Assembly: GCA_036004685.1 (NCBI GenBank)
Contig: DASYRE010000050.1
Span: 1 to 64,000, forward strand
Length of the DNA stretch: 64,000 nt
Source of the DNA: Candidatus Polarisedimenticolia bacterium
GTDB taxonomy: Bacteria; Acidobacteriota; Polarisedimenticolia; Gp22-AA2; AA152
Direction: 5' to 3'
Shown: piece by piece, positions 1 through 64,000 of the stretch
Layout: the number at the start of each line of letters is the position of its first letter
Numbering within the stretch: position 1 is the first letter of the stretch
Position numbers and translations under genes: made by a program
Notes under the pieces: model-generated
What the model was told of the DNA's origin: nothing
Seen by the model: only the letters and a program-made list of their open reading frames with translations
Databases searched by the model: none

Positions 1-135
1 GGCCCCCGATCCATCCCGGCTCGCCGCGTTGCGCCTCGCTTGCGTACCGCCTTGGGTACGCGACGCTCTGGCGCGCCTTGCGATCCGGGCGCCTCGGCGA
101 CCTCGGTGTTAACATGATTTCCGAAACGCAACACT
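1..135 (+). repeat. Inverted-repeat element, copy A (left end outside window)
   Basis: This is the right-hand part of a short dispersed element that recurs at 764-984 and, inverted, at 49789-49935. Shared blocks are the GATCCATCCCGGCT motif, a GCGTACC...GGGTACGC hairpin near 40-63, and the right terminus ending GCAACACT at 135. The left terminus lies outside the window. It ends about 100 bp before the TPR gene at 232. It encodes no protein, so it is likely a MITE-like or other non-autonomous repeat. Confidence 0.7.
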
Positions 136-231
136 AGTGGAACAGGTGTTGGCTTTTCTGTTACCTTTCCCCCCTGGCGCCGCTCCGAACTCTCGACCAC
201 CGATCCTCGAACGCTTCAGGGGAGGCCGATC

Positions 232-765
232 ATGAAAACTGGGGTCCTTTCGGGTGCCGGACTGCTTACTCTCGGAATGACGCTCGGCGCCGCGCTGGCA
301 GTCGCCGGCGCCAAGCTCGGCGCGACTCCGGCGAACTATCAGGGAAAAAGCCCGAAAGAGGCGGCGGAATCGCTCCTGCAGCTCGCGGACAAAATGTCGG
401 AGGAGGGCAGCTGGGAGCTCATCGCGATCGGCCGCGTCCATTACCTCTCCGGCGACAAGGAGAAGGGGGAGGCTTACTTCAATCGGGCGGTGGCGAAGAA
501 GGCCGCCGAGAGCGACTGGCGCCGGATCGCAGCCGTCTACACCGAGGCGAAGGACTACGACAAGGCGATCGCCACTTTACAAAAGGCGCTCGTGAAGTCT
601 CCCAAAGAGAGCCGCCTCTTCGCGGAGCTCGGCGCGGCGTACAACTTGAAGGGGGATCGCGCCAAGGCGGAGGAGATGTTCGCGCAGTCGTTCGCCAACG
701 ATCCCGAGTCGCTCTGGAACGCCGTGAACGCGGCGGGGTCCTTCGTCGGCGTCAACCCCAACTAG
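232..765 (+). CDS. Exported TPR-repeat protein
   Basis: The 177-residue product starts with a signal-peptide-like stretch (MKTG, then a Leu/Gly/Ala-rich hydrophobic core to about residue 25). The rest is alpha-helical with about three degenerate tetratricopeptide repeats: near 62-95, 97-130 (AAVYTEAKDYDKAIATLQKAL) and 131-164 (AELGAAYNLKGDRAKAEEMF). TPRs are protein-interaction scaffolds, so a periplasmic adaptor role is an inference and no partner is evident. The ATG follows a strong GGGGAGG ribosome site at 7 bp. The TAG stop at 763-765 overlaps the first bases of repeat copy B, so the insertion either supplied the stop or abuts it exactly. A downstream-truncated protein is therefore possible. 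Confident as a gene, not as to function. Confidence 0.85.
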   Translation: MKTGVLSGAGLLTLGMTLGAALAVAGAKLGATPANYQGKSPKEAAESLLQLADKMSEEGSWELIAIGRVHYLSGDKEKGEAYFNRAVAKKAAESDWRRIAAVYTEAKDYDKAIATLQKALVKSPKESRLFAELGAAYNLKGDRAKAEEMFAQSFANDPESLWNAVNAAGSFVGVNPN

Positions 766-984
766 TGTCGCGTCTCCGAATCCCGTCACAGGCGGCGGGT
801 TGACCCGCGGCGGGTTTCTGCCGCCGGGTCCAAACCTGCCCCGAATTCGCCCGCCGATCCATCCCGGCTGGCTACGTTGCGCTGTCGCTTGCGTACCGCT
901 TTGGGTACGCGACGCTCCAGCGCGCCTGGCCATCCGGACACCTCGGCGGTCTCGGTGTTAACGTTATTTCTGGGACGCGACACT
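764..984 (+). repeat. Inverted-repeat element, copy B (full length, 221 bp)
   Basis: The ends are imperfect inverted repeats: AGTGTCGCGTCTCCGAAT at the left and its complement-like ...TTCTGGGACGCGACACT at the right. Inside are a GGGTTGACCC/GCGGGTT palindromic block (about 790-815) and a GCGTACC...GGGTACGC hairpin (about 892-911). The flanking bases read CT before and AT after, so a TA target duplication is possible but not clear. No ORF is credible. It is the most complete of the three copies in the window. Confidence 0.75.
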
Positions 985-1318
985 ATTGGAACTGGAACAT
1001 GAACAGATTCTGAACACCCCCCTGTTCTTCCGGGAACCCTGCCCGCAACTGACCTGACTCCGAGGCTTGCCTCCGTTCTTCGCTCGATCTGGGGGCGATC
1101 GTGTGTGGGGAATCCGCACACGACGCGCCGCCCCGCTTTTGTCAGCCCGCCGGCCCAAGGGTCGATCTTCTGCCCGGAAGTCCTTTCCTGCCTGGATCAT
1201 CCATGACGTCTCCTTGCCCGGCGCTTCCAAGGGCATTCGGATTGCACCTTCCCTCCCCGGGAGTTATTGCGCAGCGGGTTCGAAACGAGCCAGTCTCGCA
1301 ACCGGGCGAGGAGAAGCG
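985..1318. other. Intergenic region upstream of subtilase
   Basis: No gene is seen. The stretch contains a short hairpin (CGTGTG at 1100-1105 pairing with CACACG at 1117-1122). A good ribosome site (GAGGAG) sits just before the ATG at 1319. An ORF reads through upstream in the same frame, but its N-terminal 84 residues look like untranslated leader. Confidence 0.5.
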
Positions 1319-2971
1319 ATGGTGAAGAGATACCCCAATCGAAAGGCGCTTGCGGTCATTGCCTCATGGCTCATCCTGACCGCGGTCGCAGGCCCTCTGC
1401 CGCCGTCGACGGCCGGCGCCGCCACGCGCAGCCTGATAGGGACCGACGGGGCCACCAAGTCCAAGCTGAGCCCGATGGTCTTCGACGCGCTCGTCAAGGG
1501 CGATCCGAACACTCCCATCCAGGTCGTCGTGACCACCGCGAATGCCGCGACCAGCCTGGATGAGACGACGGTGGCCAGCTTCGGGGCTCGCGTCCTCCGG
1601 CGTTATGAAAACCTCAACGGCTACGCCGTCTCCATAGCGCCGAGCTCGCTGACGCAGCTGGCCGCGCTTCCGAACGTCACGCGCGTGTCGATGGATCAAA
1701 AAGTCGGGCTCACCAACGACATCAACAACGTGACTCTCGGCGCGGACCTCGCCCGGAGGAACCTTGGCCTGAAGGGTCACGACATCGTGGTCGCGGTTCT
1801 CGATTCCGGAATCGCGAACCACCCCGATGTCGGCAGCCGGATCCTGACGGAAGTGGAGATCGTCGGGCAGGAGAAGGGCTTCGCCGACTACTTCGGCCAC
1901 GGCACGCACGTGGCGGGGATCATCGCGGGAAATGCCAACCAGAGCAATGACGGCAAGTCCTTCCGGCGCTTCTACGGAATGGCGCCCGAGGCCAAGCTCG
2001 TCTCGGTCCGGGTCCTGGGGCGTGACGGGACCGGATACGTGAGCGACGTCATCGCCGGCATCGACTGGGTCATCAAATATCGGGCCAACTACAAGATTCG
2101 GGTCCTCAACATCTCGCTGGGCCAGGCTATCGAGCAATCCTACGCGACCGACCCCTTGTGCATCGCGGTGGAGAAGGCCTGGAAGGCCGGGATCGTCGTC
2201 GTGGTCTCCGCGGGCAACTGGGGAGAGCTGGGCTATGGCACGATCGGAAGCCCGGGGAACGACCCTTACGTCATCACGGTCGGAGCCTCCAATAACTACC
2301 TCAGCCCGTCGCGCGGCGACGACATCCTGACGACCTTTACGTCGCGCGGGCCGACGGCGATCGATCACTTCGTCAAGCCGGACCTCGTGGCTCCCGGAAA
2401 CCGCACGACTTCCTTGCGGGCCGTGGGCTCGACGCTCGATGCGACGTACCCGGCGCTGAGGGTGAAGTACTCGGCATTCAACAGCGACCCCAACAAGGCG
2501 AATCTCGATTCCCCTTATCTCGAGCTCACCGGCAGCAGCATGGCGACGGCCGTCGTGTCGGGAATGGCCGCGATTCTCATCGACGCCGATCCGACCCTCA
2601 CTCCCGATACCGTGAAGGCGCGACTGATGAAGTCGGCCGAGAAGCGCCTGGAGTACGACATCTTCTCGGAAGGCGCGGGGTTCGCGAACCTGTATGCCGC
2701 GCTCCAGGAACAGGGCGTCGCGAAGGCGCCGTCGCGTTCGCCGCAGGCCTTCATGACGTCGACCGGCATCGTCATCCAGAGCACCGACCTTCTCTGGGGC
2801 GATCCCCTGAGCTGGAGCGGCACGCTGATTTGGGGAAGCGATCCGCTGCGGAACACCGACACGGTCGCGGCGAGCGGCGCGGTTTGGGGAAACAAAGGAA
2901 CGGTCGGCAGCTCGGGCGTGGGATCCAACGGCGCGATCTGGGGCGGCAACAACTCGCCGCCGAAGCGCTGA
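1319..2971 (+). CDS. Secreted subtilisin-like serine peptidase (S8)
   Basis: This is a 550-residue exported endopeptidase. ATG 1319 is chosen over an upstream in-frame start because it has a GAGGAG site and is followed directly by a signal peptide (KRYPNRK, then a hydrophobic core, AGA cleavage region near residue 40). An inhibitor-I9-like propeptide occupies roughly 45-140. The catalytic triad is Asp162 (AVLDSGIANHPD), His194 (FGHGTHVAG) and Ser407 (GSSMA), in standard S8 order. The C-terminal 60 residues carry a spaced series of Trp-Gly units (LLWGD, LIWGS, AVWGN, AIWGG), separate from the catalytic fold. The product probably acts outside the cytoplasm on proteins; its substrates are unknown. 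The next gene follows after 25 bp. Confidence 0.93.
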   Translation: MVKRYPNRKALAVIASWLILTAVAGPLPPSTAGAATRSLIGTDGATKSKLSPMVFDALVKGDPNTPIQVVVTTANAATSLDETTVASFGARVLRRYENLNGYAVSIAPSSLTQLAALPNVTRVSMDQKVGLTNDINNVTLGADLARRNLGLKGHDIVVAVLDSGIANHPDVGSRILTEVEIVGQEKGFADYFGHGTHVAGIIAGNANQSNDGKSFRRFYGMAPEAKLVSVRVLGRDGTGYVSDVIAGIDWVIKYRANYKIRVLNISLGQAIEQSYATDPLCIAVEKAWKAGIVVVVSAGNWGELGYGTIGSPGNDPYVITVGASNNYLSPSRGDDILTTFTSRGPTAIDHFVKPDLVAPGNRTTSLRAVGSTLDATYPALRVKYSAFNSDPNKANLDSPYLELTGSSMATAVVSGMAAILIDADPTLTPDTVKARLMKSAEKRLEYDIFSEGAGFANLYAALQEQGVAKAPSRSPQAFMTSTGIVIQSTDLLWGDPLSWSGTLIWGSDPLRNTDTVAASGAVWGNKGTVGSSGVGSNGAIWGGNNSPPKR

Positions 2972-2996
2972 ATCAGTGGGAAGGAGCGTGAAACCC

Positions 2997-3782
2997 ATGA
3001 ACGCCGGGTGGCTCTTCACCGGAAAGCAGGCCCTGGATCGCTACCTCATGGCGGTCTACTTCACGGGGGTCGCCGTCGCCACCGCCGGGCTCGTCGTCGG
3101 CGGGGTGAGGTTCACGACCTACCTCCTGCTCTTCTCGCTGTACGGCGCGGCCGCCGCGCCTTACCTGGTCGACCTCGGAGACAACTGCCGGCTGTCGACC
3201 TGCTTCCCGTTCGTCCTGGCCTCCGGCGTCTACCTCGGCCCGGGCGCCGCGGCGGTCACGGCGATCGCGAGCAGCTTGAGCTTCTCGCTCGCCCGCCGCA
3301 ACAAGATGGCGCCGCACAAACGCCTGTTCAACCTGTGCGACCACGTCATCGGCGGGGTGACGGCCGCGTTCGTCTTCGCCTGGCTGGGAGGCAATCCCGC
3401 CCAGATCATGAGCGAGGGGACGCTGCGCGCCATTCTTGGCGCGACCTGCGCGTTCTATCTCGTGAACACCGGCCTCGTGAGCATCGCCTCCGCCCTGGAG
3501 CAGGGCCGGTCCTTGGTACAGATCTGGATCGACAAGTTCCAGTGGACGGCTTACTCGTTCCTGGCGGGGGGATCGCTCGCGATCATCCTCATCCTCCTGG
3601 TGAAGCAGGCCGGCGTCTACACCTGCTTCCTCGCCTTCCCGTTCTGCGTCCTCATCTATCACTCCTGGACGATGCAGGTTTCCGCCACCAGCTTCCGCGG
3701 ACCCGACGCCGCCCCGACCTCGCTGTCCGACTCGCGCCTCGCCGGCTCGCGGCGCGCCTCCTCGTTGCGCGCCCAGCGCTAA
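2997..3782 (+). CDS. Multi-pass membrane protein, sensor-type transmembrane region
   Basis: The 261-residue product has five to seven hydrophobic helices, for example around residues 15-55, 70-90, 105-125, 140-165 and 180-215. ATG 2997 has AAGGAG ten bases upstream; an upstream GTG at 2976 is in frame but less likely. The arrangement resembles the membrane-bound input regions found before GGDEF or kinase domains, yet no output domain follows, only a basic Ser/Arg-rich tail. It is 25 bp from the subtilase stop, so the two are probably co-transcribed. I do not recognise a named family. Role in signal reception or in secretion of the neighbour is speculation. Confidence 0.75.
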   Translation: MNAGWLFTGKQALDRYLMAVYFTGVAVATAGLVVGGVRFTTYLLLFSLYGAAAAPYLVDLGDNCRLSTCFPFVLASGVYLGPGAAAVTAIASSLSFSLARRNKMAPHKRLFNLCDHVIGGVTAAFVFAWLGGNPAQIMSEGTLRAILGATCAFYLVNTGLVSIASALEQGRSLVQIWIDKFQWTAYSFLAGGSLAIILILLVKQAGVYTCFLAFPFCVLIYHSWTMQVSATSFRGPDAAPTSLSDSRLAGSRRASSLRAQR

Positions 3783-3898
3783 CCCCTCCGTCCCCGTCCC
3801 TCTTCCGAAGCCATTGACCCAGCGCCCGCGGCTGTCATCTAATGGGCCGCCGGAGCCGGGGAATCCTCTCGGACAATCCGCTTTTTGCAGGAGGGAAG

Positions 3899-4543
3899 AT
3901 GCGTCTTCGTGGAGCGACGATCCTCGCGTTGCTGCTCGCCGGCTGGCTCGCGCCGGGCGCGGCCCTGGCGGCCCAGGAAGGGAAAAAGCTGGACGACGGG
4001 TTGCTGGATCCGGCCTGGTTCGGCCCTGCGGTGGAATTCCGGAAGACCGACGAGATCGATTACGTCTGGGTCAAGCCGGGCTTCACGCTGAAGGGGAAGA
4101 AGCTCCACGTCGACAAGTGGTCCGACCCGAAGTTCCTGGGAGAGGCGCGCGACGCCAAGGACGCCGCGAAAGCCGAGGAGCTGACGGAGACCATGCCGGC
4201 GCGCTTGAAGGGGGCGTTGTCGTCGACGCTCTCCGGCGTGGCCGAGGTCTCGCGCGACGGCGGGGACGTCGAGATGACGGGACGGATCGTCGACTGCAGC
4301 GCCGGCAGCAAAGTCGCGAAGTCCATCATCGGCTTCGGAGCCGGCGCCGGCTTCGCCACCTACGACATCAAGCTGACCGACAAGGCCTCCGGGGAGCTGC
4401 TTGCGGCGATCCATCACCGGGTCGTCAGCGGCACCCACATGTCCGAGGTCGACGACAAGGTGCTCAAGTGGCTGCAGGAGTTCGGCGAGGCGCTGCACGA
4501 CGATCTCGCGGTGGCCGCCAAGGGGAAAATCGCCAAGAAGTAA
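3899..4543 (+). CDS. Exported DUF4410-like protein
   Basis: This is a 214-residue protein. ATG 3899 directly follows AGGAGGG and opens a clear signal peptide (MRLRG, a Leu/Ala core and ALA-AQE cleavage near residue 24). An in-frame ATG at 3842 lacks a ribosome site. The mature part contains the pattern GRIVDCSAGSKVAKSIIGFGAG followed by TYDIKLTDKASGELLA, which resembles DUF4410 envelope proteins: a glycine-rich loop, then a strand describing inherited properties. The function of that family is unknown. It is followed after about 130 bp by another exported-protein gene on the same strand. Confidence 0.7.
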   Translation: MRLRGATILALLLAGWLAPGAALAAQEGKKLDDGLLDPAWFGPAVEFRKTDEIDYVWVKPGFTLKGKKLHVDKWSDPKFLGEARDAKDAAKAEELTETMPARLKGALSSTLSGVAEVSRDGGDVEMTGRIVDCSAGSKVAKSIIGFGAGAGFATYDIKLTDKASGELLAAIHHRVVSGTHMSEVDDKVLKWLQEFGEALHDDLAVAAKGKIAKK

Positions 4544-4677
4544 TCGTGGCGCCAGGCCGGTCCGGTGGGGAAACAGCCAAAAGATGAGCGGAAGCCCCAT
4601 CCGTGGCCCCTGGAAACGCTCTTTCTCGTGATCCGGAGAAGAGGGGAAGCGCAGGAAGCTTCCGGGAGGAGCGGATC

Positions 4678-5745
4678 ATGAGCAGGATTCCATTCCGAAT
4701 CAGTCTGGGGTTGGCCTTCGCAGCGGTCTGGTGGGCGGCCGGCGGAGCACCGGCGCTCGCCTTGTCGTGTGGCGAGCTGCGCTTGATGGACGCCTCGGGG
4801 GTCCTCGGGCCCTTGCAGCGTTACACCGTCACCGCGCACTGCTCCAAGGAATACAAGGACTGGAGCAAGACCGAGGTCGCGGGTTTCGACGTCGACAAGA
4901 ATTCGAAATACGACAGTATCTCCTTGAAGGTTCTGGGCAAGGCTTCCTGGGATCGCAAAACGGGGGAAGCCACCGAGCAGCTGCTCATCTCGGGCGACGC
5001 CGAGGGGAAGAGGTTCGTCCGCGGCAACTGCAATCAAGACCCCTTCCTGAGGGACGCGCCCGGCGCCAAGGTGTCCTGCGACGGCATGAATGCCCAGTAC
5101 GAGGCCAAGTCAGGGCCGGTCTACGATTTCTTTCTTGCGCCCCGCTTCTACCTGGCAAAGAAGATCAGCCTGGCGGAAGCCCAGGGCCTCTCGGCCAACA
5201 AAGGTCCTGGAAACGCGCCGCCGCCACCGCCGGCCCCCGGGCCGTCTCCCAAGCCCGGCCCGGCTGGTCCTCCCGCGGCCCCCAAGACGATGAAGTCACC
5301 CAGCGGGGCGCAGATGTGGGAGGGAGAGACGCTCCTGAGGAACCGCAAGTACCTGGTGGCGGGGGGCAAGCTTTCGAATCAGCCGATGGCGGGCTTCGGG
5401 CCCGACTGGAGCGGGGACGCTCACCTGCTGTGGACGGAAGGAGCGGTGGGAGCGGTTCTCGACCTCGTGATCGACGTGACGAAGCGGGGAGCCTACCGGG
5501 TCAGCCTCGGACTGACGCAGGGCCCCGATTTTGGCATCATCGACGCGGAGGTGAACGGTGAGAAGTCCTCGATGAAATTCGACGGCTATTCCCCGACCGT
5601 GAAGCGCGTCGACCTGGTGGAGCTCGGGACGTTCAACCTCAACGCCGGCCCCCGCAAGATCGCCCTGATGATCATCGGCAAGAACTCGCAGTCAACCAAC
5701 TTCCTGGTGGGGGTCGACCGCGTGATGCTCACCCCGGTGAAGTGA
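4678..5745 (+). CDS. Secreted two-domain protein with Pro-rich linker
   Basis: The 355-residue product begins at ATG 4678 after GGGAGGAG, with a signal peptide ending ALA-LSC near residue 28. The N-terminal domain (about 30-175) has four cysteines and no family I recognise. A Pro/Gly/Ala linker follows (about 180-205). The C-terminal beta-rich domain (about 210-355) includes WSGDAHLLW, GAYRVSLGLTQGPDFG and FLVGVDRVMLTP. This resembles the carbohydrate-binding-like C-terminal module of DUF2961-type proteins, so binding to a glycan surface is an inference. The last roughly 80 bp of the gene recur in decayed form at 6292-6371, showing that a local duplication once copied its 3' end. Confidence 0.75.
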   Translation: MSRIPFRISLGLAFAAVWWAAGGAPALALSCGELRLMDASGVLGPLQRYTVTAHCSKEYKDWSKTEVAGFDVDKNSKYDSISLKVLGKASWDRKTGEATEQLLISGDAEGKRFVRGNCNQDPFLRDAPGAKVSCDGMNAQYEAKSGPVYDFFLAPRFYLAKKISLAEAQGLSANKGPGNAPPPPPAPGPSPKPGPAGPPAAPKTMKSPSGAQMWEGETLLRNRKYLVAGGKLSNQPMAGFGPDWSGDAHLLWTEGAVGAVLDLVIDVTKRGAYRVSLGLTQGPDFGIIDAEVNGEKSSMKFDGYSPTVKRVDLVELGTFNLNAGPRKIALMIIGKNSQSTNFLVGVDRVMLTPVK

Positions 5746-5767
5746 ATCGTGTCCCGCGGCCTTGGCC

Positions 5768-5791
5768 GGCTCACGGCCCTGACCGTGAGCC
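5768..5791. terminator. Hairpin after the secreted-protein gene
   Basis: GGCTCACGG pairs perfectly with CCGTGAGCC around a six-base loop. No T run follows, so this may be a Rho-associated or attenuator hairpin rather than a classic intrinsic terminator. It lies 22 bp after the stop and between convergent genes. Confidence 0.5.
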
Positions 5792-5831
5792 GACGCCAAG
5801 CCGCGCGGACCCATGCGCTGAAACCAGCTTC

Positions 5832-5849
5832 GCGGCCTTCAAAGGCCGC
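5832..5849 (-). terminator. Hairpin after first cysteine-rich peptide gene
   Basis: GCGGCCTT and AAGGCCGC form an 8-bp palindrome with almost no loop (likely 7 bp plus a four-base loop), ten bases beyond the stop of the minus-strand gene ending at 5859. It has no T tract. A role in transcript end formation is inferred from its position. Confidence 0.4.
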
Positions 5850-5858
5850 AGGAGAGCG

Positions 5859-6200
5859 CTAGCGGCAGCGGCAGTATCGCGGCGGACAATTGCTGTGCAA
5901 GCACTTGCCGAGTCCAACTCCACACCGTGCGTCGCAGTCCGAGTCTGTCCAGCACTCCGGGAGGAGCCGGCAGATCGCCACAGGTTCGGGAGCGCTTTCA
6001 TTCTGGGCCGGCTTCACGGCGGAAAGAACCTCCGCTTGACACGCCGATCCGGCTTCGCCGTTCGGCGCGACAAGGACTGACTTTTCGACCTTGGGCGCGG
6101 TCTTCGGCGCTCCCGCCGGGTCCATGGCGGCCACGACCGCGGCGCCCACCATCGCAACGACTACCAAAGCGACCACCTTCGCCATCCACTGACGCTTCAT
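5859..6200 (-). CDS. Small exported cysteine-rich peptide, copy 1
   Basis: The 113-residue precursor starts at ATG 6200 with GGAGG six bases upstream. The N-terminus MKRQWMAKVVALVVVAMVG is a signal peptide or membrane anchor. An Ala/Pro/Glu-rich spacer follows. The C-terminal 36 residues hold a compact cysteine module, PECWTDSDCDARCG...GKCLHSNCPPRYCRCR. All nine cysteines of the protein are conserved in the paralogue at 6389-6721, whereas the spacer is not, so the cysteine module appears to be the selected part. It is likely disulphide-bonded after export. The spacing resembles small knottin-like folds in general, but I cannot assign a family. A secreted inhibitor, toxin or surface peptide are all possible. 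Confidence 0.7.
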   Translation of the reverse strand: MKRQWMAKVVALVVVAMVGAAVVAAMDPAGAPKTAPKVEKSVLVAPNGEAGSACQAEVLSAVKPAQNESAPEPVAICRLLPECWTDSDCDARCGVGLGKCLHSNCPPRYCRCR

Positions 6201-6240
6201 CGGTATCCCTCCAAGAGAATGCAAGTGTATTGAAAAACCT

Positions 6241-6269
6241 CAAGTACACCCAGGCTCATGGCCTGTCAA
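6241..6269 (-). promoter_or_regulatory. Promoter of cysteine-rich peptide gene 1
   Basis: On the minus strand a perfect -35 TTGACA (6269-6264) is followed after 17 bp by TACTTG (6246-6241), about 40 bp before the start codon. The same block is retained at 6761-6790 ahead of the second copy, which supports function. Confidence 0.55.
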
Positions 6270-6291
6270 GGGGCAGGTCTCGCAAGATCCC

Positions 6292-6371
6292 CCTGAGGAC
6301 CATCGGCAAGAACTCGCAGTCGGCCAACTGCCTCGTGGGATCGACCGCGTGACGAGCACGCCGGTGAAGTG
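6292..6371 (+). pseudogene. Decayed copy of the 3' end of the secreted-protein gene
   Basis: This matches about 5665-5745 closely (IGKNSQS...LVG.DRV...TPVK region) but with substitutions and small deletions that disrupt the frame. It sits directly beyond the first cysteine-rich gene and before the second, marking the joint of a tandem duplication. It is too short and broken to be expressed. Confidence 0.8.
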
Positions 6372-6388
6372 ACTCGATCCCGCCCGGC

Positions 6389-6721
6389 TCAGCGGCAGCG
6401 GCAGATACGCGCGGGACAATCGTTGTGCACGCACCTGCCGAGCTTGGCCCCACACTTTGCGTCACAGTCCGAATTGCTCCAACACTCCGGGATGAGCAGG
6501 CAGACCACCACCGGTTCGGGAGCATTCGCGTCTGGCGCCAGCTCCAGGGTGGGTCGAATCTCAGCCTGACACTGCGCCACCGGGGCGCCCGGCGCGAGAA
6601 GAGCCGGCTCTCCGGCGCGCGGCGCCGCCGGCGCTCCCACCGGATCCATGGCAGCGAATGCGGCGCCCACCAACACAACTCCTGCCAAAGCGACCACCTT
6701 AGCCACCCACTGACGCTTCAT
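6389..6721 (-). CDS. Small exported cysteine-rich peptide, copy 2
   Basis: This 110-residue paralogue of the gene at 5859-6200 has the same start context (GGAGG then ATG 6721) and a nearly identical leader, MKRQWVAKVVALAGVVLVG. The spacer has diverged and is Ala/Pro-rich. The C-terminal module PECWSNSDCDAKCGAKLGRCVHNDCPARICRCR keeps every cysteine. Conservation of ribosome site, leader, cysteines and promoter, against a diverged spacer, argues that both copies are functional. The subtilase gene on the same strand ends 130 bp upstream (at 6852), so transcription could also arrive from there. Confidence 0.7.
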   Translation of the reverse strand: MKRQWVAKVVALAGVVLVGAAFAAMDPVGAPAAPRAGEPALLAPGAPVAQCQAEIRPTLELAPDANAPEPVVVCLLIPECWSNSDCDAKCGAKLGRCVHNDCPARICRCR

Positions 6722-6760
6722 CGGTATCCCTCCAAGAAAATGCGAACATGGGAGGAACCT

Positions 6761-6790
6761 CAAATACACCCGGGTTCATGGGCCTGTCAA
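6761..6790 (-). promoter_or_regulatory. Promoter of cysteine-rich peptide gene 2
   Basis: The minus strand carries TTGACA at 6790-6785, an 18-bp spacer and TATTTG at 6766-6761, about 40 bp before ATG 6721. It is the duplicate of the 6241-6269 promoter; the -35 is perfect in both. Confidence 0.55.
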
Positions 6791-6851
6791 GGGGCAGGTC
6801 TCTCCCCGCCGATACCCATTCGATCGGAGTACGTTTTTTCGTCAGGTTCTC

Positions 6852-9800
6852 TCAGGGACAGCCGTTGTTGGTGACGTGCTGGGTGATGGCGGGGCAGGCG
6901 GTGGAGGCGCCCGAGTAGCTCTTCTCGTTGCCGAGTGAATCGCGCGACCAGCTTCCGTCGGTCGCGCCGCCGTCGGTCCCCGCGACCAGGAACCAGACGT
7001 TTTGCCCCAGGCTGATCGTCGCCGACCCGGAAGGGGCGAGGCCGCAGAAGCCTCCCACGAAGCTCGAGTAGCTCCCCAGGTTCCCCCAATAGACGTTCAC
7101 CGCCGCCGGCGGGCACTGCGTCGCATCCCAGGTCAGCGCCAGACTCGACCCGCTCGTCGTGACGCCCAGCGGCAGCCCGGGCACCGAGGCGCCGTCGGGA
7201 ATGGGGGGGGGTCCCGCGGCGACGGTCGCGCAGGCGCCGGGGACGAAGGTCTTGGTGACTTGGACGTCGTCGATCCACCAGGAGCCGCCCGGGTAGAAGA
7301 GATCGCCCGACAGCCGGAAGCGGATCCGCACGTCGCCTCCGGCCCAGTTGGAGAGGGAAGCGGTATACGTCGAGTAGGTGGTATTCACGTCGCTGAAATA
7401 GGTGGTGGCGTTTCCCGTCGTGTCGCAGTTGTTGAAGGGGAACTCGACGATAGCGGGATAGTTGGGGGTGAGCGGCACGCGCGTCCAGTTCGTGAATCCG
7501 GGCCCCGTGGCGATCTCGACCTGCCCGACCGAGCCCTCGGCGCCGAAGAAGCCGAACGGGTCGTACTCCAGCGTGTGAATCGTCGAAAAGGAGAGCTGGG
7601 GTCCCTGCGCCGGGCTCTGGAGCGTCAGGACGGGACTCGTCAAATCGCCGCACGCGCTGCCGTTGCTGTTGCCCCGGTAGACCTTGGGGCCGGCGTTCCC
7701 TCCCGTGGGGGCGAGAAGCCAGGGAGATCCCGGCGTGAAGATCGCGGCGCCCGTGTCCCCCGCGTCGTCGTGGAGCGTCCCTGGGGCCATAGGGCCAAAC
7801 GGGCTCGCCGACACCTTTACGTCGTTGCCCTCCTCGTTGCCGCCACGGCACGCCCCGCCGTGCCCCGACGTCGCGTCCTCGGCGCGCACCACGTAGTAAT
7901 AAGAGGTCCCGCTAGCCAGGCCGAGCGCGTCGGTGTAGCCGGTCGTCCCGAGACAGCGGGCGATCCGGTTCGCCGGGCCCGGCGTGAAGCCGGGGACAGT
8001 GCTGCGGTAGACGTTGTAGCGCACCGACGCGCTGCAAGGAGACGTCGCGGGATCCCAGGAAAGGTTGATGGCGCATCCGGAGGCTCCGGCGCTCTGGGCC
8101 GATTTCGCTCCCGCGAAGGCGGGCATCAGGAAGCAATCGCCCGTCGGAACGATCTGCGCGCAGGAGGAAGGCGCCGACTCGCAATAGGCGCCCGGGTCGG
8201 ACCCGGCGGCGATCGTGTAGCTGTAGGTCGCACCTCCCGAGACGGTGCTGTCGAGGAATGAGGTTCCCGTGACGGCGCTCGCCACCTGTAACCAGGGACC
8301 GCCGGGGCAGGCGCCGAGGCTGCGATAGACGTTGTAGGCCGCGGCGACAGGCACGCTGTTCCAAGAAACCTGGACCTGGTGCTCCGCCGGAGCCGAGAGC
8401 GACGGGGCCGCCGGGGAAGCCGGCGCCGGGCAGTTCGACAGCGCCCCGCGGACGACGAGCGCGAAGCTCTGGGGGCCCATCGGCACGTCGACGCCCCGCA
8501 CCCGGACGACCCACCGTCCCGGAGCGGGATTCGGGAAGACGAGCCGCTCCTCGACGTTGAGGCCGTCGTGCGGCGCCGCGGCGTTGCTGGTCATCACCGG
8601 CAGTCCGCTGCCGGCGTCGATCGTCTGGAACCAGACGGCGCCGGAGGGATCGATCACCTCCAGCTTCAGCTCGTTGACCCGCGCCACGGCGGCGTTCAGC
8701 GCCGCCGGAAAATCGCTCCAGACGAGGGTCGCGCGGAACGGCTCGCCACCGGCGACGTCGTAGGCGTGCGTGACGACGCTGCCCGTCGTGATCCCGGCCC
8801 GGTGGTCGTCCACCCGGAGCTGGAACGACGCGCCGGCGAAGGCCAGGGTGCCGCCGAGGAGGATCCGGCCGAAGCCGTCCTCGAAGTCGGCGGCGGGAGC
8901 GGCGGCGCCCAGCGCCACGGCGCCGTCGATCAGCGTCGCCTTCAAGAGCGCGCCGGTCGGCGTGAATCCCGACCCCGGGTTGCGCGCGCCGGTGGCGTAG
9001 TAGCCGGCGGTGTAGTACTCGCGCGCCAGCGCCGCGAGTCCCGCCGCGGTCGGGGAGGACATCGAGGTCCCGTCGAGCGAGCAGGTGTCGCTGCAGACGT
9101 TCGACGTGGGGTCTGCGTCGGAGGCGGCGGAGACCGTCGACTCTCCCTGGGCGGAGAGGGTCGGCTTCAAGCGGCCGTCGAACACCGGGCCGGGACTGGA
9201 GAACGACGAGTGGACGCCGGCGGCGGCTCCGTGCCCCACCGACCCGACGCTCAGGAGGCTCTTGGCGTTCGCGGGGGTCCCGACCGATACGGGCGGCGGG
9301 CAGAAATCGCCGCCGTTGCCGGCGGCGGTGACCAGGAGGAGATCGGGGTAAGTCCACATCGCCAGATCGGCGTCGCGCGCGAAGGAGTCGTACGGAATGG
9401 TGCACCCGGGGGTGCACTCGCCGAAAATGTCATAGCAGGCGCCGCCCCATGAGTTGGAATGGATCCGGACGCCGCTCTGGTAGGCGACGTCGGCGAGGTT
9501 CCAGAGCGTCCCGCCGCGGTTGTTGAGGTACTCGAAGCCGTCCCCCATCTCCTGGACGACGAGCTTGGCGCCGGGCGCCAGACCGTCCCCGCCGTTGCGC
9601 CCCGGGGTGGTGAATCCGGAGCAATCGGCGAAGGGCGACTGATCGCCGGCGAGGGATCCGGACGTGTGCGTCCCGTGGCCGCTCGAGCCGATGGTGGCCG
9701 GACAAGTGTCGTCGTCCCCCGTCGGCGTTCCGGACCAGTTGTAATAAAGGATGTCCTTCCGGCGGCTCGGCGCCGGCGCGGCCGCCGGACAGGGCGCCGA

Positions 9801-10643
9801 AAGGCACGAGGAAAAGGGAGGCGGCCCGTTCACGGTATCGCGGAAGAAGCACAGGTCGTAGTCCTGGCCGGTGTCGGCCAGCCCGACGACCTGCCCGCAT
9901 CCGTAGAGGCCGTGATCGAACACGGGAGTGAGCTGGGGCGACGGGCCGACGAACGACTGATGGACCCAGACCGCGTCCTGGTTCATGGCGCGGAAGGTCC
10001 GCGCGATCTCCACCGCTTCGACCTCGGGAAGGCCGGCGAGGTGCGAGAGGATCGGCGCGAGCCGCTCGGCGGGAACGCTCGCCTCGGCGCGCCAGGCCCC
10101 GTCCTTCCCGGAAGGGACGGCGGTCACTTCCAGCCCCGCCAGGGCGAGGCGGACGCGCTGGGGCGGCTCGCCCGCCTCGAGGACGGCGCGCAGCCGGACC
10201 GGCGCGGCGGGATGCTCGGCCCGCGCGGCGAGCTCAGGGGAGACTTTGAAATGAGCCGGGGGAGCGCCGAGCCAGGCGACGAACGGCAGCGCCCGCACCG
10301 AGTCCTCGCGGGCCGCGTCGATCCTCAGGCGATAGCCGTGGACCGGCAGATAGCCGAGGACCGTCGCGCCCGTCTCCCGGAGCTTGCGGAGCTGCTCGTC
10401 GGAAAGCGTGGCGCCGGTGACGGCGACGAGGTAGCGGAGGTGGCGCGGGCTTTCGCGCTCCGAGCTGTCGCGGTACCAGGAAGGGGCGGGGGGGTTGGCT
10501 TGGCCGGGCCTGAAGCTGCCCGCGGCGTACCGCAGCTCCGGCGGGGAGGCAGGCGAGCCGGTGAGCCGGGACGAGGAGCCGAGGATCAGGGAGACGGAGA
10601 GGACGGACAGGACTGCGATTCCGAAACCGCGCACCCGGCTCAT
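6852..10643 (-). CDS. Large secreted subtilase (S8) with fibronectin III modules
   Basis: The 1263-residue exported serine peptidase begins with a signal peptide (FGIAVLSVLSVSLILG). The triad is Asp257 (GLADTGQDYD), His323 (SGHGTHTSG) and Ser527 (GTSMSSPTAAG). About 140 residues lie between the D and H region and the protease-associated insert, as in large cell-envelope subtilases. A jelly-roll P-type or proprotein-convertase-like beta domain follows (about 600-740). Two fibronectin type III-like modules are at roughly 750-850 and 865-960 (AYNVYRS, YNVYRSTVPG, YYYVVRAED). The C-terminal beta domains are of unknown type. It probably degrades proteins outside the cell, with FN3 modules aiding substrate or surface contact. 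It is transcribed toward the cysteine-rich peptide genes. Confidence 0.93.
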   Translation of the reverse strand: MSRVRGFGIAVLSVLSVSLILGSSSRLTGSPASPPELRYAAGSFRPGQANPPAPSWYRDSSERESPRHLRYLVAVTGATLSDEQLRKLRETGATVLGYLPVHGYRLRIDAAREDSVRALPFVAWLGAPPAHFKVSPELAARAEHPAAPVRLRAVLEAGEPPQRVRLALAGLEVTAVPSGKDGAWRAEASVPAERLAPILSHLAGLPEVEAVEIARTFRAMNQDAVWVHQSFVGPSPQLTPVFDHGLYGCGQVVGLADTGQDYDLCFFRDTVNGPPPFSSCLSAPCPAAAPAPSRRKDILYYNWSGTPTGDDDTCPATIGSSGHGTHTSGSLAGDQSPFADCSGFTTPGRNGGDGLAPGAKLVVQEMGDGFEYLNNRGGTLWNLADVAYQSGVRIHSNSWGGACYDIFGECTPGCTIPYDSFARDADLAMWTYPDLLLVTAAGNGGDFCPPPVSVGTPANAKSLLSVGSVGHGAAAGVHSSFSSPGPVFDGRLKPTLSAQGESTVSAASDADPTSNVCSDTCSLDGTSMSSPTAAGLAALAREYYTAGYYATGARNPGSGFTPTGALLKATLIDGAVALGAAAPAADFEDGFGRILLGGTLAFAGASFQLRVDDHRAGITTGSVVTHAYDVAGGEPFRATLVWSDFPAALNAAVARVNELKLEVIDPSGAVWFQTIDAGSGLPVMTSNAAAPHDGLNVEERLVFPNPAPGRWVVRVRGVDVPMGPQSFALVVRGALSNCPAPASPAAPSLSAPAEHQVQVSWNSVPVAAAYNVYRSLGACPGGPWLQVASAVTGTSFLDSTVSGGATYSYTIAAGSDPGAYCESAPSSCAQIVPTGDCFLMPAFAGAKSAQSAGASGCAINLSWDPATSPCSASVRYNVYRSTVPGFTPGPANRIARCLGTTGYTDALGLASGTSYYYVVRAEDATSGHGGACRGGNEEGNDVKVSASPFGPMAPGTLHDDAGDTGAAIFTPGSPWLLAPTGGNAGPKVYRGNSNGSACGDLTSPVLTLQSPAQGPQLSFSTIHTLEYDPFGFFGAEGSVGQVEIATGPGFTNWTRVPLTPNYPAIVEFPFNNCDTTGNATTYFSDVNTTYSTYTASLSNWAGGDVRIRFRLSGDLFYPGGSWWIDDVQVTKTFVPGACATVAAGPPPIPDGASVPGLPLGVTTSGSSLALTWDATQCPPAAVNVYWGNLGSYSSFVGGFCGLAPSGSATISLGQNVWFLVAGTDGGATDGSWSRDSLGNEKSYSGASTACPAITQHVTNNGCP

Positions 10644-10722
10644 GGCGGCGACCCCCCCGGCAGATTGTAACCGGGCTCCGCCCCTTCTCGATCAAAAGTT
10701 GTCGATCGGCTCTTCCCGGGGC

Positions 10723-11625
10723 TCAGCTCTTGGGATCGGGCCCGGGAGGCGCCTCGGGCACCGGCACCAGGCATTCGGGCAGGCGGCGCAGCGATTCCAG
10801 GCCGAACACCATGCGGGCGCCGTCCTGGTAGCCCCGCTTGGTCCGCGCGGCGGCGTCGCTGGCCATCGAGGCGAGCAGCCTCTCCGGGGAGGAGGCGATG
10901 GTGGCGAAGTCGCGGCCCAGGATGTCGCTGCAGCGGGTCAGATCCTGGGAGCGCATCACTTCGATACCGGCGGCGAAGCCTCTCAGATAGTCGGGATCGT
11001 TGCTGATCCGGTCGACGAGGCGCGCCGTCTCTTCGCGGGCCTGATCGATCCGCGTCTGCACCGCGGCGTTCGACTGCTCCGCCTTCCAGGCGTCGTGCCG
11101 CGCCATCGTGCGCTCGTAGTCGGCCGGGAAGGGATCGCGCACGCGGCCGTTCCAAGCCCGGGAGCGCAGCGCGTCTTCGGGGCTGAAGTAGCGGGCGAGG
11201 ATCGGCTGGAGGAAGTCGTTGATTTCCTTGAGATCCTTGCCGGCGACGAGCGCGCGCGGCAGCTCGACGTCCAGGTCGACCAGGCAGCGGATCTCGCGGT
11301 ACAGGGTGAACGGCCCGTCCTGGAACGAATGGAGGAGAGGCTCCTGGAGGCTCAGCCCGATCTCGACGCTGGTGCGCTTCAGGTCGATGCTCTGGACCCG
11401 GGCCAGCTCTCCCGGCTTGAAGCGATATTGTCCTTTGGCCTGGACGAGGGCGCCGTTGATCTGGTTGTCGGTGTGGATCCCGGCGCAGTCGGAATAGGCG
11501 TCCAGCCCCGTCAGCACCCAGGCCCCCCGCCATTGCCTTTCGAGCGCGTTCTCCAGTTCGCCCGCCGCGACGGGGGCGGTTCCCAGCGCCGCCACCAGCG
11601 AGGCGGCCAAGATCAGACGTTTCAT
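10723..11625 (-). CDS. Exported protein of unknown function
   Basis: The 300-residue product starts with a signal peptide (MKRLILAASLVAALGTAPVAAG) preceded by a GGAGAAG-like ribosome site. The mature protein is mixed alpha/beta in its N-terminal half (about 25-150) and strongly helical and charged in the C-terminal half (about 165-270). It has three or four cysteines (YSDCAG, IRCLVD, TRCSDI, PECLVP) that could form disulphides. I recognise no family. It lies 80 bp upstream of the large subtilase on the same strand and may be co-transcribed with it. A role as a processing partner is only suggested by proximity. Confidence 0.7.
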   Translation of the reverse strand: MKRLILAASLVAALGTAPVAAGELENALERQWRGAWVLTGLDAYSDCAGIHTDNQINGALVQAKGQYRFKPGELARVQSIDLKRTSVEIGLSLQEPLLHSFQDGPFTLYREIRCLVDLDVELPRALVAGKDLKEINDFLQPILARYFSPEDALRSRAWNGRVRDPFPADYERTMARHDAWKAEQSNAAVQTRIDQAREETARLVDRISNDPDYLRGFAAGIEVMRSQDLTRCSDILGRDFATIASSPERLLASMASDAAARTKRGYQDGARMVFGLESLRRLPECLVPVPEAPPGPDPKS

Positions 11626-11805
11626 GCTCTTCTCCTTCGCGGATTCAGCCGCGAAGCCTAAACGTAGGTTCCGGCCCTTTCCCTGTCAACAGTTTCGCCC
11701 GAGCCGTGGTATCCTCCGGCCACTGAGATGGTTGGCGTCCGGCGCCGGGGTCCGCGAGACTTCGGACTCTGCCGCGGCCTGCCGTCCGGACGGGAGTCCC
11801 GCGTC

Positions 11806-14535
11806 GTGAGCCTCCAGCCTGGCATGATGCTTTCCCATTACCGTCTCGAGGCGAAAATCGGCGAGGGCGGGATGGGAGAGGTGTGGCGCGCCGTCGATTC
11901 GACCCTGAATCGGCCGGTCGCCATCAAGATCCTGCCGCCGATGTTCTCCGAGGATGCCGAGAGGCTGGCGCGGTTCGAGCGCGAAGCGCGGCTCCTGGCC
12001 TCGCTGAGCCACCCGAACATCGCCGTGATCCACGGCCTGCACAGCGCCGAGGGGATCCACTTCCTCGCGATGGAGCTGATCCAGGGCGAGGACCTCGCCC
12101 AGCGGCTCGGCCGCGGCGCGCTGCCGATCGAGGATTCCCTCGACGTCGCGAAACAGATCGCGGAGGCGCTGGAAGCGGCGCACGAGAGCGGCGTGATCCA
12201 CCGCGACCTGAAGCCGGCGAACGTCCAGATCACGCCGGACGGCAAGGTGAAGGTGCTCGATTTCGGGCTGGCGAAGGCCTTCGAGACGGAGTCGGGCTCC
12301 GGAAATCCCTCGATGTCGCCCACCATTACCTCGGCCGGGACGCGCGCCGGGATGATTCTCGGGACGGCAGCCTACATGAGCCCGGAGCAGGCGCGCGGCC
12401 GGTCGGTGGATCGCCGCACCGACATCTGGTCGTTCGGCTGCGTCCTGTACGAGATGCTCACCGCCCGGCAGGCTTTCGGGGGCGAGACGATCTCCGACAC
12501 GATCGCGGCGGTTCTGAGAAGCGAGCCGGACTACGCGGCGCTGCCCGCCGGCACCCCCGCACGGATCCGGGATCTGCTCCGCCGCTGCCTGAAGAAGGAT
12601 CCGAAGAGACGGCTCCAGGCGATCGGCGACGGCCGGCTGGCGCTGGAAGAAGCCCTGGAGGGGCCGGCGGAAGAGAGCCCGGCCGCCGCTCCGGCAGTCC
12701 AAACGTCGTCTCCGGCGCTGCGGTGGCTCCCCTGGCTCGTCGCCGGAGTCCTGGCCTTGGCGCTCGTCACCTCCTTCGCGTTCAAGCGTCCCGGGACCCT
12801 CGCGACGGCGCGCTCGCCGATCCACCTGAAGGTCGAAATGATCCAGAACGCGGCGCTGCGCACCGACCTGGGCGCCGCCGTGGTGATGTCTCCAGACGGC
12901 AAGACGCTGGCCTTCGTCGCGGGGCAGAACGGCAACGACCGGCTCTACGTCCGCCGCCTCGATCGGAAGGAGAGCACGGTGCTCTCCGGGACGGAGGGAG
13001 CGCGGGCGCCGTTCTTTTCGCCCGACGGCCGCTGGGTCGCCTTTTTCTCGGGCGGCCGGCTGCTGAAGGTGGGATCGGACGGCGGAGCCCCGGTGCACCT
13101 CGCCGATCTGAAGAATGGCGACGGACGCGGCGGGACCTGGGGCGACGGCGACGTCATCGTCTTCGCCAAAGGCTTCGACACCGGCCTGTTCCGGGTCGCC
13201 GGCGCGGGCGGCAAGACCGAACCCCTGACGGAGCTGGCGCCGGGATCCGACGAGCGCTCGCATCGCTGGCCCAGCTTCATCCCCGGCGGGAAAGCGGTCG
13301 TCTTCATGACCCAGAAGACGGGACAGGATTACGACGACGCCGACGTCGAAGTCGTCCCGCTCGACACCCGCGCCCGAAAAGTGGTGCTGCACGGCGGCTC
13401 CTATCCGCGCGTGGCCGCGGGAGCGCTCCTGTTCGTCCGCGAGAACGTCCTGCTCGCGGCGCCCTTCGACTCCGAGAAGCTGATGGTCACCGGGCCCGCC
13501 AAGCCGGTCGTGGAGGGGATCCGCGCCAGCACGGGCGATCAGGAGAGCGGCGACGGCAGCGCGCAATACGCCCTGTCTTCGGCCGGGAACCTCGTCTACC
13601 GCGAATCGGGAATCCAGGATCGCGTCCAGAACACCGAGTTCCTCTGGGTCGATCGCGCCGGCAGGGAGAGTCCCGCCTTCCAAGAGCCGATGCGCGTCCT
13701 CAGCTTCGCCATCTCCCCGGACGGAAATCGCGTCGCCATGGCCGCCCGGACGGCAAAAGGAGTCGGCGTCTGGGTCCGCGACCTGACGCGCGGCGCCACG
13801 TGGCCCGTGTCGGCCGACGGGGACGGGAGCCTCCAGCCGGTCTGGTCGCGCGACGGCCTGCGGCTCGCCCGGGCATGGAGGCCGCGCAACGGCGAGCGCG
13901 CCATCCGGATCGGCCCGGTCGACGGCGCCGCGCCCGAGACCAGCATCCCGTCGCAGGGTGAGGCGATGGCGCCCACCTCCTGGTCTCCCGACGGGAAGTT
14001 CCTGCTCGTTGAGTACTACACCAACAAGACGGCCGATGATTTCGGAGTGCTGTCGGTGGGTGCGGAGAACCAGCTCCGGCCGTTCGTGGAAACGCCCGGC
14101 TACGACGGCGGAGCGCAGTTCTCCCCGGACGGACGCTGGGTGGCTTACTACAGCGACGGCGCCGGGAGCCCGGAGATCTACGTCACGTCGTTTCCCGGCC
14201 CCGGCCCGCGGCTGCGCGTCTCGACGGCGGGCGGGGGAGGCGTCCGGTGGTCGCACGACGGCCGCGAGATCTATTTCGTCCCGCCTCAGGACAGACACCT
14301 CATGGCGGTGACGGCTGAGGAAGCGGGCGGGACCCTGCACCTGGGAGCCCCCCGTCAGATCTACTCCGGCTGGCTGGGAAGCCACGGAGCCCGTCCGGTC
14401 TACGACGTTCATCCCGACGGCAAGCAGTTTCTCGTCATCAAGCGGCTGCCCCAGGACGCGGGGCAGGATCCGTCGCACGTGGTCATCATCTTCGATTGGG
14501 CGGAGGAGCTCGGAAGAATATTGCGCGAGAGTTGA
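11806..14535 (+). CDS. Ser/Thr protein kinase fused to TolB/WD40-like propeller
   Basis: The 909-residue receptor-like kinase has an N-terminal kinase domain (about 10-275) with the glycine loop GEGGMGEVW, the VAIK lysine, HRDLKPANVQ, DFG and the PEQARG segment. A low-complexity Ala/Pro linker leads to one membrane helix (about 300-325, WLPWLVAGVLALALVTSFAF). The C-terminal part is an extracytoplasmic beta-propeller of PD40-type repeats (VMSPDGKTLAF, FFSPDGRWVAFFS, SPDGNRVAM, FSPDGRWVAYYSD). GTG 11806 is preferred because related kinases begin with MSLxPG directly before the kinase fold and a GGGAG site precedes it; an in-frame ATG lies at 11728. The propeller is presumed to sense a ligand or an envelope protein. 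All catalytic residues are present. Confidence 0.93.
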   Translation: MSLQPGMMLSHYRLEAKIGEGGMGEVWRAVDSTLNRPVAIKILPPMFSEDAERLARFEREARLLASLSHPNIAVIHGLHSAEGIHFLAMELIQGEDLAQRLGRGALPIEDSLDVAKQIAEALEAAHESGVIHRDLKPANVQITPDGKVKVLDFGLAKAFETESGSGNPSMSPTITSAGTRAGMILGTAAYMSPEQARGRSVDRRTDIWSFGCVLYEMLTARQAFGGETISDTIAAVLRSEPDYAALPAGTPARIRDLLRRCLKKDPKRRLQAIGDGRLALEEALEGPAEESPAAAPAVQTSSPALRWLPWLVAGVLALALVTSFAFKRPGTLATARSPIHLKVEMIQNAALRTDLGAAVVMSPDGKTLAFVAGQNGNDRLYVRRLDRKESTVLSGTEGARAPFFSPDGRWVAFFSGGRLLKVGSDGGAPVHLADLKNGDGRGGTWGDGDVIVFAKGFDTGLFRVAGAGGKTEPLTELAPGSDERSHRWPSFIPGGKAVVFMTQKTGQDYDDADVEVVPLDTRARKVVLHGGSYPRVAAGALLFVRENVLLAAPFDSEKLMVTGPAKPVVEGIRASTGDQESGDGSAQYALSSAGNLVYRESGIQDRVQNTEFLWVDRAGRESPAFQEPMRVLSFAISPDGNRVAMAARTAKGVGVWVRDLTRGATWPVSADGDGSLQPVWSRDGLRLARAWRPRNGERAIRIGPVDGAAPETSIPSQGEAMAPTSWSPDGKFLLVEYYTNKTADDFGVLSVGAENQLRPFVETPGYDGGAQFSPDGRWVAYYSDGAGSPEIYVTSFPGPGPRLRVSTAGGGGVRWSHDGREIYFVPPQDRHLMAVTAEEAGGTLHLGAPRQIYSGWLGSHGARPVYDVHPDGKQFLVIKRLPQDAGQDPSHVVIIFDWAEELGRILRES

Positions 14536-14563
14536 TCACCGGCCGCTCCCTTCGGGGAGTCTC

Positions 14564-14971
14564 ATGACGGCGGCCGGAAGCGAACTCACTCCTCTTCCGG
14601 GAAGCATGCGATTACTTCAAACGGCGCGGGATCTCCTGCGCGCGATCAAGAGTTCCAGCGGGATCGACGTCCAGGAAAAGGTGATCGATCTCCAGGCGGG
14701 GATCCTGGAGATGCAGGAGCAGATTGCGCAGCTGCAGAAGGAGAACCAGATCCTGCGCGAGCAGCTCTCCACGGCGGGCTCGCTGAGCTTCCGGAACAAC
14801 TGCTACTGGCGCGCCGATCATCCCGACCCGGGGCCGTTCTGCGCGCGCTGCTGGGATCTGGAGAAGCAGCTCATCCACCTGAACCCGACCTTCGATCCGA
14901 AGGTCCTGGGCTGCGCCCGCTGCCGCTCCGCGGTGGAAGTCGCTTCGCCCTCCGAGACGCGGCATCACTGA
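14564..14971 (+). CDS. Small coiled-coil protein with paired CxxC zinc-binding-like motif
   Basis: The 135-residue cytosolic protein has a predicted coiled coil at about 30-65 (QEKVIDLQAGILEMQEQIAQLQKENQILREQL). A C-terminal module follows with FCARCWD and GCARCRSA, two CxxC pairs 29 residues apart, very likely binding one zinc. The ATG has GGGGAG five bases upstream and is 28 bp after the kinase-propeller stop, so co-transcription is likely. Proteins of this shape occur as small DNA- or protein-binding adaptors in many bacteria. I cannot name a function. Its position between kinase and metallopeptidase genes suggests it belongs to the same transcription unit. Confidence 0.75.
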   Translation: MTAAGSELTPLPGSMRLLQTARDLLRAIKSSSGIDVQEKVIDLQAGILEMQEQIAQLQKENQILREQLSTAGSLSFRNNCYWRADHPDPGPFCARCWDLEKQLIHLNPTFDPKVLGCARCRSAVEVASPSETRHH

Positions 14972-15053
14972 GCCGCCGCGCGGAGCACGGCACGGCAGGA
15001 GGGCGCGTCCATTCCGGCGCTCCGGCGCCGCATCGCGAGAAAGGGGCCATCCG

Positions 15054-17150
15054 ATGAAGAGCTCTCCGTCGGCGATGCGATCGGCGAGACCGCTGATCCT
15101 CATCGCCCTGCTTTCCCTCTCCACCCTGCCGGCCCTCGCCGCCGAATCGCGGCCGGCCTGGATGGCGGCTTCGCAGGCGGCCCTCGAGCCGGAGCTCGCC
15201 GCGAAATATGGGGCGGCGCAGGCGCCGCGCCTGCGGCGCGGGATGAGCCAGGTCGCCTCGTTCTGGCGCGATACGGACGGCGATCGAAAGGTCTTCGAGG
15301 AGTTCGTCCGCCAGAGCTTCGCCGGAGATCAAAAGACGCTCGACACGACGTTCCAGCGGTTCGAGGATCTCCTCGAGTCTCTGGACGGGCACATGAACGA
15401 GATCATTCTGGCGTTCAAGGAGCAGACCGATCTCGATCGCGGAGAGATTCTGCCGTTCGACGAGGTCTTCAGCGGCTACGACCCGTCGGCGCACGTCGGC
15501 GACGACTTCTTCGACAACAAGCTGGCGTTCGTCGTGCTCCTGAATTTCCCGCTGACCACGCTCGAGCAGCGCCTGACGGAGGGCCCGGGCTGGAGCCGCC
15601 GCGAGTGGGCCGAGGCGCGCCTCGCCCAGCGGTTCGGCAAGCGCATCCCGGCCGAGGTCAATCTCGCCGTGTCGCGCGCGGCGGCCGAGTCGGCGCAATA
15701 CATCGCGGGATACAACATCTGGATGCATCATCTGCTCGACGATCGCGGGGGCCGCCTCTTCCCGCCGAAGCTGCGCCTGCTGTCCCACTGGAACCTGCGC
15801 GACGAGATCAAGGCGCGCTACAGCGACCGGGAAGGCGCGCTGCCGCGGCAGCGGATGATCCAGAAGGTGATGGAGCGCATCGTCACCCAGACGATCCCGG
15901 AGGTCGTCGTGGACAATCCGCACGTCGACTGGAACCCGATGACCAACGAGGTCCGTCCGGCGGCGGCGCAGGACAGCGACGCGCCGCCTCCCGCCGGGAT
16001 GAAGGTGACGAACGCCCCCGAGCCGGACACGCGCTACGCGATGCTGCTCGGCGATTTTCAGGCGTCCCGCCGGGTCGATCCCTACTCGCCCCCGGCGCCG
16101 ACGCTGATCGCCCGGCGCTTCGAGGAGGACCGGGAGATCCCGGAGCCGCGCGTCCGCCAGATGCTGGAGTCGCTGCTCGCGTCGCCTCACTTCGCCAAGA
16201 CCGCTCGGCTGATCGCCAAGCGGCTCGGACGGAAGCTCGAGCCGTTCGACATCTGGTACAACGGCTTCCGCGCCCGGGGGGCGCACACCGAGGCGGAGCT
16301 GGACGCGATCGTCTCGAAACGCTACCCGACGCCCGACGCCTACCGCCGGGACATGCCCAACCTCCTCGTGAAGCTCGGCTTCCCCCCGGAAGACGCGAGG
16401 TACGTCACCGATCACATCGTCGTCGATCCGGCGCGCGGATCGGGGCATGCCTGGGCCTCCCAGATGCGCGCCGCCAACTCGCACCTGAGGACCCGCGTCG
16501 GAGCGCAGGGGATGGACTACAAGGGCTTCAACATCGCGGTCCATGAGATGGGGCACAACGTCGAGCAGGTCCTGTCGCTGAACCGGATCGACCACACTCT
16601 CCTGCGGGGCGTGCCGAACACGGCGTTCACCGAGGCGCTCGCCTTCGTCTTCCAGGACCGCGACCTGGAGCTGCTGGGGCTGCCGGCGCCGGACGCCAAG
16701 GCGGAGGCGATGAAGGTCCTCGACGAGTACTGGGGATCCTGCGAGATCTCGGCGGTCGCGCTGGTCGACATGGGCGTCTGGCACTGGATGTACGAGCATC
16801 CCGAGGCCTCGCCCGCGGCGCTGAAGGAGGCGACGGTCCGGATCGCGCGGGAAGTCTGGAACCGCTACTACGCTCCCGTGTTCGGCCGGAGGGACGTCGT
16901 CCTCTTCGGGATCTACTCGCACATGATCGACAGCTTTCTCTATCTCCCCGACTACCCGATCGGCCACCTGATCGCCTTCCAGATCAAGGAGCAGGTGAAG
17001 AAGTCGGGATCGATCGGGCCGGAATTCATGCGGATGGTGAAGATGGGCAGGGTCGCCCCCGATCTCTGGATGAAGAACGCGACCGACAAGCCGGTGGGTC
17101 CGGAGTCGCTGCTCGCGGCTACCGGCAAGGCGCTGTCGCAAATCCGATGA
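15054..17150 (+). CDS. Exported HExxH zinc metallopeptidase
   Basis: This is a 698-residue protein with a signal peptide (RPLILIALLSLSTLPALAA) and a mainly helical body. The zinc-binding helix is NIAVHEMGHNVEQ at about residue 499-511, where two histidines and the glutamate match the HExxH motif. The downstream helix NTAFTEALAFVFQDRDLELL supplies a plausible third glutamate ligand, as in gluzincins of the M2/M3 type. The rest does not match a family I can name confidently. The stop overlaps the start of the next kinase gene by 4 bp (ATGA), so translation is coupled. This implies co-regulation of the peptidase and a membrane kinase. Confidence 0.8.
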   Translation: MKSSPSAMRSARPLILIALLSLSTLPALAAESRPAWMAASQAALEPELAAKYGAAQAPRLRRGMSQVASFWRDTDGDRKVFEEFVRQSFAGDQKTLDTTFQRFEDLLESLDGHMNEIILAFKEQTDLDRGEILPFDEVFSGYDPSAHVGDDFFDNKLAFVVLLNFPLTTLEQRLTEGPGWSRREWAEARLAQRFGKRIPAEVNLAVSRAAAESAQYIAGYNIWMHHLLDDRGGRLFPPKLRLLSHWNLRDEIKARYSDREGALPRQRMIQKVMERIVTQTIPEVVVDNPHVDWNPMTNEVRPAAAQDSDAPPPAGMKVTNAPEPDTRYAMLLGDFQASRRVDPYSPPAPTLIARRFEEDREIPEPRVRQMLESLLASPHFAKTARLIAKRLGRKLEPFDIWYNGFRARGAHTEAELDAIVSKRYPTPDAYRRDMPNLLVKLGFPPEDARYVTDHIVVDPARGSGHAWASQMRAANSHLRTRVGAQGMDYKGFNIAVHEMGHNVEQVLSLNRIDHTLLRGVPNTAFTEALAFVFQDRDLELLGLPAPDAKAEAMKVLDEYWGSCEISAVALVDMGVWHWMYEHPEASPAALKEATVRIAREVWNRYYAPVFGRRDVVLFGIYSHMIDSFLYLPDYPIGHLIAFQIKEQVKKSGSIGPEFMRMVKMGRVAPDLWMKNATDKPVGPESLLAATGKALSQIR

Positions 17151-19816
17151 AAGCTCCCGCCGCGGGCGAAACGCTTTCCCACTACCGCCTCATCGAGAAG
17201 ATCGGCGAGGGCGGCATGGGGATCGTGTTCCGGGCGCTCGACCTCCGCCTGGAGCGGGAGGTGGCGGTGAAGGTCTTGCCCGCCGGGACGCTGACGGACG
17301 AAGCGGCGAAGACGCGCTTCCGCCAGGAGGCGATGACTCTCTCCCGGCTGAACCACCCTCACATCGCCGTGGTGCACGATTTCGACTCGCGCGACGGAAT
17401 CGACTTCCTGGTGATGGAGCTCCTGGAAGGCGAGACGCTCGCCGCCCGGCTGAAGAAAGGGTCGCTGCCGCCTGAACAAGTGCTGCGCTACGGCATCGAG
17501 ATCGCCGAGGCTCTGGATCGGGCGCACCGGATCGGGATCGTGCACCGCGATCTCAAGCCCGGGAACATCATGATCACGCCCCACGGCGCCAAGCTCCTCG
17601 ATTTCGGCCTCGCCAAGCTCCGCAAGCCGGAGGGAGATGCCGCCGCCGGCCTGTCCTCGTTGGCCACGGAGGCGCGGGAGCTCACGGCCCAGGGAACGAT
17701 CCTGGGAACGTTCCAGTACATGGCTCCGGAGCAGCTGGAAGGAAAGCCCGCGGACGCGCGCAGCGATCTCTTCGCCTTCGGCGCCGTCCTGTACGAAATG
17801 TCGACGGGGCGGAAGGCGTTCGAAGGGAAGAGCCAGGCCAGCCTGATTGCCGCGATCATGGGGGGAGACCCGCCTCCGATCTCGAAGATCCAGCCGATGT
17901 CTCCTCCGGCGTTCGACCAGCTGGTGAAGACGTGTCTCGCCAAGGATACCGAGGAGCGCTGGCAGACCGCCCACGACGTGAAGCTGCAGCTTCAATGGAT
18001 CGCGGAGGGCGGCTCCCAGGTGGGACTGCCGGCGCCGGTGACCGCGCGCCGTAGAGGGAGGGAGCGGTGGGCTTGGGCCGTGGCAGCGATATTGGCCCTC
18101 GTCGCCGTCGGTCTCGGCGCGTCGCTCTGGACGCGCAAAGCCCCCCCGCAGAGGGCCGTGCGCAGCTCGATCCTGCCGCCCGAAGGGGCGAAGTTCAATT
18201 TTCTCCGCCGTGCGTCGGGCGCGCTTTCCCTTTCGCCGGATGGACGTTACTTGACTTTTTCCGTGCTCTCGGCGGAAGGGAACCAATCTCTATGGATCCG
18301 GCCGCTCGACTCCGACACCGCCCGCCCTCTGCCCGGGACGAAGGGCGCCGAGTGGCCCTTCTGGTCTCCCGACAGCCGCTTCATCGCCTTCTTCGCCGAC
18401 TCCAAGCTGAAACGCATCGACCTGACGGGCTCGCCCGCCGTGACGATCGCCGAAGCGGGGGATGGACGCGGCGGATCCTGGAATCGCGACGGAGTCATCG
18501 TGTTCGCGCCGACGACGGAGGCCGGAATCCACCGCGTCTCGTCCACGGGAGGCACCTCGACTCCCGTGACGCGGCTCGACGAGGAGCACGGCGAGACCAC
18601 CCATCGCTGGCCCTCGTTCCTTCCGGATGGGAGGCATTTCCTCTATCTGGGAGCCTCGCACCAGCCGGGGAGGAACGAAGTCAATTCCGTCTACGCGGCG
18701 GAGCTGGGCTCCGGAAAGCCGAAGTTGCTCCTGCACGTGCGGTCCAACGTCGCCTATGCCTCCGGCTATCTTCTCTACGAACGGGACAGGGTCCTCATGG
18801 CCCAACGCTTCGACGCCGCAAGCCTTGCTCTGACCGGCGAGCCCGTTCCCCTCGCCGAGGGAGTCGACCTCGCTCCGGAGTTCTTTCGAGCCATCTTCGC
18901 CGTCTCGGAGGCAGGGCTTCTGGCCCTAAGGGCCGGCGGGGCGGAAGTCAATGCGCAGCTCAAGTGGTACGACCGCGAGGGCCGCGAGATCGGCAAAGTC
19001 GGCGAGCCCGGCGCCTACGATGGCATCGTGCTCTCTCCCGACGCAAAGCGGGCCGTGGTTTCGCTCAACAATCGGGACTCGGGCAGAGCCGATCTCTGGA
19101 TGCTCGATCTCCTGCGGGGAGTCCGGACACGGTTCACGTTCGGAACGGCCAACGAATATGGACCCGTCTGGTCTCCGGATGGCACGAAAGTCGTCTACTC
19201 CGTCACGGCGAAAGCGGACGACCTCTTCGTGAAGCCTTCGGCGGGCGGACAGGAGGAGCCCTTCTTCCAGAACGCCGAGGACAAGCGGCCGACCTGTTGG
19301 TCGGGCGACGGCCGCCTGATCGTATTCGATACCAAAGATCTGAAGAGAGACACGCGATCCGACATCGCCTACGTTCCCGTCTCCGGAAACAAGGAGCCGA
19401 AGTTCTATCTGAAGACGGAATTCAATGAGACCGCCGGGCAGCTTTCGCCCGACGGGCGATGGATGCTCTACCTGTCGGACGAGTCGGGAAAAAATGAGCT
19501 GTATGCGGCCGCCTTCCCCGGGCCGGGAGGGAAGTGGCAGGTTTCGAGCGGCGGAGCGATCGCCGGAAAATGGGTCCGCGGCGGCGCGGAGATCCTGTAC
19601 GCGGACTACGAATCGGGTGTGATGTCCGTCGGAGTCCGCGCCTCGGGCGCGAGCCTGGACTTCGACGCTCCCCGGCTTCTCTTCCGGATGAAGGCTACGC
19701 TCGGCGGAGACATCACCGCCGACGGGGAAAGGCTCATCCTCGCCGTGGGCCCCGAGATGGAAAAGGAAATCCCGATCTCGATCCTGTCGCATTGGCCCGC
19801 CTTGCTGAATCGATAG
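17147..19816 (+). CDS. Ser/Thr protein kinase fused to TolB/WD40-like propeller (paralogue)
   Basis: The 889-residue protein shares its architecture with the kinase at 11806. The kinase domain (about 12-280) has GEGGMGIVF, VAVKVLP, VHRDLKPGNIM, DFGLAK and YMAPEQLEG. A membrane helix lies at about 307-325 (WAVAAILALVAVGLGASLW). The extracytoplasmic propeller has PD40 repeats (SLSPDGRYLTFSV, FWSPDSRFIAFF, VLSPDAKRAVVS, LSPDGRWMLYLSDES). The ATG lies inside the metallopeptidase stop (ATGA overlap). Catalytic residues are intact. The two kinases are diverged enough to have different ligands. Kinase substrates are unknown; the coupled metallopeptidase could be a target or an effector (inference). 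Confidence 0.93.
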   Translation: MKAPAAGETLSHYRLIEKIGEGGMGIVFRALDLRLEREVAVKVLPAGTLTDEAAKTRFRQEAMTLSRLNHPHIAVVHDFDSRDGIDFLVMELLEGETLAARLKKGSLPPEQVLRYGIEIAEALDRAHRIGIVHRDLKPGNIMITPHGAKLLDFGLAKLRKPEGDAAAGLSSLATEARELTAQGTILGTFQYMAPEQLEGKPADARSDLFAFGAVLYEMSTGRKAFEGKSQASLIAAIMGGDPPPISKIQPMSPPAFDQLVKTCLAKDTEERWQTAHDVKLQLQWIAEGGSQVGLPAPVTARRRGRERWAWAVAAILALVAVGLGASLWTRKAPPQRAVRSSILPPEGAKFNFLRRASGALSLSPDGRYLTFSVLSAEGNQSLWIRPLDSDTARPLPGTKGAEWPFWSPDSRFIAFFADSKLKRIDLTGSPAVTIAEAGDGRGGSWNRDGVIVFAPTTEAGIHRVSSTGGTSTPVTRLDEEHGETTHRWPSFLPDGRHFLYLGASHQPGRNEVNSVYAAELGSGKPKLLLHVRSNVAYASGYLLYERDRVLMAQRFDAASLALTGEPVPLAEGVDLAPEFFRAIFAVSEAGLLALRAGGAEVNAQLKWYDREGREIGKVGEPGAYDGIVLSPDAKRAVVSLNNRDSGRADLWMLDLLRGVRTRFTFGTANEYGPVWSPDGTKVVYSVTAKADDLFVKPSAGGQEEPFFQNAEDKRPTCWSGDGRLIVFDTKDLKRDTRSDIAYVPVSGNKEPKFYLKTEFNETAGQLSPDGRWMLYLSDESGKNELYAAAFPGPGGKWQVSSGGAIAGKWVRGGAEILYADYESGVMSVGVRASGASLDFDAPRLLFRMKATLGGDITADGERLILAVGPEMEKEIPISILSHWPALLNR

Positions 19817-19914
19817 AACACTGGCCACGACGCCGCTCGCGCGCGCGTCTCATCAGCCCGTCATTTTCCTTCTTATCGCTTCCCATTCGCGTGACTTTGC
19901 ACACACAGGCCGGT

Positions 19915-19943
19915 TTGTCCGCCTTCTGAGCGGCTGTTAGACT
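19915..19943 (+). promoter_or_regulatory. Possible promoter of macAB operon
   Basis: TTGTCC (19915-19920), a 17-bp spacer and TAGACT (19938-19943) lie about 30 bp before the start at 19973. The spacing is correct but the hexamers are only partial matches. Confidence 0.35.
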
Positions 19944-19972
19944 GTCCTGTTGAGTGCAGAGGAGATTCTCGG

Positions 19973-21253
19973 ATGCCGATGAGCCGGAAAGCGAAGCGCG
20001 CCCTCATCGTGACGATCGGGCTCGTCGCGATCGCCGCCGCGGGCTATTTCATCTTCCTGCGCGTAGGTCAGCCGGCGGAGGCGAAGTACCGCGTCCAGCG
20101 CGTGGATGAAGGCGACGTCACGATGACGGTCACCGCCACCGGGACGATCTCGCCGGTGACGACGGTCCTGGTTGGCAGCCAGGTCTCCGGGATCATCGCC
20201 GGCCTGCACGCCGACTTCAACAGTCCGGTGAAGAAGGGCCAAGTCCTGGCCGATTTGGATCCCACCCCGTTCCAGGCGCAAGTCGAGCAGCGCCGCGCCG
20301 ATCTGCGGCAGGTGGAGGTCCAGATGCAGAACGCCAGCGCGAGTTTTCACCGGCAGGAACAGCTTCTGGCCCAGAACCTCGCCTCTCAGGCCGACTTCGA
20401 CGCGGCGAAGGCGGCCTACGACGGAGGCCGGGCGCAGGTCGATCAGGCGAGAGCGGCCCTCCGCCAGGCTCAAACCAATCTGACGTACACGAAGATCATC
20501 TCCCCCATCGACGGCGTCGTCGTCGACCGGCAGTACGACGTCGGGCAGACGGTCGCCGCCTCGTTCCAGGCTCCGACGCTGTTCACCATCGCCCAGGATC
20601 TGAAACAGATGCAGGTCCAGGCGGACGTCGATCAATCCGACATCGGCCGCGTCCAGGTCGGTCAGACCGCCCGGTTCACCGTCGACGCCTATCCCGAGGA
20701 GAACTTCAGCGGCAAGATCTCCCAAATCCGGCTCAACGCCACGGTGAACCAGAACATCATCACCTACCCCGTCATCCTGGCCGTCCCGAATCCGGAAGAG
20801 AAGCTGCGACCCAAGATGACGGCCGACGTCACCATCGAAGTGGCGCAGGTGCATGGCGTCCTGCGCGTGCCGAACGCGGCGCTGCGCTTCCGGCCGACCG
20901 ACCAGTCTTCCGAAAGTCGTGGCGCCGCAGCCCGGGGAACGGCCAGTCAAGGGGCAGCGAATTCCGGACAGGGCCGGCCGCCTCGAGGCGGCGGTCTCGC
21001 CGCCGCGGCGGAGCCATTCGGGAGAGCGGGCGCGGGCAGGGCGCGAGGGCTCGGGACGCAGACCGTCTACGTCGATACGGGCGGGGATCGTCTGAAGGCG
21101 GTGTCGATTCGCACCGGAATCTCCGACGGCCGGTTCACCCAGGTCCTCGAAGGCGAGCTCAAGCCGGGAGATTCGGTGGTCGTCGGCCAGGAGACCGCCA
21201 AGTCCGATCGCAACGCCACGCCGCTGCCGATCGGAGGAGGAAGAATGCGTTGA
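19973..21253 (+). CDS. macA: MacA-like periplasmic adaptor subunit
   Basis: This is the membrane-fusion protein of a tripartite MacAB-type exporter, 426 residues. An N-terminal membrane anchor (about 8-30) is followed by the barrel/lipoyl half (TVTATGTISPVTTVLVGSQVSG). A long alpha-helical hairpin (about 95-170) comes next, and then the second lipoyl half (IISPIDGVVVDRQYDVGQTV). The barrel and membrane-proximal domains close the protein. An insert rich in Gly/Ala/Arg (about 310-360) is not typical of the family. The TGA overlaps the TTG of the ATPase gene by four bases, so the three genes form a coupled operon. No TolC-like outer-membrane partner is in the window. Confidence 0.9.
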   Translation: MPMSRKAKRALIVTIGLVAIAAAGYFIFLRVGQPAEAKYRVQRVDEGDVTMTVTATGTISPVTTVLVGSQVSGIIAGLHADFNSPVKKGQVLADLDPTPFQAQVEQRRADLRQVEVQMQNASASFHRQEQLLAQNLASQADFDAAKAAYDGGRAQVDQARAALRQAQTNLTYTKIISPIDGVVVDRQYDVGQTVAASFQAPTLFTIAQDLKQMQVQADVDQSDIGRVQVGQTARFTVDAYPEENFSGKISQIRLNATVNQNIITYPVILAVPNPEEKLRPKMTADVTIEVAQVHGVLRVPNAALRFRPTDQSSESRGAAARGTASQGAANSGQGRPPRGGGLAAAAEPFGRAGAGRARGLGTQTVYVDTGGDRLKAVSIRTGISDGRFTQVLEGELKPGDSVVVGQETAKSDRNATPLPIGGGRMR

Positions 21254-21990
21254 GCCGCGCCCTGGTCGAAATCCGGGATCTCGTGAAGATCTACCGCATG
21301 GGCGACGTCGAGGTCCGGGCTCTCGACGGCGTGGATTTGAGGATCGACACGGGAGAGTTCCTGGCGATCATGGGCCCGTCGGGATCGGGAAAATCGACGC
21401 TGATGAACATCCTCGGCTGCCTCGACCGGCCCACCTCGGGAGTCTATGCCCTGGACGGGGTGGACGTGGCAGGCATGGACGCCGACCAGCGCGCGGAAAT
21501 CCGCAACGCCAAAATCGGATTCGTCTTCCAGAGCTTCAACCTGCTGTCCCGGACCTCGGCGCTGGAGAACGTCGAGCTGCCGCTGCTTTACGGCAACGGC
21601 GTCCTGTCGGCCGACGAGCGCCTGGACAAGGCGCGCGCCGTCTTGCGGCGCGTCGGCCTCGAAGGACGGGAAGACCACGTCCCCTCCCAGCTTTCCGGCG
21701 GGCAGCAGCAGCGGGTGGCGATCGCCCGGGCCTTGATCTCCGATCCCGCCGTCATCCTGGCCGACGAGCCGACGGGGAACCTCGACAGCCGGACCACCCG
21801 TGAAGTGATGGCGATCTTCCGGGAGCTGAACGCGGAGGGTAGAACGGTCATCCTGATTACCCATGAGCCCGAGGTCGCGGAATTCGCGCAGCGCGTCGTG
21901 CACGTGCGCGACGGCAAGATCGTCGCCGACGATCTCGCCGGCTCCGCCCAGGCGGCTCCCGGAGGGGCAGCCGCAGGAAGGCTGCCGTGA
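21250..21990 (+). CDS. ABC transporter ATP-binding protein, LolD/MacB type
   Basis: This 246-residue nucleotide-binding subunit energises the exporter. It has Walker A GPSGSGKST, the Q-loop FVFQSFNLL, signature LSGGQQQRVAIAR, Walker B VILADEPTGNLD and the H-loop ITHEPE. Translation starts at TTG 21250 with GGAGGAGG about ten bases upstream, overlapping the adaptor stop. In Enterobacteria the MacB ATPase and permease are one polypeptide; here they are separate genes, the usual arrangement in many other phyla. The C-terminal Gly/Ala tail overlaps the permease start by 4 bp. Confidence 0.94.
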   Translation: MSRALVEIRDLVKIYRMGDVEVRALDGVDLRIDTGEFLAIMGPSGSGKSTLMNILGCLDRPTSGVYALDGVDVAGMDADQRAEIRNAKIGFVFQSFNLLSRTSALENVELPLLYGNGVLSADERLDKARAVLRRVGLEGREDHVPSQLSGGQQQRVAIARALISDPAVILADEPTGNLDSRTTREVMAIFRELNAEGRTVILITHEPEVAEFAQRVVHVRDGKIVADDLAGSAQAAPGGAAAGRLP

Positions 21991-23216
21991 AAGTCGGGCT
22001 GCTGCGCACCAAGAACATCCTGAAAGTCGGCCTCAAGGCGATCCTGCGCAACAAGATGCGATCGTCCCTGACGATGCTCGGCATCATCATCGGCGTGGGA
22101 TGCGTCATCACGATGATCGCGGTGGCCTCCGGCGCGTCGCAGTCGATCCAGGCTTCCATCTCGTCGCTCGGAACGAACTTCATCATGATCTTTCCGGGCG
22201 CGGTCACACAGTCCGGCGCGCGGCTGTTCACGGGGGAGTCGAGGCTGACCGCCGCCGACGCGCTGGCGATCAAGGCCGAATGCCCTTCCGTGGCCTACGT
22301 CTCCGCCATCGCGCGAACCTCCGGCCAGGTCGTCGCGGGCGAGCTGAACTGGAGCACGACGATCTATGGGGCGGACGTCGACTGGCCCTTCATCCGCGCC
22401 TGGAACGTCGCGGACGGAAGCTTCTTCTCCGAAGCCGACGTCAAGTCGGGCGCGAAGGTCTGCCTGCTGGGCCAGACGGTGGCGGACAACCTGTTTCCGA
22501 GCGGCGGATCGATGGGGCAGATCGTCCGGATCAAGAACGTCCCGTTCCGCGTCGTCGGCGTCCTCGACAAGAAGGGGGGCTCGACCCAGGGAACCGATCA
22601 GGACGATCAGATCCTCGCTCCGTACACCACGGTCATGAAGCGCCTGACCGGAACGGAGCGGATCAACCTGATCCAGGCGGCGGCCGTCGCTCCCGATCGC
22701 GTCGAGGACGCGAAGAACGAGATCGAGGCGCTGCTCCGCCAGCGGCAGCGCATCCAGCCCGGCCAGGACAGCAACTTCATGATGCGGACGCAGGAGGAGA
22801 TCGCCTCGACCGCGGCGGAGAACATCAAGACGCTGTCGCTCCTCCTCGGGTCGGTGGCGGCGATCTCGCTGCTCGTGGGCGGGATCGGGATCATGAACAT
22901 CATGCTGGTCTCGGTCACGGAACGGACGCGGGAGATCGGCGTGCGCATGGCCATCGGCGCCAAGGCACGTCACGTCCTCGCCCAGTTTCTCCTCGAAGCG
23001 GTGATCCTGTCGATTGTGGGAGGAGCGCTCGGCGTGGTGCTCGGGATCGCCGCGTCGTACGCGGTCTCGTCTCTCGCGGGGTGGCCGGTCTCGGTCGGCG
23101 GCGTGTCGGTCGCGGCGGCGTTCGGCTTCTCGGCCGCCATCGGCATCTTCTTCGGCTTCTACCCCGCCCGCAAAGCGGCGGCCCTCGACCCCATCGAAGC
23201 GCTGCGCTACGAGTGA
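21987..23216 (+). CDS. MacB-type ABC transporter permease
   Basis: This 409-residue permease has the MacB/FtsX fold. A first membrane helix follows the amphipathic N-terminus (about 22-45, SSLTMLGIIIGVGCVITMIAV). A large periplasmic domain spans about 50-270. Three C-terminal helices (about 285-310, 335-365, 375-400) include the conserved GGIGIMNIMLVSVTERTREIGVRMAIGA coupling region. The GTG start overlaps the ATPase gene by 4 bp. With the adaptor it would form a mechanotransmission exporter that drives periplasmic substrates (peptides, macrolides, lipids) through an outer-membrane channel. The cargo here is unknown. Confidence 0.93.
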   Translation: MKVGLLRTKNILKVGLKAILRNKMRSSLTMLGIIIGVGCVITMIAVASGASQSIQASISSLGTNFIMIFPGAVTQSGARLFTGESRLTAADALAIKAECPSVAYVSAIARTSGQVVAGELNWSTTIYGADVDWPFIRAWNVADGSFFSEADVKSGAKVCLLGQTVADNLFPSGGSMGQIVRIKNVPFRVVGVLDKKGGSTQGTDQDDQILAPYTTVMKRLTGTERINLIQAAAVAPDRVEDAKNEIEALLRQRQRIQPGQDSNFMMRTQEEIASTAAENIKTLSLLLGSVAAISLLVGGIGIMNIMLVSVTERTREIGVRMAIGAKARHVLAQFLLEAVILSIVGGALGVVLGIAASYAVSSLAGWPVSVGGVSVAAAFGFSAAIGIFFGFYPARKAAALDPIEALRYE

Positions 23217-23247
23217 TTCGCGTCCGGCGCGCGCCCGGCGCGGCGTC

Positions 23248-26200
23248 TTAGCGGTAGCCGAGATTCCCCGCCAGCCAGCGCTCCACTTCCGCGACCGGCA
23301 TCGCCTTGCGCGCGGCGTAATCGGCCACCTGATCCCGACCGACCTTCCCCACCGAGAAGTAGCGCGCCTCGGGATGGGCGAAGTACCATCCGCTCACCGA
23401 CGCGGCCGGGTCCATGGCGCACGATTCGGTGAGCACGATGCCGGCCGCGCCCCCCGGATCGAGAAGCTCCCAGAGCGTCCGCTTCTCGGAATGATCGGGG
23501 CAGGCCGGATAGCCCGGCGCGGGACGGATGCCGCGATATTTCTCCTTCAGCAGCTCCTCCTTTGACAGCCGCTCGTCGCGCCCGTATTGCCATTCCTGGC
23601 GCGCCTGCTCGTGCAGGCGCTCGGCGAAGGCCTCGGCGAGCCGGTCGGCGAGCGCCTTCGCCAGGATCGAGTGATAGTCGTCGTGGTCCCGCTCGAAGGT
23701 TTCGACCAGGGCCGGAAGGCCGACGCCCGCGGTGACGGCGAACGCCCCGAGATAGTCCGGCCGGCCTCCGTCTCGCGGGGCGACGAAATCGGACAGAGCG
23801 ATCCGCGGCCGGGAGTCGCCGGTCTCCGCCTGCTGGCGCAGCATGTGGAGCCTCAGCGTCTCGCCCGCTCCTGACTCTTCCGGCCGAATCACCAGATCCT
23901 CGCCGTCGCTCCCGGCGGGAAAGAAGCCGTACACGCCGTGCGCCGCCAGGAGCTTTTCGCGAACGATCCGGTCAAGCAGAGCCCGGCCTGCTTCGAAGAG
24001 CTCGCGCGCCGCGGCTCCCCGTTCCGGATGGTCCAGAATCGCGGGATAGACGCCGCGCAGCTCCCAGACATGGAAGAAGGGGGACCAGTCGATGTAGGGG
24101 ACCAGCTCTTCGAGCGGCTGATCCCGCACCACCCGGCGGCCGAGGAAAGCGGGCCGCGGCGGAGCGTAGGCGTCCCAGTCGAGCTGCAGCGCGCGCCGGC
24201 GGGCCTCGGGGAAGAGGAGGAGATCGCGCTCGGCCCCCTCCGACCAGCGCAGCCGGGCCGCCTCCTGCTCCTCGCGGATGCGCGCCGCGAACGCGGGGCG
24301 CGAGGTGTCGCTCACGAGCTGGCTCATCACCTCCACCGCCCGGGAGGCGTCGAGGACGTGCACCGTCGTCCCGCCGTAGACCGGGGCGATCTTCACCGCC
24401 GTGTGCTTGCGGCTGGTGGTGGCGCCGCCGATCAGCAGCGGCAGATGAAGGTTCCGGCGCTGCATCTCCGAGGCGACGTGGACCATCTCGTCCAGAGACG
24501 GAGTGATCAGGCCGCTCAAGCCGATCAGGTCGGCCTTCTCCTCGACCGCGGTCGTCAGGATACGATCGGCGCTGACCATCACTCCCAGATCGATGATGTC
24601 GTAGTTGTTACAGCCGAGGACGACGCCGACGATGTTCTTGCCGATGTCGTGAACGTCCCCCTTGACCGTCGCCAGGACGATGCGCGCGCGGGCCCGGGCC
24701 GCCGCCCCGGAGCTCTTCTTCTCCGCTTCCATGAGCGGCTCCAGGATCGCCACCGCCTTCTTCATGACGCGGGCGCTCTTGACGACCTGGGGGAGAAACA
24801 TCTTCCCGGCTCCGAACAGATCGCCGACGACGTTCATGCCGGCCATCAGCGGTCCCTCGATGATGGCCAGCGGCGAGGGATAGGCCCGCAGCGCCTCGGC
24901 GATGTCTTCGTCGACGTGGTCGGCGACTCCCCGGACCATGGCGTGCTCCAGGCGCTTCTCGAGAGGCTCCCGGCGCCAGGCGTCGTCCTTGGCGCGGTCC
25001 ACGGCCTTGGCGCGGAACCCGTCGGCGAACTCCACCAGCCTCTCGGTCGCGTCCGGCCGGCGGTTCAGGAGCACGTCCTCGACGCGCTCCTTGAGCTCGG
25101 CCGGGATGTCGTCGTAGACGGCGAGCTGGCCGGCGTTGACGATCCCCATGTCCATGCCGGCCTGGATGGCGTGGTAGAGGAAGGCGGCGTGCATGGCGTC
25201 GCGGATCGCGTCGTTGCCGCGGAAGGAGAAGGACAGGTTGCTCACGCCGCCGCTGACGCGGCAGTTCGGGAAGCGCCGCCTCAGCTCCCGCGTCGCCTCG
25301 AGGTAGGTGACGGCGTAGCTGTTGTGCTCTTCGATGCCGGTCCCCACGGCGAGGATGTTGGGATCGAAGATGATGTCGGCGGGGTCGAAGCCGGCTTCCT
25401 GGGTGAGGATGCGGTAGGCCCGCTCCAGGATCGAGACCCGCCGGTCGACGGTCGTCGCCTGGCCCTGCTCGTCGAAGGCCATGACCACGACGGCGGCGCC
25501 GTAACGGCGGATGAGGCGCGCCTGGCGCTTGAACTCCTCCTCTCCTTCCTTGAGGCTGATCGAGTTGACGATACCCTTCCCTTGAAGGCACTTCAGGCCC
25601 GCTTCCAGCACCGAGAACTTCGAGCTGTCCACGACGATCGGCAGGCGCGCGATCTCCGGCTCCGAGGCGATCAGGTTCAGGAAGGAGGTCATCGCCTTCT
25701 CCGAGTCGATCAGCCCCTCGTCCATGTTCACGTCGAGCAGGTTCGCGCCCCCCTGGACCTGCTGGCGCGCCACGGCCAGCGCCTCCTCCATCCGGTTCTC
25801 GCGGATCAGGCGGGCGAAGCGCCGCGACCCGGTGATGTTGGTGCGCTCGCCGATCATCGTGAAGTTGGAGTCGGGCCGGATCGTCAGCGGCTCGAGCCCG
25901 CTGAGCTGCGTCCGCTCCTCCGCCCGGGCCGGCCGGCGCGGCGGCAGGCCGCGCACCGCCTCCGCGATCGCCTCGATGTGCTCGGGGGTGGTGCCGCAGC
26001 AGCCGCCCGCGAGGTTCAGCCACCCTTCCTTGGCGTAGCCGGCCAGCAGCGTCGCCATCTCGCCGGGGCTCTGGCGATAGCGCCCCAGCTCGTCGGGAAG
26101 CCCCGCGTTGGGATAGCAATGGACCCAGATCGGGGCGAGCCGGGACATCTCCTCGAGGTGCGGCTCCATCTCCGCCGCGCCGAGGGCGCAGTTGAGACCG

Positions 26201-26925
26201 ACGCCGAAAAGCTCGGCGTGGCGGATCGAGATCCAGGCCGCTTCCAGCGTCTGCCCCGACAGGGTCCGGCCGCTGCGGTCGGTGATCGTCAGCGAAGCGA
26301 TCACCGGGACGCGCCGGCCGGTCTCGTCGAAGGCGCGCCGAATGGCGAACAAGGCGGCCTTGAGGTTCAGGGTGTCGAACGTCGTCTCGGGGAGGAGGAG
26401 GTCGACGCCGCCGGCGAGCAGGCCGAGGGCCTGCTCACGGTAGGCGCGCTCGAGGTCGTCGAAGCCGACCGCCCGGAACCCGGGGTCCTCGACGCGCGGC
26501 GAGAGCGACGCCGTCCGGCTGGTGGGCCCCATGGAGCCGGCGACAAAACGGGGGCGATCCGGCGTCCGGGCGGTAATCGCCGCCGCGGCGCGCCGCGCCG
26601 TTTCCGCCGCCGCCTGGTTGATCGCGAAGACGCTCGCTTCGAGCCCGTATTCCGAAAGCGACACGGCGGTCGCGTTGAAGGTGTTCGTCTCGATGATGTC
26701 GGCGCCCGCCTCCAGATAGCGCCGGTGGATCTTCTCGACGAGCGCCGGCTGGGTGATCGAGAGAAGGTCGTTGCACCCTTTCAGGTCGCGGGGGTGGTCC
26801 TTATAATGGCGCCCGCGGAAGGCCGCTTCGTCCAGGCCTTCCGCCTGGATCATCGTCCCCATGGCGCCGTCCAGGATCAACAGGCGCGTGGCGAGGAGGC
26901 GTTGCAGCTCGTCCAGCCGGCTCAA
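23248..26925 (-). CDS. metH: Cobalamin-dependent methionine synthase
   Basis: The 1225-residue enzyme transfers the methyl group of methyltetrahydrofolate to homocysteine through cobalamin. Domains run in the standard order. The homocysteine-binding barrel (1-330) has zinc cysteines in GLNCALG and Cys309/Cys310 of GGCCGTT. The pterin barrel (about 350-620) has [16 protein letters not shown]. The cap lies at about 640-735. The cobalamin domain has DVHDIG with His759, the position expected for the axial ligand. The AdoMet-dependent reactivation domain (about 900-1225) ends [10 protein letters not shown]-like. Length matches the family. The start is TTG with GGAGA five bases upstream. No cobalamin or SAM-type riboswitch is visible in the 150 bp upstream. 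Confidence 0.97.
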
Positions 26926-27081
26926 GAGATTCTCCGTAAGAGAGACTTCATTATCTTAGCCCGCGCGGCACGCGGCACGCCAACGGGACTCCGGCGGCCT
27001 GCCCCTTTCCCGCCGCCACGCGGCGACCGCCGAGCGAGGCCGCCCTGCATCCGGAGGCGCGCGGCCGCCCCTAAGACGCGG

Positions 27082-27265
27082 CTAACCCGAATTATTCACA
27101 AAGCTCCTACTGCGACCGCGGTTCTGGCCGCCCTGACGGGCGTCCTCGGGCCGCGGACCCTGCGACGTACCGTCAGTACGCCTCGGGTCCTCGCCCCTGC
27201 GGGCTCCCGTGATGGCAGCCATCTCCACGTTCTCGCTACGGACGTTCATGAATAACTCGGGCTAA
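27082..27265. repeat. Second type of inverted-repeat element (184 bp)
   Basis: The terminal sequences CTAACCCGAATTATTCACAA (left) and the complement of the right end, TTAGCCCGAGTTATTCATGA, are inverted repeats with few mismatches. An internal CGTAC...GTACG hairpin (about 27173-27186) sits in a GC-rich core. It carries no gene. It is unrelated at its termini to the 764-984 family but has the same overall layout, including a central CGTAC hairpin. It lies between metH and the rhodanese gene. Confidence 0.7.
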
Positions 27266-27471
27266 GGAGCGCCTGCGCCGGATCCACCCCCGATGTCTGC
27301 GAGGAAGACTCCTTCCGCCGCGGGTACGAGCGGGGAAGCGACCCAGCCGCCGGCAGGGCTGAACCGCCGACCATCACGTACGGAACGGCCGGTCGAAGTG
27401 TTCGAATGGGCGGGACGTGCGTCCGGAGCTTGGCAGGTTGCCAAGAGCTCGCGAACCCCGGTCGAAAGATG
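27266..27471. other. Intergenic region without recognisable gene
   Basis: It lies between the 27082-27265 repeat and the end of the rhodanese gene. Short open frames here have no ribosome sites or family features. I see no hairpin followed by a T run. Confidence 0.4.
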
Positions 27472-27912
27472 TCAGTTGCCGGGCTCGTCTCCCGTGACCA
27501 CGAACTTGCCCGCCTTGGTCCAACCGACGATTCCCGCCGGCATGATGTAGAGGTTGCGGTAGCCGAGATCGGCGGCCCTCCGGGCCGCGCGATGGCATTC
27601 CATTCAACGCTCGCTGTGGCAGTAGAAGACGAGGGTCGTGCTCTTGTCGGCGGGCAGGACTCCTTCTTTCATGTCCTTGCTCAGCAGGTGGACGGCGCCC
27701 GGAATGTGTCCTTCCCGGTACACGTCGTCGCTGTTGCCATCGTAGACTCGGACGCTGGGGTCGGTGATGAGCTTGCTGGTTTCCTCCACCGTAAGCCGCT
27801 TGAAAGGCTCGCTCTCGGCGCTCTTGCTTTCCTTGGTTGCGGCCGGCAGCCGGTGCACGAGCAGCAAGACGGCAGCCGCCAGGCCAAGACATCGGATGAG
27901 GGGTCTCGTCAT
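27472..27912 (-). CDS. Exported rhodanese-domain protein with in-frame TGA (candidate selenoprotein)
   Basis: Start ATG 27912 has AGGAGG six bases upstream and a signal peptide (TRPLIRCLGLAAAVLLLVHRLPAA). The rhodanese fold follows: LTVEETSKLI, VRVYDGNSDDVYREGHIPGAVHL, and the active-site strand VFYC at Cys98. Codon 103 is TGA (27604-27606), and the frame continues without a break as MECHRAARRAADLGYRNLYIMPAGIVGW to a stop at 27472, completing the domain. The interrupted site reads C-x4-[TGA]-MEC, where relatives with a CxxxxC loop place cysteine. After the TGA a perfect 7-bp stem (27572-27588) closes a GGA loop 23 bases downstream, which is the geometry of a bacterial SECIS. Alternatives are a Cys-codon mutation or a base error. 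No sel genes are in the window. Confidence 0.6.
27572..27588 (-). promoter_or_regulatory. Candidate SECIS hairpin
   Basis: On the coding (minus) strand GCGGCCC pairs with GGGCCGC around the loop GGA. The loop begins 23 nucleotides after the in-frame TGA and starts with G, both within the rules for bacterial selenocysteine insertion elements. GC-rich DNA makes chance hairpins common, so this is suggestive only. Confidence 0.45.
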
Positions 27913-27950
27913 GGGGATCCTCCTATGCGGGCGATGCGCTGCGAACCTCT

Positions 27951-29885
27951 TCACTGCTTCACGCTCTCCAGGAGCTTTTTCTCCGCGTCGCTGGGCGGCT
28001 CGAACCTTCCTCCCAGGTACTTCGCCAGGAACTCTTCGCTTGCGGCATTGAACGCCGTGCGGTTCTCGGGACGCGCGAAGCCGTGTCCTTCGTCCGGGAA
28101 GACGTAGTACACGACCGGCTTTCCGTTTTTGCGCATGGCGGCGACGATCTGATCACTTTCCGCTTTGTTCACTCTCGGATCGTTGGCGCCCTGACCGATG
28201 AGCAAGGGCATCTTGATGCGATCGGCCTGGAACAGCGGCGATTGCGTCCTGAGGAACTCCTCGTCCTCGCCCATGCGCTTGTGGAAGATCGCCACGAGGG
28301 TGGACCAGTAGGGGGGGATCGTCGCAAGCAGCGTGTTCAGATTCGATGGCCCCACGATGTCGACGCCGCAGGCGAAGGCGTCGGGAGAGAAGGCCGCGGC
28401 GGCGAGAGTGGCGTAGCCGCCGTAGCTGCCCCCCATGATGCAAACCTTGCCGGCGTCGGCGATTCCTTCCTTGACCGCCCACTCCTTGGCGTCGAGCAGG
28501 TCGGTATGCATGGCGCCGGCCCACTGGCGATCGCCGGCATTGAGGTACTCCTTTCCATAGCCGGTGGAGGAGCGGAAGTTCGGCTGCAGAACCGCGTAGC
28601 CGCGATTGGCCAGCCACTGGGCGTAGGGATCGTATCCCCACAAATCGCGGGCCCAGGGACCGCCGTGCGGGAAGATCACCATGGGCAGGTCTTTGGCTTC
28701 CACACCGGCGGGCGTGGTCAGGTAGCCGTAGAGGGTCATCCCGTCGCGCGCCTTGTACTGCATCGGCCGCACCTTGGCGAGCTTCTCCTTCTCCAGGGCC
28801 GGGCGGGCGCTGAAGAGCAGCGTGAGTTTCTTCGCAGGACGCTCGTAGAGATAGTAGTAGAGAGGCGCGTCATCCCCTTCCAGCGTCACGATCCAGCGGT
28901 CGTCGGAGAGATCGCGGCTCAGGTTGCTGATGTCGGCGGGGCGCGCCTTGCGGATCGCGTCCAAATCGGGCTGCAGGCTCTTGTCGAGCACCTGAAAATC
29001 GCGGCGCTCCCTCAGGAACACCACAGCTTGAAGCTTGTTGGTCTTGGGATGACTGACCACGAAGGAGACGTCGAACCGGGGGTCTTCGACCACGACCGTG
29101 CGCTTCCCCGTCGCTACGTCCACCGAGAGGAGGCGCGCGGCGTTGGCGTCCAGCGAAGTGATCACCAGCAGGCCTTTGTCGTCCGCCGTGAAGCCGACGA
29201 GCTTCCCCAGCGTCTCCTCCGGGCCCCACTTCATCAGCTCCCGCCAGGGGGATTTGACCGTGTCGCGCACCCGGATCACAGTGCCGCCCTCCGGAGTGGT
29301 CACCTGGGCGGCGCGGATCTGAAGAGCGTGATCCGCCTGCCAATCCAGGACATCCCCGGGGTTTTCCGTATCGAGGGCCAGCTCGCCGGTTCTCAGGCTC
29401 AGGCGGTGAACGTCGAACAGCTCCGCTTTGCGTTTGTTCAAGGTGATGAGCGCGGTGTCGGGCCGGCCGGGCTCCAGCGCCAGGAGCTCGCCCCGGGTCT
29501 TGTCGAAGGGCGTGAGGTCGCGGGTTTTCCGCGTGGCGACGTTGGCCTGGTTCACGTGCCAGTTCTCGTCGCCGTTCTGATCCTGCGTGTAGAGAACGTT
29601 CTTCGAATCGAACTCCCAATGCAGGTTGCGGATGCCGCGTTTGCGGTCCTGGGTGATCACCCGATCGTCGTTCTTCCCCAGAGTGCGCACCCAGATGTTG
29701 AGCACCCCGTGGTCAGGCGCGAGATAGGCGAGCATCCTGCCGTCCGGCGAGATCTCCGGGGAGGACCGCTCCGGATTGCCGAACAGGACGCTGCGGGGAA
29801 TGAGCGGAGCCTGCGGTTGCGCCAGGGCGGCGGACGCCATGAGCAGCAGAAGCGCAAAGCACGGCAGACGGTGGAGGCGTTTCAT
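27951..29885 (-). CDS. Exported S9-family prolyl oligopeptidase-like serine peptidase
   Basis: The product has about 644 residues. ATG 29885 is preferred (GGAG six bases upstream, signal peptide MKRLHRLPCFALLLLMASAALA); ATGs at 29888 and 29897 are in frame. The N-terminal half is a beta-propeller (about 30-370; SPDGRMLAYLAP is a typical blade). The C-terminal alpha/beta hydrolase carries the nucleophile in CIMGGSYGGYATL, the aspartate in GQGANDPRVNKAESDQI and the histidine in DEGHGF. It cleaves short peptides that fit through the propeller, probably in the periplasm. It is 38 bp upstream of the rhodanese gene on the same strand. All three catalytic residues are present. Confidence 0.93.
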   Translation of the reverse strand: MKRLHRLPCFALLLLMASAALAQPQAPLIPRSVLFGNPERSSPEISPDGRMLAYLAPDHGVLNIWVRTLGKNDDRVITQDRKRGIRNLHWEFDSKNVLYTQDQNGDENWHVNQANVATRKTRDLTPFDKTRGELLALEPGRPDTALITLNKRKAELFDVHRLSLRTGELALDTENPGDVLDWQADHALQIRAAQVTTPEGGTVIRVRDTVKSPWRELMKWGPEETLGKLVGFTADDKGLLVITSLDANAARLLSVDVATGKRTVVVEDPRFDVSFVVSHPKTNKLQAVVFLRERRDFQVLDKSLQPDLDAIRKARPADISNLSRDLSDDRWIVTLEGDDAPLYYYLYERPAKKLTLLFSARPALEKEKLAKVRPMQYKARDGMTLYGYLTTPAGVEAKDLPMVIFPHGGPWARDLWGYDPYAQWLANRGYAVLQPNFRSSTGYGKEYLNAGDRQWAGAMHTDLLDAKEWAVKEGIADAGKVCIMGGSYGGYATLAAAAFSPDAFACGVDIVGPSNLNTLLATIPPYWSTLVAIFHKRMGEDEEFLRTQSPLFQADRIKMPLLIGQGANDPRVNKAESDQIVAAMRKNGKPVVYYVFPDEGHGFARPENRTAFNAASEEFLAKYLGGRFEPPSDAEKKLLESVKQ

Positions 29886-30164
29886 CATGGTCTCCATGAT
29901 TCTAGGGAAGAACGAGCTGGATCACCGGTGGCGGCGAGCTTCGCAGCGTCCCTGTTCTGATTCTGCGTGTCGTCAAGTATACGGCATGGACTCGGCTTTG
30001 GTTCATCATCAGGCTGAAGCGGCGGAACAGGTGGGCGGTTGGTGATGGACAAGCGTCGGGAGAAGACGTGCGCCTTCGCCCGGCGCCACGCCGATTACCA
30101 GGCTGTGGCAGATTGGGTTATCGCCGGCCCTTCGAAAGCTCAGTTGGACGGCCGCTGAGGGTTC
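29886..30164. other. Intergenic region between S9 peptidase and ADOP permease
   Basis: No gene is recognised. On the minus strand a TATACT hexamer (about 29977-29982) could be the -10 for the peptidase gene, but no good -35 is visible. Confidence 0.35.
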
Positions 30165-32546
30165 CTACTCGTAGCGCAGCGCGATCATCGGGTCGACACG
30201 GCTGGCGCGGCGCGCCGGCAGGTAGCAGGCGGCGGCCGCCACGGAGAGCATCAGCGCCGCGATGCCCGCGAAGGTGACCGGATCGGTCGCGCTCACCTGG
30301 TAGAGCAGGCTTTCCATCCAGCGCGTCAGCGCCAGCGCCAGTCCCAGCCCGAGCGCCGTCCCGGCCGCCGCGAGACGCAGTCCCTGTCGGAGGACCAGCT
30401 GGAGGATTTGCGGCTGGCGCGCTCCCAGGGCCATCCGGATGCCGATCTCCTGGGTTCGCCGGGTGACGGCGTACGACATCACCCCGTAGATGCCGACGGC
30501 GGCGAGAACGACGGCGAGCGCCGCGAACGAGGCGAGCAGGAGCAGCGTCCACCGCCGCGGCGCGAGCGTGTCGGAAAGCACCCGCTCCATGGGCGCGATG
30601 GTCACGGCGAGGTCCGGGTCCGCCTCCCGGACCGCGGCGCGCAGGGCAGGGGCGGCGGCCGGGACGTCGCCGCGCAGGCGGGCCAGGATCGAAGCCCGGC
30701 CCGACGGCACCTGCGCGAAGGGAAAGTACATCGTGGGGGGCTCGTCGCGCTCCAGGGAAAAGGTGCGCACGTTGCCGACGACGCCGACGACCTCCCGCCA
30801 GACGGTCCGGCCGATTCGCTTGCCGAGGGGATTCTCGTTCGGCCAGTACTGGCGCGCCATCGACTCGTTGATCAGGATCACCAGGGGAGCCTGCGCCGTG
30901 TCGCGGGAATCGAAGCCGCGTCCGCGGAGCAGCTTCACCCCGGCCACCCGCAGGTAGTCGGGGGTGATCGAGCTGAACCAGGCCGAGGGGCGGTGGCCGG
31001 GCGCCGGCTCGGGGCGGCCTTCGATGCGGAAGCTGGTGTCGGTGTTGTCGCCGCCGAAGGGCAGGTTGCTGATCGCCGCCGCTCCCGCGATGCCCGGCAC
31101 GGCGGCCATCCGCTCCAGCAGGCCCGCGAAGAAGGCCTCGACTTGCGGGTTCTCCGGATATTTCGCGTCGGGAAGGGACAGGCTCAGGGAGAGCAGGCCT
31201 TCGGGCTTCAGCCCCGCATCGGTGCTGAGCAGCGAATGGAAGCTCTTCAGGAGAAGACCGGCTCCGACCAGCAGCATCAAGGAGAGCGCGACTTCGGCGA
31301 CCACCAGCGTGTTCCGAGCCCTCGAGCGTGTCTCACCCGCCGCCAGGCTCCCTTCGCGCATCGAGGCGGCGAGGGCCGGTCGCGAGGCCTGCAGCGCGGG
31401 CGCCAGGCCGAACACCAGGCTCGTGCCCAGCGACAGCAGGAGCGTGAAGCCCAGCACCCGGAGATCGGGCGCCACGTCGAAGTAGGCGCCGAGATCAGCC
31501 GGCAGGCCGCTTCGCAGGAGATCAACTCCCCACATCGACAGCGCCAGCCCGGCGATCCCGCCGAGGACACCGAGGACGAGGTTCTCCGTCAGCAACTGCC
31601 GGACGATCCGGCCGCGCGAGGCGCCGAGCGCCCTGCGGATCGCCATTTCGCGGTGGCGTCCCGTCGCCTTGGACAGGAGGAGGTTCGCGACGTTGGCGCA
31701 GGCGATCAGCAGCACGAACCCGACGGCGGCCAAGAGCACCAGGAGTGGACGGCGCGCCTCGCGGGCGAAGTTCTCCCGCAGAGGAACGATCCGCGCTCCG
31801 ATCCCGGTGTTGGTGTCGGGATACTGATCCGCCAGGCGGCGGGCGACGACGCTCATCTCGCTCTGGGCGCGCTCCAGCGTCACGCCCGGCTTCAGGCGTC
31901 CGACGATGCGGATCACCGCGTTGCCGCGCCCGGTTCTCGCGGCCTGCATCGGCGACCAGAGCTCCGCTCCGGGGACCACCGGAAACCGGAATCCCGCCGG
32001 CATCACTCCGATCACGGTGCAGGGTATTCCGTTCAGCGTCAGGCCGGCGCCGAGGATCCCCGGGCTTCCTCCGAAGCGGCGCTGCCAGAGGCCGTGGCTG
32101 AGCAGCACGGCGCGCGCCGCGTCCGGCACGTCCTCGGCGGGGAGAAAGTCGCGGCCCAGAGCGGGTGCGACGCCGAGCGTCGCCAGCATGCCGCGGGTGA
32201 CGACCGCCCCCGTCAGCCGCTCGGGCTCGCCTTCCCCCGTCAGGGTGGGGGTCCACTCGTTCAGGGCGGCCATCGATTCGAAGCTCTTGCCCTGATCGCG
32301 CCAGTCGTAGAACGTGGCGGGATTCGTCCATTCGCGCTCGGGGCCGCCGCGCTTCGACCAGTCGTCCCAGATCATGACCAGACGGTCGGGGTGGGGATAG
32401 GGAAGCGGGCGGAGCAGCACGCCGTTGAGGATGCTGAACAGGGCGGTGTTCGCGCCGATCCCCAGGGCGAGCGTGAGAACGATCATCAGCGCGAATCCCG
32501 GCGACTTCCCAAGAACGCGCAGCGCGTGGCGGAGGTCCTGGATCAT
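30165..32546 (-). CDS. ADOP-type orphan ABC permease
   Basis: The product has about 793 residues and two MacB/FtsX-like modules in tandem. The N-terminus LGKSPGFALMIVLTLALGIGANTALFSI and the following RPLPYPHPDRLVM are the hallmark of the acidobacterial duplicated orphan permease family. The first module has a helix at about 20-42, a periplasmic domain, then helices around 270-300, 325-350 and 375-400 (ALGASRGRIVRQLLTEN). The second repeats the pattern, ending in helices near 670-700, 720-745 and 755-785 (MALGARQPQILQLVL). No ATPase gene is adjacent, as usual for this family. Substrate and energy source are unknown. ATG 32546 is chosen; GTG 32555 is in frame. Confidence 0.92.
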   Translation of the reverse strand: MIQDLRHALRVLGKSPGFALMIVLTLALGIGANTALFSILNGVLLRPLPYPHPDRLVMIWDDWSKRGGPEREWTNPATFYDWRDQGKSFESMAALNEWTPTLTGEGEPERLTGAVVTRGMLATLGVAPALGRDFLPAEDVPDAARAVLLSHGLWQRRFGGSPGILGAGLTLNGIPCTVIGVMPAGFRFPVVPGAELWSPMQAARTGRGNAVIRIVGRLKPGVTLERAQSEMSVVARRLADQYPDTNTGIGARIVPLRENFAREARRPLLVLLAAVGFVLLIACANVANLLLSKATGRHREMAIRRALGASRGRIVRQLLTENLVLGVLGGIAGLALSMWGVDLLRSGLPADLGAYFDVAPDLRVLGFTLLLSLGTSLVFGLAPALQASRPALAASMREGSLAAGETRSRARNTLVVAEVALSLMLLVGAGLLLKSFHSLLSTDAGLKPEGLLSLSLSLPDAKYPENPQVEAFFAGLLERMAAVPGIAGAAAISNLPFGGDNTDTSFRIEGRPEPAPGHRPSAWFSSITPDYLRVAGVKLLRGRGFDSRDTAQAPLVILINESMARQYWPNENPLGKRIGRTVWREVVGVVGNVRTFSLERDEPPTMYFPFAQVPSGRASILARLRGDVPAAAPALRAAVREADPDLAVTIAPMERVLSDTLAPRRWTLLLLASFAALAVVLAAVGIYGVMSYAVTRRTQEIGIRMALGARQPQILQLVLRQGLRLAAAGTALGLGLALALTRWMESLLYQVSATDPVTFAGIAALMLSVAAAACYLPARRASRVDPMIALRYE

Positions 32547-32862
32547 GGTTTCCACGTTCGATCTCCCGCGAGAGTGCGCCTGAAGGGATGGGCCTGAATG
32601 AGCGGCCCTGCCGCTGCAGGATGCGTGCCGTCCGAAGCGCGCGCTAAAAGTCTCATTTCAGGAAGCTTGGGCAGGTCCGGCCGGGACGGCGCGGCGTCCG
32701 GGCGTCCGGGGATGGGACGCGGCATCCCGAGAGCGGACAATTCTCGCCCCCCACCGCCCGGAGGCGCCGGGCGGCTCGCCGGGTCAGGGCCGCGAGGAAA
32801 GCAGCCAAAGTTTTTTTGCCGCTTCGCGGAAAGGGCCATCAACCGCCGGTTCCCGGAGCCGC
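32547..32862. other. Divergent intergenic region
   Basis: No gene is seen. A 7-bp stem hairpin (CCGCCCG at 32754-32760 with CGGGCGG at 32768-32774) and a run of seven Ts (about 32811-32817) lie here. The region separates the ADOP gene from the M14 peptidase gene and should hold both promoters. Confidence 0.4.
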
Positions 32863-32892
32863 ATGACACGCGCGCCGCGAAGCCGCTATGAT
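32863..32892 (+). promoter_or_regulatory. Promoter of M14 peptidase gene
   Basis: ATGACA (32863-32868), an 18-bp spacer and TATGAT (32887-32892): each hexamer differs from sigma-70 consensus at one position. Transcription would start near 32899, so the ATG at 32939 rather than one at 32888 must be the translation start. Confidence 0.6.
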
Positions 32893-32938
32893 CCGGCGCC
32901 GTCTCCTTTCGGGACCGCCCCCGAGCTCCGGAGGACCC

Positions 32939-34789
32939 ATGCCACCCTTGCGCACCACCCGCCTGCTGTTGCTGAGTCTTTGGATCGCATCCCCCCTCCG
33001 TGCGGCCGAGCCACCGCTGGCGCGCGTCCCGGCGGGCTGGGCGACCCCTGCCGAGGGGAGCGCTTATCGGACGACGCCTCGTTACGAGGAGACGATGGCC
33101 TATCTTCGGCGGCTCTCCAAGGCGGCGCCGAAGGAATTGAGACTACAGACGTTCGGCAAGACGGGCGAGGGCCGAGACCTCGTGGCCGCGGTGGCCTCGA
33201 AGAACGGCGTGTTCGACCCGGAGAAGCTGCACGCCGCGGGCCGCCCCATCGTCATGATCCAGAACGCCATCCACGCCGGGGAGATGGACGGCAAAGACGC
33301 GTGCCTGGCGCTTCTCCGCGACATGCTCGTCACCCGCGAACGGGCCGCCCTGCTGGACAAGGCGGTGGTCGTGATCCTCCCGATCTACAACGCCGACGGC
33401 CACGAGCGGTTCGGCCCTTTCAACCGCATCAACCAGAACGGGCCGGAGGAGATGGGATGGCGGACCCAGTCGCAGAATCTCAACCTCAACCGCGACTACA
33501 TGAAGGCGGACGCGCCGGAGACGCGGGCGTTCCTGAGGCTCTGGAACCGCTGGCGGCCCGATTTCTTCGTGGACGACCACGTCACCGACGGAGCGGACTA
33601 CGCGTACGACGTCACCTACTACCTCGAGACCGGCCCCGAAAGCTGGGCCGCCGCCGCCGATTGGCAAAGGAGCGTCGTGGCGCCGGCGCTGGAGGAAGGC
33701 GTCACCCGGGCGGGGCACGCCATCTCCCCGTTCATCGCGTTGAAGGATGACGCCGATCCGAGCAAGGGGCTGACGAGCTGGCCCTCCACCCCCCGCTTCT
33801 CCACCGGCTACGCGGCGTTGCGGAACCGGCCCGCGCTGCTCGTCGAGATGCACATGCTCAAGGATTACCGGACGCGCGTCACGGGGAATTATGAAATCCT
33901 GCGGGCTCTTCTGGAGCTGCTGAACCGGGACGCGGAGAAGCTCGTGAGAATGAACCGCGCCGCGGACGAGGCGATGATCGCCGCCGGCCGCGCCGGCGCC
34001 TGGGAGCCTTTCCCGATTCGCGTGGAACCGGGGGAGGAGACGAAGAAGATGCCCTATCGGGGGGCGCGCTACCGCCGCAGCCTCAGCGAAGTTTCCGGCT
34101 CGATGCGAATCGAGTATCTGCCGGAGACCGAGGAGACGGAGATTCCCCGTCCCACCGTCCTCAAGGTCAGCCGCTCCGTCCGCCCGCCCGCCGCCTACCT
34201 CGTCCCGGCCCAATGGACGGCGGTCGTCGAGGTGCTCGAAGCCCACGGCTTGAGGCTGCGCCGGCTCGCCTCCCCCTGGACGGGCGAAGTCGAGACCTAC
34301 CGCTGCGAGGGGATGAAGTGGCTGGATCATCCCTACGAGGGACGGCAGGTGCTCTTCGCGCCGCCGGAGAGCCGGACCGGGCAGGCGCAGGAGGGATGCT
34401 CCCCCGTGAAGGAGACTCTGTCCTTCCCGCCCGGGTCGGTCCTCGTCCCTTTGGACCAGCCCGCCGCCAAAGTGGCGATCCACTTCCTGGAGCCGGAGGC
34501 GCCCGATTCGGCGGTGTCCTGGGGGTTCTTCAACGCCGTCTTCGAGCAGAAAGAGTACGCCGAGGCGTACGTGATGGAGAAGCTGGCGCGCGAGATGCTG
34601 GAGAAAGACCCGGCGCTGAGGACGGCGTTCGAGGCGAAGCTGGCCGAGGACAAGGAATTCGCCGCAAGTCCCGAAGCCCGTCTCGCCTTCTTCTACCGCC
34701 GTTCTCCCTGGTGGGACCGGCGGTTCGGACTCTATCCGGTGGCCCGCCTGGAGAGCGTCGACCGCCTCCCGCTGGCGGCCGCGAAGTAG
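32939..34789 (+). CDS. Exported M14-family zinc carboxypeptidase
   Basis: The 616-residue exported metallopeptidase begins at ATG 32939 (GGAGG four bases upstream) with a signal peptide ending LRA-AEP. The M14 fold is recognised by the zinc ligands His112 and Glu115 in NAIHAGEMDG and His214 in DDHVTDG. The conserved NADGHERF and NLNRDYMK segments (substrate-binding Asn/Arg) are present, with a candidate general-base Glu in LLVEMHM. The C-terminal 250 residues form an additional domain seen in large bacterial M14 proteins. It would remove C-terminal residues from peptides outside the cytoplasm, complementing the endopeptidases in this window. Confidence 0.9.
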   Translation: MPPLRTTRLLLLSLWIASPLRAAEPPLARVPAGWATPAEGSAYRTTPRYEETMAYLRRLSKAAPKELRLQTFGKTGEGRDLVAAVASKNGVFDPEKLHAAGRPIVMIQNAIHAGEMDGKDACLALLRDMLVTRERAALLDKAVVVILPIYNADGHERFGPFNRINQNGPEEMGWRTQSQNLNLNRDYMKADAPETRAFLRLWNRWRPDFFVDDHVTDGADYAYDVTYYLETGPESWAAAADWQRSVVAPALEEGVTRAGHAISPFIALKDDADPSKGLTSWPSTPRFSTGYAALRNRPALLVEMHMLKDYRTRVTGNYEILRALLELLNRDAEKLVRMNRAADEAMIAAGRAGAWEPFPIRVEPGEETKKMPYRGARYRRSLSEVSGSMRIEYLPETEETEIPRPTVLKVSRSVRPPAAYLVPAQWTAVVEVLEAHGLRLRRLASPWTGEVETYRCEGMKWLDHPYEGRQVLFAPPESRTGQAQEGCSPVKETLSFPPGSVLVPLDQPAAKVAIHFLEPEAPDSAVSWGFFNAVFEQKEYAEAYVMEKLAREMLEKDPALRTAFEAKLAEDKEFAASPEARLAFFYRRSPWWDRRFGLYPVARLESVDRLPLAAAK

Positions 34790-34793
34790 GACC

Positions 34794-35936
34794 TCAAGGA
34801 AAAGCGTCCGGCCGGGCGCCCTCCGCGATCATCTCGGAGAGCTCCCGATCGTATTCCGGCGCGAGACGGGACCAGGCGAAGCGCATCACGGCCCGGCGAC
34901 CGCCGTCCGGATCCCCCTCCCAGAGATTGCCGGCGTCGAGGCGCCGCGCGAGAAGCTCGAGGGCCCCGGCCAGGTCGCCGGCCCCCCCGGGGTAGAGGAA
35001 GCGTCCTCTCGCCTCCTCCCCGGCGTCCTGGAGGATCTCGGGATAGGCGAGCCGATCGGGCAGCATCGGATACGCGCCGGCGGCGATCGCCTCGGCCACG
35101 CCGATCCCGAAGAAATCGTGCTCCGCGGTCGATACCACGACGTCCGCCTCGAGCAGCGCCGCCCGGTACTCCGTCCGCTCCAGGTATCCCCATCGAAGAA
35201 CCCGGTCGGCGAAGCGACCGCGCCCCCGGTCCAAGGCGGGATCGATCGGGGAGGCGTTGCCGCCGCCGAGGACGGCGATTCGGAAGTCGACGTTCCTCGC
35301 CGCGAGGCGCTCGAGCGCCTCGAAGAAGACGCCGGGCCGCTTCTCGCGCTCCCAGCGCGCCGCCCAGAGGATCCGCAGCGGGCCCGGCTGCCGCCGCGCC
35401 CCGCGGGCCGGGAAGGAATCGATCCCGGGAGGGCGGATCCGGGACTTCTCGCGGATGCGCTCCACCGCGCCGGGACAACGGTGATCCGGCATCCGGCGCA
35501 GCAGCGCCTGCAGCCCGGCGAGAAAGGACTCGAGGTGGAAGGCGGAATTGAACCAGACGCGATCCGCCGCCAGGGCCGCGTTCATGTTCGAGAAGCCGAA
35601 GTGATGGTCCCGCTCCTGATCGTACTCGACGGGATAGGTGATCTGGTTCTCATGGAAATAGAGCAGGGCCGGCAGGCTGCGGACGGACCGCGGCGCGAGA
35701 CCGCGGAATTCGGCCAGGTTCAGCATGTCGGAAGCGACGAGGAGGTCCCAGCTCGCGGCGTCCCCCAGGCCGGCGACCTGGCGGGCCATCGTGTAGGGGG
35801 CGTGGCGCATGCGCCACTTCCACTTCGTGGCCGGCAGGGTTCGGAGCGTCCAGAGGTGGCGGCTGCGCGCCGCCCAATCGTCCAGGAAGGCGCGGTGGCT
35901 GCCGCCGTAATAGGGCTCCAGGGCCAGGATGTTCAT
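34794..35936 (-). CDS. DUF3524 glycosyltransferase, tRNA-queuosine mannosyltransferase-like
   Basis: The 380-residue protein has a GT-B fold. The N-terminal DUF3524 domain (about 1-165) has the diagnostic ILALEPYYGGSHRAFLD, TLPATKWKWRMRHAP and YFHENQITYPV motifs. The C-terminal GT4-like domain (about 195-360) has WAARWEREKRPGVFFEAL and EHDFFGIGVAEAIAAG. In animals the DUF3524 protein GTDC1/QTMAN mannosylates queuosine in tRNA-Asp; bacterial homologues are taken to act similarly, which is inference here. ATG 35936 is chosen; an in-frame start at 35987 would add a non-conserved leader. It diverges from the DUF349 gene with a shared 100-bp promoter region. Confidence 0.85.
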   Translation of the reverse strand: MNILALEPYYGGSHRAFLDDWAARSRHLWTLRTLPATKWKWRMRHAPYTMARQVAGLGDAASWDLLVASDMLNLAEFRGLAPRSVRSLPALLYFHENQITYPVEYDQERDHHFGFSNMNAALAADRVWFNSAFHLESFLAGLQALLRRMPDHRCPGAVERIREKSRIRPPGIDSFPARGARRQPGPLRILWAARWEREKRPGVFFEALERLAARNVDFRIAVLGGGNASPIDPALDRGRGRFADRVLRWGYLERTEYRAALLEADVVVSTAEHDFFGIGVAEAIAAGAYPMLPDRLAYPEILQDAGEEARGRFLYPGGAGDLAGALELLARRLDAGNLWEGDPDGGRRAVMRFAWSRLAPEYDRELSEMIAEGARPDAFP

Positions 35937-35999
35937 CGAAAAACAGCGCCTCCGGCTCGGAGAAGGGAACTCCCCGAGGCATTTCATCCGGACTTTGCG

Positions 36000-36005
36000 T
36001 ATAAT
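36000..36005 (+). promoter_or_regulatory. -10 element of DUF349 gene
   Basis: This is a perfect TATAAT, 32 bp before ATG 36037. No convincing -35 hexamer is found at 16-18 bp. Confidence 0.45.
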
Positions 36006-36036
36006 TCAAGTATCCTCGAATCAGGGGTCGCGAACG

Positions 36037-38820
36037 ATGGGCCTTTTTGACCGGCGCCGCAACGTGCCGGAGTGGAAACATGATGATCCGGCCGTGCGGC
36101 GAGCAGCGGTGGCCGACTTGAACGACCCGGCCCTGCTTGCCGAGGTGGCGCGGACCGACGGCGACGAGCGGGTGCGCGAAGAAGCCGTCGGAGTCCTCCA
36201 CGGCCTGGCGCTGGAGGGGGATCTCGACACCGCCTGGGCGGCGCTGGAGGGCCTCGTCGAGCGGCGGCATCTCGTTTCGGTCGCCCGTTCTTCCGTGAAC
36301 GAGGCGGTCAGCCGCGAGGCCCTGGAGAGGCTGCAGGATCCGAGGGCCTTGGGTAGCGTGGCCCGACACGGCCGCCACGTCGGCGTCTGCCTGGCGGCGC
36401 TCCGGGGAATCGCCGACGCCGCGGAGCTGGCTTCGGTGGCCCGCAAGAGCGACCACTCCGAGGTCGCCCTCGCGGCGCTGGATCGGATCGCCTCCCTCGA
36501 CCCTTCCTCCCACGAGGGCACCTCGCTCGAAGACATCCTGGCTCCGGTCGCCGAGCGGGCGAAAGACAAACAGGCCGCCAAGAAGGCGCGCGCCATGCTG
36601 GCCTCCGGCCGGACGGAGCGCGCCGCGGAATCGTCCCGCCCGGGCACCGACCGGCGCCGGCAAATCGAGATCTGCGGAAGGATGGAGGAGCTCGCGCAGT
36701 CGGAGGGGTCGAGCAGCCTCGCGGCCGGGATTGCCGAAGTACGGGAAGCCTGGATCGATCTCCTTCCCGACGTCGACGACGATGTCGCCGAGCGCTTTCA
36801 ACAGGCGCTCCACGCCGCGCGGGAGCGGCTGGTCCGGAACCAGACGGAGCTCGAGGAGCGGCGCAAGCGCGAGCAGGCCGAGGAGGAGTTCGCCGCCCGG
36901 AACATCGCGCCGCGGCGGGCCCTGTGCGAAAAGCTCGAACAAGCCCTCCCGCCGCAGGCCGAAGAGGCGCTCCGCGAGGCCCGCTTCGAATGGGATCGTC
37001 TCGGCTTCCTGGCGACCGAGGAGGGCGAGGCGCTGCAGCGGCGCTTCGACGCCGCGGCGAGCGCCTGCGAATCCCGCCTGGGCGCGTGGCGATCGGAGCA
37101 AACGGCGGAGAAGGTGCAGCAAGAGAAGGAAGAGGCGCGCCGGCAGAAGGAGCAGCGCAGCGAGGAGAACCGGCAGAGACTGTCGGGTCTCGTCGCGGAG
37201 GGGGAAAGGCTGGCCCGCGCCGAGAAACCTTCCCTCAAGGCGCTGACCCGCGCCATGAAGCAGATCCAGTCTGCCCTGGACGAGCCCGGCCCGCTCGCCT
37301 CGCGCTCCGAGCAGTCCGCCCTCGAGAAGCGGATCAAGGCGATCCAGGCCGATCTCATGCCGAAGTTCCTCGAGGCGAAGAACCGCGAGGACTGGGAGCG
37401 CTGGGCCAATACCGGCGTCCAGGAGGATCTCTGCGCGCAGGCGGAAGCGTTGCGCGGGCTCGACTCGCCGCTGGAGGCGGCCCGCCGGTTCGCGCCGCTC
37501 CAGGAGCAATGGAACAAGGCGAGCCGCGCGTCCGGAGACCGGGCCCAGGACATCTGGACGCGCTTCAAGGCGATCCGGGACGCGATCCGGACCCGCGAAG
37601 AGGAGTTCCGGCAGGAGCAGTATTCCAAGAAAGAGGCGCTGTGCGCCAAGGCGGAGGCGCTCGCGGAGTCGACCGACTGGATCAAGACGGCCACGGAGCT
37701 CCAGGCCCTGCAGTCGGAATGGAAGACCCTGGGACCCTCGCGGCCTTCCCGGGACCGGGCGATTTGGGAGCGTTTCCGCAAGGCCTGCGACACTTTCTTC
37801 ACCCGCCGCAAGGAGAACCTGAAGCAGCGCCGGCACGAGATGGCCGCGAACCGGGAAGCGAAGCTGTCGCTGTGCGCCCAGGCCGAGGCGCAGGCCGATT
37901 CGTCCGACTGGCAGGCGACGGCCGCGGCCCTCAAGAAGCTGCAAGCCGACTGGAAGGCGATCGGGCCGGTCAGCCGCAGGGAGTCCGAGCTTCTCTGGCA
38001 GCGATTCCGCGCGGCGTGCGATCGGTTCTTCGAGCGCTACAAGCGGCGCGGCGACATCGAAAAAGCGGCCCGGACGGCCGAGCTCGAGGCCCTCATCGCG
38101 GAGCTCGAAGCGCACCTTCCCGGAGGAGAGCGCGCGCCGGCCGGCCCTCCCGAGGGGCTTCAGCATCTCCTGAGCTCCGCTGTGGATCGCTGGAAGCAGG
38201 CGAGCGTCCCGCCCCGGGAGAGGACCGCCGAGCTGGAGGATCGCTTCCGCGACGCCCTGGATCGCCTCGTGCTCGCCTATCCCGAGTCGGTGCGCGGCTC
38301 GGCGTGGGACGTGAGCGAAAACGTCCGGAAGCTGGAGGAGCTCTGCGGGCGCGTGGAGAAGCTCGCGACGCCGGGCCTGCCGGCCGTGGAAAGCGGCGCG
38401 TCGCCGGCCGAGCGGCTGGCGGCCCATTGGGTGGACGCCATGGCCGCCAACACGATTGGCGGAGGTGCGAAGAAGGACGAGTCGAAATCCCGGGCGGCCG
38501 CCGAGGAGGCCCGGAGTGCCCAGGCGCTCTGGCAGCGGGCCGGCTACGTCCCCGCCAGGCTTCGGGCCGATCTCACGGCCCGCTTCGAGCAGGCCTGCCG
38601 CCGCATTCTGGGAGACGCCGAGCCGAAGCGTCCCGCGGAGGCCGCCCGCCGCACGGGAGATCCAGCGCGCCGGCCGGCGCGCCGCCCCGAGACGGCCGCC
38701 GCCCCGGGCTCGGAGCCGGAGGCCCCGCCTACTTCAGCGGCACCAGAGGACGAGGACGCACCGGCGGCGCAGGGAGGAGAACCGGGGGGTTCTTCGCGAT
38801 TCTCTCCAGGAGATCCTTGA
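36037..38820 (+). CDS. DUF349/HEAT-repeat cytosolic protein
   Basis: This is a 927-residue soluble protein. Residues 1-190 are HEAT-like repeats (DPAVRRAAVADLNDPALLAEVAR, ERVREEAVG). The centre and C-terminal half contain several DUF349 repeats with a W-K-x-I/L-GP signature (LQSEWKTLGPSRPSRDRAIWERF, LQADWKAIGPVSRRESELLWQRF) in long coiled helices with many Glu/Arg/Ala. ATG 36037 follows AGGGG. DUF349 proteins are cytosolic and bind RNA or chaperone clients in the few studied cases; the function here is unknown. The extreme C-terminus is Pro/Ala-rich and overlaps the convergent tricorn gene by 92 bp. Confidence 0.85.
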   Translation: MGLFDRRRNVPEWKHDDPAVRRAAVADLNDPALLAEVARTDGDERVREEAVGVLHGLALEGDLDTAWAALEGLVERRHLVSVARSSVNEAVSREALERLQDPRALGSVARHGRHVGVCLAALRGIADAAELASVARKSDHSEVALAALDRIASLDPSSHEGTSLEDILAPVAERAKDKQAAKKARAMLASGRTERAAESSRPGTDRRRQIEICGRMEELAQSEGSSSLAAGIAEVREAWIDLLPDVDDDVAERFQQALHAARERLVRNQTELEERRKREQAEEEFAARNIAPRRALCEKLEQALPPQAEEALREARFEWDRLGFLATEEGEALQRRFDAAASACESRLGAWRSEQTAEKVQQEKEEARRQKEQRSEENRQRLSGLVAEGERLARAEKPSLKALTRAMKQIQSALDEPGPLASRSEQSALEKRIKAIQADLMPKFLEAKNREDWERWANTGVQEDLCAQAEALRGLDSPLEAARRFAPLQEQWNKASRASGDRAQDIWTRFKAIRDAIRTREEEFRQEQYSKKEALCAKAEALAESTDWIKTATELQALQSEWKTLGPSRPSRDRAIWERFRKACDTFFTRRKENLKQRRHEMAANREAKLSLCAQAEAQADSSDWQATAAALKKLQADWKAIGPVSRRESELLWQRFRAACDRFFERYKRRGDIEKAARTAELEALIAELEAHLPGGERAPAGPPEGLQHLLSSAVDRWKQASVPPRERTAELEDRFRDALDRLVLAYPESVRGSAWDVSENVRKLEELCGRVEKLATPGLPAVESGASPAERLAAHWVDAMAANTIGGGAKKDESKSRAAAEEARSAQALWQRAGYVPARLRADLTARFEQACRRILGDAEPKRPAEAARRTGDPARRPARRPETAAAPGSEPEAPPTSAAPEDEDAPAAQGGEPGGSSRFSPGDP

Positions 38821-41800
38821 TCGCGTAATCGAGCTGCACGTCCTTGCCGTGCAGGAATCCGTCGGGCCCAAGGTCAAGCTGAACGTCGGGATCGACGCCG
38901 TGACCTTCGATCATCCAGTCCTTTCCGCGCGGATCCCACCCTCCGAATTCGGGCTGCGTCGTGACCCCGCCGTCCCGGAATTTCTTGTCGCCGCGAAACC
39001 CGACCCATCCCCCCCAGGTCCGGGTGCCGATCACCGGCCCCAGCTTGAAGTCCTTGAATTCCTGCGCCAGCGTCTCGCAATCGCTGCCGCCCTGGCGGTT
39101 GATCAAGACCGCCATCGCCCGGTTGGAGGTGCGATCTGGGGTCGTCGCGATACCGCCGTAGCGGCTGCCTCCGACCGAAAGGAGCTTCCGGTCGAGATGG
39201 GCGACGATCATCGGCGCCACGAATCCTCCGTGGTTCCACCGGTCGTCGATGATCAGCCCCTCCTTCCTCCATTGCGGCGGGTAGTCGCGGGCGAACTGCC
39301 GGAGCCCCATGCCCCCCATGTCGTAGAGGTGAAGGTACCCGATCTTCCCGTGACTCATCTTGTCCACGTACTCGCGGTTCTCCCGGATCCATGTGGCGTA
39401 GCGGATCGGGATGTCGTTCGGAACGGGCTTGACGACGATCCGCCTCGCCCCCTGCAGCTTCGGCGCGTCGTTCACCGATAATTCCACTTCCACGCCGGCG
39501 CGGTTCGCCAGCCGCCGCAGGTAGTCCTCCCCCTTGACCAGTGGCTTCCCGTCGATGGCGACGAGCCACGTCCCCGCCCGGACCTTGAGGTCCGGCCGGG
39601 CGAGCGGGGAGGAAGTTCCCGGAGTCGGATAGTCGCCGTCGTAGATCTTGGCGATCCGCCAGAACCCGGTCGCCGGATCGTAGTCGAGGTCGGCGCCCAG
39701 CAATCCGGTCCCCACCGTCTTCCCGCGGTGCAGGTCGCCTCCCCAATGGTAGGCGTGGCCGACGCTCAGCTCGCCGAGCATCTCCCCGAGCAGGTCCTCC
39801 AGATCGTCGCGCGAGGCCATCCGATCGGCCAGCGTCCCGTATTGTTTCCAGACGCCCTCCCAATCGACGCCGTGCATCCGGGAATCGTAGAAAAAGTCCC
39901 TCTGGAGCCTCCAGGCCTCCCGGAGCATCTGCTGCCACTCCTGGCGCGGGTTGATGCGGACCGTCCAGCCCTCGAGGTCGATGCGGTTGCTTTCGCTGTC
40001 GGGGTCGTCGGGATCGGGCTTCGGGGCGGTGGCCGCTCCCGCCTCGACCCTGAAGAAGCCCGCTTTCGTGCGATAGACCAGGACCTCGCCGTTGCCGGAG
40101 ACGTCGTATCCCAGGACCTTGGAGGCCAGCGTCGTCGCTTTCTCCTTCTCCAGGTCGTAGGTCTTGAGATCGGCGGGCTGCTCGTCGTCATCGTCGTCCT
40201 CGCCCTCGGGCGGCATCATCCCCTGGGTCTCGAAGCTCAGATAATGGAGCTTCCCTTCCACGGCGCGCAGGGCGTCATAGGCTCCGGGCGCCACCGGGAC
40301 TTCCGCGACGCGGCCGGCGATCCCCTCGAAGTCGATCCGGATGGGCGACGCCGCTTTCTCTTTCGCCTTCCCCTTCTTCGAATCCTGCTTTTCCTTCTTC
40401 TTGGAGGCGTCGGAGTCGTCCTTCTTCTCCTCGGCAGGGGTCAGGTCGCTGCGCGGCGCGAATGGGAGCTTGCCGTCAGTCTGCAGCGCGACCACCACGG
40501 GCAGGGAGGATTTGCTGATGATGAAGCGGGCCTCGAGCCGGTCGAGGTAGGGATTGATGAAGCGATCGGCGAGGAAGTAGAGGTATTGGCCTTCCGGATC
40601 CCACGCGGGGGAATAGGCATTGAACATCGGGTCGCTGATCTCATGGCTCTTGCGCGTCTGGCTGTCCCAGATCTTCACTTGATTCAGGCCGTTCTCCAGG
40701 AGGACCGCGTAGGCGAGGTAGCGGCTGTCGGGAGACCAGTCGTAAGAGCGGATCTCCCATTGCCCGCGGTCCACGACGATCGGCGTCCCGCCCGTCGACT
40801 CGGAGACCTGGAGGCGGCACTTCTCGTCGCCCCAGGCGAGCTTGCGGCCATCCGGGGACCAGGCGGGCGGATAGTGCCAGCCGGGCTCGACGCGGCCGAC
40901 CTGCCGGGGCTCCGCGCCGTTGTCCGAGGCGTGCAGAAGAAGCTGCTCCTCCCCCTTCACCTCGGTCCATGCCGCGATCGTCTTCCCGTCGGGAGCGAAG
41001 GCGGGGAACTTGGTGCGGGCGAGGCTGTCCTCGGTGACGCGGCGGATGAGACCCTTCTTCTTCGTGCGGGTGACGAACAAATCGCCCCGCGTCTCCAGGA
41101 CGATGCGCTCTCCGTCCCGCGACAGACCCCAGGATTCGAGCGTGGCCATCGGATCCGCGAAGCGCTCGCGCACCTGAAGGCGGTCGCTCGGCAGCTGAAC
41201 GGAGACCTGGGAGTTCTTTCCCGAGGCCAGGTCGTACGACCAGAGATCCATCTTGTGCTGATAGACGATCCGGCCGTCTCCGAGCGAAGGCCACCGGACG
41301 TCGTAGTCGTCGAACGTGGTCAGGCGCTTCACGTCGGAGCCGTCGGGCTTCATCGAAGCGAGGTTGGGGCGCCCCCAGCGATCGGTGAGGAAGTAGATCC
41401 GGCCGTCGTCCGCCCACATCGGATAGGCGTCCTTGCCGTCGTATTTCGTGACCTCGGTGAAGGCGAGCGGCTCGACGGTGCCGATGTAGATCTGCTCCGC
41501 CTGCCCCCCCTTGTAACGCTTCCAGTTGTGGAACTCGAGCCCGAACTTCTGCATGGCGATGCGGCGGCCCTTCGGCTCGAAGCTGAGCCAGGCGGCCGGT
41601 TCCAGGGGGATCATCCGCGGGATTCCGCCCTCCGCGGGCACGGCGTAGACCCGGAAATCGGAATGGGGATGGTCCCGCCGGCTGCGGAAGAGGATCTTGC
41701 CGTCGTTCGTCCAGCCGAGCGCCTGGTCGGGCATCGGGTGGAAGGTCAGGCGGCGGGGCTCGCCGCCGGCGGAGGACATCACGTAGACGTCGTCGTTACC

Positions 41801-42085
41801 TTCGTATTGCGCGGTGAAGGCGATCAGCTTGCCGTCGGGAGAGAGGTGAGGGAATTTCTCCTCGCCTTCGTAGGCGGTGAGGCGCGTCGCGATCCCTCCT
41901 CCCGCCGGGATCTTCCACAGATCGCCCTCGGAGGCGAAGACGATGATGCCGCCTCCCTGGCTCGGATAGCGATAGAAGCCGTCCACGGGGACGTCCGCCC
42001 CGCGCGCGGGCGAGGCCTGGGGCATAAGGATGAAAAGGAGCAGCGAAGCGACGGCGAAGATACGGAGCGGGGGGGGAGCGATCAC
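38729..42085 (-). CDS. Exported tricorn-like S41 protease
   Basis: The 1118-residue protein starts at GTG 42085, with GGAGG four bases upstream and a signal peptide (LRIFAVASLLLFILMPQASPARGA). Two beta-propellers follow (about 35-330 and 340-720) with blades such as HLSPDGKLIAFTAQYEGND and WSPDSRYLAYAV. An acidic/Lys-rich insert at about 555-600 interrupts the second. A core domain comes next, with a PDZ at about 860-940. The C-terminal S41 catalytic domain has YLHLYDMGGMG and GLIIDDRWNHGG, and the nucleophile lies in NRQGGSDCETLAQEF. It degrades oligopeptides in concert with aminopeptidases. An upstream in-frame ATG (42169) lacks a ribosome site. Confidence 0.92.
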   Translation of the reverse strand: MIAPPPLRIFAVASLLLFILMPQASPARGADVPVDGFYRYPSQGGGIIVFASEGDLWKIPAGGGIATRLTAYEGEEKFPHLSPDGKLIAFTAQYEGNDDVYVMSSAGGEPRRLTFHPMPDQALGWTNDGKILFRSRRDHPHSDFRVYAVPAEGGIPRMIPLEPAAWLSFEPKGRRIAMQKFGLEFHNWKRYKGGQAEQIYIGTVEPLAFTEVTKYDGKDAYPMWADDGRIYFLTDRWGRPNLASMKPDGSDVKRLTTFDDYDVRWPSLGDGRIVYQHKMDLWSYDLASGKNSQVSVQLPSDRLQVRERFADPMATLESWGLSRDGERIVLETRGDLFVTRTKKKGLIRRVTEDSLARTKFPAFAPDGKTIAAWTEVKGEEQLLLHASDNGAEPRQVGRVEPGWHYPPAWSPDGRKLAWGDEKCRLQVSESTGGTPIVVDRGQWEIRSYDWSPDSRYLAYAVLLENGLNQVKIWDSQTRKSHEISDPMFNAYSPAWDPEGQYLYFLADRFINPYLDRLEARFIISKSSLPVVVALQTDGKLPFAPRSDLTPAEEKKDDSDASKKKEKQDSKKGKAKEKAASPIRIDFEGIAGRVAEVPVAPGAYDALRAVEGKLHYLSFETQGMMPPEGEDDDDDEQPADLKTYDLEKEKATTLASKVLGYDVSGNGEVLVYRTKAGFFRVEAGAATAPKPDPDDPDSESNRIDLEGWTVRINPRQEWQQMLREAWRLQRDFFYDSRMHGVDWEGVWKQYGTLADRMASRDDLEDLLGEMLGELSVGHAYHWGGDLHRGKTVGTGLLGADLDYDPATGFWRIAKIYDGDYPTPGTSSPLARPDLKVRAGTWLVAIDGKPLVKGEDYLRRLANRAGVEVELSVNDAPKLQGARRIVVKPVPNDIPIRYATWIRENREYVDKMSHGKIGYLHLYDMGGMGLRQFARDYPPQWRKEGLIIDDRWNHGGFVAPMIVAHLDRKLLSVGGSRYGGIATTPDRTSNRAMAVLINRQGGSDCETLAQEFKDFKLGPVIGTRTWGGWVGFRGDKKFRDGGVTTQPEFGGWDPRGKDWMIEGHGVDPDVQLDLGPDGFLHGKDVQLDYAIKDLLERIAKNPPVLLPAPPVRPRPLVPLK

Positions 42086-42252
42086 GTGTCCTCCGGTTGG
42101 AAATGCCGGCATTCTATCCGAGGCGGGAGAGTTGTGAAAGTGGGGTTGGCGTCCGGGATTCCACGCCACGCGCGGAGACGCGTCACCGCCACGCGCCGCG
42201 CCGGGCCCGTCGGGCTCGGCGCGGCGAGGAGGAGAGTGCTCTTTGGGGGAGG

Positions 42253-42606
42253 CTAGCTCTTCTTGACTTTCTGGAGGTTGGCCAGGATCTGATCGATACG
42301 GCGGCTGTCCGCGGGCGTCGGGTGGTTTTTCTGCATCTCGAGCAGCTCGGCCTCGATCCGATCGAGCTCTTCGAGGGCGGCCCGGGCGCTCGCGGTGGTG
42401 TCGGCGCCGGTCAATCCGGCGCTGCGGCTCGCCTGATAGTAATCATGGGTCGCGCTGACGAACTCTCCCTCGAGACGGGCGAGGTTCCTGCCCTCGGCGG
42501 AGAGCGGGGTGGTCGGGATGAGAGCCGCCTCTCCCGTCGTGATCCAGTTGAAGGCGATCAGGCCCAAAAGCCCGGCGAACACTCCGATGAGGACCTTTTT
42601 GCTCAT
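42253..42606 (-). CDS. Small membrane-anchored protein
   Basis: The 117-residue product starts at ATG 42606 with GGGAG five bases upstream. A single hydrophobic segment (SKKVLIGVFAGLLGLIAFNWI) acts as signal anchor. The rest is two helices with heptad-like spacing (about 45-75 and 85-110), suggesting a coiled coil in the periplasm. I recognise no family. It is transcribed toward the tricorn-like gene, 168 bp away, and could share its transcript. Confidence 0.65.
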   Translation of the reverse strand: MSKKVLIGVFAGLLGLIAFNWITTGEAALIPTTPLSAEGRNLARLEGEFVSATHDYYQASRSAGLTGADTTASARAALEELDRIEAELLEMQKNHPTPADSRRIDQILANLQKVKKS

Positions 42607-43073
42607 GGTGTCTCCCGTCATGGACTCTTCTCTACGATCCTCCGGGAAACGTAGGGCGGGGGCGCGGCTTGGGCAAGGCGATCACGAATTTGTAGCCCAT
42701 CTGGCAGGAATCGGTGGAACACTCCACCGCGCGACACGTTCCTCACGCGATGCCGAGAGCAATCAGCAGGCGCCAAAGTAGGCTGACTGAGCTGCTAAAA
42801 CTCCTGACACTCCACGCCTGGTCGTACGAAGCGGCAAGTCTCTTCTTTCGTTTTTGAGCGGGCGCCGCGCCTTATCGGACGAAAGAACCAGGGGTTCCAC
42901 AACCGTCGGGTTGACGCAATCCTCGCTATCGGATCCCCAAACCGGGCTTATAATTCCCACCCGTTCAAAAGCCGAATGCCTGGAATACGTCAAAGGGTTG
43001 TGGACGACATGCGCCCGCTCAGCCTGCGCAAACAGATGGATGCCCAGGGTTGAGGCGCGGCCGGCGGAGGGTC
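42607..43073. other. Divergent intergenic region before penicillin acylase
   Basis: A 467-bp stretch without a gene I can support. Open frames here lack ribosome sites. It holds a perfect TATAAT at 42949-42954; a TTGACG at 42911-42916 is 32 bp away, too far to pair with it. No hairpin followed by a T run is apparent. Confidence 0.4.
42949..42954 (+). promoter_or_regulatory. -10 element upstream of penicillin acylase gene
   Basis: TATAAT on the plus strand, 120 bp before the acylase start. The -35 is weak or absent at normal spacing. Confidence 0.35.
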
Positions 43074-45551
43074 ATGACACTCAGACACCCCAGTTCCCCC
43101 ACGGGCGCCTTGCTGCGCGCCGTCCTGCTTATCGCCATCGCGACGGCGAATGCCGTCGCCACCGGGTGCTCCTCAGCCTCCTGGGGATCGCCTGCCTCCC
43201 GCGGCGGCCAGATCGCCGTGGCCGGGCTCGGGGAGCGCGTCACCGTCCGGCGCGACGGACGAGGCATTCCGTACATCGAAGCGGCGAGCGAGCACGACCT
43301 CTTCTTCGCTCAGGGATTCGTTACGGCGGCCGACCGGCTCTGGCAGATGGATCTGCTGCGCCGCACCGCGCGGGGCGAGCTCGCCGAGGTGCTGGGCGAT
43401 GCCGTTCTCGAGCAGGACGCGCAGGCGCGCGTGTTCGGGTTCGGCATGCTCGCCGACGGGCTCGTCGCCCGCGTTCCTCCTCGCATGCAAGAGGCCCTGG
43501 CGGCCTACGCCGAGGGCGTCAACGCCTGGATCGCGGCGCACGGCGACGCCGGTCTGCCGCTGGAGTTCCACCTCCTCGGCTACCAACCGAAACCGTGGCG
43601 GCCCGCGGATTCGCTCGTGATCGGCAAGCTGTTCGCCCTCGACCTGAGCTATTCATGGCCTCTGGACCTCTTGCGGGCCTCGTTTGCCGACCTTCCGGAG
43701 GACCGGCGGGCGGCGCTCTTCCCCGAGGATTCGCCGCTGGACGTCGTGCTCCTGGGAGGGGACGCGCCTTCCCCGGGCGGGACGGCAAAGCCTGCCTCGT
43801 CGGCCGCGCTGCCGCGGGGGGCGCTCCTCGGTGCACGCGTGTCGCAGGCGGTCGTCCGGCGCGCCCTCGACCGCGTCGGTCTTTTTGCCGAGATGGCCGC
43901 GATGAGCAACAGCTGGGTCGTGGGGGGCGCGCGCTCCGTCACCGGCAAGCCGCTCCTGGCCAACGATCCACATCTTTCCCCGTCGGCCCCCTCCCTCTGG
44001 TATCTCACGCATCTGAGCGGGCCGGGGTTTCATGCCGCGGGCGTCACGGCACCGGGCGCGGTGGGCATCCTCATCGGGCACAACGACCGAATCGCCTGGG
44101 GGGTGACGAACCTCATGGCCGACGTCCAGGACCTCTACGCCGAGAGCCTCGATGCCGCGGGCAAGTACCCGACGCCTGCAGGGCCGCGCGCCGCGCAGGT
44201 GCGCAAGGAACGAATCCTGGTGCGGGGCGACAAGCCGGAGGCGGCGGCCCGGGTCGTCGAGCGCGACGTGATTCTCACGCGCCACGGCCCGGTGGTGCTG
44301 GAGGCGGCCGGCAAGCGGTTCGCTTTGCGGTGGACGGCGCTCGATCCCGACGCGTGCGAGCTGGCGGCCTTCTTCGGCCTCGACACGGCCTCGGATTGGA
44401 AGGAATTCACGGCCGCGCTGCAGAGCTTCGCCGGCCCTCCGCTGAACTTCGTCTACGCCGATGCCTCGGGACACATCGGCTACTACGCCGCCGGGCGCAT
44501 CCCCATGCGGGTGTCGGGTGACGGGACGGTCCCTGCCTCCGGGGCGACGGACGCCGGCGAATGGTCCGGCTACGTCCCCTTGGGGGATCTGCCCCATCTC
44601 CTCGACCCGCCCTCCGGCTCCATCGTGACGGCCAACAACCGGGTCGTCGGTCGCGGCTATCCGCATCTGATCACACGGGCGTGGGGGGTCCCCTACCGCG
44701 CGCACCGAATCTCGGAGCTCCTGGCTTCGAAGCCCAAGCTCTCCGCAGCCGACTTCCAGACGATCCAGGCGGACACCTACGCCTACGCCGATGCGATCTT
44801 CGCCCGGGCAGTCGTCGAGGTTGCCAAGGCCCAGACCCCCTCCACTCCGGAATGGGCGGCGATGGTGAAGGCGTTCAACGAGTGGGATGGGCGCGCCAGC
44901 GCCGACTCGCGCGTGCTTCCCCTCGCCGCCGCCATGCGCCGCGCCTTCGCGCAGAAGCTTTTCACCGCCGCCCTGGGAGCCGATCGGGTGAAGGATTACG
45001 ACTGGCCGAATCGGGATACCGTGATCGACACCCTCGTGACGAAACGGCCGGCCGGCTGGCTCCCGAAGGAGTTTTCCTCCTACGCCGATCTTCTGCTCGC
45101 TTGCTGGAAGGAGGCGCGGGCGGACCTCGCCCGCCGCGCCGGCGCCGACGAGACCCTGTGGACCTGGGGGCGCGTGGGCCGCCCGGTCCTCTTCCCGCAC
45201 CCCCTGGGCGAGCTCCCCCAGGCGGGGACCCGATTCTCCATCGACCCTCTGCCCAAAGCCACGGAGGGTAGCAGTGAGACGGTGAACGCCGGCATGTTCG
45301 TGTCCATGCGATTTGTCGCGGACCTCTCCGACTGGGACCGCTCGCGCCAGGGGATCGCCCTGGGAGAGTCCGGCGACCCCTCGAGTCCCCACTGGAAAGA
45401 CCAGCTCGCGGACTGGCGCTCGGTGAACACGCGGCCTTTCCCGTTCTCACGCGAGGCCGTGGCCCGGGCGGCGGTCGAGACCCAGGTTCTCGTTCCGCTT
45501 GGCAAGAGGACGGAAGGCGGGGATGCCCCCGCGCCGCCGAAGCCTCGGTGA
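43074..45551 (+). CDS. Penicillin acylase family Ntn-hydrolase
   Basis: This 825-residue precursor is exported. A hydrophobic N-terminus ends in a Cys (VATGCSSAS) that could be a lipobox. The small-subunit region (about 45-250) has IPYIEA, AQGFVTAADRLWQMDLLRR and RGELAEVLG. Autocatalytic cleavage would expose Ser278 in MSNSWVVGG as the nucleophile of the large chain, followed by GKPLLANDPHL and GHNDRIAWGVT. The family hydrolyses amide bonds of penicillins, acyl-homoserine lactones or other acyl amides; specificity cannot be read here. ATG 43074 is used (GGAGG close by); TTG 43050 is possible. The GTGA overlap with the next gene shows coupling. Confidence 0.9.
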   Translation: MTLRHPSSPTGALLRAVLLIAIATANAVATGCSSASWGSPASRGGQIAVAGLGERVTVRRDGRGIPYIEAASEHDLFFAQGFVTAADRLWQMDLLRRTARGELAEVLGDAVLEQDAQARVFGFGMLADGLVARVPPRMQEALAAYAEGVNAWIAAHGDAGLPLEFHLLGYQPKPWRPADSLVIGKLFALDLSYSWPLDLLRASFADLPEDRRAALFPEDSPLDVVLLGGDAPSPGGTAKPASSAALPRGALLGARVSQAVVRRALDRVGLFAEMAAMSNSWVVGGARSVTGKPLLANDPHLSPSAPSLWYLTHLSGPGFHAAGVTAPGAVGILIGHNDRIAWGVTNLMADVQDLYAESLDAAGKYPTPAGPRAAQVRKERILVRGDKPEAAARVVERDVILTRHGPVVLEAAGKRFALRWTALDPDACELAAFFGLDTASDWKEFTAALQSFAGPPLNFVYADASGHIGYYAAGRIPMRVSGDGTVPASGATDAGEWSGYVPLGDLPHLLDPPSGSIVTANNRVVGRGYPHLITRAWGVPYRAHRISELLASKPKLSAADFQTIQADTYAYADAIFARAVVEVAKAQTPSTPEWAAMVKAFNEWDGRASADSRVLPLAAAMRRAFAQKLFTAALGADRVKDYDWPNRDTVIDTLVTKRPAGWLPKEFSSYADLLLACWKEARADLARRAGADETLWTWGRVGRPVLFPHPLGELPQAGTRFSIDPLPKATEGSSETVNAGMFVSMRFVADLSDWDRSRQGIALGESGDPSSPHWKDQLADWRSVNTRPFPFSREAVARAAVETQVLVPLGKRTEGGDAPAPPKPR

Positions 45552-47881
45552 TTTCCGGCCCCGGGCGAGGACCGCGTAGACAGGACGTGGCCACGCATCT
45601 CCGGATCGCAGCCGCGCTCACCCTGTCGGCAGTCGCGACGGCGGCGCGTGCGGCGGGTGGCCAGGAGCCGGCCGCACCGGAACCCTGGCGAGTCGACGCG
45701 CCGGCGGTCGAAAGGATTCCGACCCTTGACGGGATCCTCTCGCCGGGTGAATGGGACGGCGCGGCCGGCTTCGAGCTTGGCGCCCAGATCGACCCGGGCG
45801 ACAACACTCAACCCAGCGAGCGGACCCAGGTCTTCATGATGCTCACGGCTGAGACCCTGTACGTCGCTTTTTACGCCCATGACCGCGATCCGGCCGCGGT
45901 GCGGGCGCGCGTCGCGCGCCGTGACGACCTCTTCGTGGATGACTACGTCGGAATCTACCTCGACACCTACAATGACCGGCAGCGCGCCTACGCGCTCTTC
46001 TTCAACCCGCTGGGGGTCCAGGCCGACGGGATCTACACCGAGACGTCGGCGGGCGTGGCGAGCCGGCACTATGAGGACTCGGTGGATCTGAGCTGGGATG
46101 GGCTCTTCGAGTCGAAGGGCTCGGTGGTCGAGGACGGTTACATCGTCGAGGTGGCGATTCCGTTCAAGACGCTGCGCTTCGCCTCCGGCGAGGGGCAGCT
46201 GTGGGGCCTGCACGTGCAGCGCTGGATCGCGCGCCGGGCCGAACGCGACTCCTGGACGCCGGTGCGGCGGGACATCTCGGGCCTGCTCGTGCAGATGGGA
46301 AGTCTCGGAGGGCTCGACGACGTCTTTAGCGGCCGCACGCTGGATCTGATCCCGACGGTCACTCTCTCCCGCTCCGGCGAGCGCCTCGAAGAAGACGGGC
46401 TGCATTACGTGAACCGGCTTGATCCCGGGCTCACGGCGAACTGGGCGATCGCGCCGCACCTGGTCCTGAGCGCGGCGGCCAATCCCGACTTCTCCCAGGT
46501 GGAGTCGGATGTCCCTCAGATCGTGGTCAACCAGCGCTTCCCGCTCTTCTATCCCGAGAAGCGGCCGTTTTTCCTCGAGGGCGCCGAGGTGTTCCTGCCC
46601 GCCCAGCCGTCCGGCGCCGCCATCGTGATGGTCGATACGCGCACCATCGTGGACCCCGATTGGGGCGTGAAGCTCAGCGGGAAGCTCGGTCGTACGGCGC
46701 TGGGGCTGCTGGCGGCCTCCGATGCCGCGCCGGGCCTCCGCGTGGCGCGAGGCGATCCCGCTTACGGTCACAATGCCCAGTTCACCCTCGCACGCTTGCG
46801 CTGGGACGTGGGGGAGGGCTCCGCGGTCGGCGGCTTCGTGAACGACTGGCGGTTCGCCGACGCCTCGAACACCGTCATCGAGAGTGACGGGAGTTTCCGG
46901 CTTTCCGATTCCGCCACCCTCGCCTACCAGGTGGGCGGGACCCGCTCACGCGACGCACTGGGGGTGACCACCAGTTCCGGCTTCTCCCTCGCCCGGCTGA
47001 CGTATGACGGTCAGCACCTGAAGGCCATCCTCTCGGACAAGTTCATCGGCGACGGATACCGGAATGAGGCCGGCTTCACCCGCCGGACGGGCATTCGCAG
47101 CGACCTCGGGCGCCTCGCCTACGACTTTCGGCCCGAGGACCAGACCCGGCTCGTCGCCCTCCAGCCTTACGCCATAGCCAATTACCAGCGCACGAGCGAG
47201 GGCTTCCTCGACGAGAGCTATTTCGGCGGGGGGCTCGACGCCGTGTTTCCGGACGGCCTTTCGGCGAGCTTCTTCACGGTGGTCGAGCGGGAGTATTTCG
47301 GCGGCGCGAAGCTCGTGTACCGATTCTATCAGGCCGGCGTCGAGGTCGAGCGATTCAAGCGGGTCCTGTTCTCAACCTACCTGCAGGTCGGGGGCGCGGT
47401 GAACTACGATCCGGTGCGACCGGTCGTCGGGGACCAGCTTCAGATCTCAGCCGACGTGACGGTGAAGCCCAACGACCGCCTCTCATCGGAGTTCCTCTAC
47501 CTGAAGGCCCGTCTGACCGATTCACGGACCGGCGAACGTTTCTACGACCAGGACATCTACCGCAACCGTACCGTCTTCCAGTTCACGAGGAACACCGCGG
47601 CGCGCTCGATCGTCGAGTACGATTCGTATCTGCGGCGGCTTTCCAGCAGCCTGCTCTACAGCTATACGCCGCACCCGAACACGGCGATCTATGTCGGGTA
47701 CGGCGAGGTCGGCTTCAATGACTATGACCCCTTCGCCGGCGCTCCCGCGTCTGGCTATCTCCCTGTCCAGCGCACCGCCTTCGTGAAGCTGTCCTACAAT
47801 TACCGGCTGGGAACGCCCCTCCGCCATCAATCCGAAGCCCGCGCCGCCGCGATTAGCCGACCCTCCCGGCGACAGTTCTGA
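45548..47881 (+). CDS. DUF5916 protein with N-terminal CBM9-like domain
   Basis: The 777-residue exported protein is translationally coupled to the acylase (GTG 45548 inside its stop; GTG 45587 directly before the hydrophobic leader is an alternative start). After a signal peptide, residues about 45-230 form a carbohydrate-binding-family-9-like sandwich (IPTLDGILSPGEWDGA, VFMMLTAETLYVAFYAHD, VGIYLDTYNDRQRAYAL). The remainder is beta-rich with DUF5916 features (FPLFYPEKRPFFLEGAEVF). It ends in many amphipathic strands suggestive of an outer-membrane barrel (SSLLYSYTPHPNTAIYVGYGEV). The family is common in Acidobacteriota and Bacteroidota; its function is unknown. Coupling suggests a surface partner for the acylase. 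Confidence 0.85.
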   Translation: MISGPGRGPRRQDVATHLRIAAALTLSAVATAARAAGGQEPAAPEPWRVDAPAVERIPTLDGILSPGEWDGAAGFELGAQIDPGDNTQPSERTQVFMMLTAETLYVAFYAHDRDPAAVRARVARRDDLFVDDYVGIYLDTYNDRQRAYALFFNPLGVQADGIYTETSAGVASRHYEDSVDLSWDGLFESKGSVVEDGYIVEVAIPFKTLRFASGEGQLWGLHVQRWIARRAERDSWTPVRRDISGLLVQMGSLGGLDDVFSGRTLDLIPTVTLSRSGERLEEDGLHYVNRLDPGLTANWAIAPHLVLSAAANPDFSQVESDVPQIVVNQRFPLFYPEKRPFFLEGAEVFLPAQPSGAAIVMVDTRTIVDPDWGVKLSGKLGRTALGLLAASDAAPGLRVARGDPAYGHNAQFTLARLRWDVGEGSAVGGFVNDWRFADASNTVIESDGSFRLSDSATLAYQVGGTRSRDALGVTTSSGFSLARLTYDGQHLKAILSDKFIGDGYRNEAGFTRRTGIRSDLGRLAYDFRPEDQTRLVALQPYAIANYQRTSEGFLDESYFGGGLDAVFPDGLSASFFTVVEREYFGGAKLVYRFYQAGVEVERFKRVLFSTYLQVGGAVNYDPVRPVVGDQLQISADVTVKPNDRLSSEFLYLKARLTDSRTGERFYDQDIYRNRTVFQFTRNTAARSIVEYDSYLRRLSSSLLYSYTPHPNTAIYVGYGEVGFNDYDPFAGAPASGYLPVQRTAFVKLSYNYRLGTPLRHQSEARAAAISRPSRRQF

Positions 47882-47936
47882 GACACCCTCCTTCCCTTAG
47901 GGGTTCGGTGTCGTGCCGGGTGTCAATAGCGAGTGA

Positions 47937-48188
47937 ATGCGGCAGCTGTTTCCGGAAGTCGTGTCGCGCGCCGATCGCCTGGTCGCCGACAGCCTTCCGC
48001 AGTGCCTCCGGTTCGGGGAGATCCACCACGCCGTCGCCGCCGGGGTCCTGGCGCCGGAGGAAGTCGACGCGGAGCTGGGGGAGATCACGGCCGGTCTCAA
48101 GCCGGGACGGCAGGGCGTTCTGGAGATCACCCTCTGCGATCCGTACCCCGGCCCCGTCAGAGGACTGGGCCCCGCCACTCGCAAATGA
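47937..48188 (+). pseudogene. Partial duplicate of ornithine cyclodeaminase gene (3' part)
   Basis: About 195 bp (47944-48138) nearly repeats 49489-49683 of the intact gene: [33 protein letters not shown] and [18 protein letters not shown] are shared. The N-terminal three quarters is missing, and the end diverges into unrelated residues. It lacks a ribosome site. It is a direct repeat flanking yjbQ and most of the cyclodeaminase gene. Confidence 0.85.
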
Positions 48189-48224
48189 CGAGGGGGTAGG
48201 GGAGAAGGGTGGAATCGGCCGTCC

Positions 48225-48644
48225 TCATTCGCCGAGGATCTTCACCAGGACGCGCTTCTTGCGGCGGCCGTCGAACTCGCCGTAGAAGATTTGCTCCCAG
48301 GGGCCGAAATCGAGCTTGCCGTCGGTGATCGCGACGACCACCTCGCGTCCCATGATCTGCCGCTTGAGATGGGCGTCGGCGTTGTCTTCCCCGGTCCGGT
48401 TGTGCCGGTACCGATCGACCGGGGCGTGCGGAGCCAGCTCTTCGAGCCACTCCTCGTAATCCTGGTGCAGCCCGCTCTCGTCGTCGTTGATGAACACGGA
48501 GGCGGTGATGTGCATGGCGTTGACCAGGACGAGGCCGTTGCGGATGCCGCTTTCGGCGAGACAGTCCCGGACGACTTCGGTGATCCGGACCATCCCGCGC
48601 CGGCCGGGAACGTTGAACCACAGCTCCTTGCGATAATGTCTCAT
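48225..48644 (-). CDS. YjbQ/UPF0047 family protein
   Basis: The compact 139-residue protein spans the whole YjbQ family. Recognisable elements are [26 protein letters not shown] (conserved His and acidic residues at the trimer active site) and the C-terminal [20 protein letters not shown]. Members have been linked to weak thiamine-phosphate synthase activity, but their main role is not settled. The gene is on the minus strand between the two copies of the cyclodeaminase 3' end, so it lies inside a duplicated-then-lost segment or beside it. Confidence 0.9.
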
Positions 48645-48772
48645 TCCCTTCTCCGAGGCGGACGATCCGGCCTTTCCGGATCGGACGCCGGTGAGGATAA
48701 CAGAACCGCCGGCGAGGCGGCGGGACGGCTTCCCTCTTGTAATCGGAGGAAGCCGTCGATAGTCTTGGGCCC

Positions 48773-49753
48773 ATGCGACCCGAGCTTCCCGTGCTGTCGG
48801 AAGACGACATAGCCAGGCTGCTGGATCCCGCCTCGTGCCGGGAAGCGGTGGAGGCGGCTTTCACCGCTTACGCCACCGGCCGGGCGATCCTCCCCGGCGT
48901 GATCCACCTCAACCTTCCCGGCGCCGCGGAAGTCCACGTGAAGGCGGGCTTCGTGAAGGGCGGGAAGTTCTGGGCCGTCAAGGTCGCCTCCGCCTTTCCG
49001 GAGAACCGGAGCCGGAATCTGCCGGCCAACGGCGGGCTCGTTCTCGTTTTCGACGCCGTCACGGGCGCGCCGGTGGCGCTGCTGCTGGACAACGGCCTCA
49101 TCACCGACCTGCGCACCGGCGCCGCGGGTGCGGTGGCGGCCGCCCACCTTTCCCGGCGAGATTCCCGCGTGGTCGGCGTGGTGGGATGCGGCACGCAGGC
49201 GCGGCGACAGCTCGAGGCCCTCGCCCTCGTCCGGCCGTTCCGGGAAGCGCGAATCTGGGGACGGGACCCGGATCGGGCCAGGGCCTGCGCCCAGGAGATG
49301 GCGGCGCATCCTGGAATGCGCGAGCTGGCGCGCTTCACCGCGGCCGGTTCGGTGCGCCAGGCGGTGGAGGGGGCCGACATCGTCCTGACGGTCACCGCCA
49401 GCAGGGAGCCGCTGGTCCGGGCCGAGTGGCTCGGTCCCGGAGTCCACGTGACGGCCGTCGGTTCCGACGATCCCGGCAAACGAGAGCTTTTCCCGGACGT
49501 CCTGTCGCGCGCCGATCGCTTGGTGGCCGACAGCCTTTCGCAGTGCCTCCGGTTCGGGGAGATCCACCACGCCGTCGCCGCCGGGGTCCTGACGCCGGAG
49601 GAGGTCGACGCGGAGCTGGGGGAGATCACAGCGGGTCTCAAGCCCGGGCGGCAGAACGACCTGGAGATCACCCTCTGCGATCTGACCGGGCTCGGGGTCC
49701 AGGACGTCGCGGCGGCGGAGCTGGTGATGCGCCGCGCCGCGGCGCCGGAATAA
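48773..49753 (+). CDS. Ornithine cyclodeaminase/mu-crystallin family enzyme
   Basis: This 326-residue NAD(P)-dependent enzyme converts ornithine to proline or reduces/oxidises a related imino acid; the family includes alanine dehydrogenases and ketimine reductases. Evidence: the N-terminal helix [22 protein letters not shown], the substrate-site segment [34 protein letters not shown], the Rossmann glycine motif [18 protein letters not shown], and the [19 protein letters not shown] coenzyme strand. The last quarter contains [17 protein letters not shown]. The ribosome site is weak. The same C-terminal piece occurs as a remnant at 47937-48188. Confident for the family, not for the substrate. 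Confidence 0.92.
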
Positions 49754-49788
49754 AAACCGGGGAACTTCCTGCCTCCGGAATCCGTCTC

Positions 49789-49935
49789 CAGTGTTGCGTC
49801 TCGGAAATAACGTTAACATCGAGGCCGTCCAGCCGGGATGGATCGACGGCCGAATTAAAAGGGGTTTGGACCCGACAGCGGGAACCCGCCGCGGGTCAAC
49901 CCCCTCATGGAACGGGATTTCGGAGACGCGACACT
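49789..49935 (-). repeat. Inverted-repeat element, copy C (internally shortened, 147 bp)
   Basis: Terminal inverted repeats AGTGTTGCGTCTCGGAAATA (left) and GAAATC-like...GGAGACGCGACACT (right) match copy B in opposite orientation, as do the GATCCATCCCGGCT block and the GACCCGCGGCGGGTT palindrome. About 75 bp of the core, including the CGTACC hairpin, is missing. It ends 32 bp before the gene at 49968. Confidence 0.75.
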
Positions 49936-49967
49936 GACGAAGCCGAAATCCACAGGAGGCGACGATC

Positions 49968-50531
49968 ATGAAGAAGCTATGGGCAGGCGCAGTCATCCTG
50001 GGCTTGGCGGCGGGCGCCTCGGCCTGGGCGGCGCCGGCGGAGCGCTGGCTGCACGTCCGGGTCGAGGAAGGACGCGACGGGGGGGAGACGGTGCACGTCA
50101 ACGTGCCGCTCACCCTGGCGGAGAAGGTCCTGCCGGCGATTCAGGTCGACCGGTTCCAGAATGGCAAGGTCCGGCTGGATCAGGGCGACATGAAGAAGGT
50201 CGATCTCCGGGCCATCCTGGAGGCGGTCCGGGACACCCGCGACGGCGAATTCGTCACCGTTCAGAAAGGGAAAGACGACGTCCGGGTGGCCAAGGAGAAG
50301 GGCAGGCTCGTGGTGAAGGTTCGCGAAGGGAAGGCCAAGGGAGGCACGAAAGTCGACGTTCAGGTCCCGATGGACGTCGTGGAGGCACTCCTTTCGGGCG
50401 GCAGCGAGGAGCTCGACGTCGCGGCCGCCATCCGCGCGCTGGGCCGGCACGGCGACGAGGTCTTCGTCACCGTTCACGACGAAGGCAGCAACGTCCGGAT
50501 CTGGGTCGATTCCCAGAATATCTCGGAATAG
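49968..50531 (+). CDS. Small exported protein with duplicated domain
   Basis: The 187-residue protein starts with ATG after a GGAGG site and a signal peptide (KKLWAGAVILGLAAGASAWAA). The mature part consists of two similar halves. Half one is VHVNVPLTLAEKVLPAI...DLRAILEAVRD..GEFVTVQ...VRVAKEKGRLVVKV; half two is VDVQVPMDVVEALL...DVAAAIRALGR.GDEVFVTVHDEGSNVRIWVDS. This is an internal duplication of a strand-helix-helix-strand unit. I recognise no family. The adjacent gene at 50540 carries a related unit, so the pair likely evolved by duplication and may function together. The upstream repeat copy C ends 32 bp before the start and could contribute a promoter. Confidence 0.75.
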   Translation: MKKLWAGAVILGLAAGASAWAAPAERWLHVRVEEGRDGGETVHVNVPLTLAEKVLPAIQVDRFQNGKVRLDQGDMKKVDLRAILEAVRDTRDGEFVTVQKGKDDVRVAKEKGRLVVKVREGKAKGGTKVDVQVPMDVVEALLSGGSEELDVAAAIRALGRHGDEVFVTVHDEGSNVRIWVDSQNISE

Positions 50532-50539
50532 AGGACGCC

Positions 50540-50994
50540 ATGAGGAACAACCAGAAGGGAGTGACCCTCCTGTCGGGAGCCGTGGGCATGGCGGGGGCGG
50601 GGCTCGTCCTGGCCGGCGGACTGGTCTACAACGCGGGCTCGGTGAGGGTTTCCGTCCTGGAGAAACACCCGGGGGGCGATTCGATCCGGGTCATCGTCCC
50701 GGCGGCGACCGTGCCGCTGGCGATGGCCTTCGTCCCTGACCGGGCGTTGCGCCACGTCCCTCCCGAGGCGAGCAGATATTTCCGGCGCTCCAGGCCGCCG
50801 CCGAGGAGCTGAGGAGCCTGCCGGACTGCGTCCTGGTGAAAGTCCACGACGCGGAGGAGGACGTGAGCGTCGCCGTGCGCGACGGCATGCTGGTCATCGA
50901 CGTCGACTCCGATGACGAGGAAGTCCACGTGCAGGTGCCCCTGGGCGCCGTCGAATCGGTCTTGTCGCGGATCGCCTCGGCGAACGAAACCTGA
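50540..50994 (+). pseudogene. Related exported/membrane protein gene, frameshifted
   Basis: ATG 50540 opens a product with a hydrophobic segment (VTLLSGAVGMAGAGLVLAGGLVYNA) followed by SVRVSVLEKHPGGDSIRVIVP, the start of the same unit found in the preceding gene. The frame then breaks near 50752-50775. In the +2 frame the coding sense resumes as LQAAAEELRSLPDCVLVKVHD, VSVAVRDGMLVIDVDSD and VHVQVPLGAVESVL, ending at 50992-50994. The whole span is 455 bp, one base short of a full reading frame. Either the gene is broken by a one-base deletion or the sequence has an error. The pair 49968/50540 is 8 bp apart. Confidence 0.75.
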
Positions 50995-51074
50995 GCCACC
51001 CCCCCTTCCCATCCTTGGACTCTCCCCGCCGGGTTGCGGCCCGGCGGGGGTTCCATCCGAGCCTTCCCCCGCAT

Positions 51075-51101
51075 TTGACATAACCCCCGCCCGGGTATAA
51101 A
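51075..51101 (+). promoter_or_regulatory. Promoter of OmpA-family gene
   Basis: TTGACA (51075-51080), a 15-bp spacer and TATAAA (51096-51101), about 35 bp before the start codon. The hexamers are close to sigma-70 consensus; the spacer is slightly short. Confidence 0.6.
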
Positions 51102-51135
51102 CAGACCCTCACTTACTCTTCGGGGGTGGGCCAAC

Positions 51136-52551
51136 ATGACGATCAAGAATGCCTCGATCCTGGCTGCGTGCCTGATCCTGTCGTGGTCGACGCCTCTGTT
51201 CGCGGACGGCGGAGAGAAGGGGGACATCGAAATCGGGCTCTATACCGGCATGGGGTGGCTGGATGACTACAACTTGGCGAATCCCAAGGACGATATCCTG
51301 TTCGGCGGCCGGGTCGGACGATTTCTGACCTCCCACTGGGGATTGGAAGGGTCCTTCCAGCGCCTCGACACCCAGACCGACTTCGATCCTGCCCTGGCCC
51401 TGCCCAACGTCGACGTCGACCTTGACGCCTTTCGGCTGAACGTGCTCTACAACTTCATGGAAGGGAGCAAGGTCCGCCCGTTCGTCACCGGCGGGATCGG
51501 CTGGGAGCGCTTCGACGCCGGAAGCTTCGGGGACCGGCACGACTTCGGCTTCAATGCCGGCGGCGGGGTGCGCTGGTTCTTCACCGATCGGTTCGGCCTG
51601 CGGCTCGACGGCCGGTTCGTCTCGACCGCGCACGGCGGCAACATCGACGCGCGCGAGAACAACGTCGAAGGCCAGGTCGGCGTCATGTGGGCCTTCGGGC
51701 CGAGAGGCGCGCCGAAGCAGGCCGCGGACGGCGACGGGGACGGCGTCCCGGACAAGAAGGACAAATGCCCCGACACTCCGGCCGGAGCGAAGGTCGACGA
51801 GCGAGGGTGCCCTTCGGACGCGGACGGCGACGGGGTGTTCGACGGCATCGATCAATGCCCGAACACGGAGAAGGGATGGCCGGTCGATGCCAAGGGATGC
51901 CCCAACGACGCCGACGGCGACGGAGTGCCCGACGCGAAGGACAAGTGCGCCGATACTCCGGCGGGAGCCAAGGTCGACGACCAAGGCTGTCCGACCGACG
52001 CCGACGGCGACGGAGTCTTCGACGGCCTGGACCGCTGCCCCGACACGCCGGCGGGGGTGAAGGTTGATGCGAGCGGCTGCCCGAGAGACAGCGACGGAGA
52101 CGGCGTGGACGACGCCCGGGACAAGTGTCCCGACACGCCCGCCGGGACTCCGGTCGACGCCGACGGATGCCCCCAGGCTCCCAAGGCCGCGCCGCTGTTC
52201 GAGGAGGGGCGCAAGGAGCTGGTCCTGCAAGGGGTGAACTTCGAGACCAACAAGGCGGTCCTCACCCCCGACTCCCTGGCGGTGCTCGACCGGGTCGCTG
52301 CTTCCCTGCGCGATTGGCCGGAAATCCGGGTCGAGATCGGCGGGCACACCGATTCCCAGGGCGCCACCGCCTACAATCTCAAGCTCTCCGACAGCCGGGC
52401 CAAGGCGGTGCGGGATTATCTGGTGGGCAAGGGGATTGACGGCTCGCGCATGACGGCGAAGGGATACGGAGAGTCGAAGCCGATCGCCGACAACAACACC
52501 AAGGAAGGGCGCGCGCAGAACCGCCGGGTCGAGCTGACCCGCCTCGACTAA
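51136..52551 (+). CDS. OmpA-family outer-membrane protein with TSP3 calcium-binding repeats
   Basis: The 471-residue protein has a signal peptide (ILAACLILSWSTPLFA) and three regions. Residues about 28-190 are an eight-stranded-barrel-like domain (IEIGLYTGMGWLDDYN, GGRVGRFLTSHWGLEGSF, GGIGWERFD, GGGVRWFFTDRFGLRLDGRF). About 195-350 hold five thrombospondin type-3-like repeats (DxDGDGVPDxxDKCPDTPAG). About 355-471 form an OmpA/MotB peptidoglycan-binding domain with HTDSQGATAYNLKLSDSRAKAVRDYL and NRRVELTR. It anchors the outer membrane to peptidoglycan through a rigid Ca-binding rod. An intrinsic terminator follows. Confidence 0.95.
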   Translation: MTIKNASILAACLILSWSTPLFADGGEKGDIEIGLYTGMGWLDDYNLANPKDDILFGGRVGRFLTSHWGLEGSFQRLDTQTDFDPALALPNVDVDLDAFRLNVLYNFMEGSKVRPFVTGGIGWERFDAGSFGDRHDFGFNAGGGVRWFFTDRFGLRLDGRFVSTAHGGNIDARENNVEGQVGVMWAFGPRGAPKQAADGDGDGVPDKKDKCPDTPAGAKVDERGCPSDADGDGVFDGIDQCPNTEKGWPVDAKGCPNDADGDGVPDAKDKCADTPAGAKVDDQGCPTDADGDGVFDGLDRCPDTPAGVKVDASGCPRDSDGDGVDDARDKCPDTPAGTPVDADGCPQAPKAAPLFEEGRKELVLQGVNFETNKAVLTPDSLAVLDRVAASLRDWPEIRVEIGGHTDSQGATAYNLKLSDSRAKAVRDYLVGKGIDGSRMTAKGYGESKPIADNNTKEGRAQNRRVELTRLD

Positions 52552-52580
52552 GGTTTTTTCCCCACGAGCCAGCACGCGAG

Positions 52581-52606
52581 AGCCCCGGCCCGCCGCCGGG
52601 GCTTTT
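52581..52606 (+). terminator. Intrinsic terminator after OmpA-family gene
   Basis: AGCCCCGGC pairs with GCCGGGGCT around a CCGCC loop and is followed by TTTT (52603-52606). It lies 30 bp past the stop, a classic Rho-independent terminator. Confidence 0.85.
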
Positions 52607-52648
52607 GCTTGGCGCGCCGCCTCGACACGGCGCGGGCGGCGTCGCGCC

Positions 52649-52679
52649 TTGACGGGAAGCGGCGGCCTGGTTGTACAAT
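52649..52679 (+). promoter_or_regulatory. Promoter of DUF1326 gene
   Basis: TTGACG (52649-52654), a 19-bp spacer and TACAAT (52674-52679), 43 bp before ATG 52722. The hexamers are good; the spacer is long. Confidence 0.45.
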
Positions 52680-52721
52680 CGGCGGCGAGACCATTTCCTA
52701 CTCTATTCAGGAGGCCCGGTC

Positions 52722-53465
52722 ATGAGTCGGAAGGCAGCGCTGTTCACCGTCCTGATCCTTGGCGCCGTGGGGCTGACGTGGCTCGCGGTCGCCGCGCCCG
52801 CCGCGGAAGGGACCGACAAGAAGCCGTGGAAGATCACCGGCCAGCTGGAAGAGGCCTGCTCCTGCAGCGCGGCCTGTCCCTGCTGGTTCGGATCGAAGCC
52901 GACCAAGATGACCTGCGGCGGCGGCCAGTTCCTGTTCATCCAGAAGGGGAGCTACGGCGGCACCTCGCTGGACGGCCTGGCGATCGGCAACATGGTGCAA
53001 AGCCCCGAGGGCAAGGGAATGATGGACTCGTTCGGCAAGTGGAATTTCAGCTATCTCTACATCGACGAAAAGGCCAGCCCGGAGCAGCGCAAGGCGCTTG
53101 AAGCCATCGGATCGACCGTTCTGCCGCTGGCCGCCTCCGACAAGAAGGAGACTCGGGTCGTCCCGATCCTCCGCACCGTCGAAGGCAAGGAGCACAAGAT
53201 CAGCCTCGGCCAATACGGCAAGTTCTCCGGCCACCTGATCGAGGGTGGGATGGGCGGCTCGGCGAAGATCGTCAATCCTCCCGGCGCCGATCCTCTCCAC
53301 AAGGAATACGAGCAGGGGGAAACGACCTCTTTGACGTACAACGATGCCGGAGAGAACTGGTCCTTCCAGGGCTCCAACTACATGTACGGCACGTTCGAGC
53401 TGGACAACGTCATGTACGAGAAGTACGTGGCGGGCCTGGCCCAGAAGGCGGCGGCCAAGAAGTAA
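52722..53465 (+). CDS. Exported DUF1326 protein
   Basis: The 247-residue product starts at ATG 52722 after CAGGAGG, with a signal peptide (ALFTVLILGAVGLTWLAVAAPA). DUF1326 is recognised by GQLEEACSCSAACPCWFG, a cluster of four cysteines likely to bind metal, then TCGGGQFLFIQKGSYGGTSLDG and the C-terminal YNDAGENWSFQGSNYMYGTFE. The in-frame ATG at 52671 would add 17 residues without a ribosome site. The family function is unknown. The exported version with intact cysteines suggests a periplasmic or secreted metal-binding role (inference). The neighbours, an OmpA protein and DUF983, add no clear pathway. Confidence 0.88.
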   Translation: MSRKAALFTVLILGAVGLTWLAVAAPAAEGTDKKPWKITGQLEEACSCSAACPCWFGSKPTKMTCGGGQFLFIQKGSYGGTSLDGLAIGNMVQSPEGKGMMDSFGKWNFSYLYIDEKASPEQRKALEAIGSTVLPLAASDKKETRVVPILRTVEGKEHKISLGQYGKFSGHLIEGGMGGSAKIVNPPGADPLHKEYEQGETTSLTYNDAGENWSFQGSNYMYGTFELDNVMYEKYVAGLAQKAAAKK

Positions 53466-53473
53466 AGGCGGGC

Positions 53474-53830
53474 TCAGGTTCCCCGGCGCTGGAGCAGGTG
53501 ATCAAAATAGATCCACAGGATGCGTGAGAAGCGGAAAAGCCAGGGGGAGAGCAGAGCCAGGAGAAGCAGCGCGCCGCCGTACGCCCAGTACTCGGGGCGG
53601 CCCCGGAAGACCCGGAGCAGCGCCAGGGTCAGAAGCGCGCAGGCCGGTGCCGCAAGGGCGTAGCTGAAGTACATGGCGCCGACGAAGTAGCCCGGCTCCC
53701 GCTCGAAAACATAGCCGCACCTCGGGCACGACGCGGGCATGGCCGTCCGCGTCCTGAAGATCGGCTCGAGCCGGCAGCCCGGACAGCGCTGGCGAAGCAA
53801 CGCTCCGATCAGGCTTCCGGCGCGGCTCAC
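53474..53830 (-). CDS. DUF983 membrane protein
   Basis: The 118-residue protein has an N-terminal cytosolic part with two CxxC pairs (QRCPGCR, SCPRCGYVF) followed by EREPGYFVGAMYFSY, the DUF983 signature. Two membrane helices follow at about 55-75 and 83-103 (ALAAPACALLTLALLRVF, YGGALLLLALLSPWLF). The family occurs widely near cytochrome oxidase or stress genes with no proven function. Its ATG overlaps the RluA-like stop (53827-53830), so translation is coupled and the gene lies second in a minus-strand operon with the RluA-like gene. Confidence 0.88.
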   Translation of the reverse strand: MSRAGSLIGALLRQRCPGCRLEPIFRTRTAMPASCPRCGYVFEREPGYFVGAMYFSYALAAPACALLTLALLRVFRGRPEYWAYGGALLLLALLSPWLFRFSRILWIYFDHLLQRRGT

Positions 53831-54840
53831 CGGCCGTTCGCGTCGCGCAGCGAGGAAGGAGGGTGGGCGCGGATCGCGACCGAAGCCCCGGTCCGGGGGT
53901 GCCGGAAGCGCAGGAGCCGCGCGTGCAGGAGGTAGCCGAGGTTCCCCGGCAGGGCGGCGTGATCCTCCTTCGGCAGGCCGCCGGAGGCGTACAGGGGATC
54001 GCCGGCTAGAGGATGGCCCGCGAACGCCAGGTGAATCCGCACCTGATGCGGCCTTCCGGTGACGATCTCCACCTCCACCAGCGTCGTGCGCTCACGCCGC
54101 TCCAGCACCGTGACGCGGCTGATCGATGCCTTCCCCCGGCGCTCGGCCGCGTGCACTGATCCAAGGATCGGATAGGGGACCCGCCCGATCCCCGCCTCCA
54201 CGACGAACCGATCCTCCTTCGGCTCCCCGTCGACCACGGCCCGGTAGACCTTGCGGACCTCGCCCCGCCTCCACGCCTCCGACAGGCGCCGCGCGGCCTC
54301 CCGCGTCCGGCTGAACAGGACGAGGCCGGTGGTGCCCCGCCCCAGACGATGCAGCGGCGAAGCCTCGGGATGAAGGCGGCGAACCCGCCGCAGGAGGGTG
54401 TTCTCCAGGTAGCCGCCGCCCGGCAGCGTCGGCAGCCCCGAAGGCTTCAGCACGGCGAGCAGCTCCGCGTCCCGATACAGGACGGCGAAGGCGCACGGCG
54501 CGGCGGGCTCGCGCCATGGGGGGCGCTTCCAGAGCAGGATCTGGCCCGGGCGCAGGATCGCCCGCGGCCCGGCCGGCGCTCCGTCGAGCAGGATCTCGCC
54601 GCGCGCCGCGCGCGCTTCCCAGAGCTCGGTCGAGGAGTGCCGGTAGCGCTCCCCGAGGTAGGCGGCCAGAAAGCGGCCGGTCGCGGCGCTTCCCAGCTCC
54701 TCGCGATAGACGAACCCGGAATTGCTTCCGCTTTCCTCGATCAACGGCTTGGCTTGCGCCGAGGACCCGCTTTTCCCCGAGCCTCCTCGAACGGCTGGCG
54801 CTGGAGGATCTCGAGCCAGAGCCTCTTCCAGGTCGTCCAT
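53827..54840 (-). CDS. RluA-family pseudouridine synthase-like protein with altered active site
   Basis: The 337-residue protein has the RluA fold: an S4-like N-terminal part (about 55-110, ARGEILLDGAPAGPRAILRPGQ), YRDAELLAVLKPSGLPTLPGG, VRKVYRAVVDGEPKED and TGRPHQVRIHLAFAGHPLAGDPLYASGG. The active-site loop reads SPLHRLGRGTTGLVLF, so the catalytic Asp of the HRLDR motif is Gly167. Unless another acid substitutes, the enzyme may bind RNA without isomerising uridine. The start is uncertain: ATG 54840 overlaps the upstream hydrolase gene by 100 bp and has a weak ribosome site. It is likely in one operon with that gene and DUF983. Confidence 0.85.
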   Translation of the reverse strand: MDDLEEALARDPPAPAVRGGSGKSGSSAQAKPLIEESGSNSGFVYREELGSAATGRFLAAYLGERYRHSSTELWEARAARGEILLDGAPAGPRAILRPGQILLWKRPPWREPAAPCAFAVLYRDAELLAVLKPSGLPTLPGGGYLENTLLRRVRRLHPEASPLHRLGRGTTGLVLFSRTREAARRLSEAWRRGEVRKVYRAVVDGEPKEDRFVVEAGIGRVPYPILGSVHAAERRGKASISRVTVLERRERTTLVEVEIVTGRPHQVRIHLAFAGHPLAGDPLYASGGLPKEDHAALPGNLGYLLHARLLRFRHPRTGASVAIRAHPPSSLRDANGR

Positions 54841-55583
54841 CGATGCCCGCCCGTAACTCGCAGGACCCGCGCCGGCGGCAGCGCTTCGGCGAGCAGATGG
54901 AGCGTGGGGGCCATCGGCTCGCTATTGCTGTAGCCGAGATAGAGGACGGGACCGGCCTGCTTGCTCGCCGTGAGACGGTGCAGCGTGCCCCAGTTGTCCT
55001 CGACGAAGCGCTCGAACGTTTTCGGCGGCTGCGTCACCGCCGGCTTCCAGCGCCGCAGGCCGCCCGCGTCGCGAATAGGCTCCGCCAACTCCTTGGGCCC
55101 CAGGTAGGGGCTCAGCAGGACGACTCCCGCGAGCGTTTCCGGATGCTCGCGCAGGAAGCCCAGGGCGCCGCTTCCTCCGAGGGAGATCCCGACGAGCCAG
55201 ATCCTGCGGTATCCGGAGACGCGCGCCGGGCGCACGACGTCCTCCCACAGCCGCTCGACGAAGCTCCCATCCTGGTAGTAGCCCCAGTGCAGGTCCACCT
55301 CGACCAGGTCGGCTTCGAGCCCGCCCTCGCGTGCCGTGTACACGAAGCCCTCCCGCTCGAAGTCCCCACCGTGCGATTTCATCCCGGGGAGGAAGACGAC
55401 GAGCGTGCGGCTGCGACTTGGCGGGCGGAAGGTATAGCGTATCGAGGGAACTGGAACGACTGTGGGCCGGGGGTGGAAGCACCCGGCGAGCAGCGCGGTG
55501 AGCGCCAGGGCCAGGCATGCGCTCCGCGCGGCCCTCTTGCGCGGCGAGCCCGAGCCAATCCGATCGCCTTCCCCAGTCTGCAT
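54741..55583 (-). CDS. Lipoprotein alpha/beta-hydrolase
   Basis: The 280-residue product starts with ATG and has a lipoprotein signal (CLALALTALLAGCFHP, lipobox LAGC at about residue 35). The alpha/beta-hydrolase fold has the oxyanion strand LVVFLPGMKSHGGDF, the nucleophile in WLVGISLGGSGALGF (Ser of GISLG) and a candidate histidine in VTGGHRWTTW; the acid residue is less clear. It probably hydrolyses an ester at the envelope; substrate unknown. Its 3' end overlaps the RluA-like gene by 100 bp on the same strand if the upstream start of that gene is used, so the true start of the latter is probably lower. Confidence 0.8.
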   Translation of the reverse strand: MQTGEGDRIGSGSPRKRAARSACLALALTALLAGCFHPRPTVVPVPSIRYTFRPPSRSRTLVVFLPGMKSHGGDFEREGFVYTAREGGLEADLVEVDLHWGYYQDGSFVERLWEDVVRPARVSGYRRIWLVGISLGGSGALGFLREHPETLAGVVLLSPYLGPKELAEPIRDAGGLRRWKPAVTQPPKTFERFVEDNWGTLHRLTASKQAGPVLYLGYSNSEPMAPTLHLLAEALPPARVLRVTGGHRWTTWKRLWLEILQRQPFEEARGKAGPRRKPSR

Positions 55584-55749
55584 GCGTCCTCCCGTGAAAT
55601 CGACGAAGGGTTGCGCGAAGAGGCAGCCTAGCGCCGTGCCCGGCCCCCGTCAAGGCGGCTCCGCGGCTTTCCTTGCACCCTCACTTGCGGTAGATTATCG
55701 GCGCCCGTACAGCCCGGTCGGACTTTGAATCTTCATTGGAGGATGACTC

Positions 55750-56289
55750 ATGAGAAAGCTCGGTTGGATCGCCTCGCTCGGAGCCCTGGCGTTGTGCGGG
55801 ATCGCCTGCTCGACGTTTGCCCAGGGGAAGAAAGGGACCCAGACGGCGCCCGCCGGAAAAGCCACCGCGGCCATCGAGGCCAAGAGCGGAAGCACCGTCT
55901 CCGGCACGGCCGAATTCACCATGCACGACGGCAAGATGATGATCACCGTCAGCGTGAAAGGCGCGCCCGCCGGCCAGCACGCCGTCCACATCCACGAGAA
56001 AGGGGACTGCAGCGCTCCCGACGCCTCTTCCGCAGGAGGCCACTTCAATCCCGGCGGACACCAGCACGGCGCTCCCGACGCCACGGAGCATCATGCGGGC
56101 GATCTCGGCAACATGACCGTCGGCGCCGACGGCACCGGCAGCCTGATGATTCACAGCAGCGACCTGTCGCTCACCGGAGCGAACTCGGTGATCGGTCACG
56201 CCATCATCGTGCACGAGAAGACGGATGACTTCGTGACGCAGCCCACCGGCAACGCCGGCGGGCGCATCGGCTGCGGCGTCATCAAATAG
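55750..56289 (+). CDS. sodC: Cu/Zn superoxide dismutase
   Basis: The 179-residue periplasmic enzyme dismutates superoxide. Signal peptide RKLGWIASLGALALCGIACSTFA; the Cys in this segment could also be lipidated. Copper/zinc ligands are recognisable in HAVHIHEKGDCS, GGHFNPGGHQHG, HHAGDLGN and GHAIIVHEKTDDF. The disulphide pair is Cys of KGDCS and RIGCGVI. The length and order match bacterial SodC. The GGAGG ribosome site lies seven bases before the ATG. It appears monocistronic. Confidence 0.95.
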   Translation: MRKLGWIASLGALALCGIACSTFAQGKKGTQTAPAGKATAAIEAKSGSTVSGTAEFTMHDGKMMITVSVKGAPAGQHAVHIHEKGDCSAPDASSAGGHFNPGGHQHGAPDATEHHAGDLGNMTVGADGTGSLMIHSSDLSLTGANSVIGHAIIVHEKTDDFVTQPTGNAGGRIGCGVIK

Positions 56290-56417
56290 GGATCCGGATC
56301 CTTCCGCCCGGCCCCGATCGGGGAGCCTGAGGCGGGAGGCGCGGGGTATCTCTGTCTGACGCCACGGGCCTGACCGATCTGCGCCGCTATCTCGACCTGC
56401 TGCGGCGGGTCGACGCG

Positions 56418-58181
56418 GTGGCGGAGATCTCCGCCGAGGTAGATCCGCGCCTGGAGGCGGCCGAAATCCACCGGCGCGTCATCTCGGCCGGGGGCCCGGC
56501 GCTGATCTTCCGCCGGGTCAAGGGCGCCGGCTTTCCCCTCGTGACCAACCTCTTCGGCACCCGCCGCCGGGTCGATCTCGCCTTCGGCAGCCGCCCCCGC
56601 CAGCTTCTCGAGCGGGCCGCGCGGCTTCCCGAAACGATCCTCCCTCCCTCCGCGGGACGGATCTGGGGGGAGCGGGAGCTCTTCCTGGCGCTGGCCCGGA
56701 CCGGCGTCCGCCGCGGCGCCTGGGGCCCCATCCTCTTCAACGTCGAAAAGCCGGCGCGCCTGTCGCGGCTCCCGATCCTCACCACCTGGGCGAAGGACGG
56801 CGGGCCCTTCATCTCGATGGCTCAGGTCTACACCGAGCCCCCGGACGGGAAGGGGCACAACCTGGGCGTCTACCGCCTTCAGGTCTACGACGACCACACG
56901 ACCGGCATGCACTGGCAGATCGGCAAGGGAGGCGGGTTTCATTTCGCCGCGGCGGAAGTCCGCGAGCAGGCCCTGCCGGTCGTGGCCACGCTGGGCGGGC
57001 CGCCGGCGCTCTTCCTGTCGGCGGTGGCGCCGCTGCCGGAAAACGTCGGGGAGCTGCTCCTGGCATCGCTCGTGATGGGGGAGAAGCTGCGGATGGCGGA
57101 GTCGCCCCTCTCCCCGCTTCCTCTGATCGCCGACGCCGAGTTCGCCCTGCTGGGACGGGTGCTTCCCCGGGAGCGCCGCCCCGAGGGCCCCTTCGGCGAT
57201 CATTACGGATACTACTCGCTGATCCACGACTACCCCGTGTTCCACGTCGACGCGATCGCGCGCCGGGAGCATGCGCTCTATCCGGCGACGGTGGTGGGCA
57301 AGCCGCGCCAGGAGGATTTCTTCATCGGGGACTTCCTCCAGGACCTCCTGTCGCCGCTCTTTCCCGTCGTCATGCCGGCGGTGCGGGATCTCTGGTCCTA
57401 CGGCGAGACCGGCTACCATTCGCTGGCGGCCGCCGTCGTCCGCCAGCGGTACCGCCGGGAGGCGATGGCCGCCGCGTTCCGGATCCTGGGGGAGGGGCAG
57501 CTCTCCCTGACCAAGTTCCTGCTCGTGCTCGACCAGCCGCGCGATCTGAAGGACTTCCGCGGCGTGCTCGGCGAGGTGCTGCGCCGGGCCGATTTCCGGA
57601 CCGATCTCTACGTCTTCGGCAATCTCTCCATGGACAGCCTCGACTACGCCGGGCCCCGGATCGAGGAAGGCAGCAAAGGGGTGTTGTTGGGCGTGGGAGA
57701 CGTGAAGCGCGATCTTCCCGAGATCTTCGCGGGCCCGCTGCCCGCCGGCCTCACCGACGTCCGGGTCTTCTGCCCGGGCTGCCTCGTCGTCCAGGGACCC
57801 CCCTTCCCCGCCCAGACCCCGCGCGGCGAGGCGGCCGGCGACGTGACCCCGATCCTGGCCCATGCCGCGCTGGATGACTGGCCGCTTGTCGTCTTCGCCG
57901 ACCACGCCGCGCGCGCCGTCCGCAGCGTCTTCAACTTCCTCTGGACGACCTTCACCCGCTTCGAGCCGGCCGCCGATCTCCACGGCCGCGAGATCCGGCT
58001 GATCCGCTCCCACCCCTCGTTCACGCCGCCGGTGGCCATCGACGCCCGCATGAAGCCTTGGTATCCGGAAGAGCTGTTCTGCGATCCGGAAACGGCAGCG
58101 CTCGTCGACCGGCGCTGGAAGGAATATTTCCCGGCGGGAGGGGTGGAGATGGGTGATTCGGATCGGGCCAGTCTCGACTGA
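56418..58181 (+). CDS. UbiD-family (de)carboxylase
   Basis: The product has 587 residues as listed; the N-terminus probably extends about 22 codons upstream (to a CTG near 56352), because the in-frame peptide LTDLRRYLDLLRRVDAVAEI fits the start of the family. UbiD enzymes use prenylated FMN to decarboxylate aryl or alpha,beta-unsaturated acids. Evidence: FRRVKGAGFPLVTNLFGT, the prFMN-site region MHWQIGKGGGFHF, ERRPEGPFGDHYGYYS and WDFR-like VVVFADHAARAVRSVFNFLW. No UbiX partner is in the window, so prenyl-FMN must come from elsewhere. The natural substrate is undetermined (ubiquinone/menaquinone precursor or aromatic acid). Confidence 0.9.
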   Translation: MAEISAEVDPRLEAAEIHRRVISAGGPALIFRRVKGAGFPLVTNLFGTRRRVDLAFGSRPRQLLERAARLPETILPPSAGRIWGERELFLALARTGVRRGAWGPILFNVEKPARLSRLPILTTWAKDGGPFISMAQVYTEPPDGKGHNLGVYRLQVYDDHTTGMHWQIGKGGGFHFAAAEVREQALPVVATLGGPPALFLSAVAPLPENVGELLLASLVMGEKLRMAESPLSPLPLIADAEFALLGRVLPRERRPEGPFGDHYGYYSLIHDYPVFHVDAIARREHALYPATVVGKPRQEDFFIGDFLQDLLSPLFPVVMPAVRDLWSYGETGYHSLAAAVVRQRYRREAMAAAFRILGEGQLSLTKFLLVLDQPRDLKDFRGVLGEVLRRADFRTDLYVFGNLSMDSLDYAGPRIEEGSKGVLLGVGDVKRDLPEIFAGPLPAGLTDVRVFCPGCLVVQGPPFPAQTPRGEAAGDVTPILAHAALDDWPLVVFADHAARAVRSVFNFLWTTFTRFEPAADLHGREIRLIRSHPSFTPPVAIDARMKPWYPEELFCDPETAALVDRRWKEYFPAGGVEMGDSDRASLD

Positions 58182-58221
58182 CGAGGCCGGCGGGGACGCT
58201 TCAAGGGCGGGTTGTGCGCCC

Positions 58222-58440
58222 TTACGCTACCGACTTCCAGTTCAGGGCGAGACGCTTGCCTGTAGCCGCGCAGTCCCGAAGGTAGAGGTTAATGAGCGTC
58301 TGGTACGGGATTCCACACTCCTCCGAGATTGACTTGAAATACTTGATGGTGTGTGCATCGAGACGAATTGTCACCTGCCGCTTCAGGCGGCTCGCGTAAG
58401 GATTCCGACGTGCCTTCGAAAAGTCATATTCCTTCTTCAT
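58222..58440 (-). CDS. brnA: BrnA-like antitoxin
   Basis: The 72-residue antitoxin starts at ATG 58440 (AGGTGGAG just upstream) and overlaps the end of brnT by 4 bp (ATGA). The N-terminal MKKEYDFSKARRNPYASRLKRQVTIRLDAHTIKYFKSIS and SEECGIPYQTLINLYLRDCA match the BrnA/ribbon-helix-helix antitoxin pattern. It neutralises the BrnT ribonuclease and represses the operon by DNA binding. It looks intact, unlike its toxin. Confidence 0.88.
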   Translation of the reverse strand: MKKEYDFSKARRNPYASRLKRQVTIRLDAHTIKYFKSISEECGIPYQTLINLYLRDCAATGKRLALNWKSVA

Positions 58441-58732
58441 TCTCTCCACCTTTGATTGTAAATGTCCCGCTCCTTCCGAGTAGGCTTCCGAGCGGAAATA
58501 ATTCGGATTACCCCACGGTGCTCCCGGTAGGCATGAACTAGACCAGGATTCGCAATCTGGCACTGAGCCCCAAAAGAACGAAACGACCCTCCTCGTTCGA
58601 ATGCCCATGGTCATCGAGCAAAAGTGCGTACTCATCCGTGAAGATTGACTCGGCCTCGCCAAACGAAACGCCATGCTTCCGCCTATTCTCCTTGTCCTTC
58701 TTTGCATCCCACTCGAATCGCAGGTCAAGCAT
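58437..58732 (-). pseudogene. brnT: BrnT-family toxin, frameshifted
   Basis: ATG 58732 opens MLDLRFEWDAKKDKENRRKHGVSFGEAESIF...SNEEGRFVLLGLSARLRILV, the BrnT RNase signature. A TAG follows at once near 58540. In the next frame the protein continues LVHAYREHRGVIRIISARKPTRKERDIYN..., completing the family, to a stop overlapping brnA. The 296-bp span is one base short, as if a G were lost after CTGGTC. The toxin is therefore inactive as written, or the base call is wrong. The GTAAGC leader carries the promoter/operator. Confidence 0.85.
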
Positions 58733-58734
58733 GC

Positions 58735-58745
58735 TTACAGTGTAA
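58735..58745 (-). promoter_or_regulatory. Possible BrnA operator
   Basis: A perfect palindrome TTACA-G-TGTAA three bases before the brnT start. BrnA-type antitoxins autorepress, so it is a likely operator overlapping the promoter; no direct evidence. Confidence 0.4.
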
Positions 58746-58797
58746 ATACATCGTAACTGCCAGTCAAGATCCCCTTTTTTCGCATAAGAGAGGCCCC

Positions 58798-59727
58798 TCA
58801 CAACCCCCGCGCCACGCGGATCCCGATGTTGGTGTAGCGGTCCTGGGGCCGATCCCGATCGCGCATGGCCGCGCGCAGCCCCCGCCAGCCGTTGAGCCAG
58901 GAGCCGCCCCGGATGACGCGCAGCGCGCATCCAGCGGCGTCGCGCGCCGACCCATCAGCCGGCGCCCCGGCGTAGCCGCCCTCGACGAAGCAGTCCGCGG
59001 TCCATTGAAAGACGTTGCCGCTGGCGCCGTACACTCCGAAGGCGTTGGACGGGAACGCATCCACCGGGGCGGTATTGCCATACCGGTCATTGCAGTCGGC
59101 GCCGGGCCAATCGGGATGGGCTCGGCGTGCGGAGGCGTCGAAGCTGTTCGCGTGCGCGCAGAGGTCCCGTTCGGATGTCCCCCACGGCAAGGCCGTGCTC
59201 GTGCCGGCCCGCGCGACATACTCGAACTCCGCTTCCGACAAGAGCCGGTAGGGATGACCCGTCTTCGAGCTCAACCACCCTGCGTAGGCCGTCGCGTCCT
59301 CCCAGGAAACGCATACGACGGGATGTGTGTCGGTCTGCTCGAATCCAGGACTCCTCCAGCTCAAACCAGGAGTCTCGACCCAGCGAGCCTCGTCGTTCAT
59401 GGCCGAACAGGCTTCCTTGCCTTGATGGTGCGACCCACGGACGAAGCGCTCGTACTCCCCTCGCGTGATCGGTGCGCGACTGACTGCAAAGGGCCGGGCG
59501 ATGCCGACCGTGTGCTGCGGCCCTTCGTCGTCGAACCGTCCAGGCTCCGTGGTAGGCGAGCCCATCCGGAAGCGACCGGCAGGAACGACGACCATGCACG
59601 GGCAATCCTCTGCGCAATCCCGGAACTGCGTGCCCGGTGCCAACGCCGCCGGCGCGCTGCGGCAGGCTGCCTGAAGCATGATGACCAGGACGCACAGAAA
59701 GGCCACGAGGAGGAAACCGCATCTCAT
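58798..59727 (-). CDS. SUMF1/FGE-domain lipoprotein
   Basis: The 309-residue product starts at ATG 59727 with a lipoprotein-like signal (LVAFLCVLVIMLQAACRS). The formylglycine-generating-enzyme sulfatase domain covers about 45-305: VVVPAGRFRMGS, EGPQHTVGIARPFAVSRAPITRGEYERFV, PVVCVSWEDATAYAGWLSSKTGHPYRLLSEAEFEYVARAG, VYGASGNVFQWTADCF, and VIRGGSWLNGWRGLRAAMRDRDRP. Such domains often sit in exported proteins with non-sulfatase roles. Whether it converts Cys to formylglycine cannot be judged; no sulfatase gene is nearby. The upstream extension to 60006 is not supported. Confidence 0.88.
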   Translation of the reverse strand: MRCGFLLVAFLCVLVIMLQAACRSAPAALAPGTQFRDCAEDCPCMVVVPAGRFRMGSPTTEPGRFDDEGPQHTVGIARPFAVSRAPITRGEYERFVRGSHHQGKEACSAMNDEARWVETPGLSWRSPGFEQTDTHPVVCVSWEDATAYAGWLSSKTGHPYRLLSEAEFEYVARAGTSTALPWGTSERDLCAHANSFDASARRAHPDWPGADCNDRYGNTAPVDAFPSNAFGVYGASGNVFQWTADCFVEGGYAGAPADGSARDAAGCALRVIRGGSWLNGWRGLRAAMRDRDRPQDRYTNIGIRVARGL

Positions 59728-59840
59728 GACTCCAGTTCCCTCACGCTCGAATCGTTTGGGCTCATGGCAGGGGTCGGGCCGACGCAGACGTTCCGTATTC
59801 CGCGTCCAGCTCGCGCAACAACGGGCCGGGCCGACTCGGG

Positions 59841-60355
59841 TCAAGCGGCGGCGCATTTCTTGATCGTGTCCCACGTGCGCGTCGTCACCTTGTCGCCGAA
59901 GGTCTTCTCGATGAGGGTCATGAATACGGCGCCGCGTGGGTTCGGCATGTAGACGGTGAAAATCTCGCGGCCGCGCGTGGCGAGGATCCGCGCCCCGTCG
60001 ACCCAAGGGGCAGCGCGAGCTTCGCCCGATGAGGTTTTCGCAGAAAGGTGATGATGCGCTTGCCGTTGGCGGGCAGGCGGAAGGCGGCGTAAGGATCGGC
60101 CTCGAGCATTCGGCGCAATGCGTTCTGCGGGCGCACGATGGTGTGGAACGTGCGGCCGAGCTCCTTCGCCATCGCGGCTTCGGCCTTCCGCTCGAGCGTG
60201 GACATCGGTGCCGCCGGCGCGCTGAACACTACGTTGCCACTCCCCAGCACCGTCTTGACGTCGCCGAAGCCGGCCCGCTCGAAGCAGCGCTTCAGCGCCG
60301 GCATCTTGGCGTTCGTCGGCATCACGCCCCTCAGGAATGCCACGTACCGAGGCAC
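59841..60355 (-). pseudogene. DUF1697 protein, frameshifted
   Basis: GTG 60355 (AGAGGGA upstream) opens PRYVAFLRGVMPTNAKMPALKRCFERAGFGDVKTVLGSGNVVF, the DUF1697 signature. Around 59998-60010 the frame leaves the family. In the adjacent frame the remaining segment VDGARILATRGREIFTVYMP, GAVFMTLIEKTFGDKVTTRTWDTI completes it to a stop at 59841. The 515-bp span is one base short. The function is unknown. It is 16 bp after the phosphoesterase gene in the same operon. Confidence 0.85.
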
Positions 60356-60371
60356 GGTTCCCTCTACCTCG

Positions 60372-61127
60372 TCATTTCAACTCAGTCCGGGAGTACATTT
60401 CAAGAGCCTCTCGCTCGGTAGGAGGCTGCAGGACGCCGCGGGCCGCGAAGCTCTCGGCTTGTGGATAGGTCGTATCGCGAATGCGTTCGGCCGCTTTGAC
60501 CAGATCGTAAGGCGTATGTCGAAGCTGGACGTCGGTGCCGAGCAGGAGCCAGTATGCACCTGGTTCGCCAAACGGCATCCCTACGCTGCCCGCATTCACC
60601 ACGCGAACCCTTCCAACCGTCCGGTCGAACTGCATGTGGGTATGACCGCAGACGACTACGGACTCGTGGACTTCTTCAAAGATGGGTAGGAGACGGTCTT
60701 CGGGCGTCAAACGAGTAAAGCACTCCATGTCGCTTCGCGGCGTCGCGTGACAAAACAGCACCTCACCCAGCCCGTCGATGTCGAGGCGGCATGTTGCCGG
60801 CCAGCAAGCCAACACCCGCTGATGGTCCTCGTGCAGCTGCTGCGCCGTCCAGCGCACGGGCTCGCGCCATTCTTGGGGGGCTGTACGGAACCAGTCCGTC
60901 TCCGTGTCCGCCATTTGGGCAAGCACCTCACGGTCGCCATTGCCGTAGATGAACTGCGTCGGAAGGGTGAGGCCCAGCAAACGCAGGAGCGTCTCGCGAG
61001 GCATCGGGCCCGGGAGCACATCCCCTCCGACCACGACGTGGTCTACCTCCGCCTCACGAATATCCTTCAGCACCGCCTCGAGAGCAGGGAGGTTGCCATG
61101 GATATCATAGATAGCAGCGACGCGCAT
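60372..61127 (-). CDS. Metallophosphoesterase
   Basis: The 251-residue calcineurin-like phosphoesterase of the YfcE/MJ0936 class has metal motifs DIHGN (near residue 8), GGDVLPG, YGNGDRE, FCHATP and CGHTHMQFD. It likely hydrolyses phosphomonoesters or cyclic nucleotides; the substrate is unknown. The ATG is 12 bp from the stop of the kinase gene at 61140 and the stop is 16 bp before the DUF1697 gene, so the three genes form an operon. Confidence 0.93.
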   Translation of the reverse strand: MRVAAIYDIHGNLPALEAVLKDIREAEVDHVVVGGDVLPGPMPRETLLRLLGLTLPTQFIYGNGDREVLAQMADTETDWFRTAPQEWREPVRWTAQQLHEDHQRVLACWPATCRLDIDGLGEVLFCHATPRSDMECFTRLTPEDRLLPIFEEVHESVVVCGHTHMQFDRTVGRVRVVNAGSVGMPFGEPGAYWLLLGTDVQLRHTPYDLVKAAERIRDTTYPQAESFAARGVLQPPTEREALEMYSRTELK

Positions 61128-61139
61128 AGTGTCCGATCG

Positions 61140-63824
61140 TCAAGTCTCGTCCTCCAGAAGACCGCTTCCGAAGACCTGCCTTCCGCCCAGCGAGACGGCG
61201 AAGCCGTACAGAGTCAAGCCGAGCCAACCAACCATCACGATGAGAGTCGGTCCGGAGCTCCAGGAGGAAAAGTCGGTGGTCGTGGCGATGTCGAAAAAGT
61301 TCAAGCAGGTGAGGGCGGCGATGACCGCAAGAAGCCCGAAACGCAAAATGAGGAACGTGAAGGCCACGCTGAAGATCAAGTTGATCGGCAGCCCCAGGAG
61401 CGGGTGGTCCGACCCTCCCACGGTCAGAAGCGACAGGAGCGCCACGAAACTGCACGCCGCCAGCCACTGCCTTCTCAGGAGAATCCGCAGCAGCAGGAGG
61501 AGGAAGACCAGGATCATGCCGCTGATGATCGTGTGGATCGGCGTGTCCAGGAGACTACCGAGGGGGTACCGCAGGTCGTGGAGCAGCTCGACTCCGGCGC
61601 GGTTGGGGACGGAAGACGCCAACCCCAGCCAGCGCTCCGGATCCACCACGCTCGCCAGCGCCGTGAGCGCCGTGCCGCACGTCGCCCCCACGAGAACGTC
61701 CCGGCCGACCCGCGGGTCCCGGTAGCGCCCGGAGAGGATCCGCGTCCAGGAAATCAGCGTCTCCGGCCATCGGCGGCGGACCAGAGGCTCCAAGGCGATG
61801 TAGAGTACCCAGAGGATCGTGGCCCAGCAGAGCGTGTATCCGGTGTCGAGGAAGATGATGTTCCATTCGTCTCGCGTCGGCACGTGGTGGGCCCACAGCC
61901 CCCAGACGAAGAGGTGCACCGCTACGAAGACTCCCGCGATGCGGAACGCCCCGGATCGGTCGCCCCTCCCCTGCCTGAGGTTTCGGCGCGCGATGACCAG
62001 GGCCCCCACGACGAGCGCGAACAGAATGGCAATCCCGATATTCTGCGTGAGCCGCTGGCCGCGATCGAGCTGGAACGTCTTCATGCGCTCCGGCCGGGTC
62101 CAGGGTCCGAGAATCCTGAAATAGACCGGCCGGTCCTGAAAGCTCGCCGCCTCGACCCGGATCTTGGTGCGCGTCTCGGGGAACTCCCCCTCCCAGGCGG
62201 CGCGCGCGTCGGCATACGTGGGAGGCGTCCAGGTGGAGGCGGCCGGAGTGAAGCTCTGCACGTCCAACCCCGCCTGCCGGAAGAGCCGCGGCCAGTCGGG
62301 TGCCTTGCCCTCCGATGCCTTGTCCGCCGCTTCTTCAACCTGCGGGGGCACGACCTCCAGGAGAAGCAGCCGGCCCCGAGGATCCAGCGCGACGGTCGCC
62401 ATGCCCGAGATCGACTGAGGAGGCTCCGTCATGGTCACCCGCGTCAGACCGGGGTAACCGAGGATGGGCCGTGGACTCTGCCGGTACCAGAAGAAGAGCG
62501 GCGCCGGCCGTTCCTTGGACAGCGCGTCCCAGCGCGTCACGGACGTGTCTTTTTCCTTCAGGTACTTCAGATAATCCTCGTCCACCACGAATCCTCTTAC
62601 CGCGTCGGCCGCGGGAGCGGTGTGCCCCAACTCCTTCAGAATCTCTTCGGCCCGGTCCTGGAGAACCGCGGGAGACTTGTCCAGTCTCACCATGCCCAGG
62701 AGGCTGTGCCGAGGGGACAACCAGAGGGCCAGGGCCGTCGAAAGCAGCGTGGCGATGAGGCACATCCAGGCGAGGCGCGGAGCGAGACCTCCTTCTTCCC
62801 CCGCGGCGGCCACCACTTCCGGCGCCGGAGTCTCTCCGGCGGCCAGAGCGGCCGCCAGCGGATCGCCTCCCGGCAGGGAAGCCGCCACTGCCAAGGCGGA
62901 AGCAGGGCGCTGGCGCGGATCCTTCTCCAGGCACCGCAGAATGGCCCGCTCGATCGCGGGATCGAGATCGGACACCAGCGTGCCGGGACTGACGAGCGAT
63001 TGCTCCTGGCGGTCGCGGATCAATTCCGTCAGGCTGCTGCCGCGCTTGAAAGGCGCCTTTCCCGTATACATTTGATAGAGGATGAGCCCCAGCGCGTAGA
63101 GATCGCTGCGGAGGGTGACCTCCTTCCCGGCTAGCTGCTCCGGAGCCATGTAGGCGGGCGTCCCCACCCGCACGTCCCCTTCCTTCATGTCCGCGGCCAG
63201 ACCCGCCAGGCCGAAATCGGTGATGCGAACCTTCCCCTGTCCATCGATCATGACGTTGGCGGGCTTCAGGTCGCGGTGGACCACGCCCTTGTCGTGGGCC
63301 GCGGCCAGACCGGCGCAGATCTGCCGGGCGATCTCCGTCGCCTTGTCGGGAGCGAAGCGCCCGATCCGTCGCAGCAGCGAGGAGAGGTCCTCTCCATCCA
63401 CGAATTCCATGGACAGAAAGCGCCGGCCGTCGACCTCGCCGATGTCGTAGACCCGGCACACGTTGGGGTGCGAGATGGTCCGGGCGATGCGCACCTCGGC
63501 CAGGAAACGCACCAGCCTCGCGGGGTCCTTCGCCAGAGCCTCCGGAAGGAACTTCAAAGCCACGGCCTGACTGAGCATCAGATCGTCGGCCCGATAGACT
63601 TCCCCCATGCCTCCCCGGCCGAGCAGCCCGATGATGCGATAACGGCCGGCCAGGATGGTGCCGGCCGTGAATCGTCCCTCGTCCAGCGAGCCGGAGCTCC
63701 CCGATCTGCCGGAAGGAACCAGATTGGTGGGAATCTCCGAAGTGGGAGTCAGCGCGTTGCCGCAGCGTGGGCAGAACCGACTATCGGCGGGCACCTGGCT
63801 GGAACATGCGAGGCAGGTCGGCAT
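61140..63824 (-). CDS. Ser/Thr kinase with N-terminal zinc ribbon and multi-pass membrane region
   Basis: This is an 894-residue protein. Residues 1-25 form a zinc ribbon (Cys4, Cys7, Cys18, Cys21). The kinase domain (about 60-320) has GRGGMGEVY, VALKFLPEAL, VHRDLKPANVMID, DFGLAGLA and YMAPEQLAGKEV. A membrane helix (about 345-370) leads to a periplasmic region (about 375-590) of unknown fold. A cluster of several helices (about 600-890) follows, e.g. GIAILFALVVGALVIAR and MILVFLLLLLRILLR. It differs from the two kinase-propeller genes by lacking a propeller. The product is probably a membrane sensor with cytosolic kinase output, co-expressed with a phosphoesterase. Confidence 0.93.
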   Translation of the reverse strand: MPTCLACSSQVPADSRFCPRCGNALTPTSEIPTNLVPSGRSGSSGSLDEGRFTAGTILAGRYRIIGLLGRGGMGEVYRADDLMLSQAVALKFLPEALAKDPARLVRFLAEVRIARTISHPNVCRVYDIGEVDGRRFLSMEFVDGEDLSSLLRRIGRFAPDKATEIARQICAGLAAAHDKGVVHRDLKPANVMIDGQGKVRITDFGLAGLAADMKEGDVRVGTPAYMAPEQLAGKEVTLRSDLYALGLILYQMYTGKAPFKRGSSLTELIRDRQEQSLVSPGTLVSDLDPAIERAILRCLEKDPRQRPASALAVAASLPGGDPLAAALAAGETPAPEVVAAAGEEGGLAPRLAWMCLIATLLSTALALWLSPRHSLLGMVRLDKSPAVLQDRAEEILKELGHTAPAADAVRGFVVDEDYLKYLKEKDTSVTRWDALSKERPAPLFFWYRQSPRPILGYPGLTRVTMTEPPQSISGMATVALDPRGRLLLLEVVPPQVEEAADKASEGKAPDWPRLFRQAGLDVQSFTPAASTWTPPTYADARAAWEGEFPETRTKIRVEAASFQDRPVYFRILGPWTRPERMKTFQLDRGQRLTQNIGIAILFALVVGALVIARRNLRQGRGDRSGAFRIAGVFVAVHLFVWGLWAHHVPTRDEWNIIFLDTGYTLCWATILWVLYIALEPLVRRRWPETLISWTRILSGRYRDPRVGRDVLVGATCGTALTALASVVDPERWLGLASSVPNRAGVELLHDLRYPLGSLLDTPIHTIISGMILVFLLLLLRILLRRQWLAACSFVALLSLLTVGGSDHPLLGLPINLIFSVAFTFLILRFGLLAVIAALTCLNFFDIATTTDFSSWSSGPTLIVMVGWLGLTLYGFAVSLGGRQVFGSGLLEDET

Positions 63825-63895
63825 CTCCGCCCTTCTCTTCGGATCGGCTCAACGCAGAACCGGCGCCAGACACGGACGCAAGATTCGCCGAGAGT

Positions 63896-64000
63896 CTAAT
63901 CCCCGGCGAGCCTCGACCGCAACGGGACGAGGAGCCCGACGATACGGTCAAGCACCTTGTCCTCGACTGCCTTCGTCATCACGCTCGCAAATTTGCCGTG
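63896..64000 (-). CDS. C-terminal end of an unknown gene (continues beyond window)
   Basis: On the minus strand 34 codons stay open from the window edge to a TAG at 63896-63898 (HGKFASVMTKAVEDKVLDRIVGLL...). The composition and 70-bp spacing to the kinase start suggest a real gene, but too little is present to identify it. Confidence 0.45.
   Translation of the reverse strand, partial: HGKFASVMTKAVEDKVLDRIVGLLVPLRSRLAGD

Follow-up and report, generated by a model that had tools for sequence, protein, structure and literature searches.

A predicted exported rhodanese of uncultured Acidobacteriota with a probable UGA-encoded selenocysteine at the second cysteine position of a CX4C loop

The rhodanese locus

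The window, meaning the whole 64,000-nt stretch of DNA that was analysed, carries a rhodanese gene on its minus strand, from 27912 to 27472; the first-pass annotation had named no strand. The ATG start codon lies at 27912–27910, preceded by a ribosome binding site read from the sequence as AGGAGG (27919..27924, minus strand). Translation bore out the first-pass annotation's description of a single TGA in the rhodanese frame, which falls at codon 103 (27606–27604). It had further described 44 codons after this TGA; the frame does run on uninterrupted, with 43 sense codons followed by a TGA stop (27474–27472, minus strand), so that the figure of 44 included the stop. If the internal TGA is read as selenocysteine (Sec), the coding sequence (27475..27912, minus strand) specifies a protein of 146 residues in which the residues around the Sec site are FYC-HSER-U-ME-CH, that is, a C-x4-U-x2-C-H motif.

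The N-terminus resembles a signal peptide (MTRPLIRCLGLAAAVLLLVHRL; 27847..27912, minus strand, limits approximate), and hydrophobic N-termini were seen across all orthologues. Two Myxococcota relatives have the lipobox-like N-termini LTGAAVLGC and LALSAVGC. From its hydrophobic N-terminus, the rhodanese is predicted to be an exported protein.

The ORF directly upstream on the same strand (27951–29897, 648 aa) resembles an exported prolyl oligopeptidase of the S9 family, and 38 nt separate its end from the start of the rhodanese. A 1225-aa minus-strand ORF at 23248–26925 looks by eye like a cobalamin-dependent methionine synthase (MetH), and a long antisense frame overlies it. The flanks of the rhodanese gene vary between the relatives that were looked at, with no common partner found by crude gene calling. 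Other in-frame TGAs in the window with coding-like flanks (23872 and 48186 on the plus strand, 53476 and 61142 on the minus strand) apparently belong to antisense frames or gene ends. An Rfam scan of the window gave no match at gathering thresholds.

Fold and active-site loop

When the TGA was translated as an amino acid, the protein matched the Pfam Rhodanese family (PF00581) at 55.5 bits over residues 41–133, well above the gathering score of 22.2. The structure was predicted with a mean pLDDT of 95–98 per ten-residue block over residues 41–140. The best solved structural relatives of the model were the rhodaneses BH2092 (Foldseek E-value 4e-8, Z-score 15.7, rmsd 2.9 over 115 residues) and GlpE (Z-score 15.9, rmsd 2.3 over 106 residues), and the fold matches SseA as well. 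Cys98, encoded together with Tyr97 at 27619..27624 (minus strand), ends the central strand, as expected for the catalytic cysteine of the rhodanese superfamily. Both residues occupy invariant columns in the alignments.

The loop between Cys98 and Sec103 has the same length as in CX4C rhodaneses such as BH2092 (YCWGPAC), from which it follows that Cys98 is the catalytic cysteine and that Sec103 replaces the second one. The UxxC pair had initially been placed at the second-cysteine position of a C-x4-C loop, and the equal loop length agrees with that placement. In the model, Sec103 sits just before the active-site helix, which begins at residue 105. As judged from alignment and model, Sec is thus a substitute for the second cysteine of the CX4C loop and not for the catalytic Cys98.

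Conservation of the in-frame TGA

When 100 relatives were searched, the nine best matches, including the window itself, each had exactly one internal TGA, at the same codon. The TGA column is accordingly kept in eight further genomes of the window's order. The order-mates carrying the gene are metagenome-assembled genomes named "Acidobacteria bacterium", several of them labelled gp22. The TGA was also found outside the phylum, in Deltaproteobacteria DP_38 and in Byssovorax. Overall, TGA aligned to TGA in 11 of 11 orthologues, with no other interruption of the frame, and Cys106 and His107 were invariant among these Sec orthologues.

Within the phylum, the closest rhodaneses with cysteine, one of them from the window's own genome, have it at the Sec column (YCSNPMCRKAP). 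The Cys paralogue of the window's genome (L071, G000:C31:148128-148397) reads YCSNPMCRKAPHAARRA and lacks the third cysteine. A more distant relative that falls outside the family proper (L067) has tyrosine at this column (YCSNSMYRKAP).

The search was extended to 379 genomes of the Myxococcota, the phylum of Byssovorax, 71 of which contained the rhodanese family. The Sec column was read in 30 of these loci and in one additional locus (L057), giving TGA in 14 genomes, TGC or TGT in 17, and nothing else. The alignment of homologues at codon 103, which the first-pass annotation had named as a check on its reading, therefore contained only a Sec-type TGA or Cys in the family loci read. The tree of the family implies about five changes between Sec and Cys (bootstrap range 4–7), and the strongly supported branches alone force at least two. 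A gene for tRNA-Sec was found in all 14 of the Myxococcota genomes with TGA, compared to 11 of the 17 with Cys (one-sided Fisher p = 0.017, with relatedness ignored); related genomes are not independent, so such p-values are indicative only.

The SECIS element

A hairpin with a perfect 7-bp stem and a GGA loop (GCGGCCC-GGA-GGGCCGC; 27572..27588, minus strand) begins 16 nt after the TGA, its first loop base being 23 nt after the TGA, exactly as first annotated. It has the features expected of a bacterial selenoprotein gene: a hairpin close downstream of the UGA, with a G in a small apical loop. The peptide encoded here is Ala-Ala-Arg-Arg-Ala-Ala, however, for which palindromes arise easily in GC-rich DNA. 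When the same peptide was recoded at random with synonymous codons following local usage, 24% of the recoded versions had a Watson–Crick stem of at least 7 bp and 4% folded with equal or greater stability, and 21 of 200 shuffled sequences folded as well as the hairpin. Since 24% of synonymous recodings equal the stem, the hairpin taken alone is no evidence for recoding; its significance comes from the comparison with relatives and not from folding of a single sequence.

Among the nine orthologues of the order, the stem codons at positions +6, +7, +8 and +10 after the TGA showed no synonymous differences (0 of 130 comparisons), while outside the hairpin element the same sequences differed in 516 of 1091 comparisons (47%). 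The best Watson–Crick stem at the right place was 5–8 bp long in 21 of 23 TGA members, compared to 3–5 bp in all Cys members scanned. The two remaining TGA members, L095 and L111, had no perfect stem longer than 3 bp in this simple scan. The acidobacterial elements share the apex CCC-GG(A/C)-GGG, with the exception of L025 (CC-CGGGC-GG). Many of the Myxococcota elements have GGUC loops on a different stem, so that position and shape are kept while the sequence differs. The conservation and the contrast with the Cys members indicate that the hairpin is a real SECIS element under selection. The first-pass annotation had thus identified it correctly, on grounds (a single sequence) that could not have shown it.

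Selenocysteine machinery

The first-pass annotation had pointed to selA, selB, selC and selD as genes to look for, and the genome to which the window belongs (3.84 Mb in 62 contigs, completeness 100) contains all four. The tRNA-Sec gene (selC) scored 75.1 bits and has the anticodon TCA, SelA scored 564 bits, and SelB is present. SelD (L048, G000:C8:40973-41899; 369 bits) itself has an in-frame TGA, in the sequence SGGUAAKLSP, the usual Sec site of this enzyme. SelD, itself a predicted selenoprotein, is therefore a second, independent user of Sec decoding in the same genome.

The selD gene of the window's genome has a hairpin of its own, AGTCC-GGA-GGACT, whose loop begins 18 nt after the TGA. 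All ten genomes of the order with a strong SelD match (the window's genome and nine others) carry the SelD TGA, and their selD elements take the form GTCC-GG(A/T)-GGAC. The selD SECIS elements of these ten genomes thus have an apical CC-GGN-GG in common with the rhodanese hairpins, suggesting that one SelB could recognise both.

No tRNA-Sec was found in three order-mates that carry the rhodanese gene (G003, G008 and G009), whose genomes are 84–89% complete. Another order-mate, G006 (95% complete), has tRNA-Sec without a strong SelD match or a rhodanese orthologue, a pattern that possibly reflects loss or an assembly gap.

The original inference that the TGA is recoded is supported by the Sec machinery, by the TGA/Cys column and by the conservation of the hairpin. 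Codon 103 is almost certainly recoded as selenocysteine, and the rhodanese is very probably a genuine selenoprotein with Sec at the place of the second loop cysteine.

Function and alternative explanations

We tentatively suggest that Sec103 has a role in persulfide or thiol redox chemistry in the periplasm. The insertion of Sec at residue 103 by SelB, Sec-tRNA(Sec) and the hairpin past the UGA is itself almost certain. In the cell envelope, Cys98 would take up sulfane sulfur (or become oxidised), and the low-pKa selenol of Sec103 would then attack the Cys98 persulfide (or sulfenate). This would form a Cys98–Sec103 (or Sec103–Cys106) selenenylsulfide, with the sulfur leaving as sulfide or being handed on, and a periplasmic thiol donor would recycle the selenenylsulfide. 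In its full form, the proposal, which we put forward with some reserve, is that the protein belongs to an unlisted and widespread family of exported rhodaneses in Acidobacteriota and Myxococcota that might act as periplasmic persulfide or selenenylsulfide reductases through a three-residue C-x4-U-x2-C relay, where Sec would be the resolving and not the sulfur-accepting residue, and where Sec and Cys have been swapped several times.

A less probable alternative is that the selenoprotein carries out classical sulfur transfer from thiosulfate or 3-mercaptopyruvate at Cys98, and that Sec103 only guards against over-oxidation. The invariance of Cys98 and the match to the folds of GlpE and SseA would fit this, but the replacement of the second cysteine alone, with exclusively Sec or Cys at that position, suggests a direct redox role. 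It is improbable that UxxCH is instead a modified haem c attachment or metal site. The protein is predicted to be exported, U-x-x-C-H does resemble CXXCH, and His107 is invariant in the orthologues, but in Myxococcota relatives the second cysteine is replaced by serine (CHASHI, CSASHV, CQASHM and UTASHT) with the domain kept, and in the model the motif falls where the active-site helix of the rhodanese domain begins. The CxxSH and UxxSH relatives make haem attachment in particular unlikely.

The other explanations deny that Sec is inserted at all. A plain annotation pipeline would call a 102-aa product, and the hairpin alone is within chance, so the gene might be a pseudogene or encode a truncated protein whose frame simply ends at the TGA. 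We consider this very improbable: the TGA occupies the same column in 11 orthologues from two phyla, the 38–43 codons past it are conserved, and the region is under protein constraint, with dN lower than dS (for example, 0.09 and 0.75 for the window versus L019). Truncation would also remove the active-site helix and final strand of the rhodanese domain, and the invariant Cys106 and His107 lie downstream of the TGA. An error in place of TGC or TGT is suggested by the Cys found in paralogues and many relatives, but the same TGA recurs in independent assemblies of separate genera, families and phyla. Because these assemblies are independent and span two phyla, a sequencing error is excluded, and with the stem codons frozen and the hairpin absent from Cys members, we give sequencing or assembly error hardly any weight. 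A global reassignment of UGA, for instance to Trp, would likewise account for in-frame readthrough, but has a negligible probability, given that UGA terminates the rhodanese gene as well as the S9 peptidase gene before it, that the alternative residue is Cys and not Trp, that the full Sec machinery is present, and that the standard code leaves the large coding ORFs of the window uninterrupted.

Sec recoding of this gene is about as certain as comparative genomics allows. The result adds a well-supported Sec subfamily whose product standard gene calling would cut at residue 102, and it suggests that uncultured Acidobacteriota have sulfur or thiol chemistry in the cell envelope that depends on selenium. 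Because it offers many natural exchanges of Sec and Cys at one position, the family is a good test case for the retention of Sec in some lineages, and also for the gain and loss of the hairpin along with the codon.

Comparison with known rhodaneses

Rhodanese-family selenoproteins have been described before, as the first-pass annotation had stated, though with other motifs: a 2026 inventory lists five forms, with the motifs UxxS, UxxG, CxU, UxxG and UxxxxU (PMC13188914). A UxxC form, or an exported C-x4-U-x2-C-H form, is absent among these five. By the rule of that inventory, a different Sec motif means a different subfamily (PMC13188914), and the unlisted UxxC motif therefore makes the window rhodanese a new subfamily within the known rhodanese selenoproteins. 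No report of the subfamily in Acidobacteriota or Myxococcota was found in the open-access literature searched.

Form 1 of the inventory (PF00581, UxxS, WP_010941598.1; PMC13188914) likewise has a rhodanese domain with one Sec. It differs in its motif, as the window protein has UxxC followed by His, is predicted to be exported and has conserved Cys106 and His107. A different Sec rhodanese from the window's phylum (L031, G064, 1498–1848) has a C-x4-U-x2-S motif and the hairpin AGCCGCC-CGTGAGTT-GGCGGCT, and its Sec seems to occupy the loop position that Sec has in the window rhodanese. As L031 suggests, the window rhodanese and form 1, the latter compared by its listed motif, probably share the Sec column.

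The GlpE, PspE and YgaP rhodaneses have the fold and the catalytic cysteine of the window protein, without Sec and with a shorter active-site loop. BH2092 (PDB 3nhv/3o3w), a single-domain CX4C rhodanese from structural genomics with no stated function, has the same fold and a YC-x4-C loop of equal length, with Cys where the window protein would have Sec and without the third cysteine.

The window rhodanese passed no NCBIfam model at its cut-off. The LYCAU rhodanese-related (seleno)protein family (NF041203, CxU) is likewise single-domain and can carry Sec, but the window protein scored 36.7 bits where the cut-off is 115, and its motif is CxxxxUxxC. The best NCBIfam match by E-value was TsoB (NF045694; WP_332113227.1), a rhodanese/DsbD fusion-like protein with a UxxxxU motif, but the score of 43.8 bits is far below the cut-off of 805; at 146 aa, the window protein lacks the DsbD-like part and has CxxxxU. 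The U-x4-U spacing of TsoB is consistent with Sec in place of both cysteines of this CX4C loop, the catalytic one and the second, whereas in the window rhodanese only the second of these positions would be Sec.
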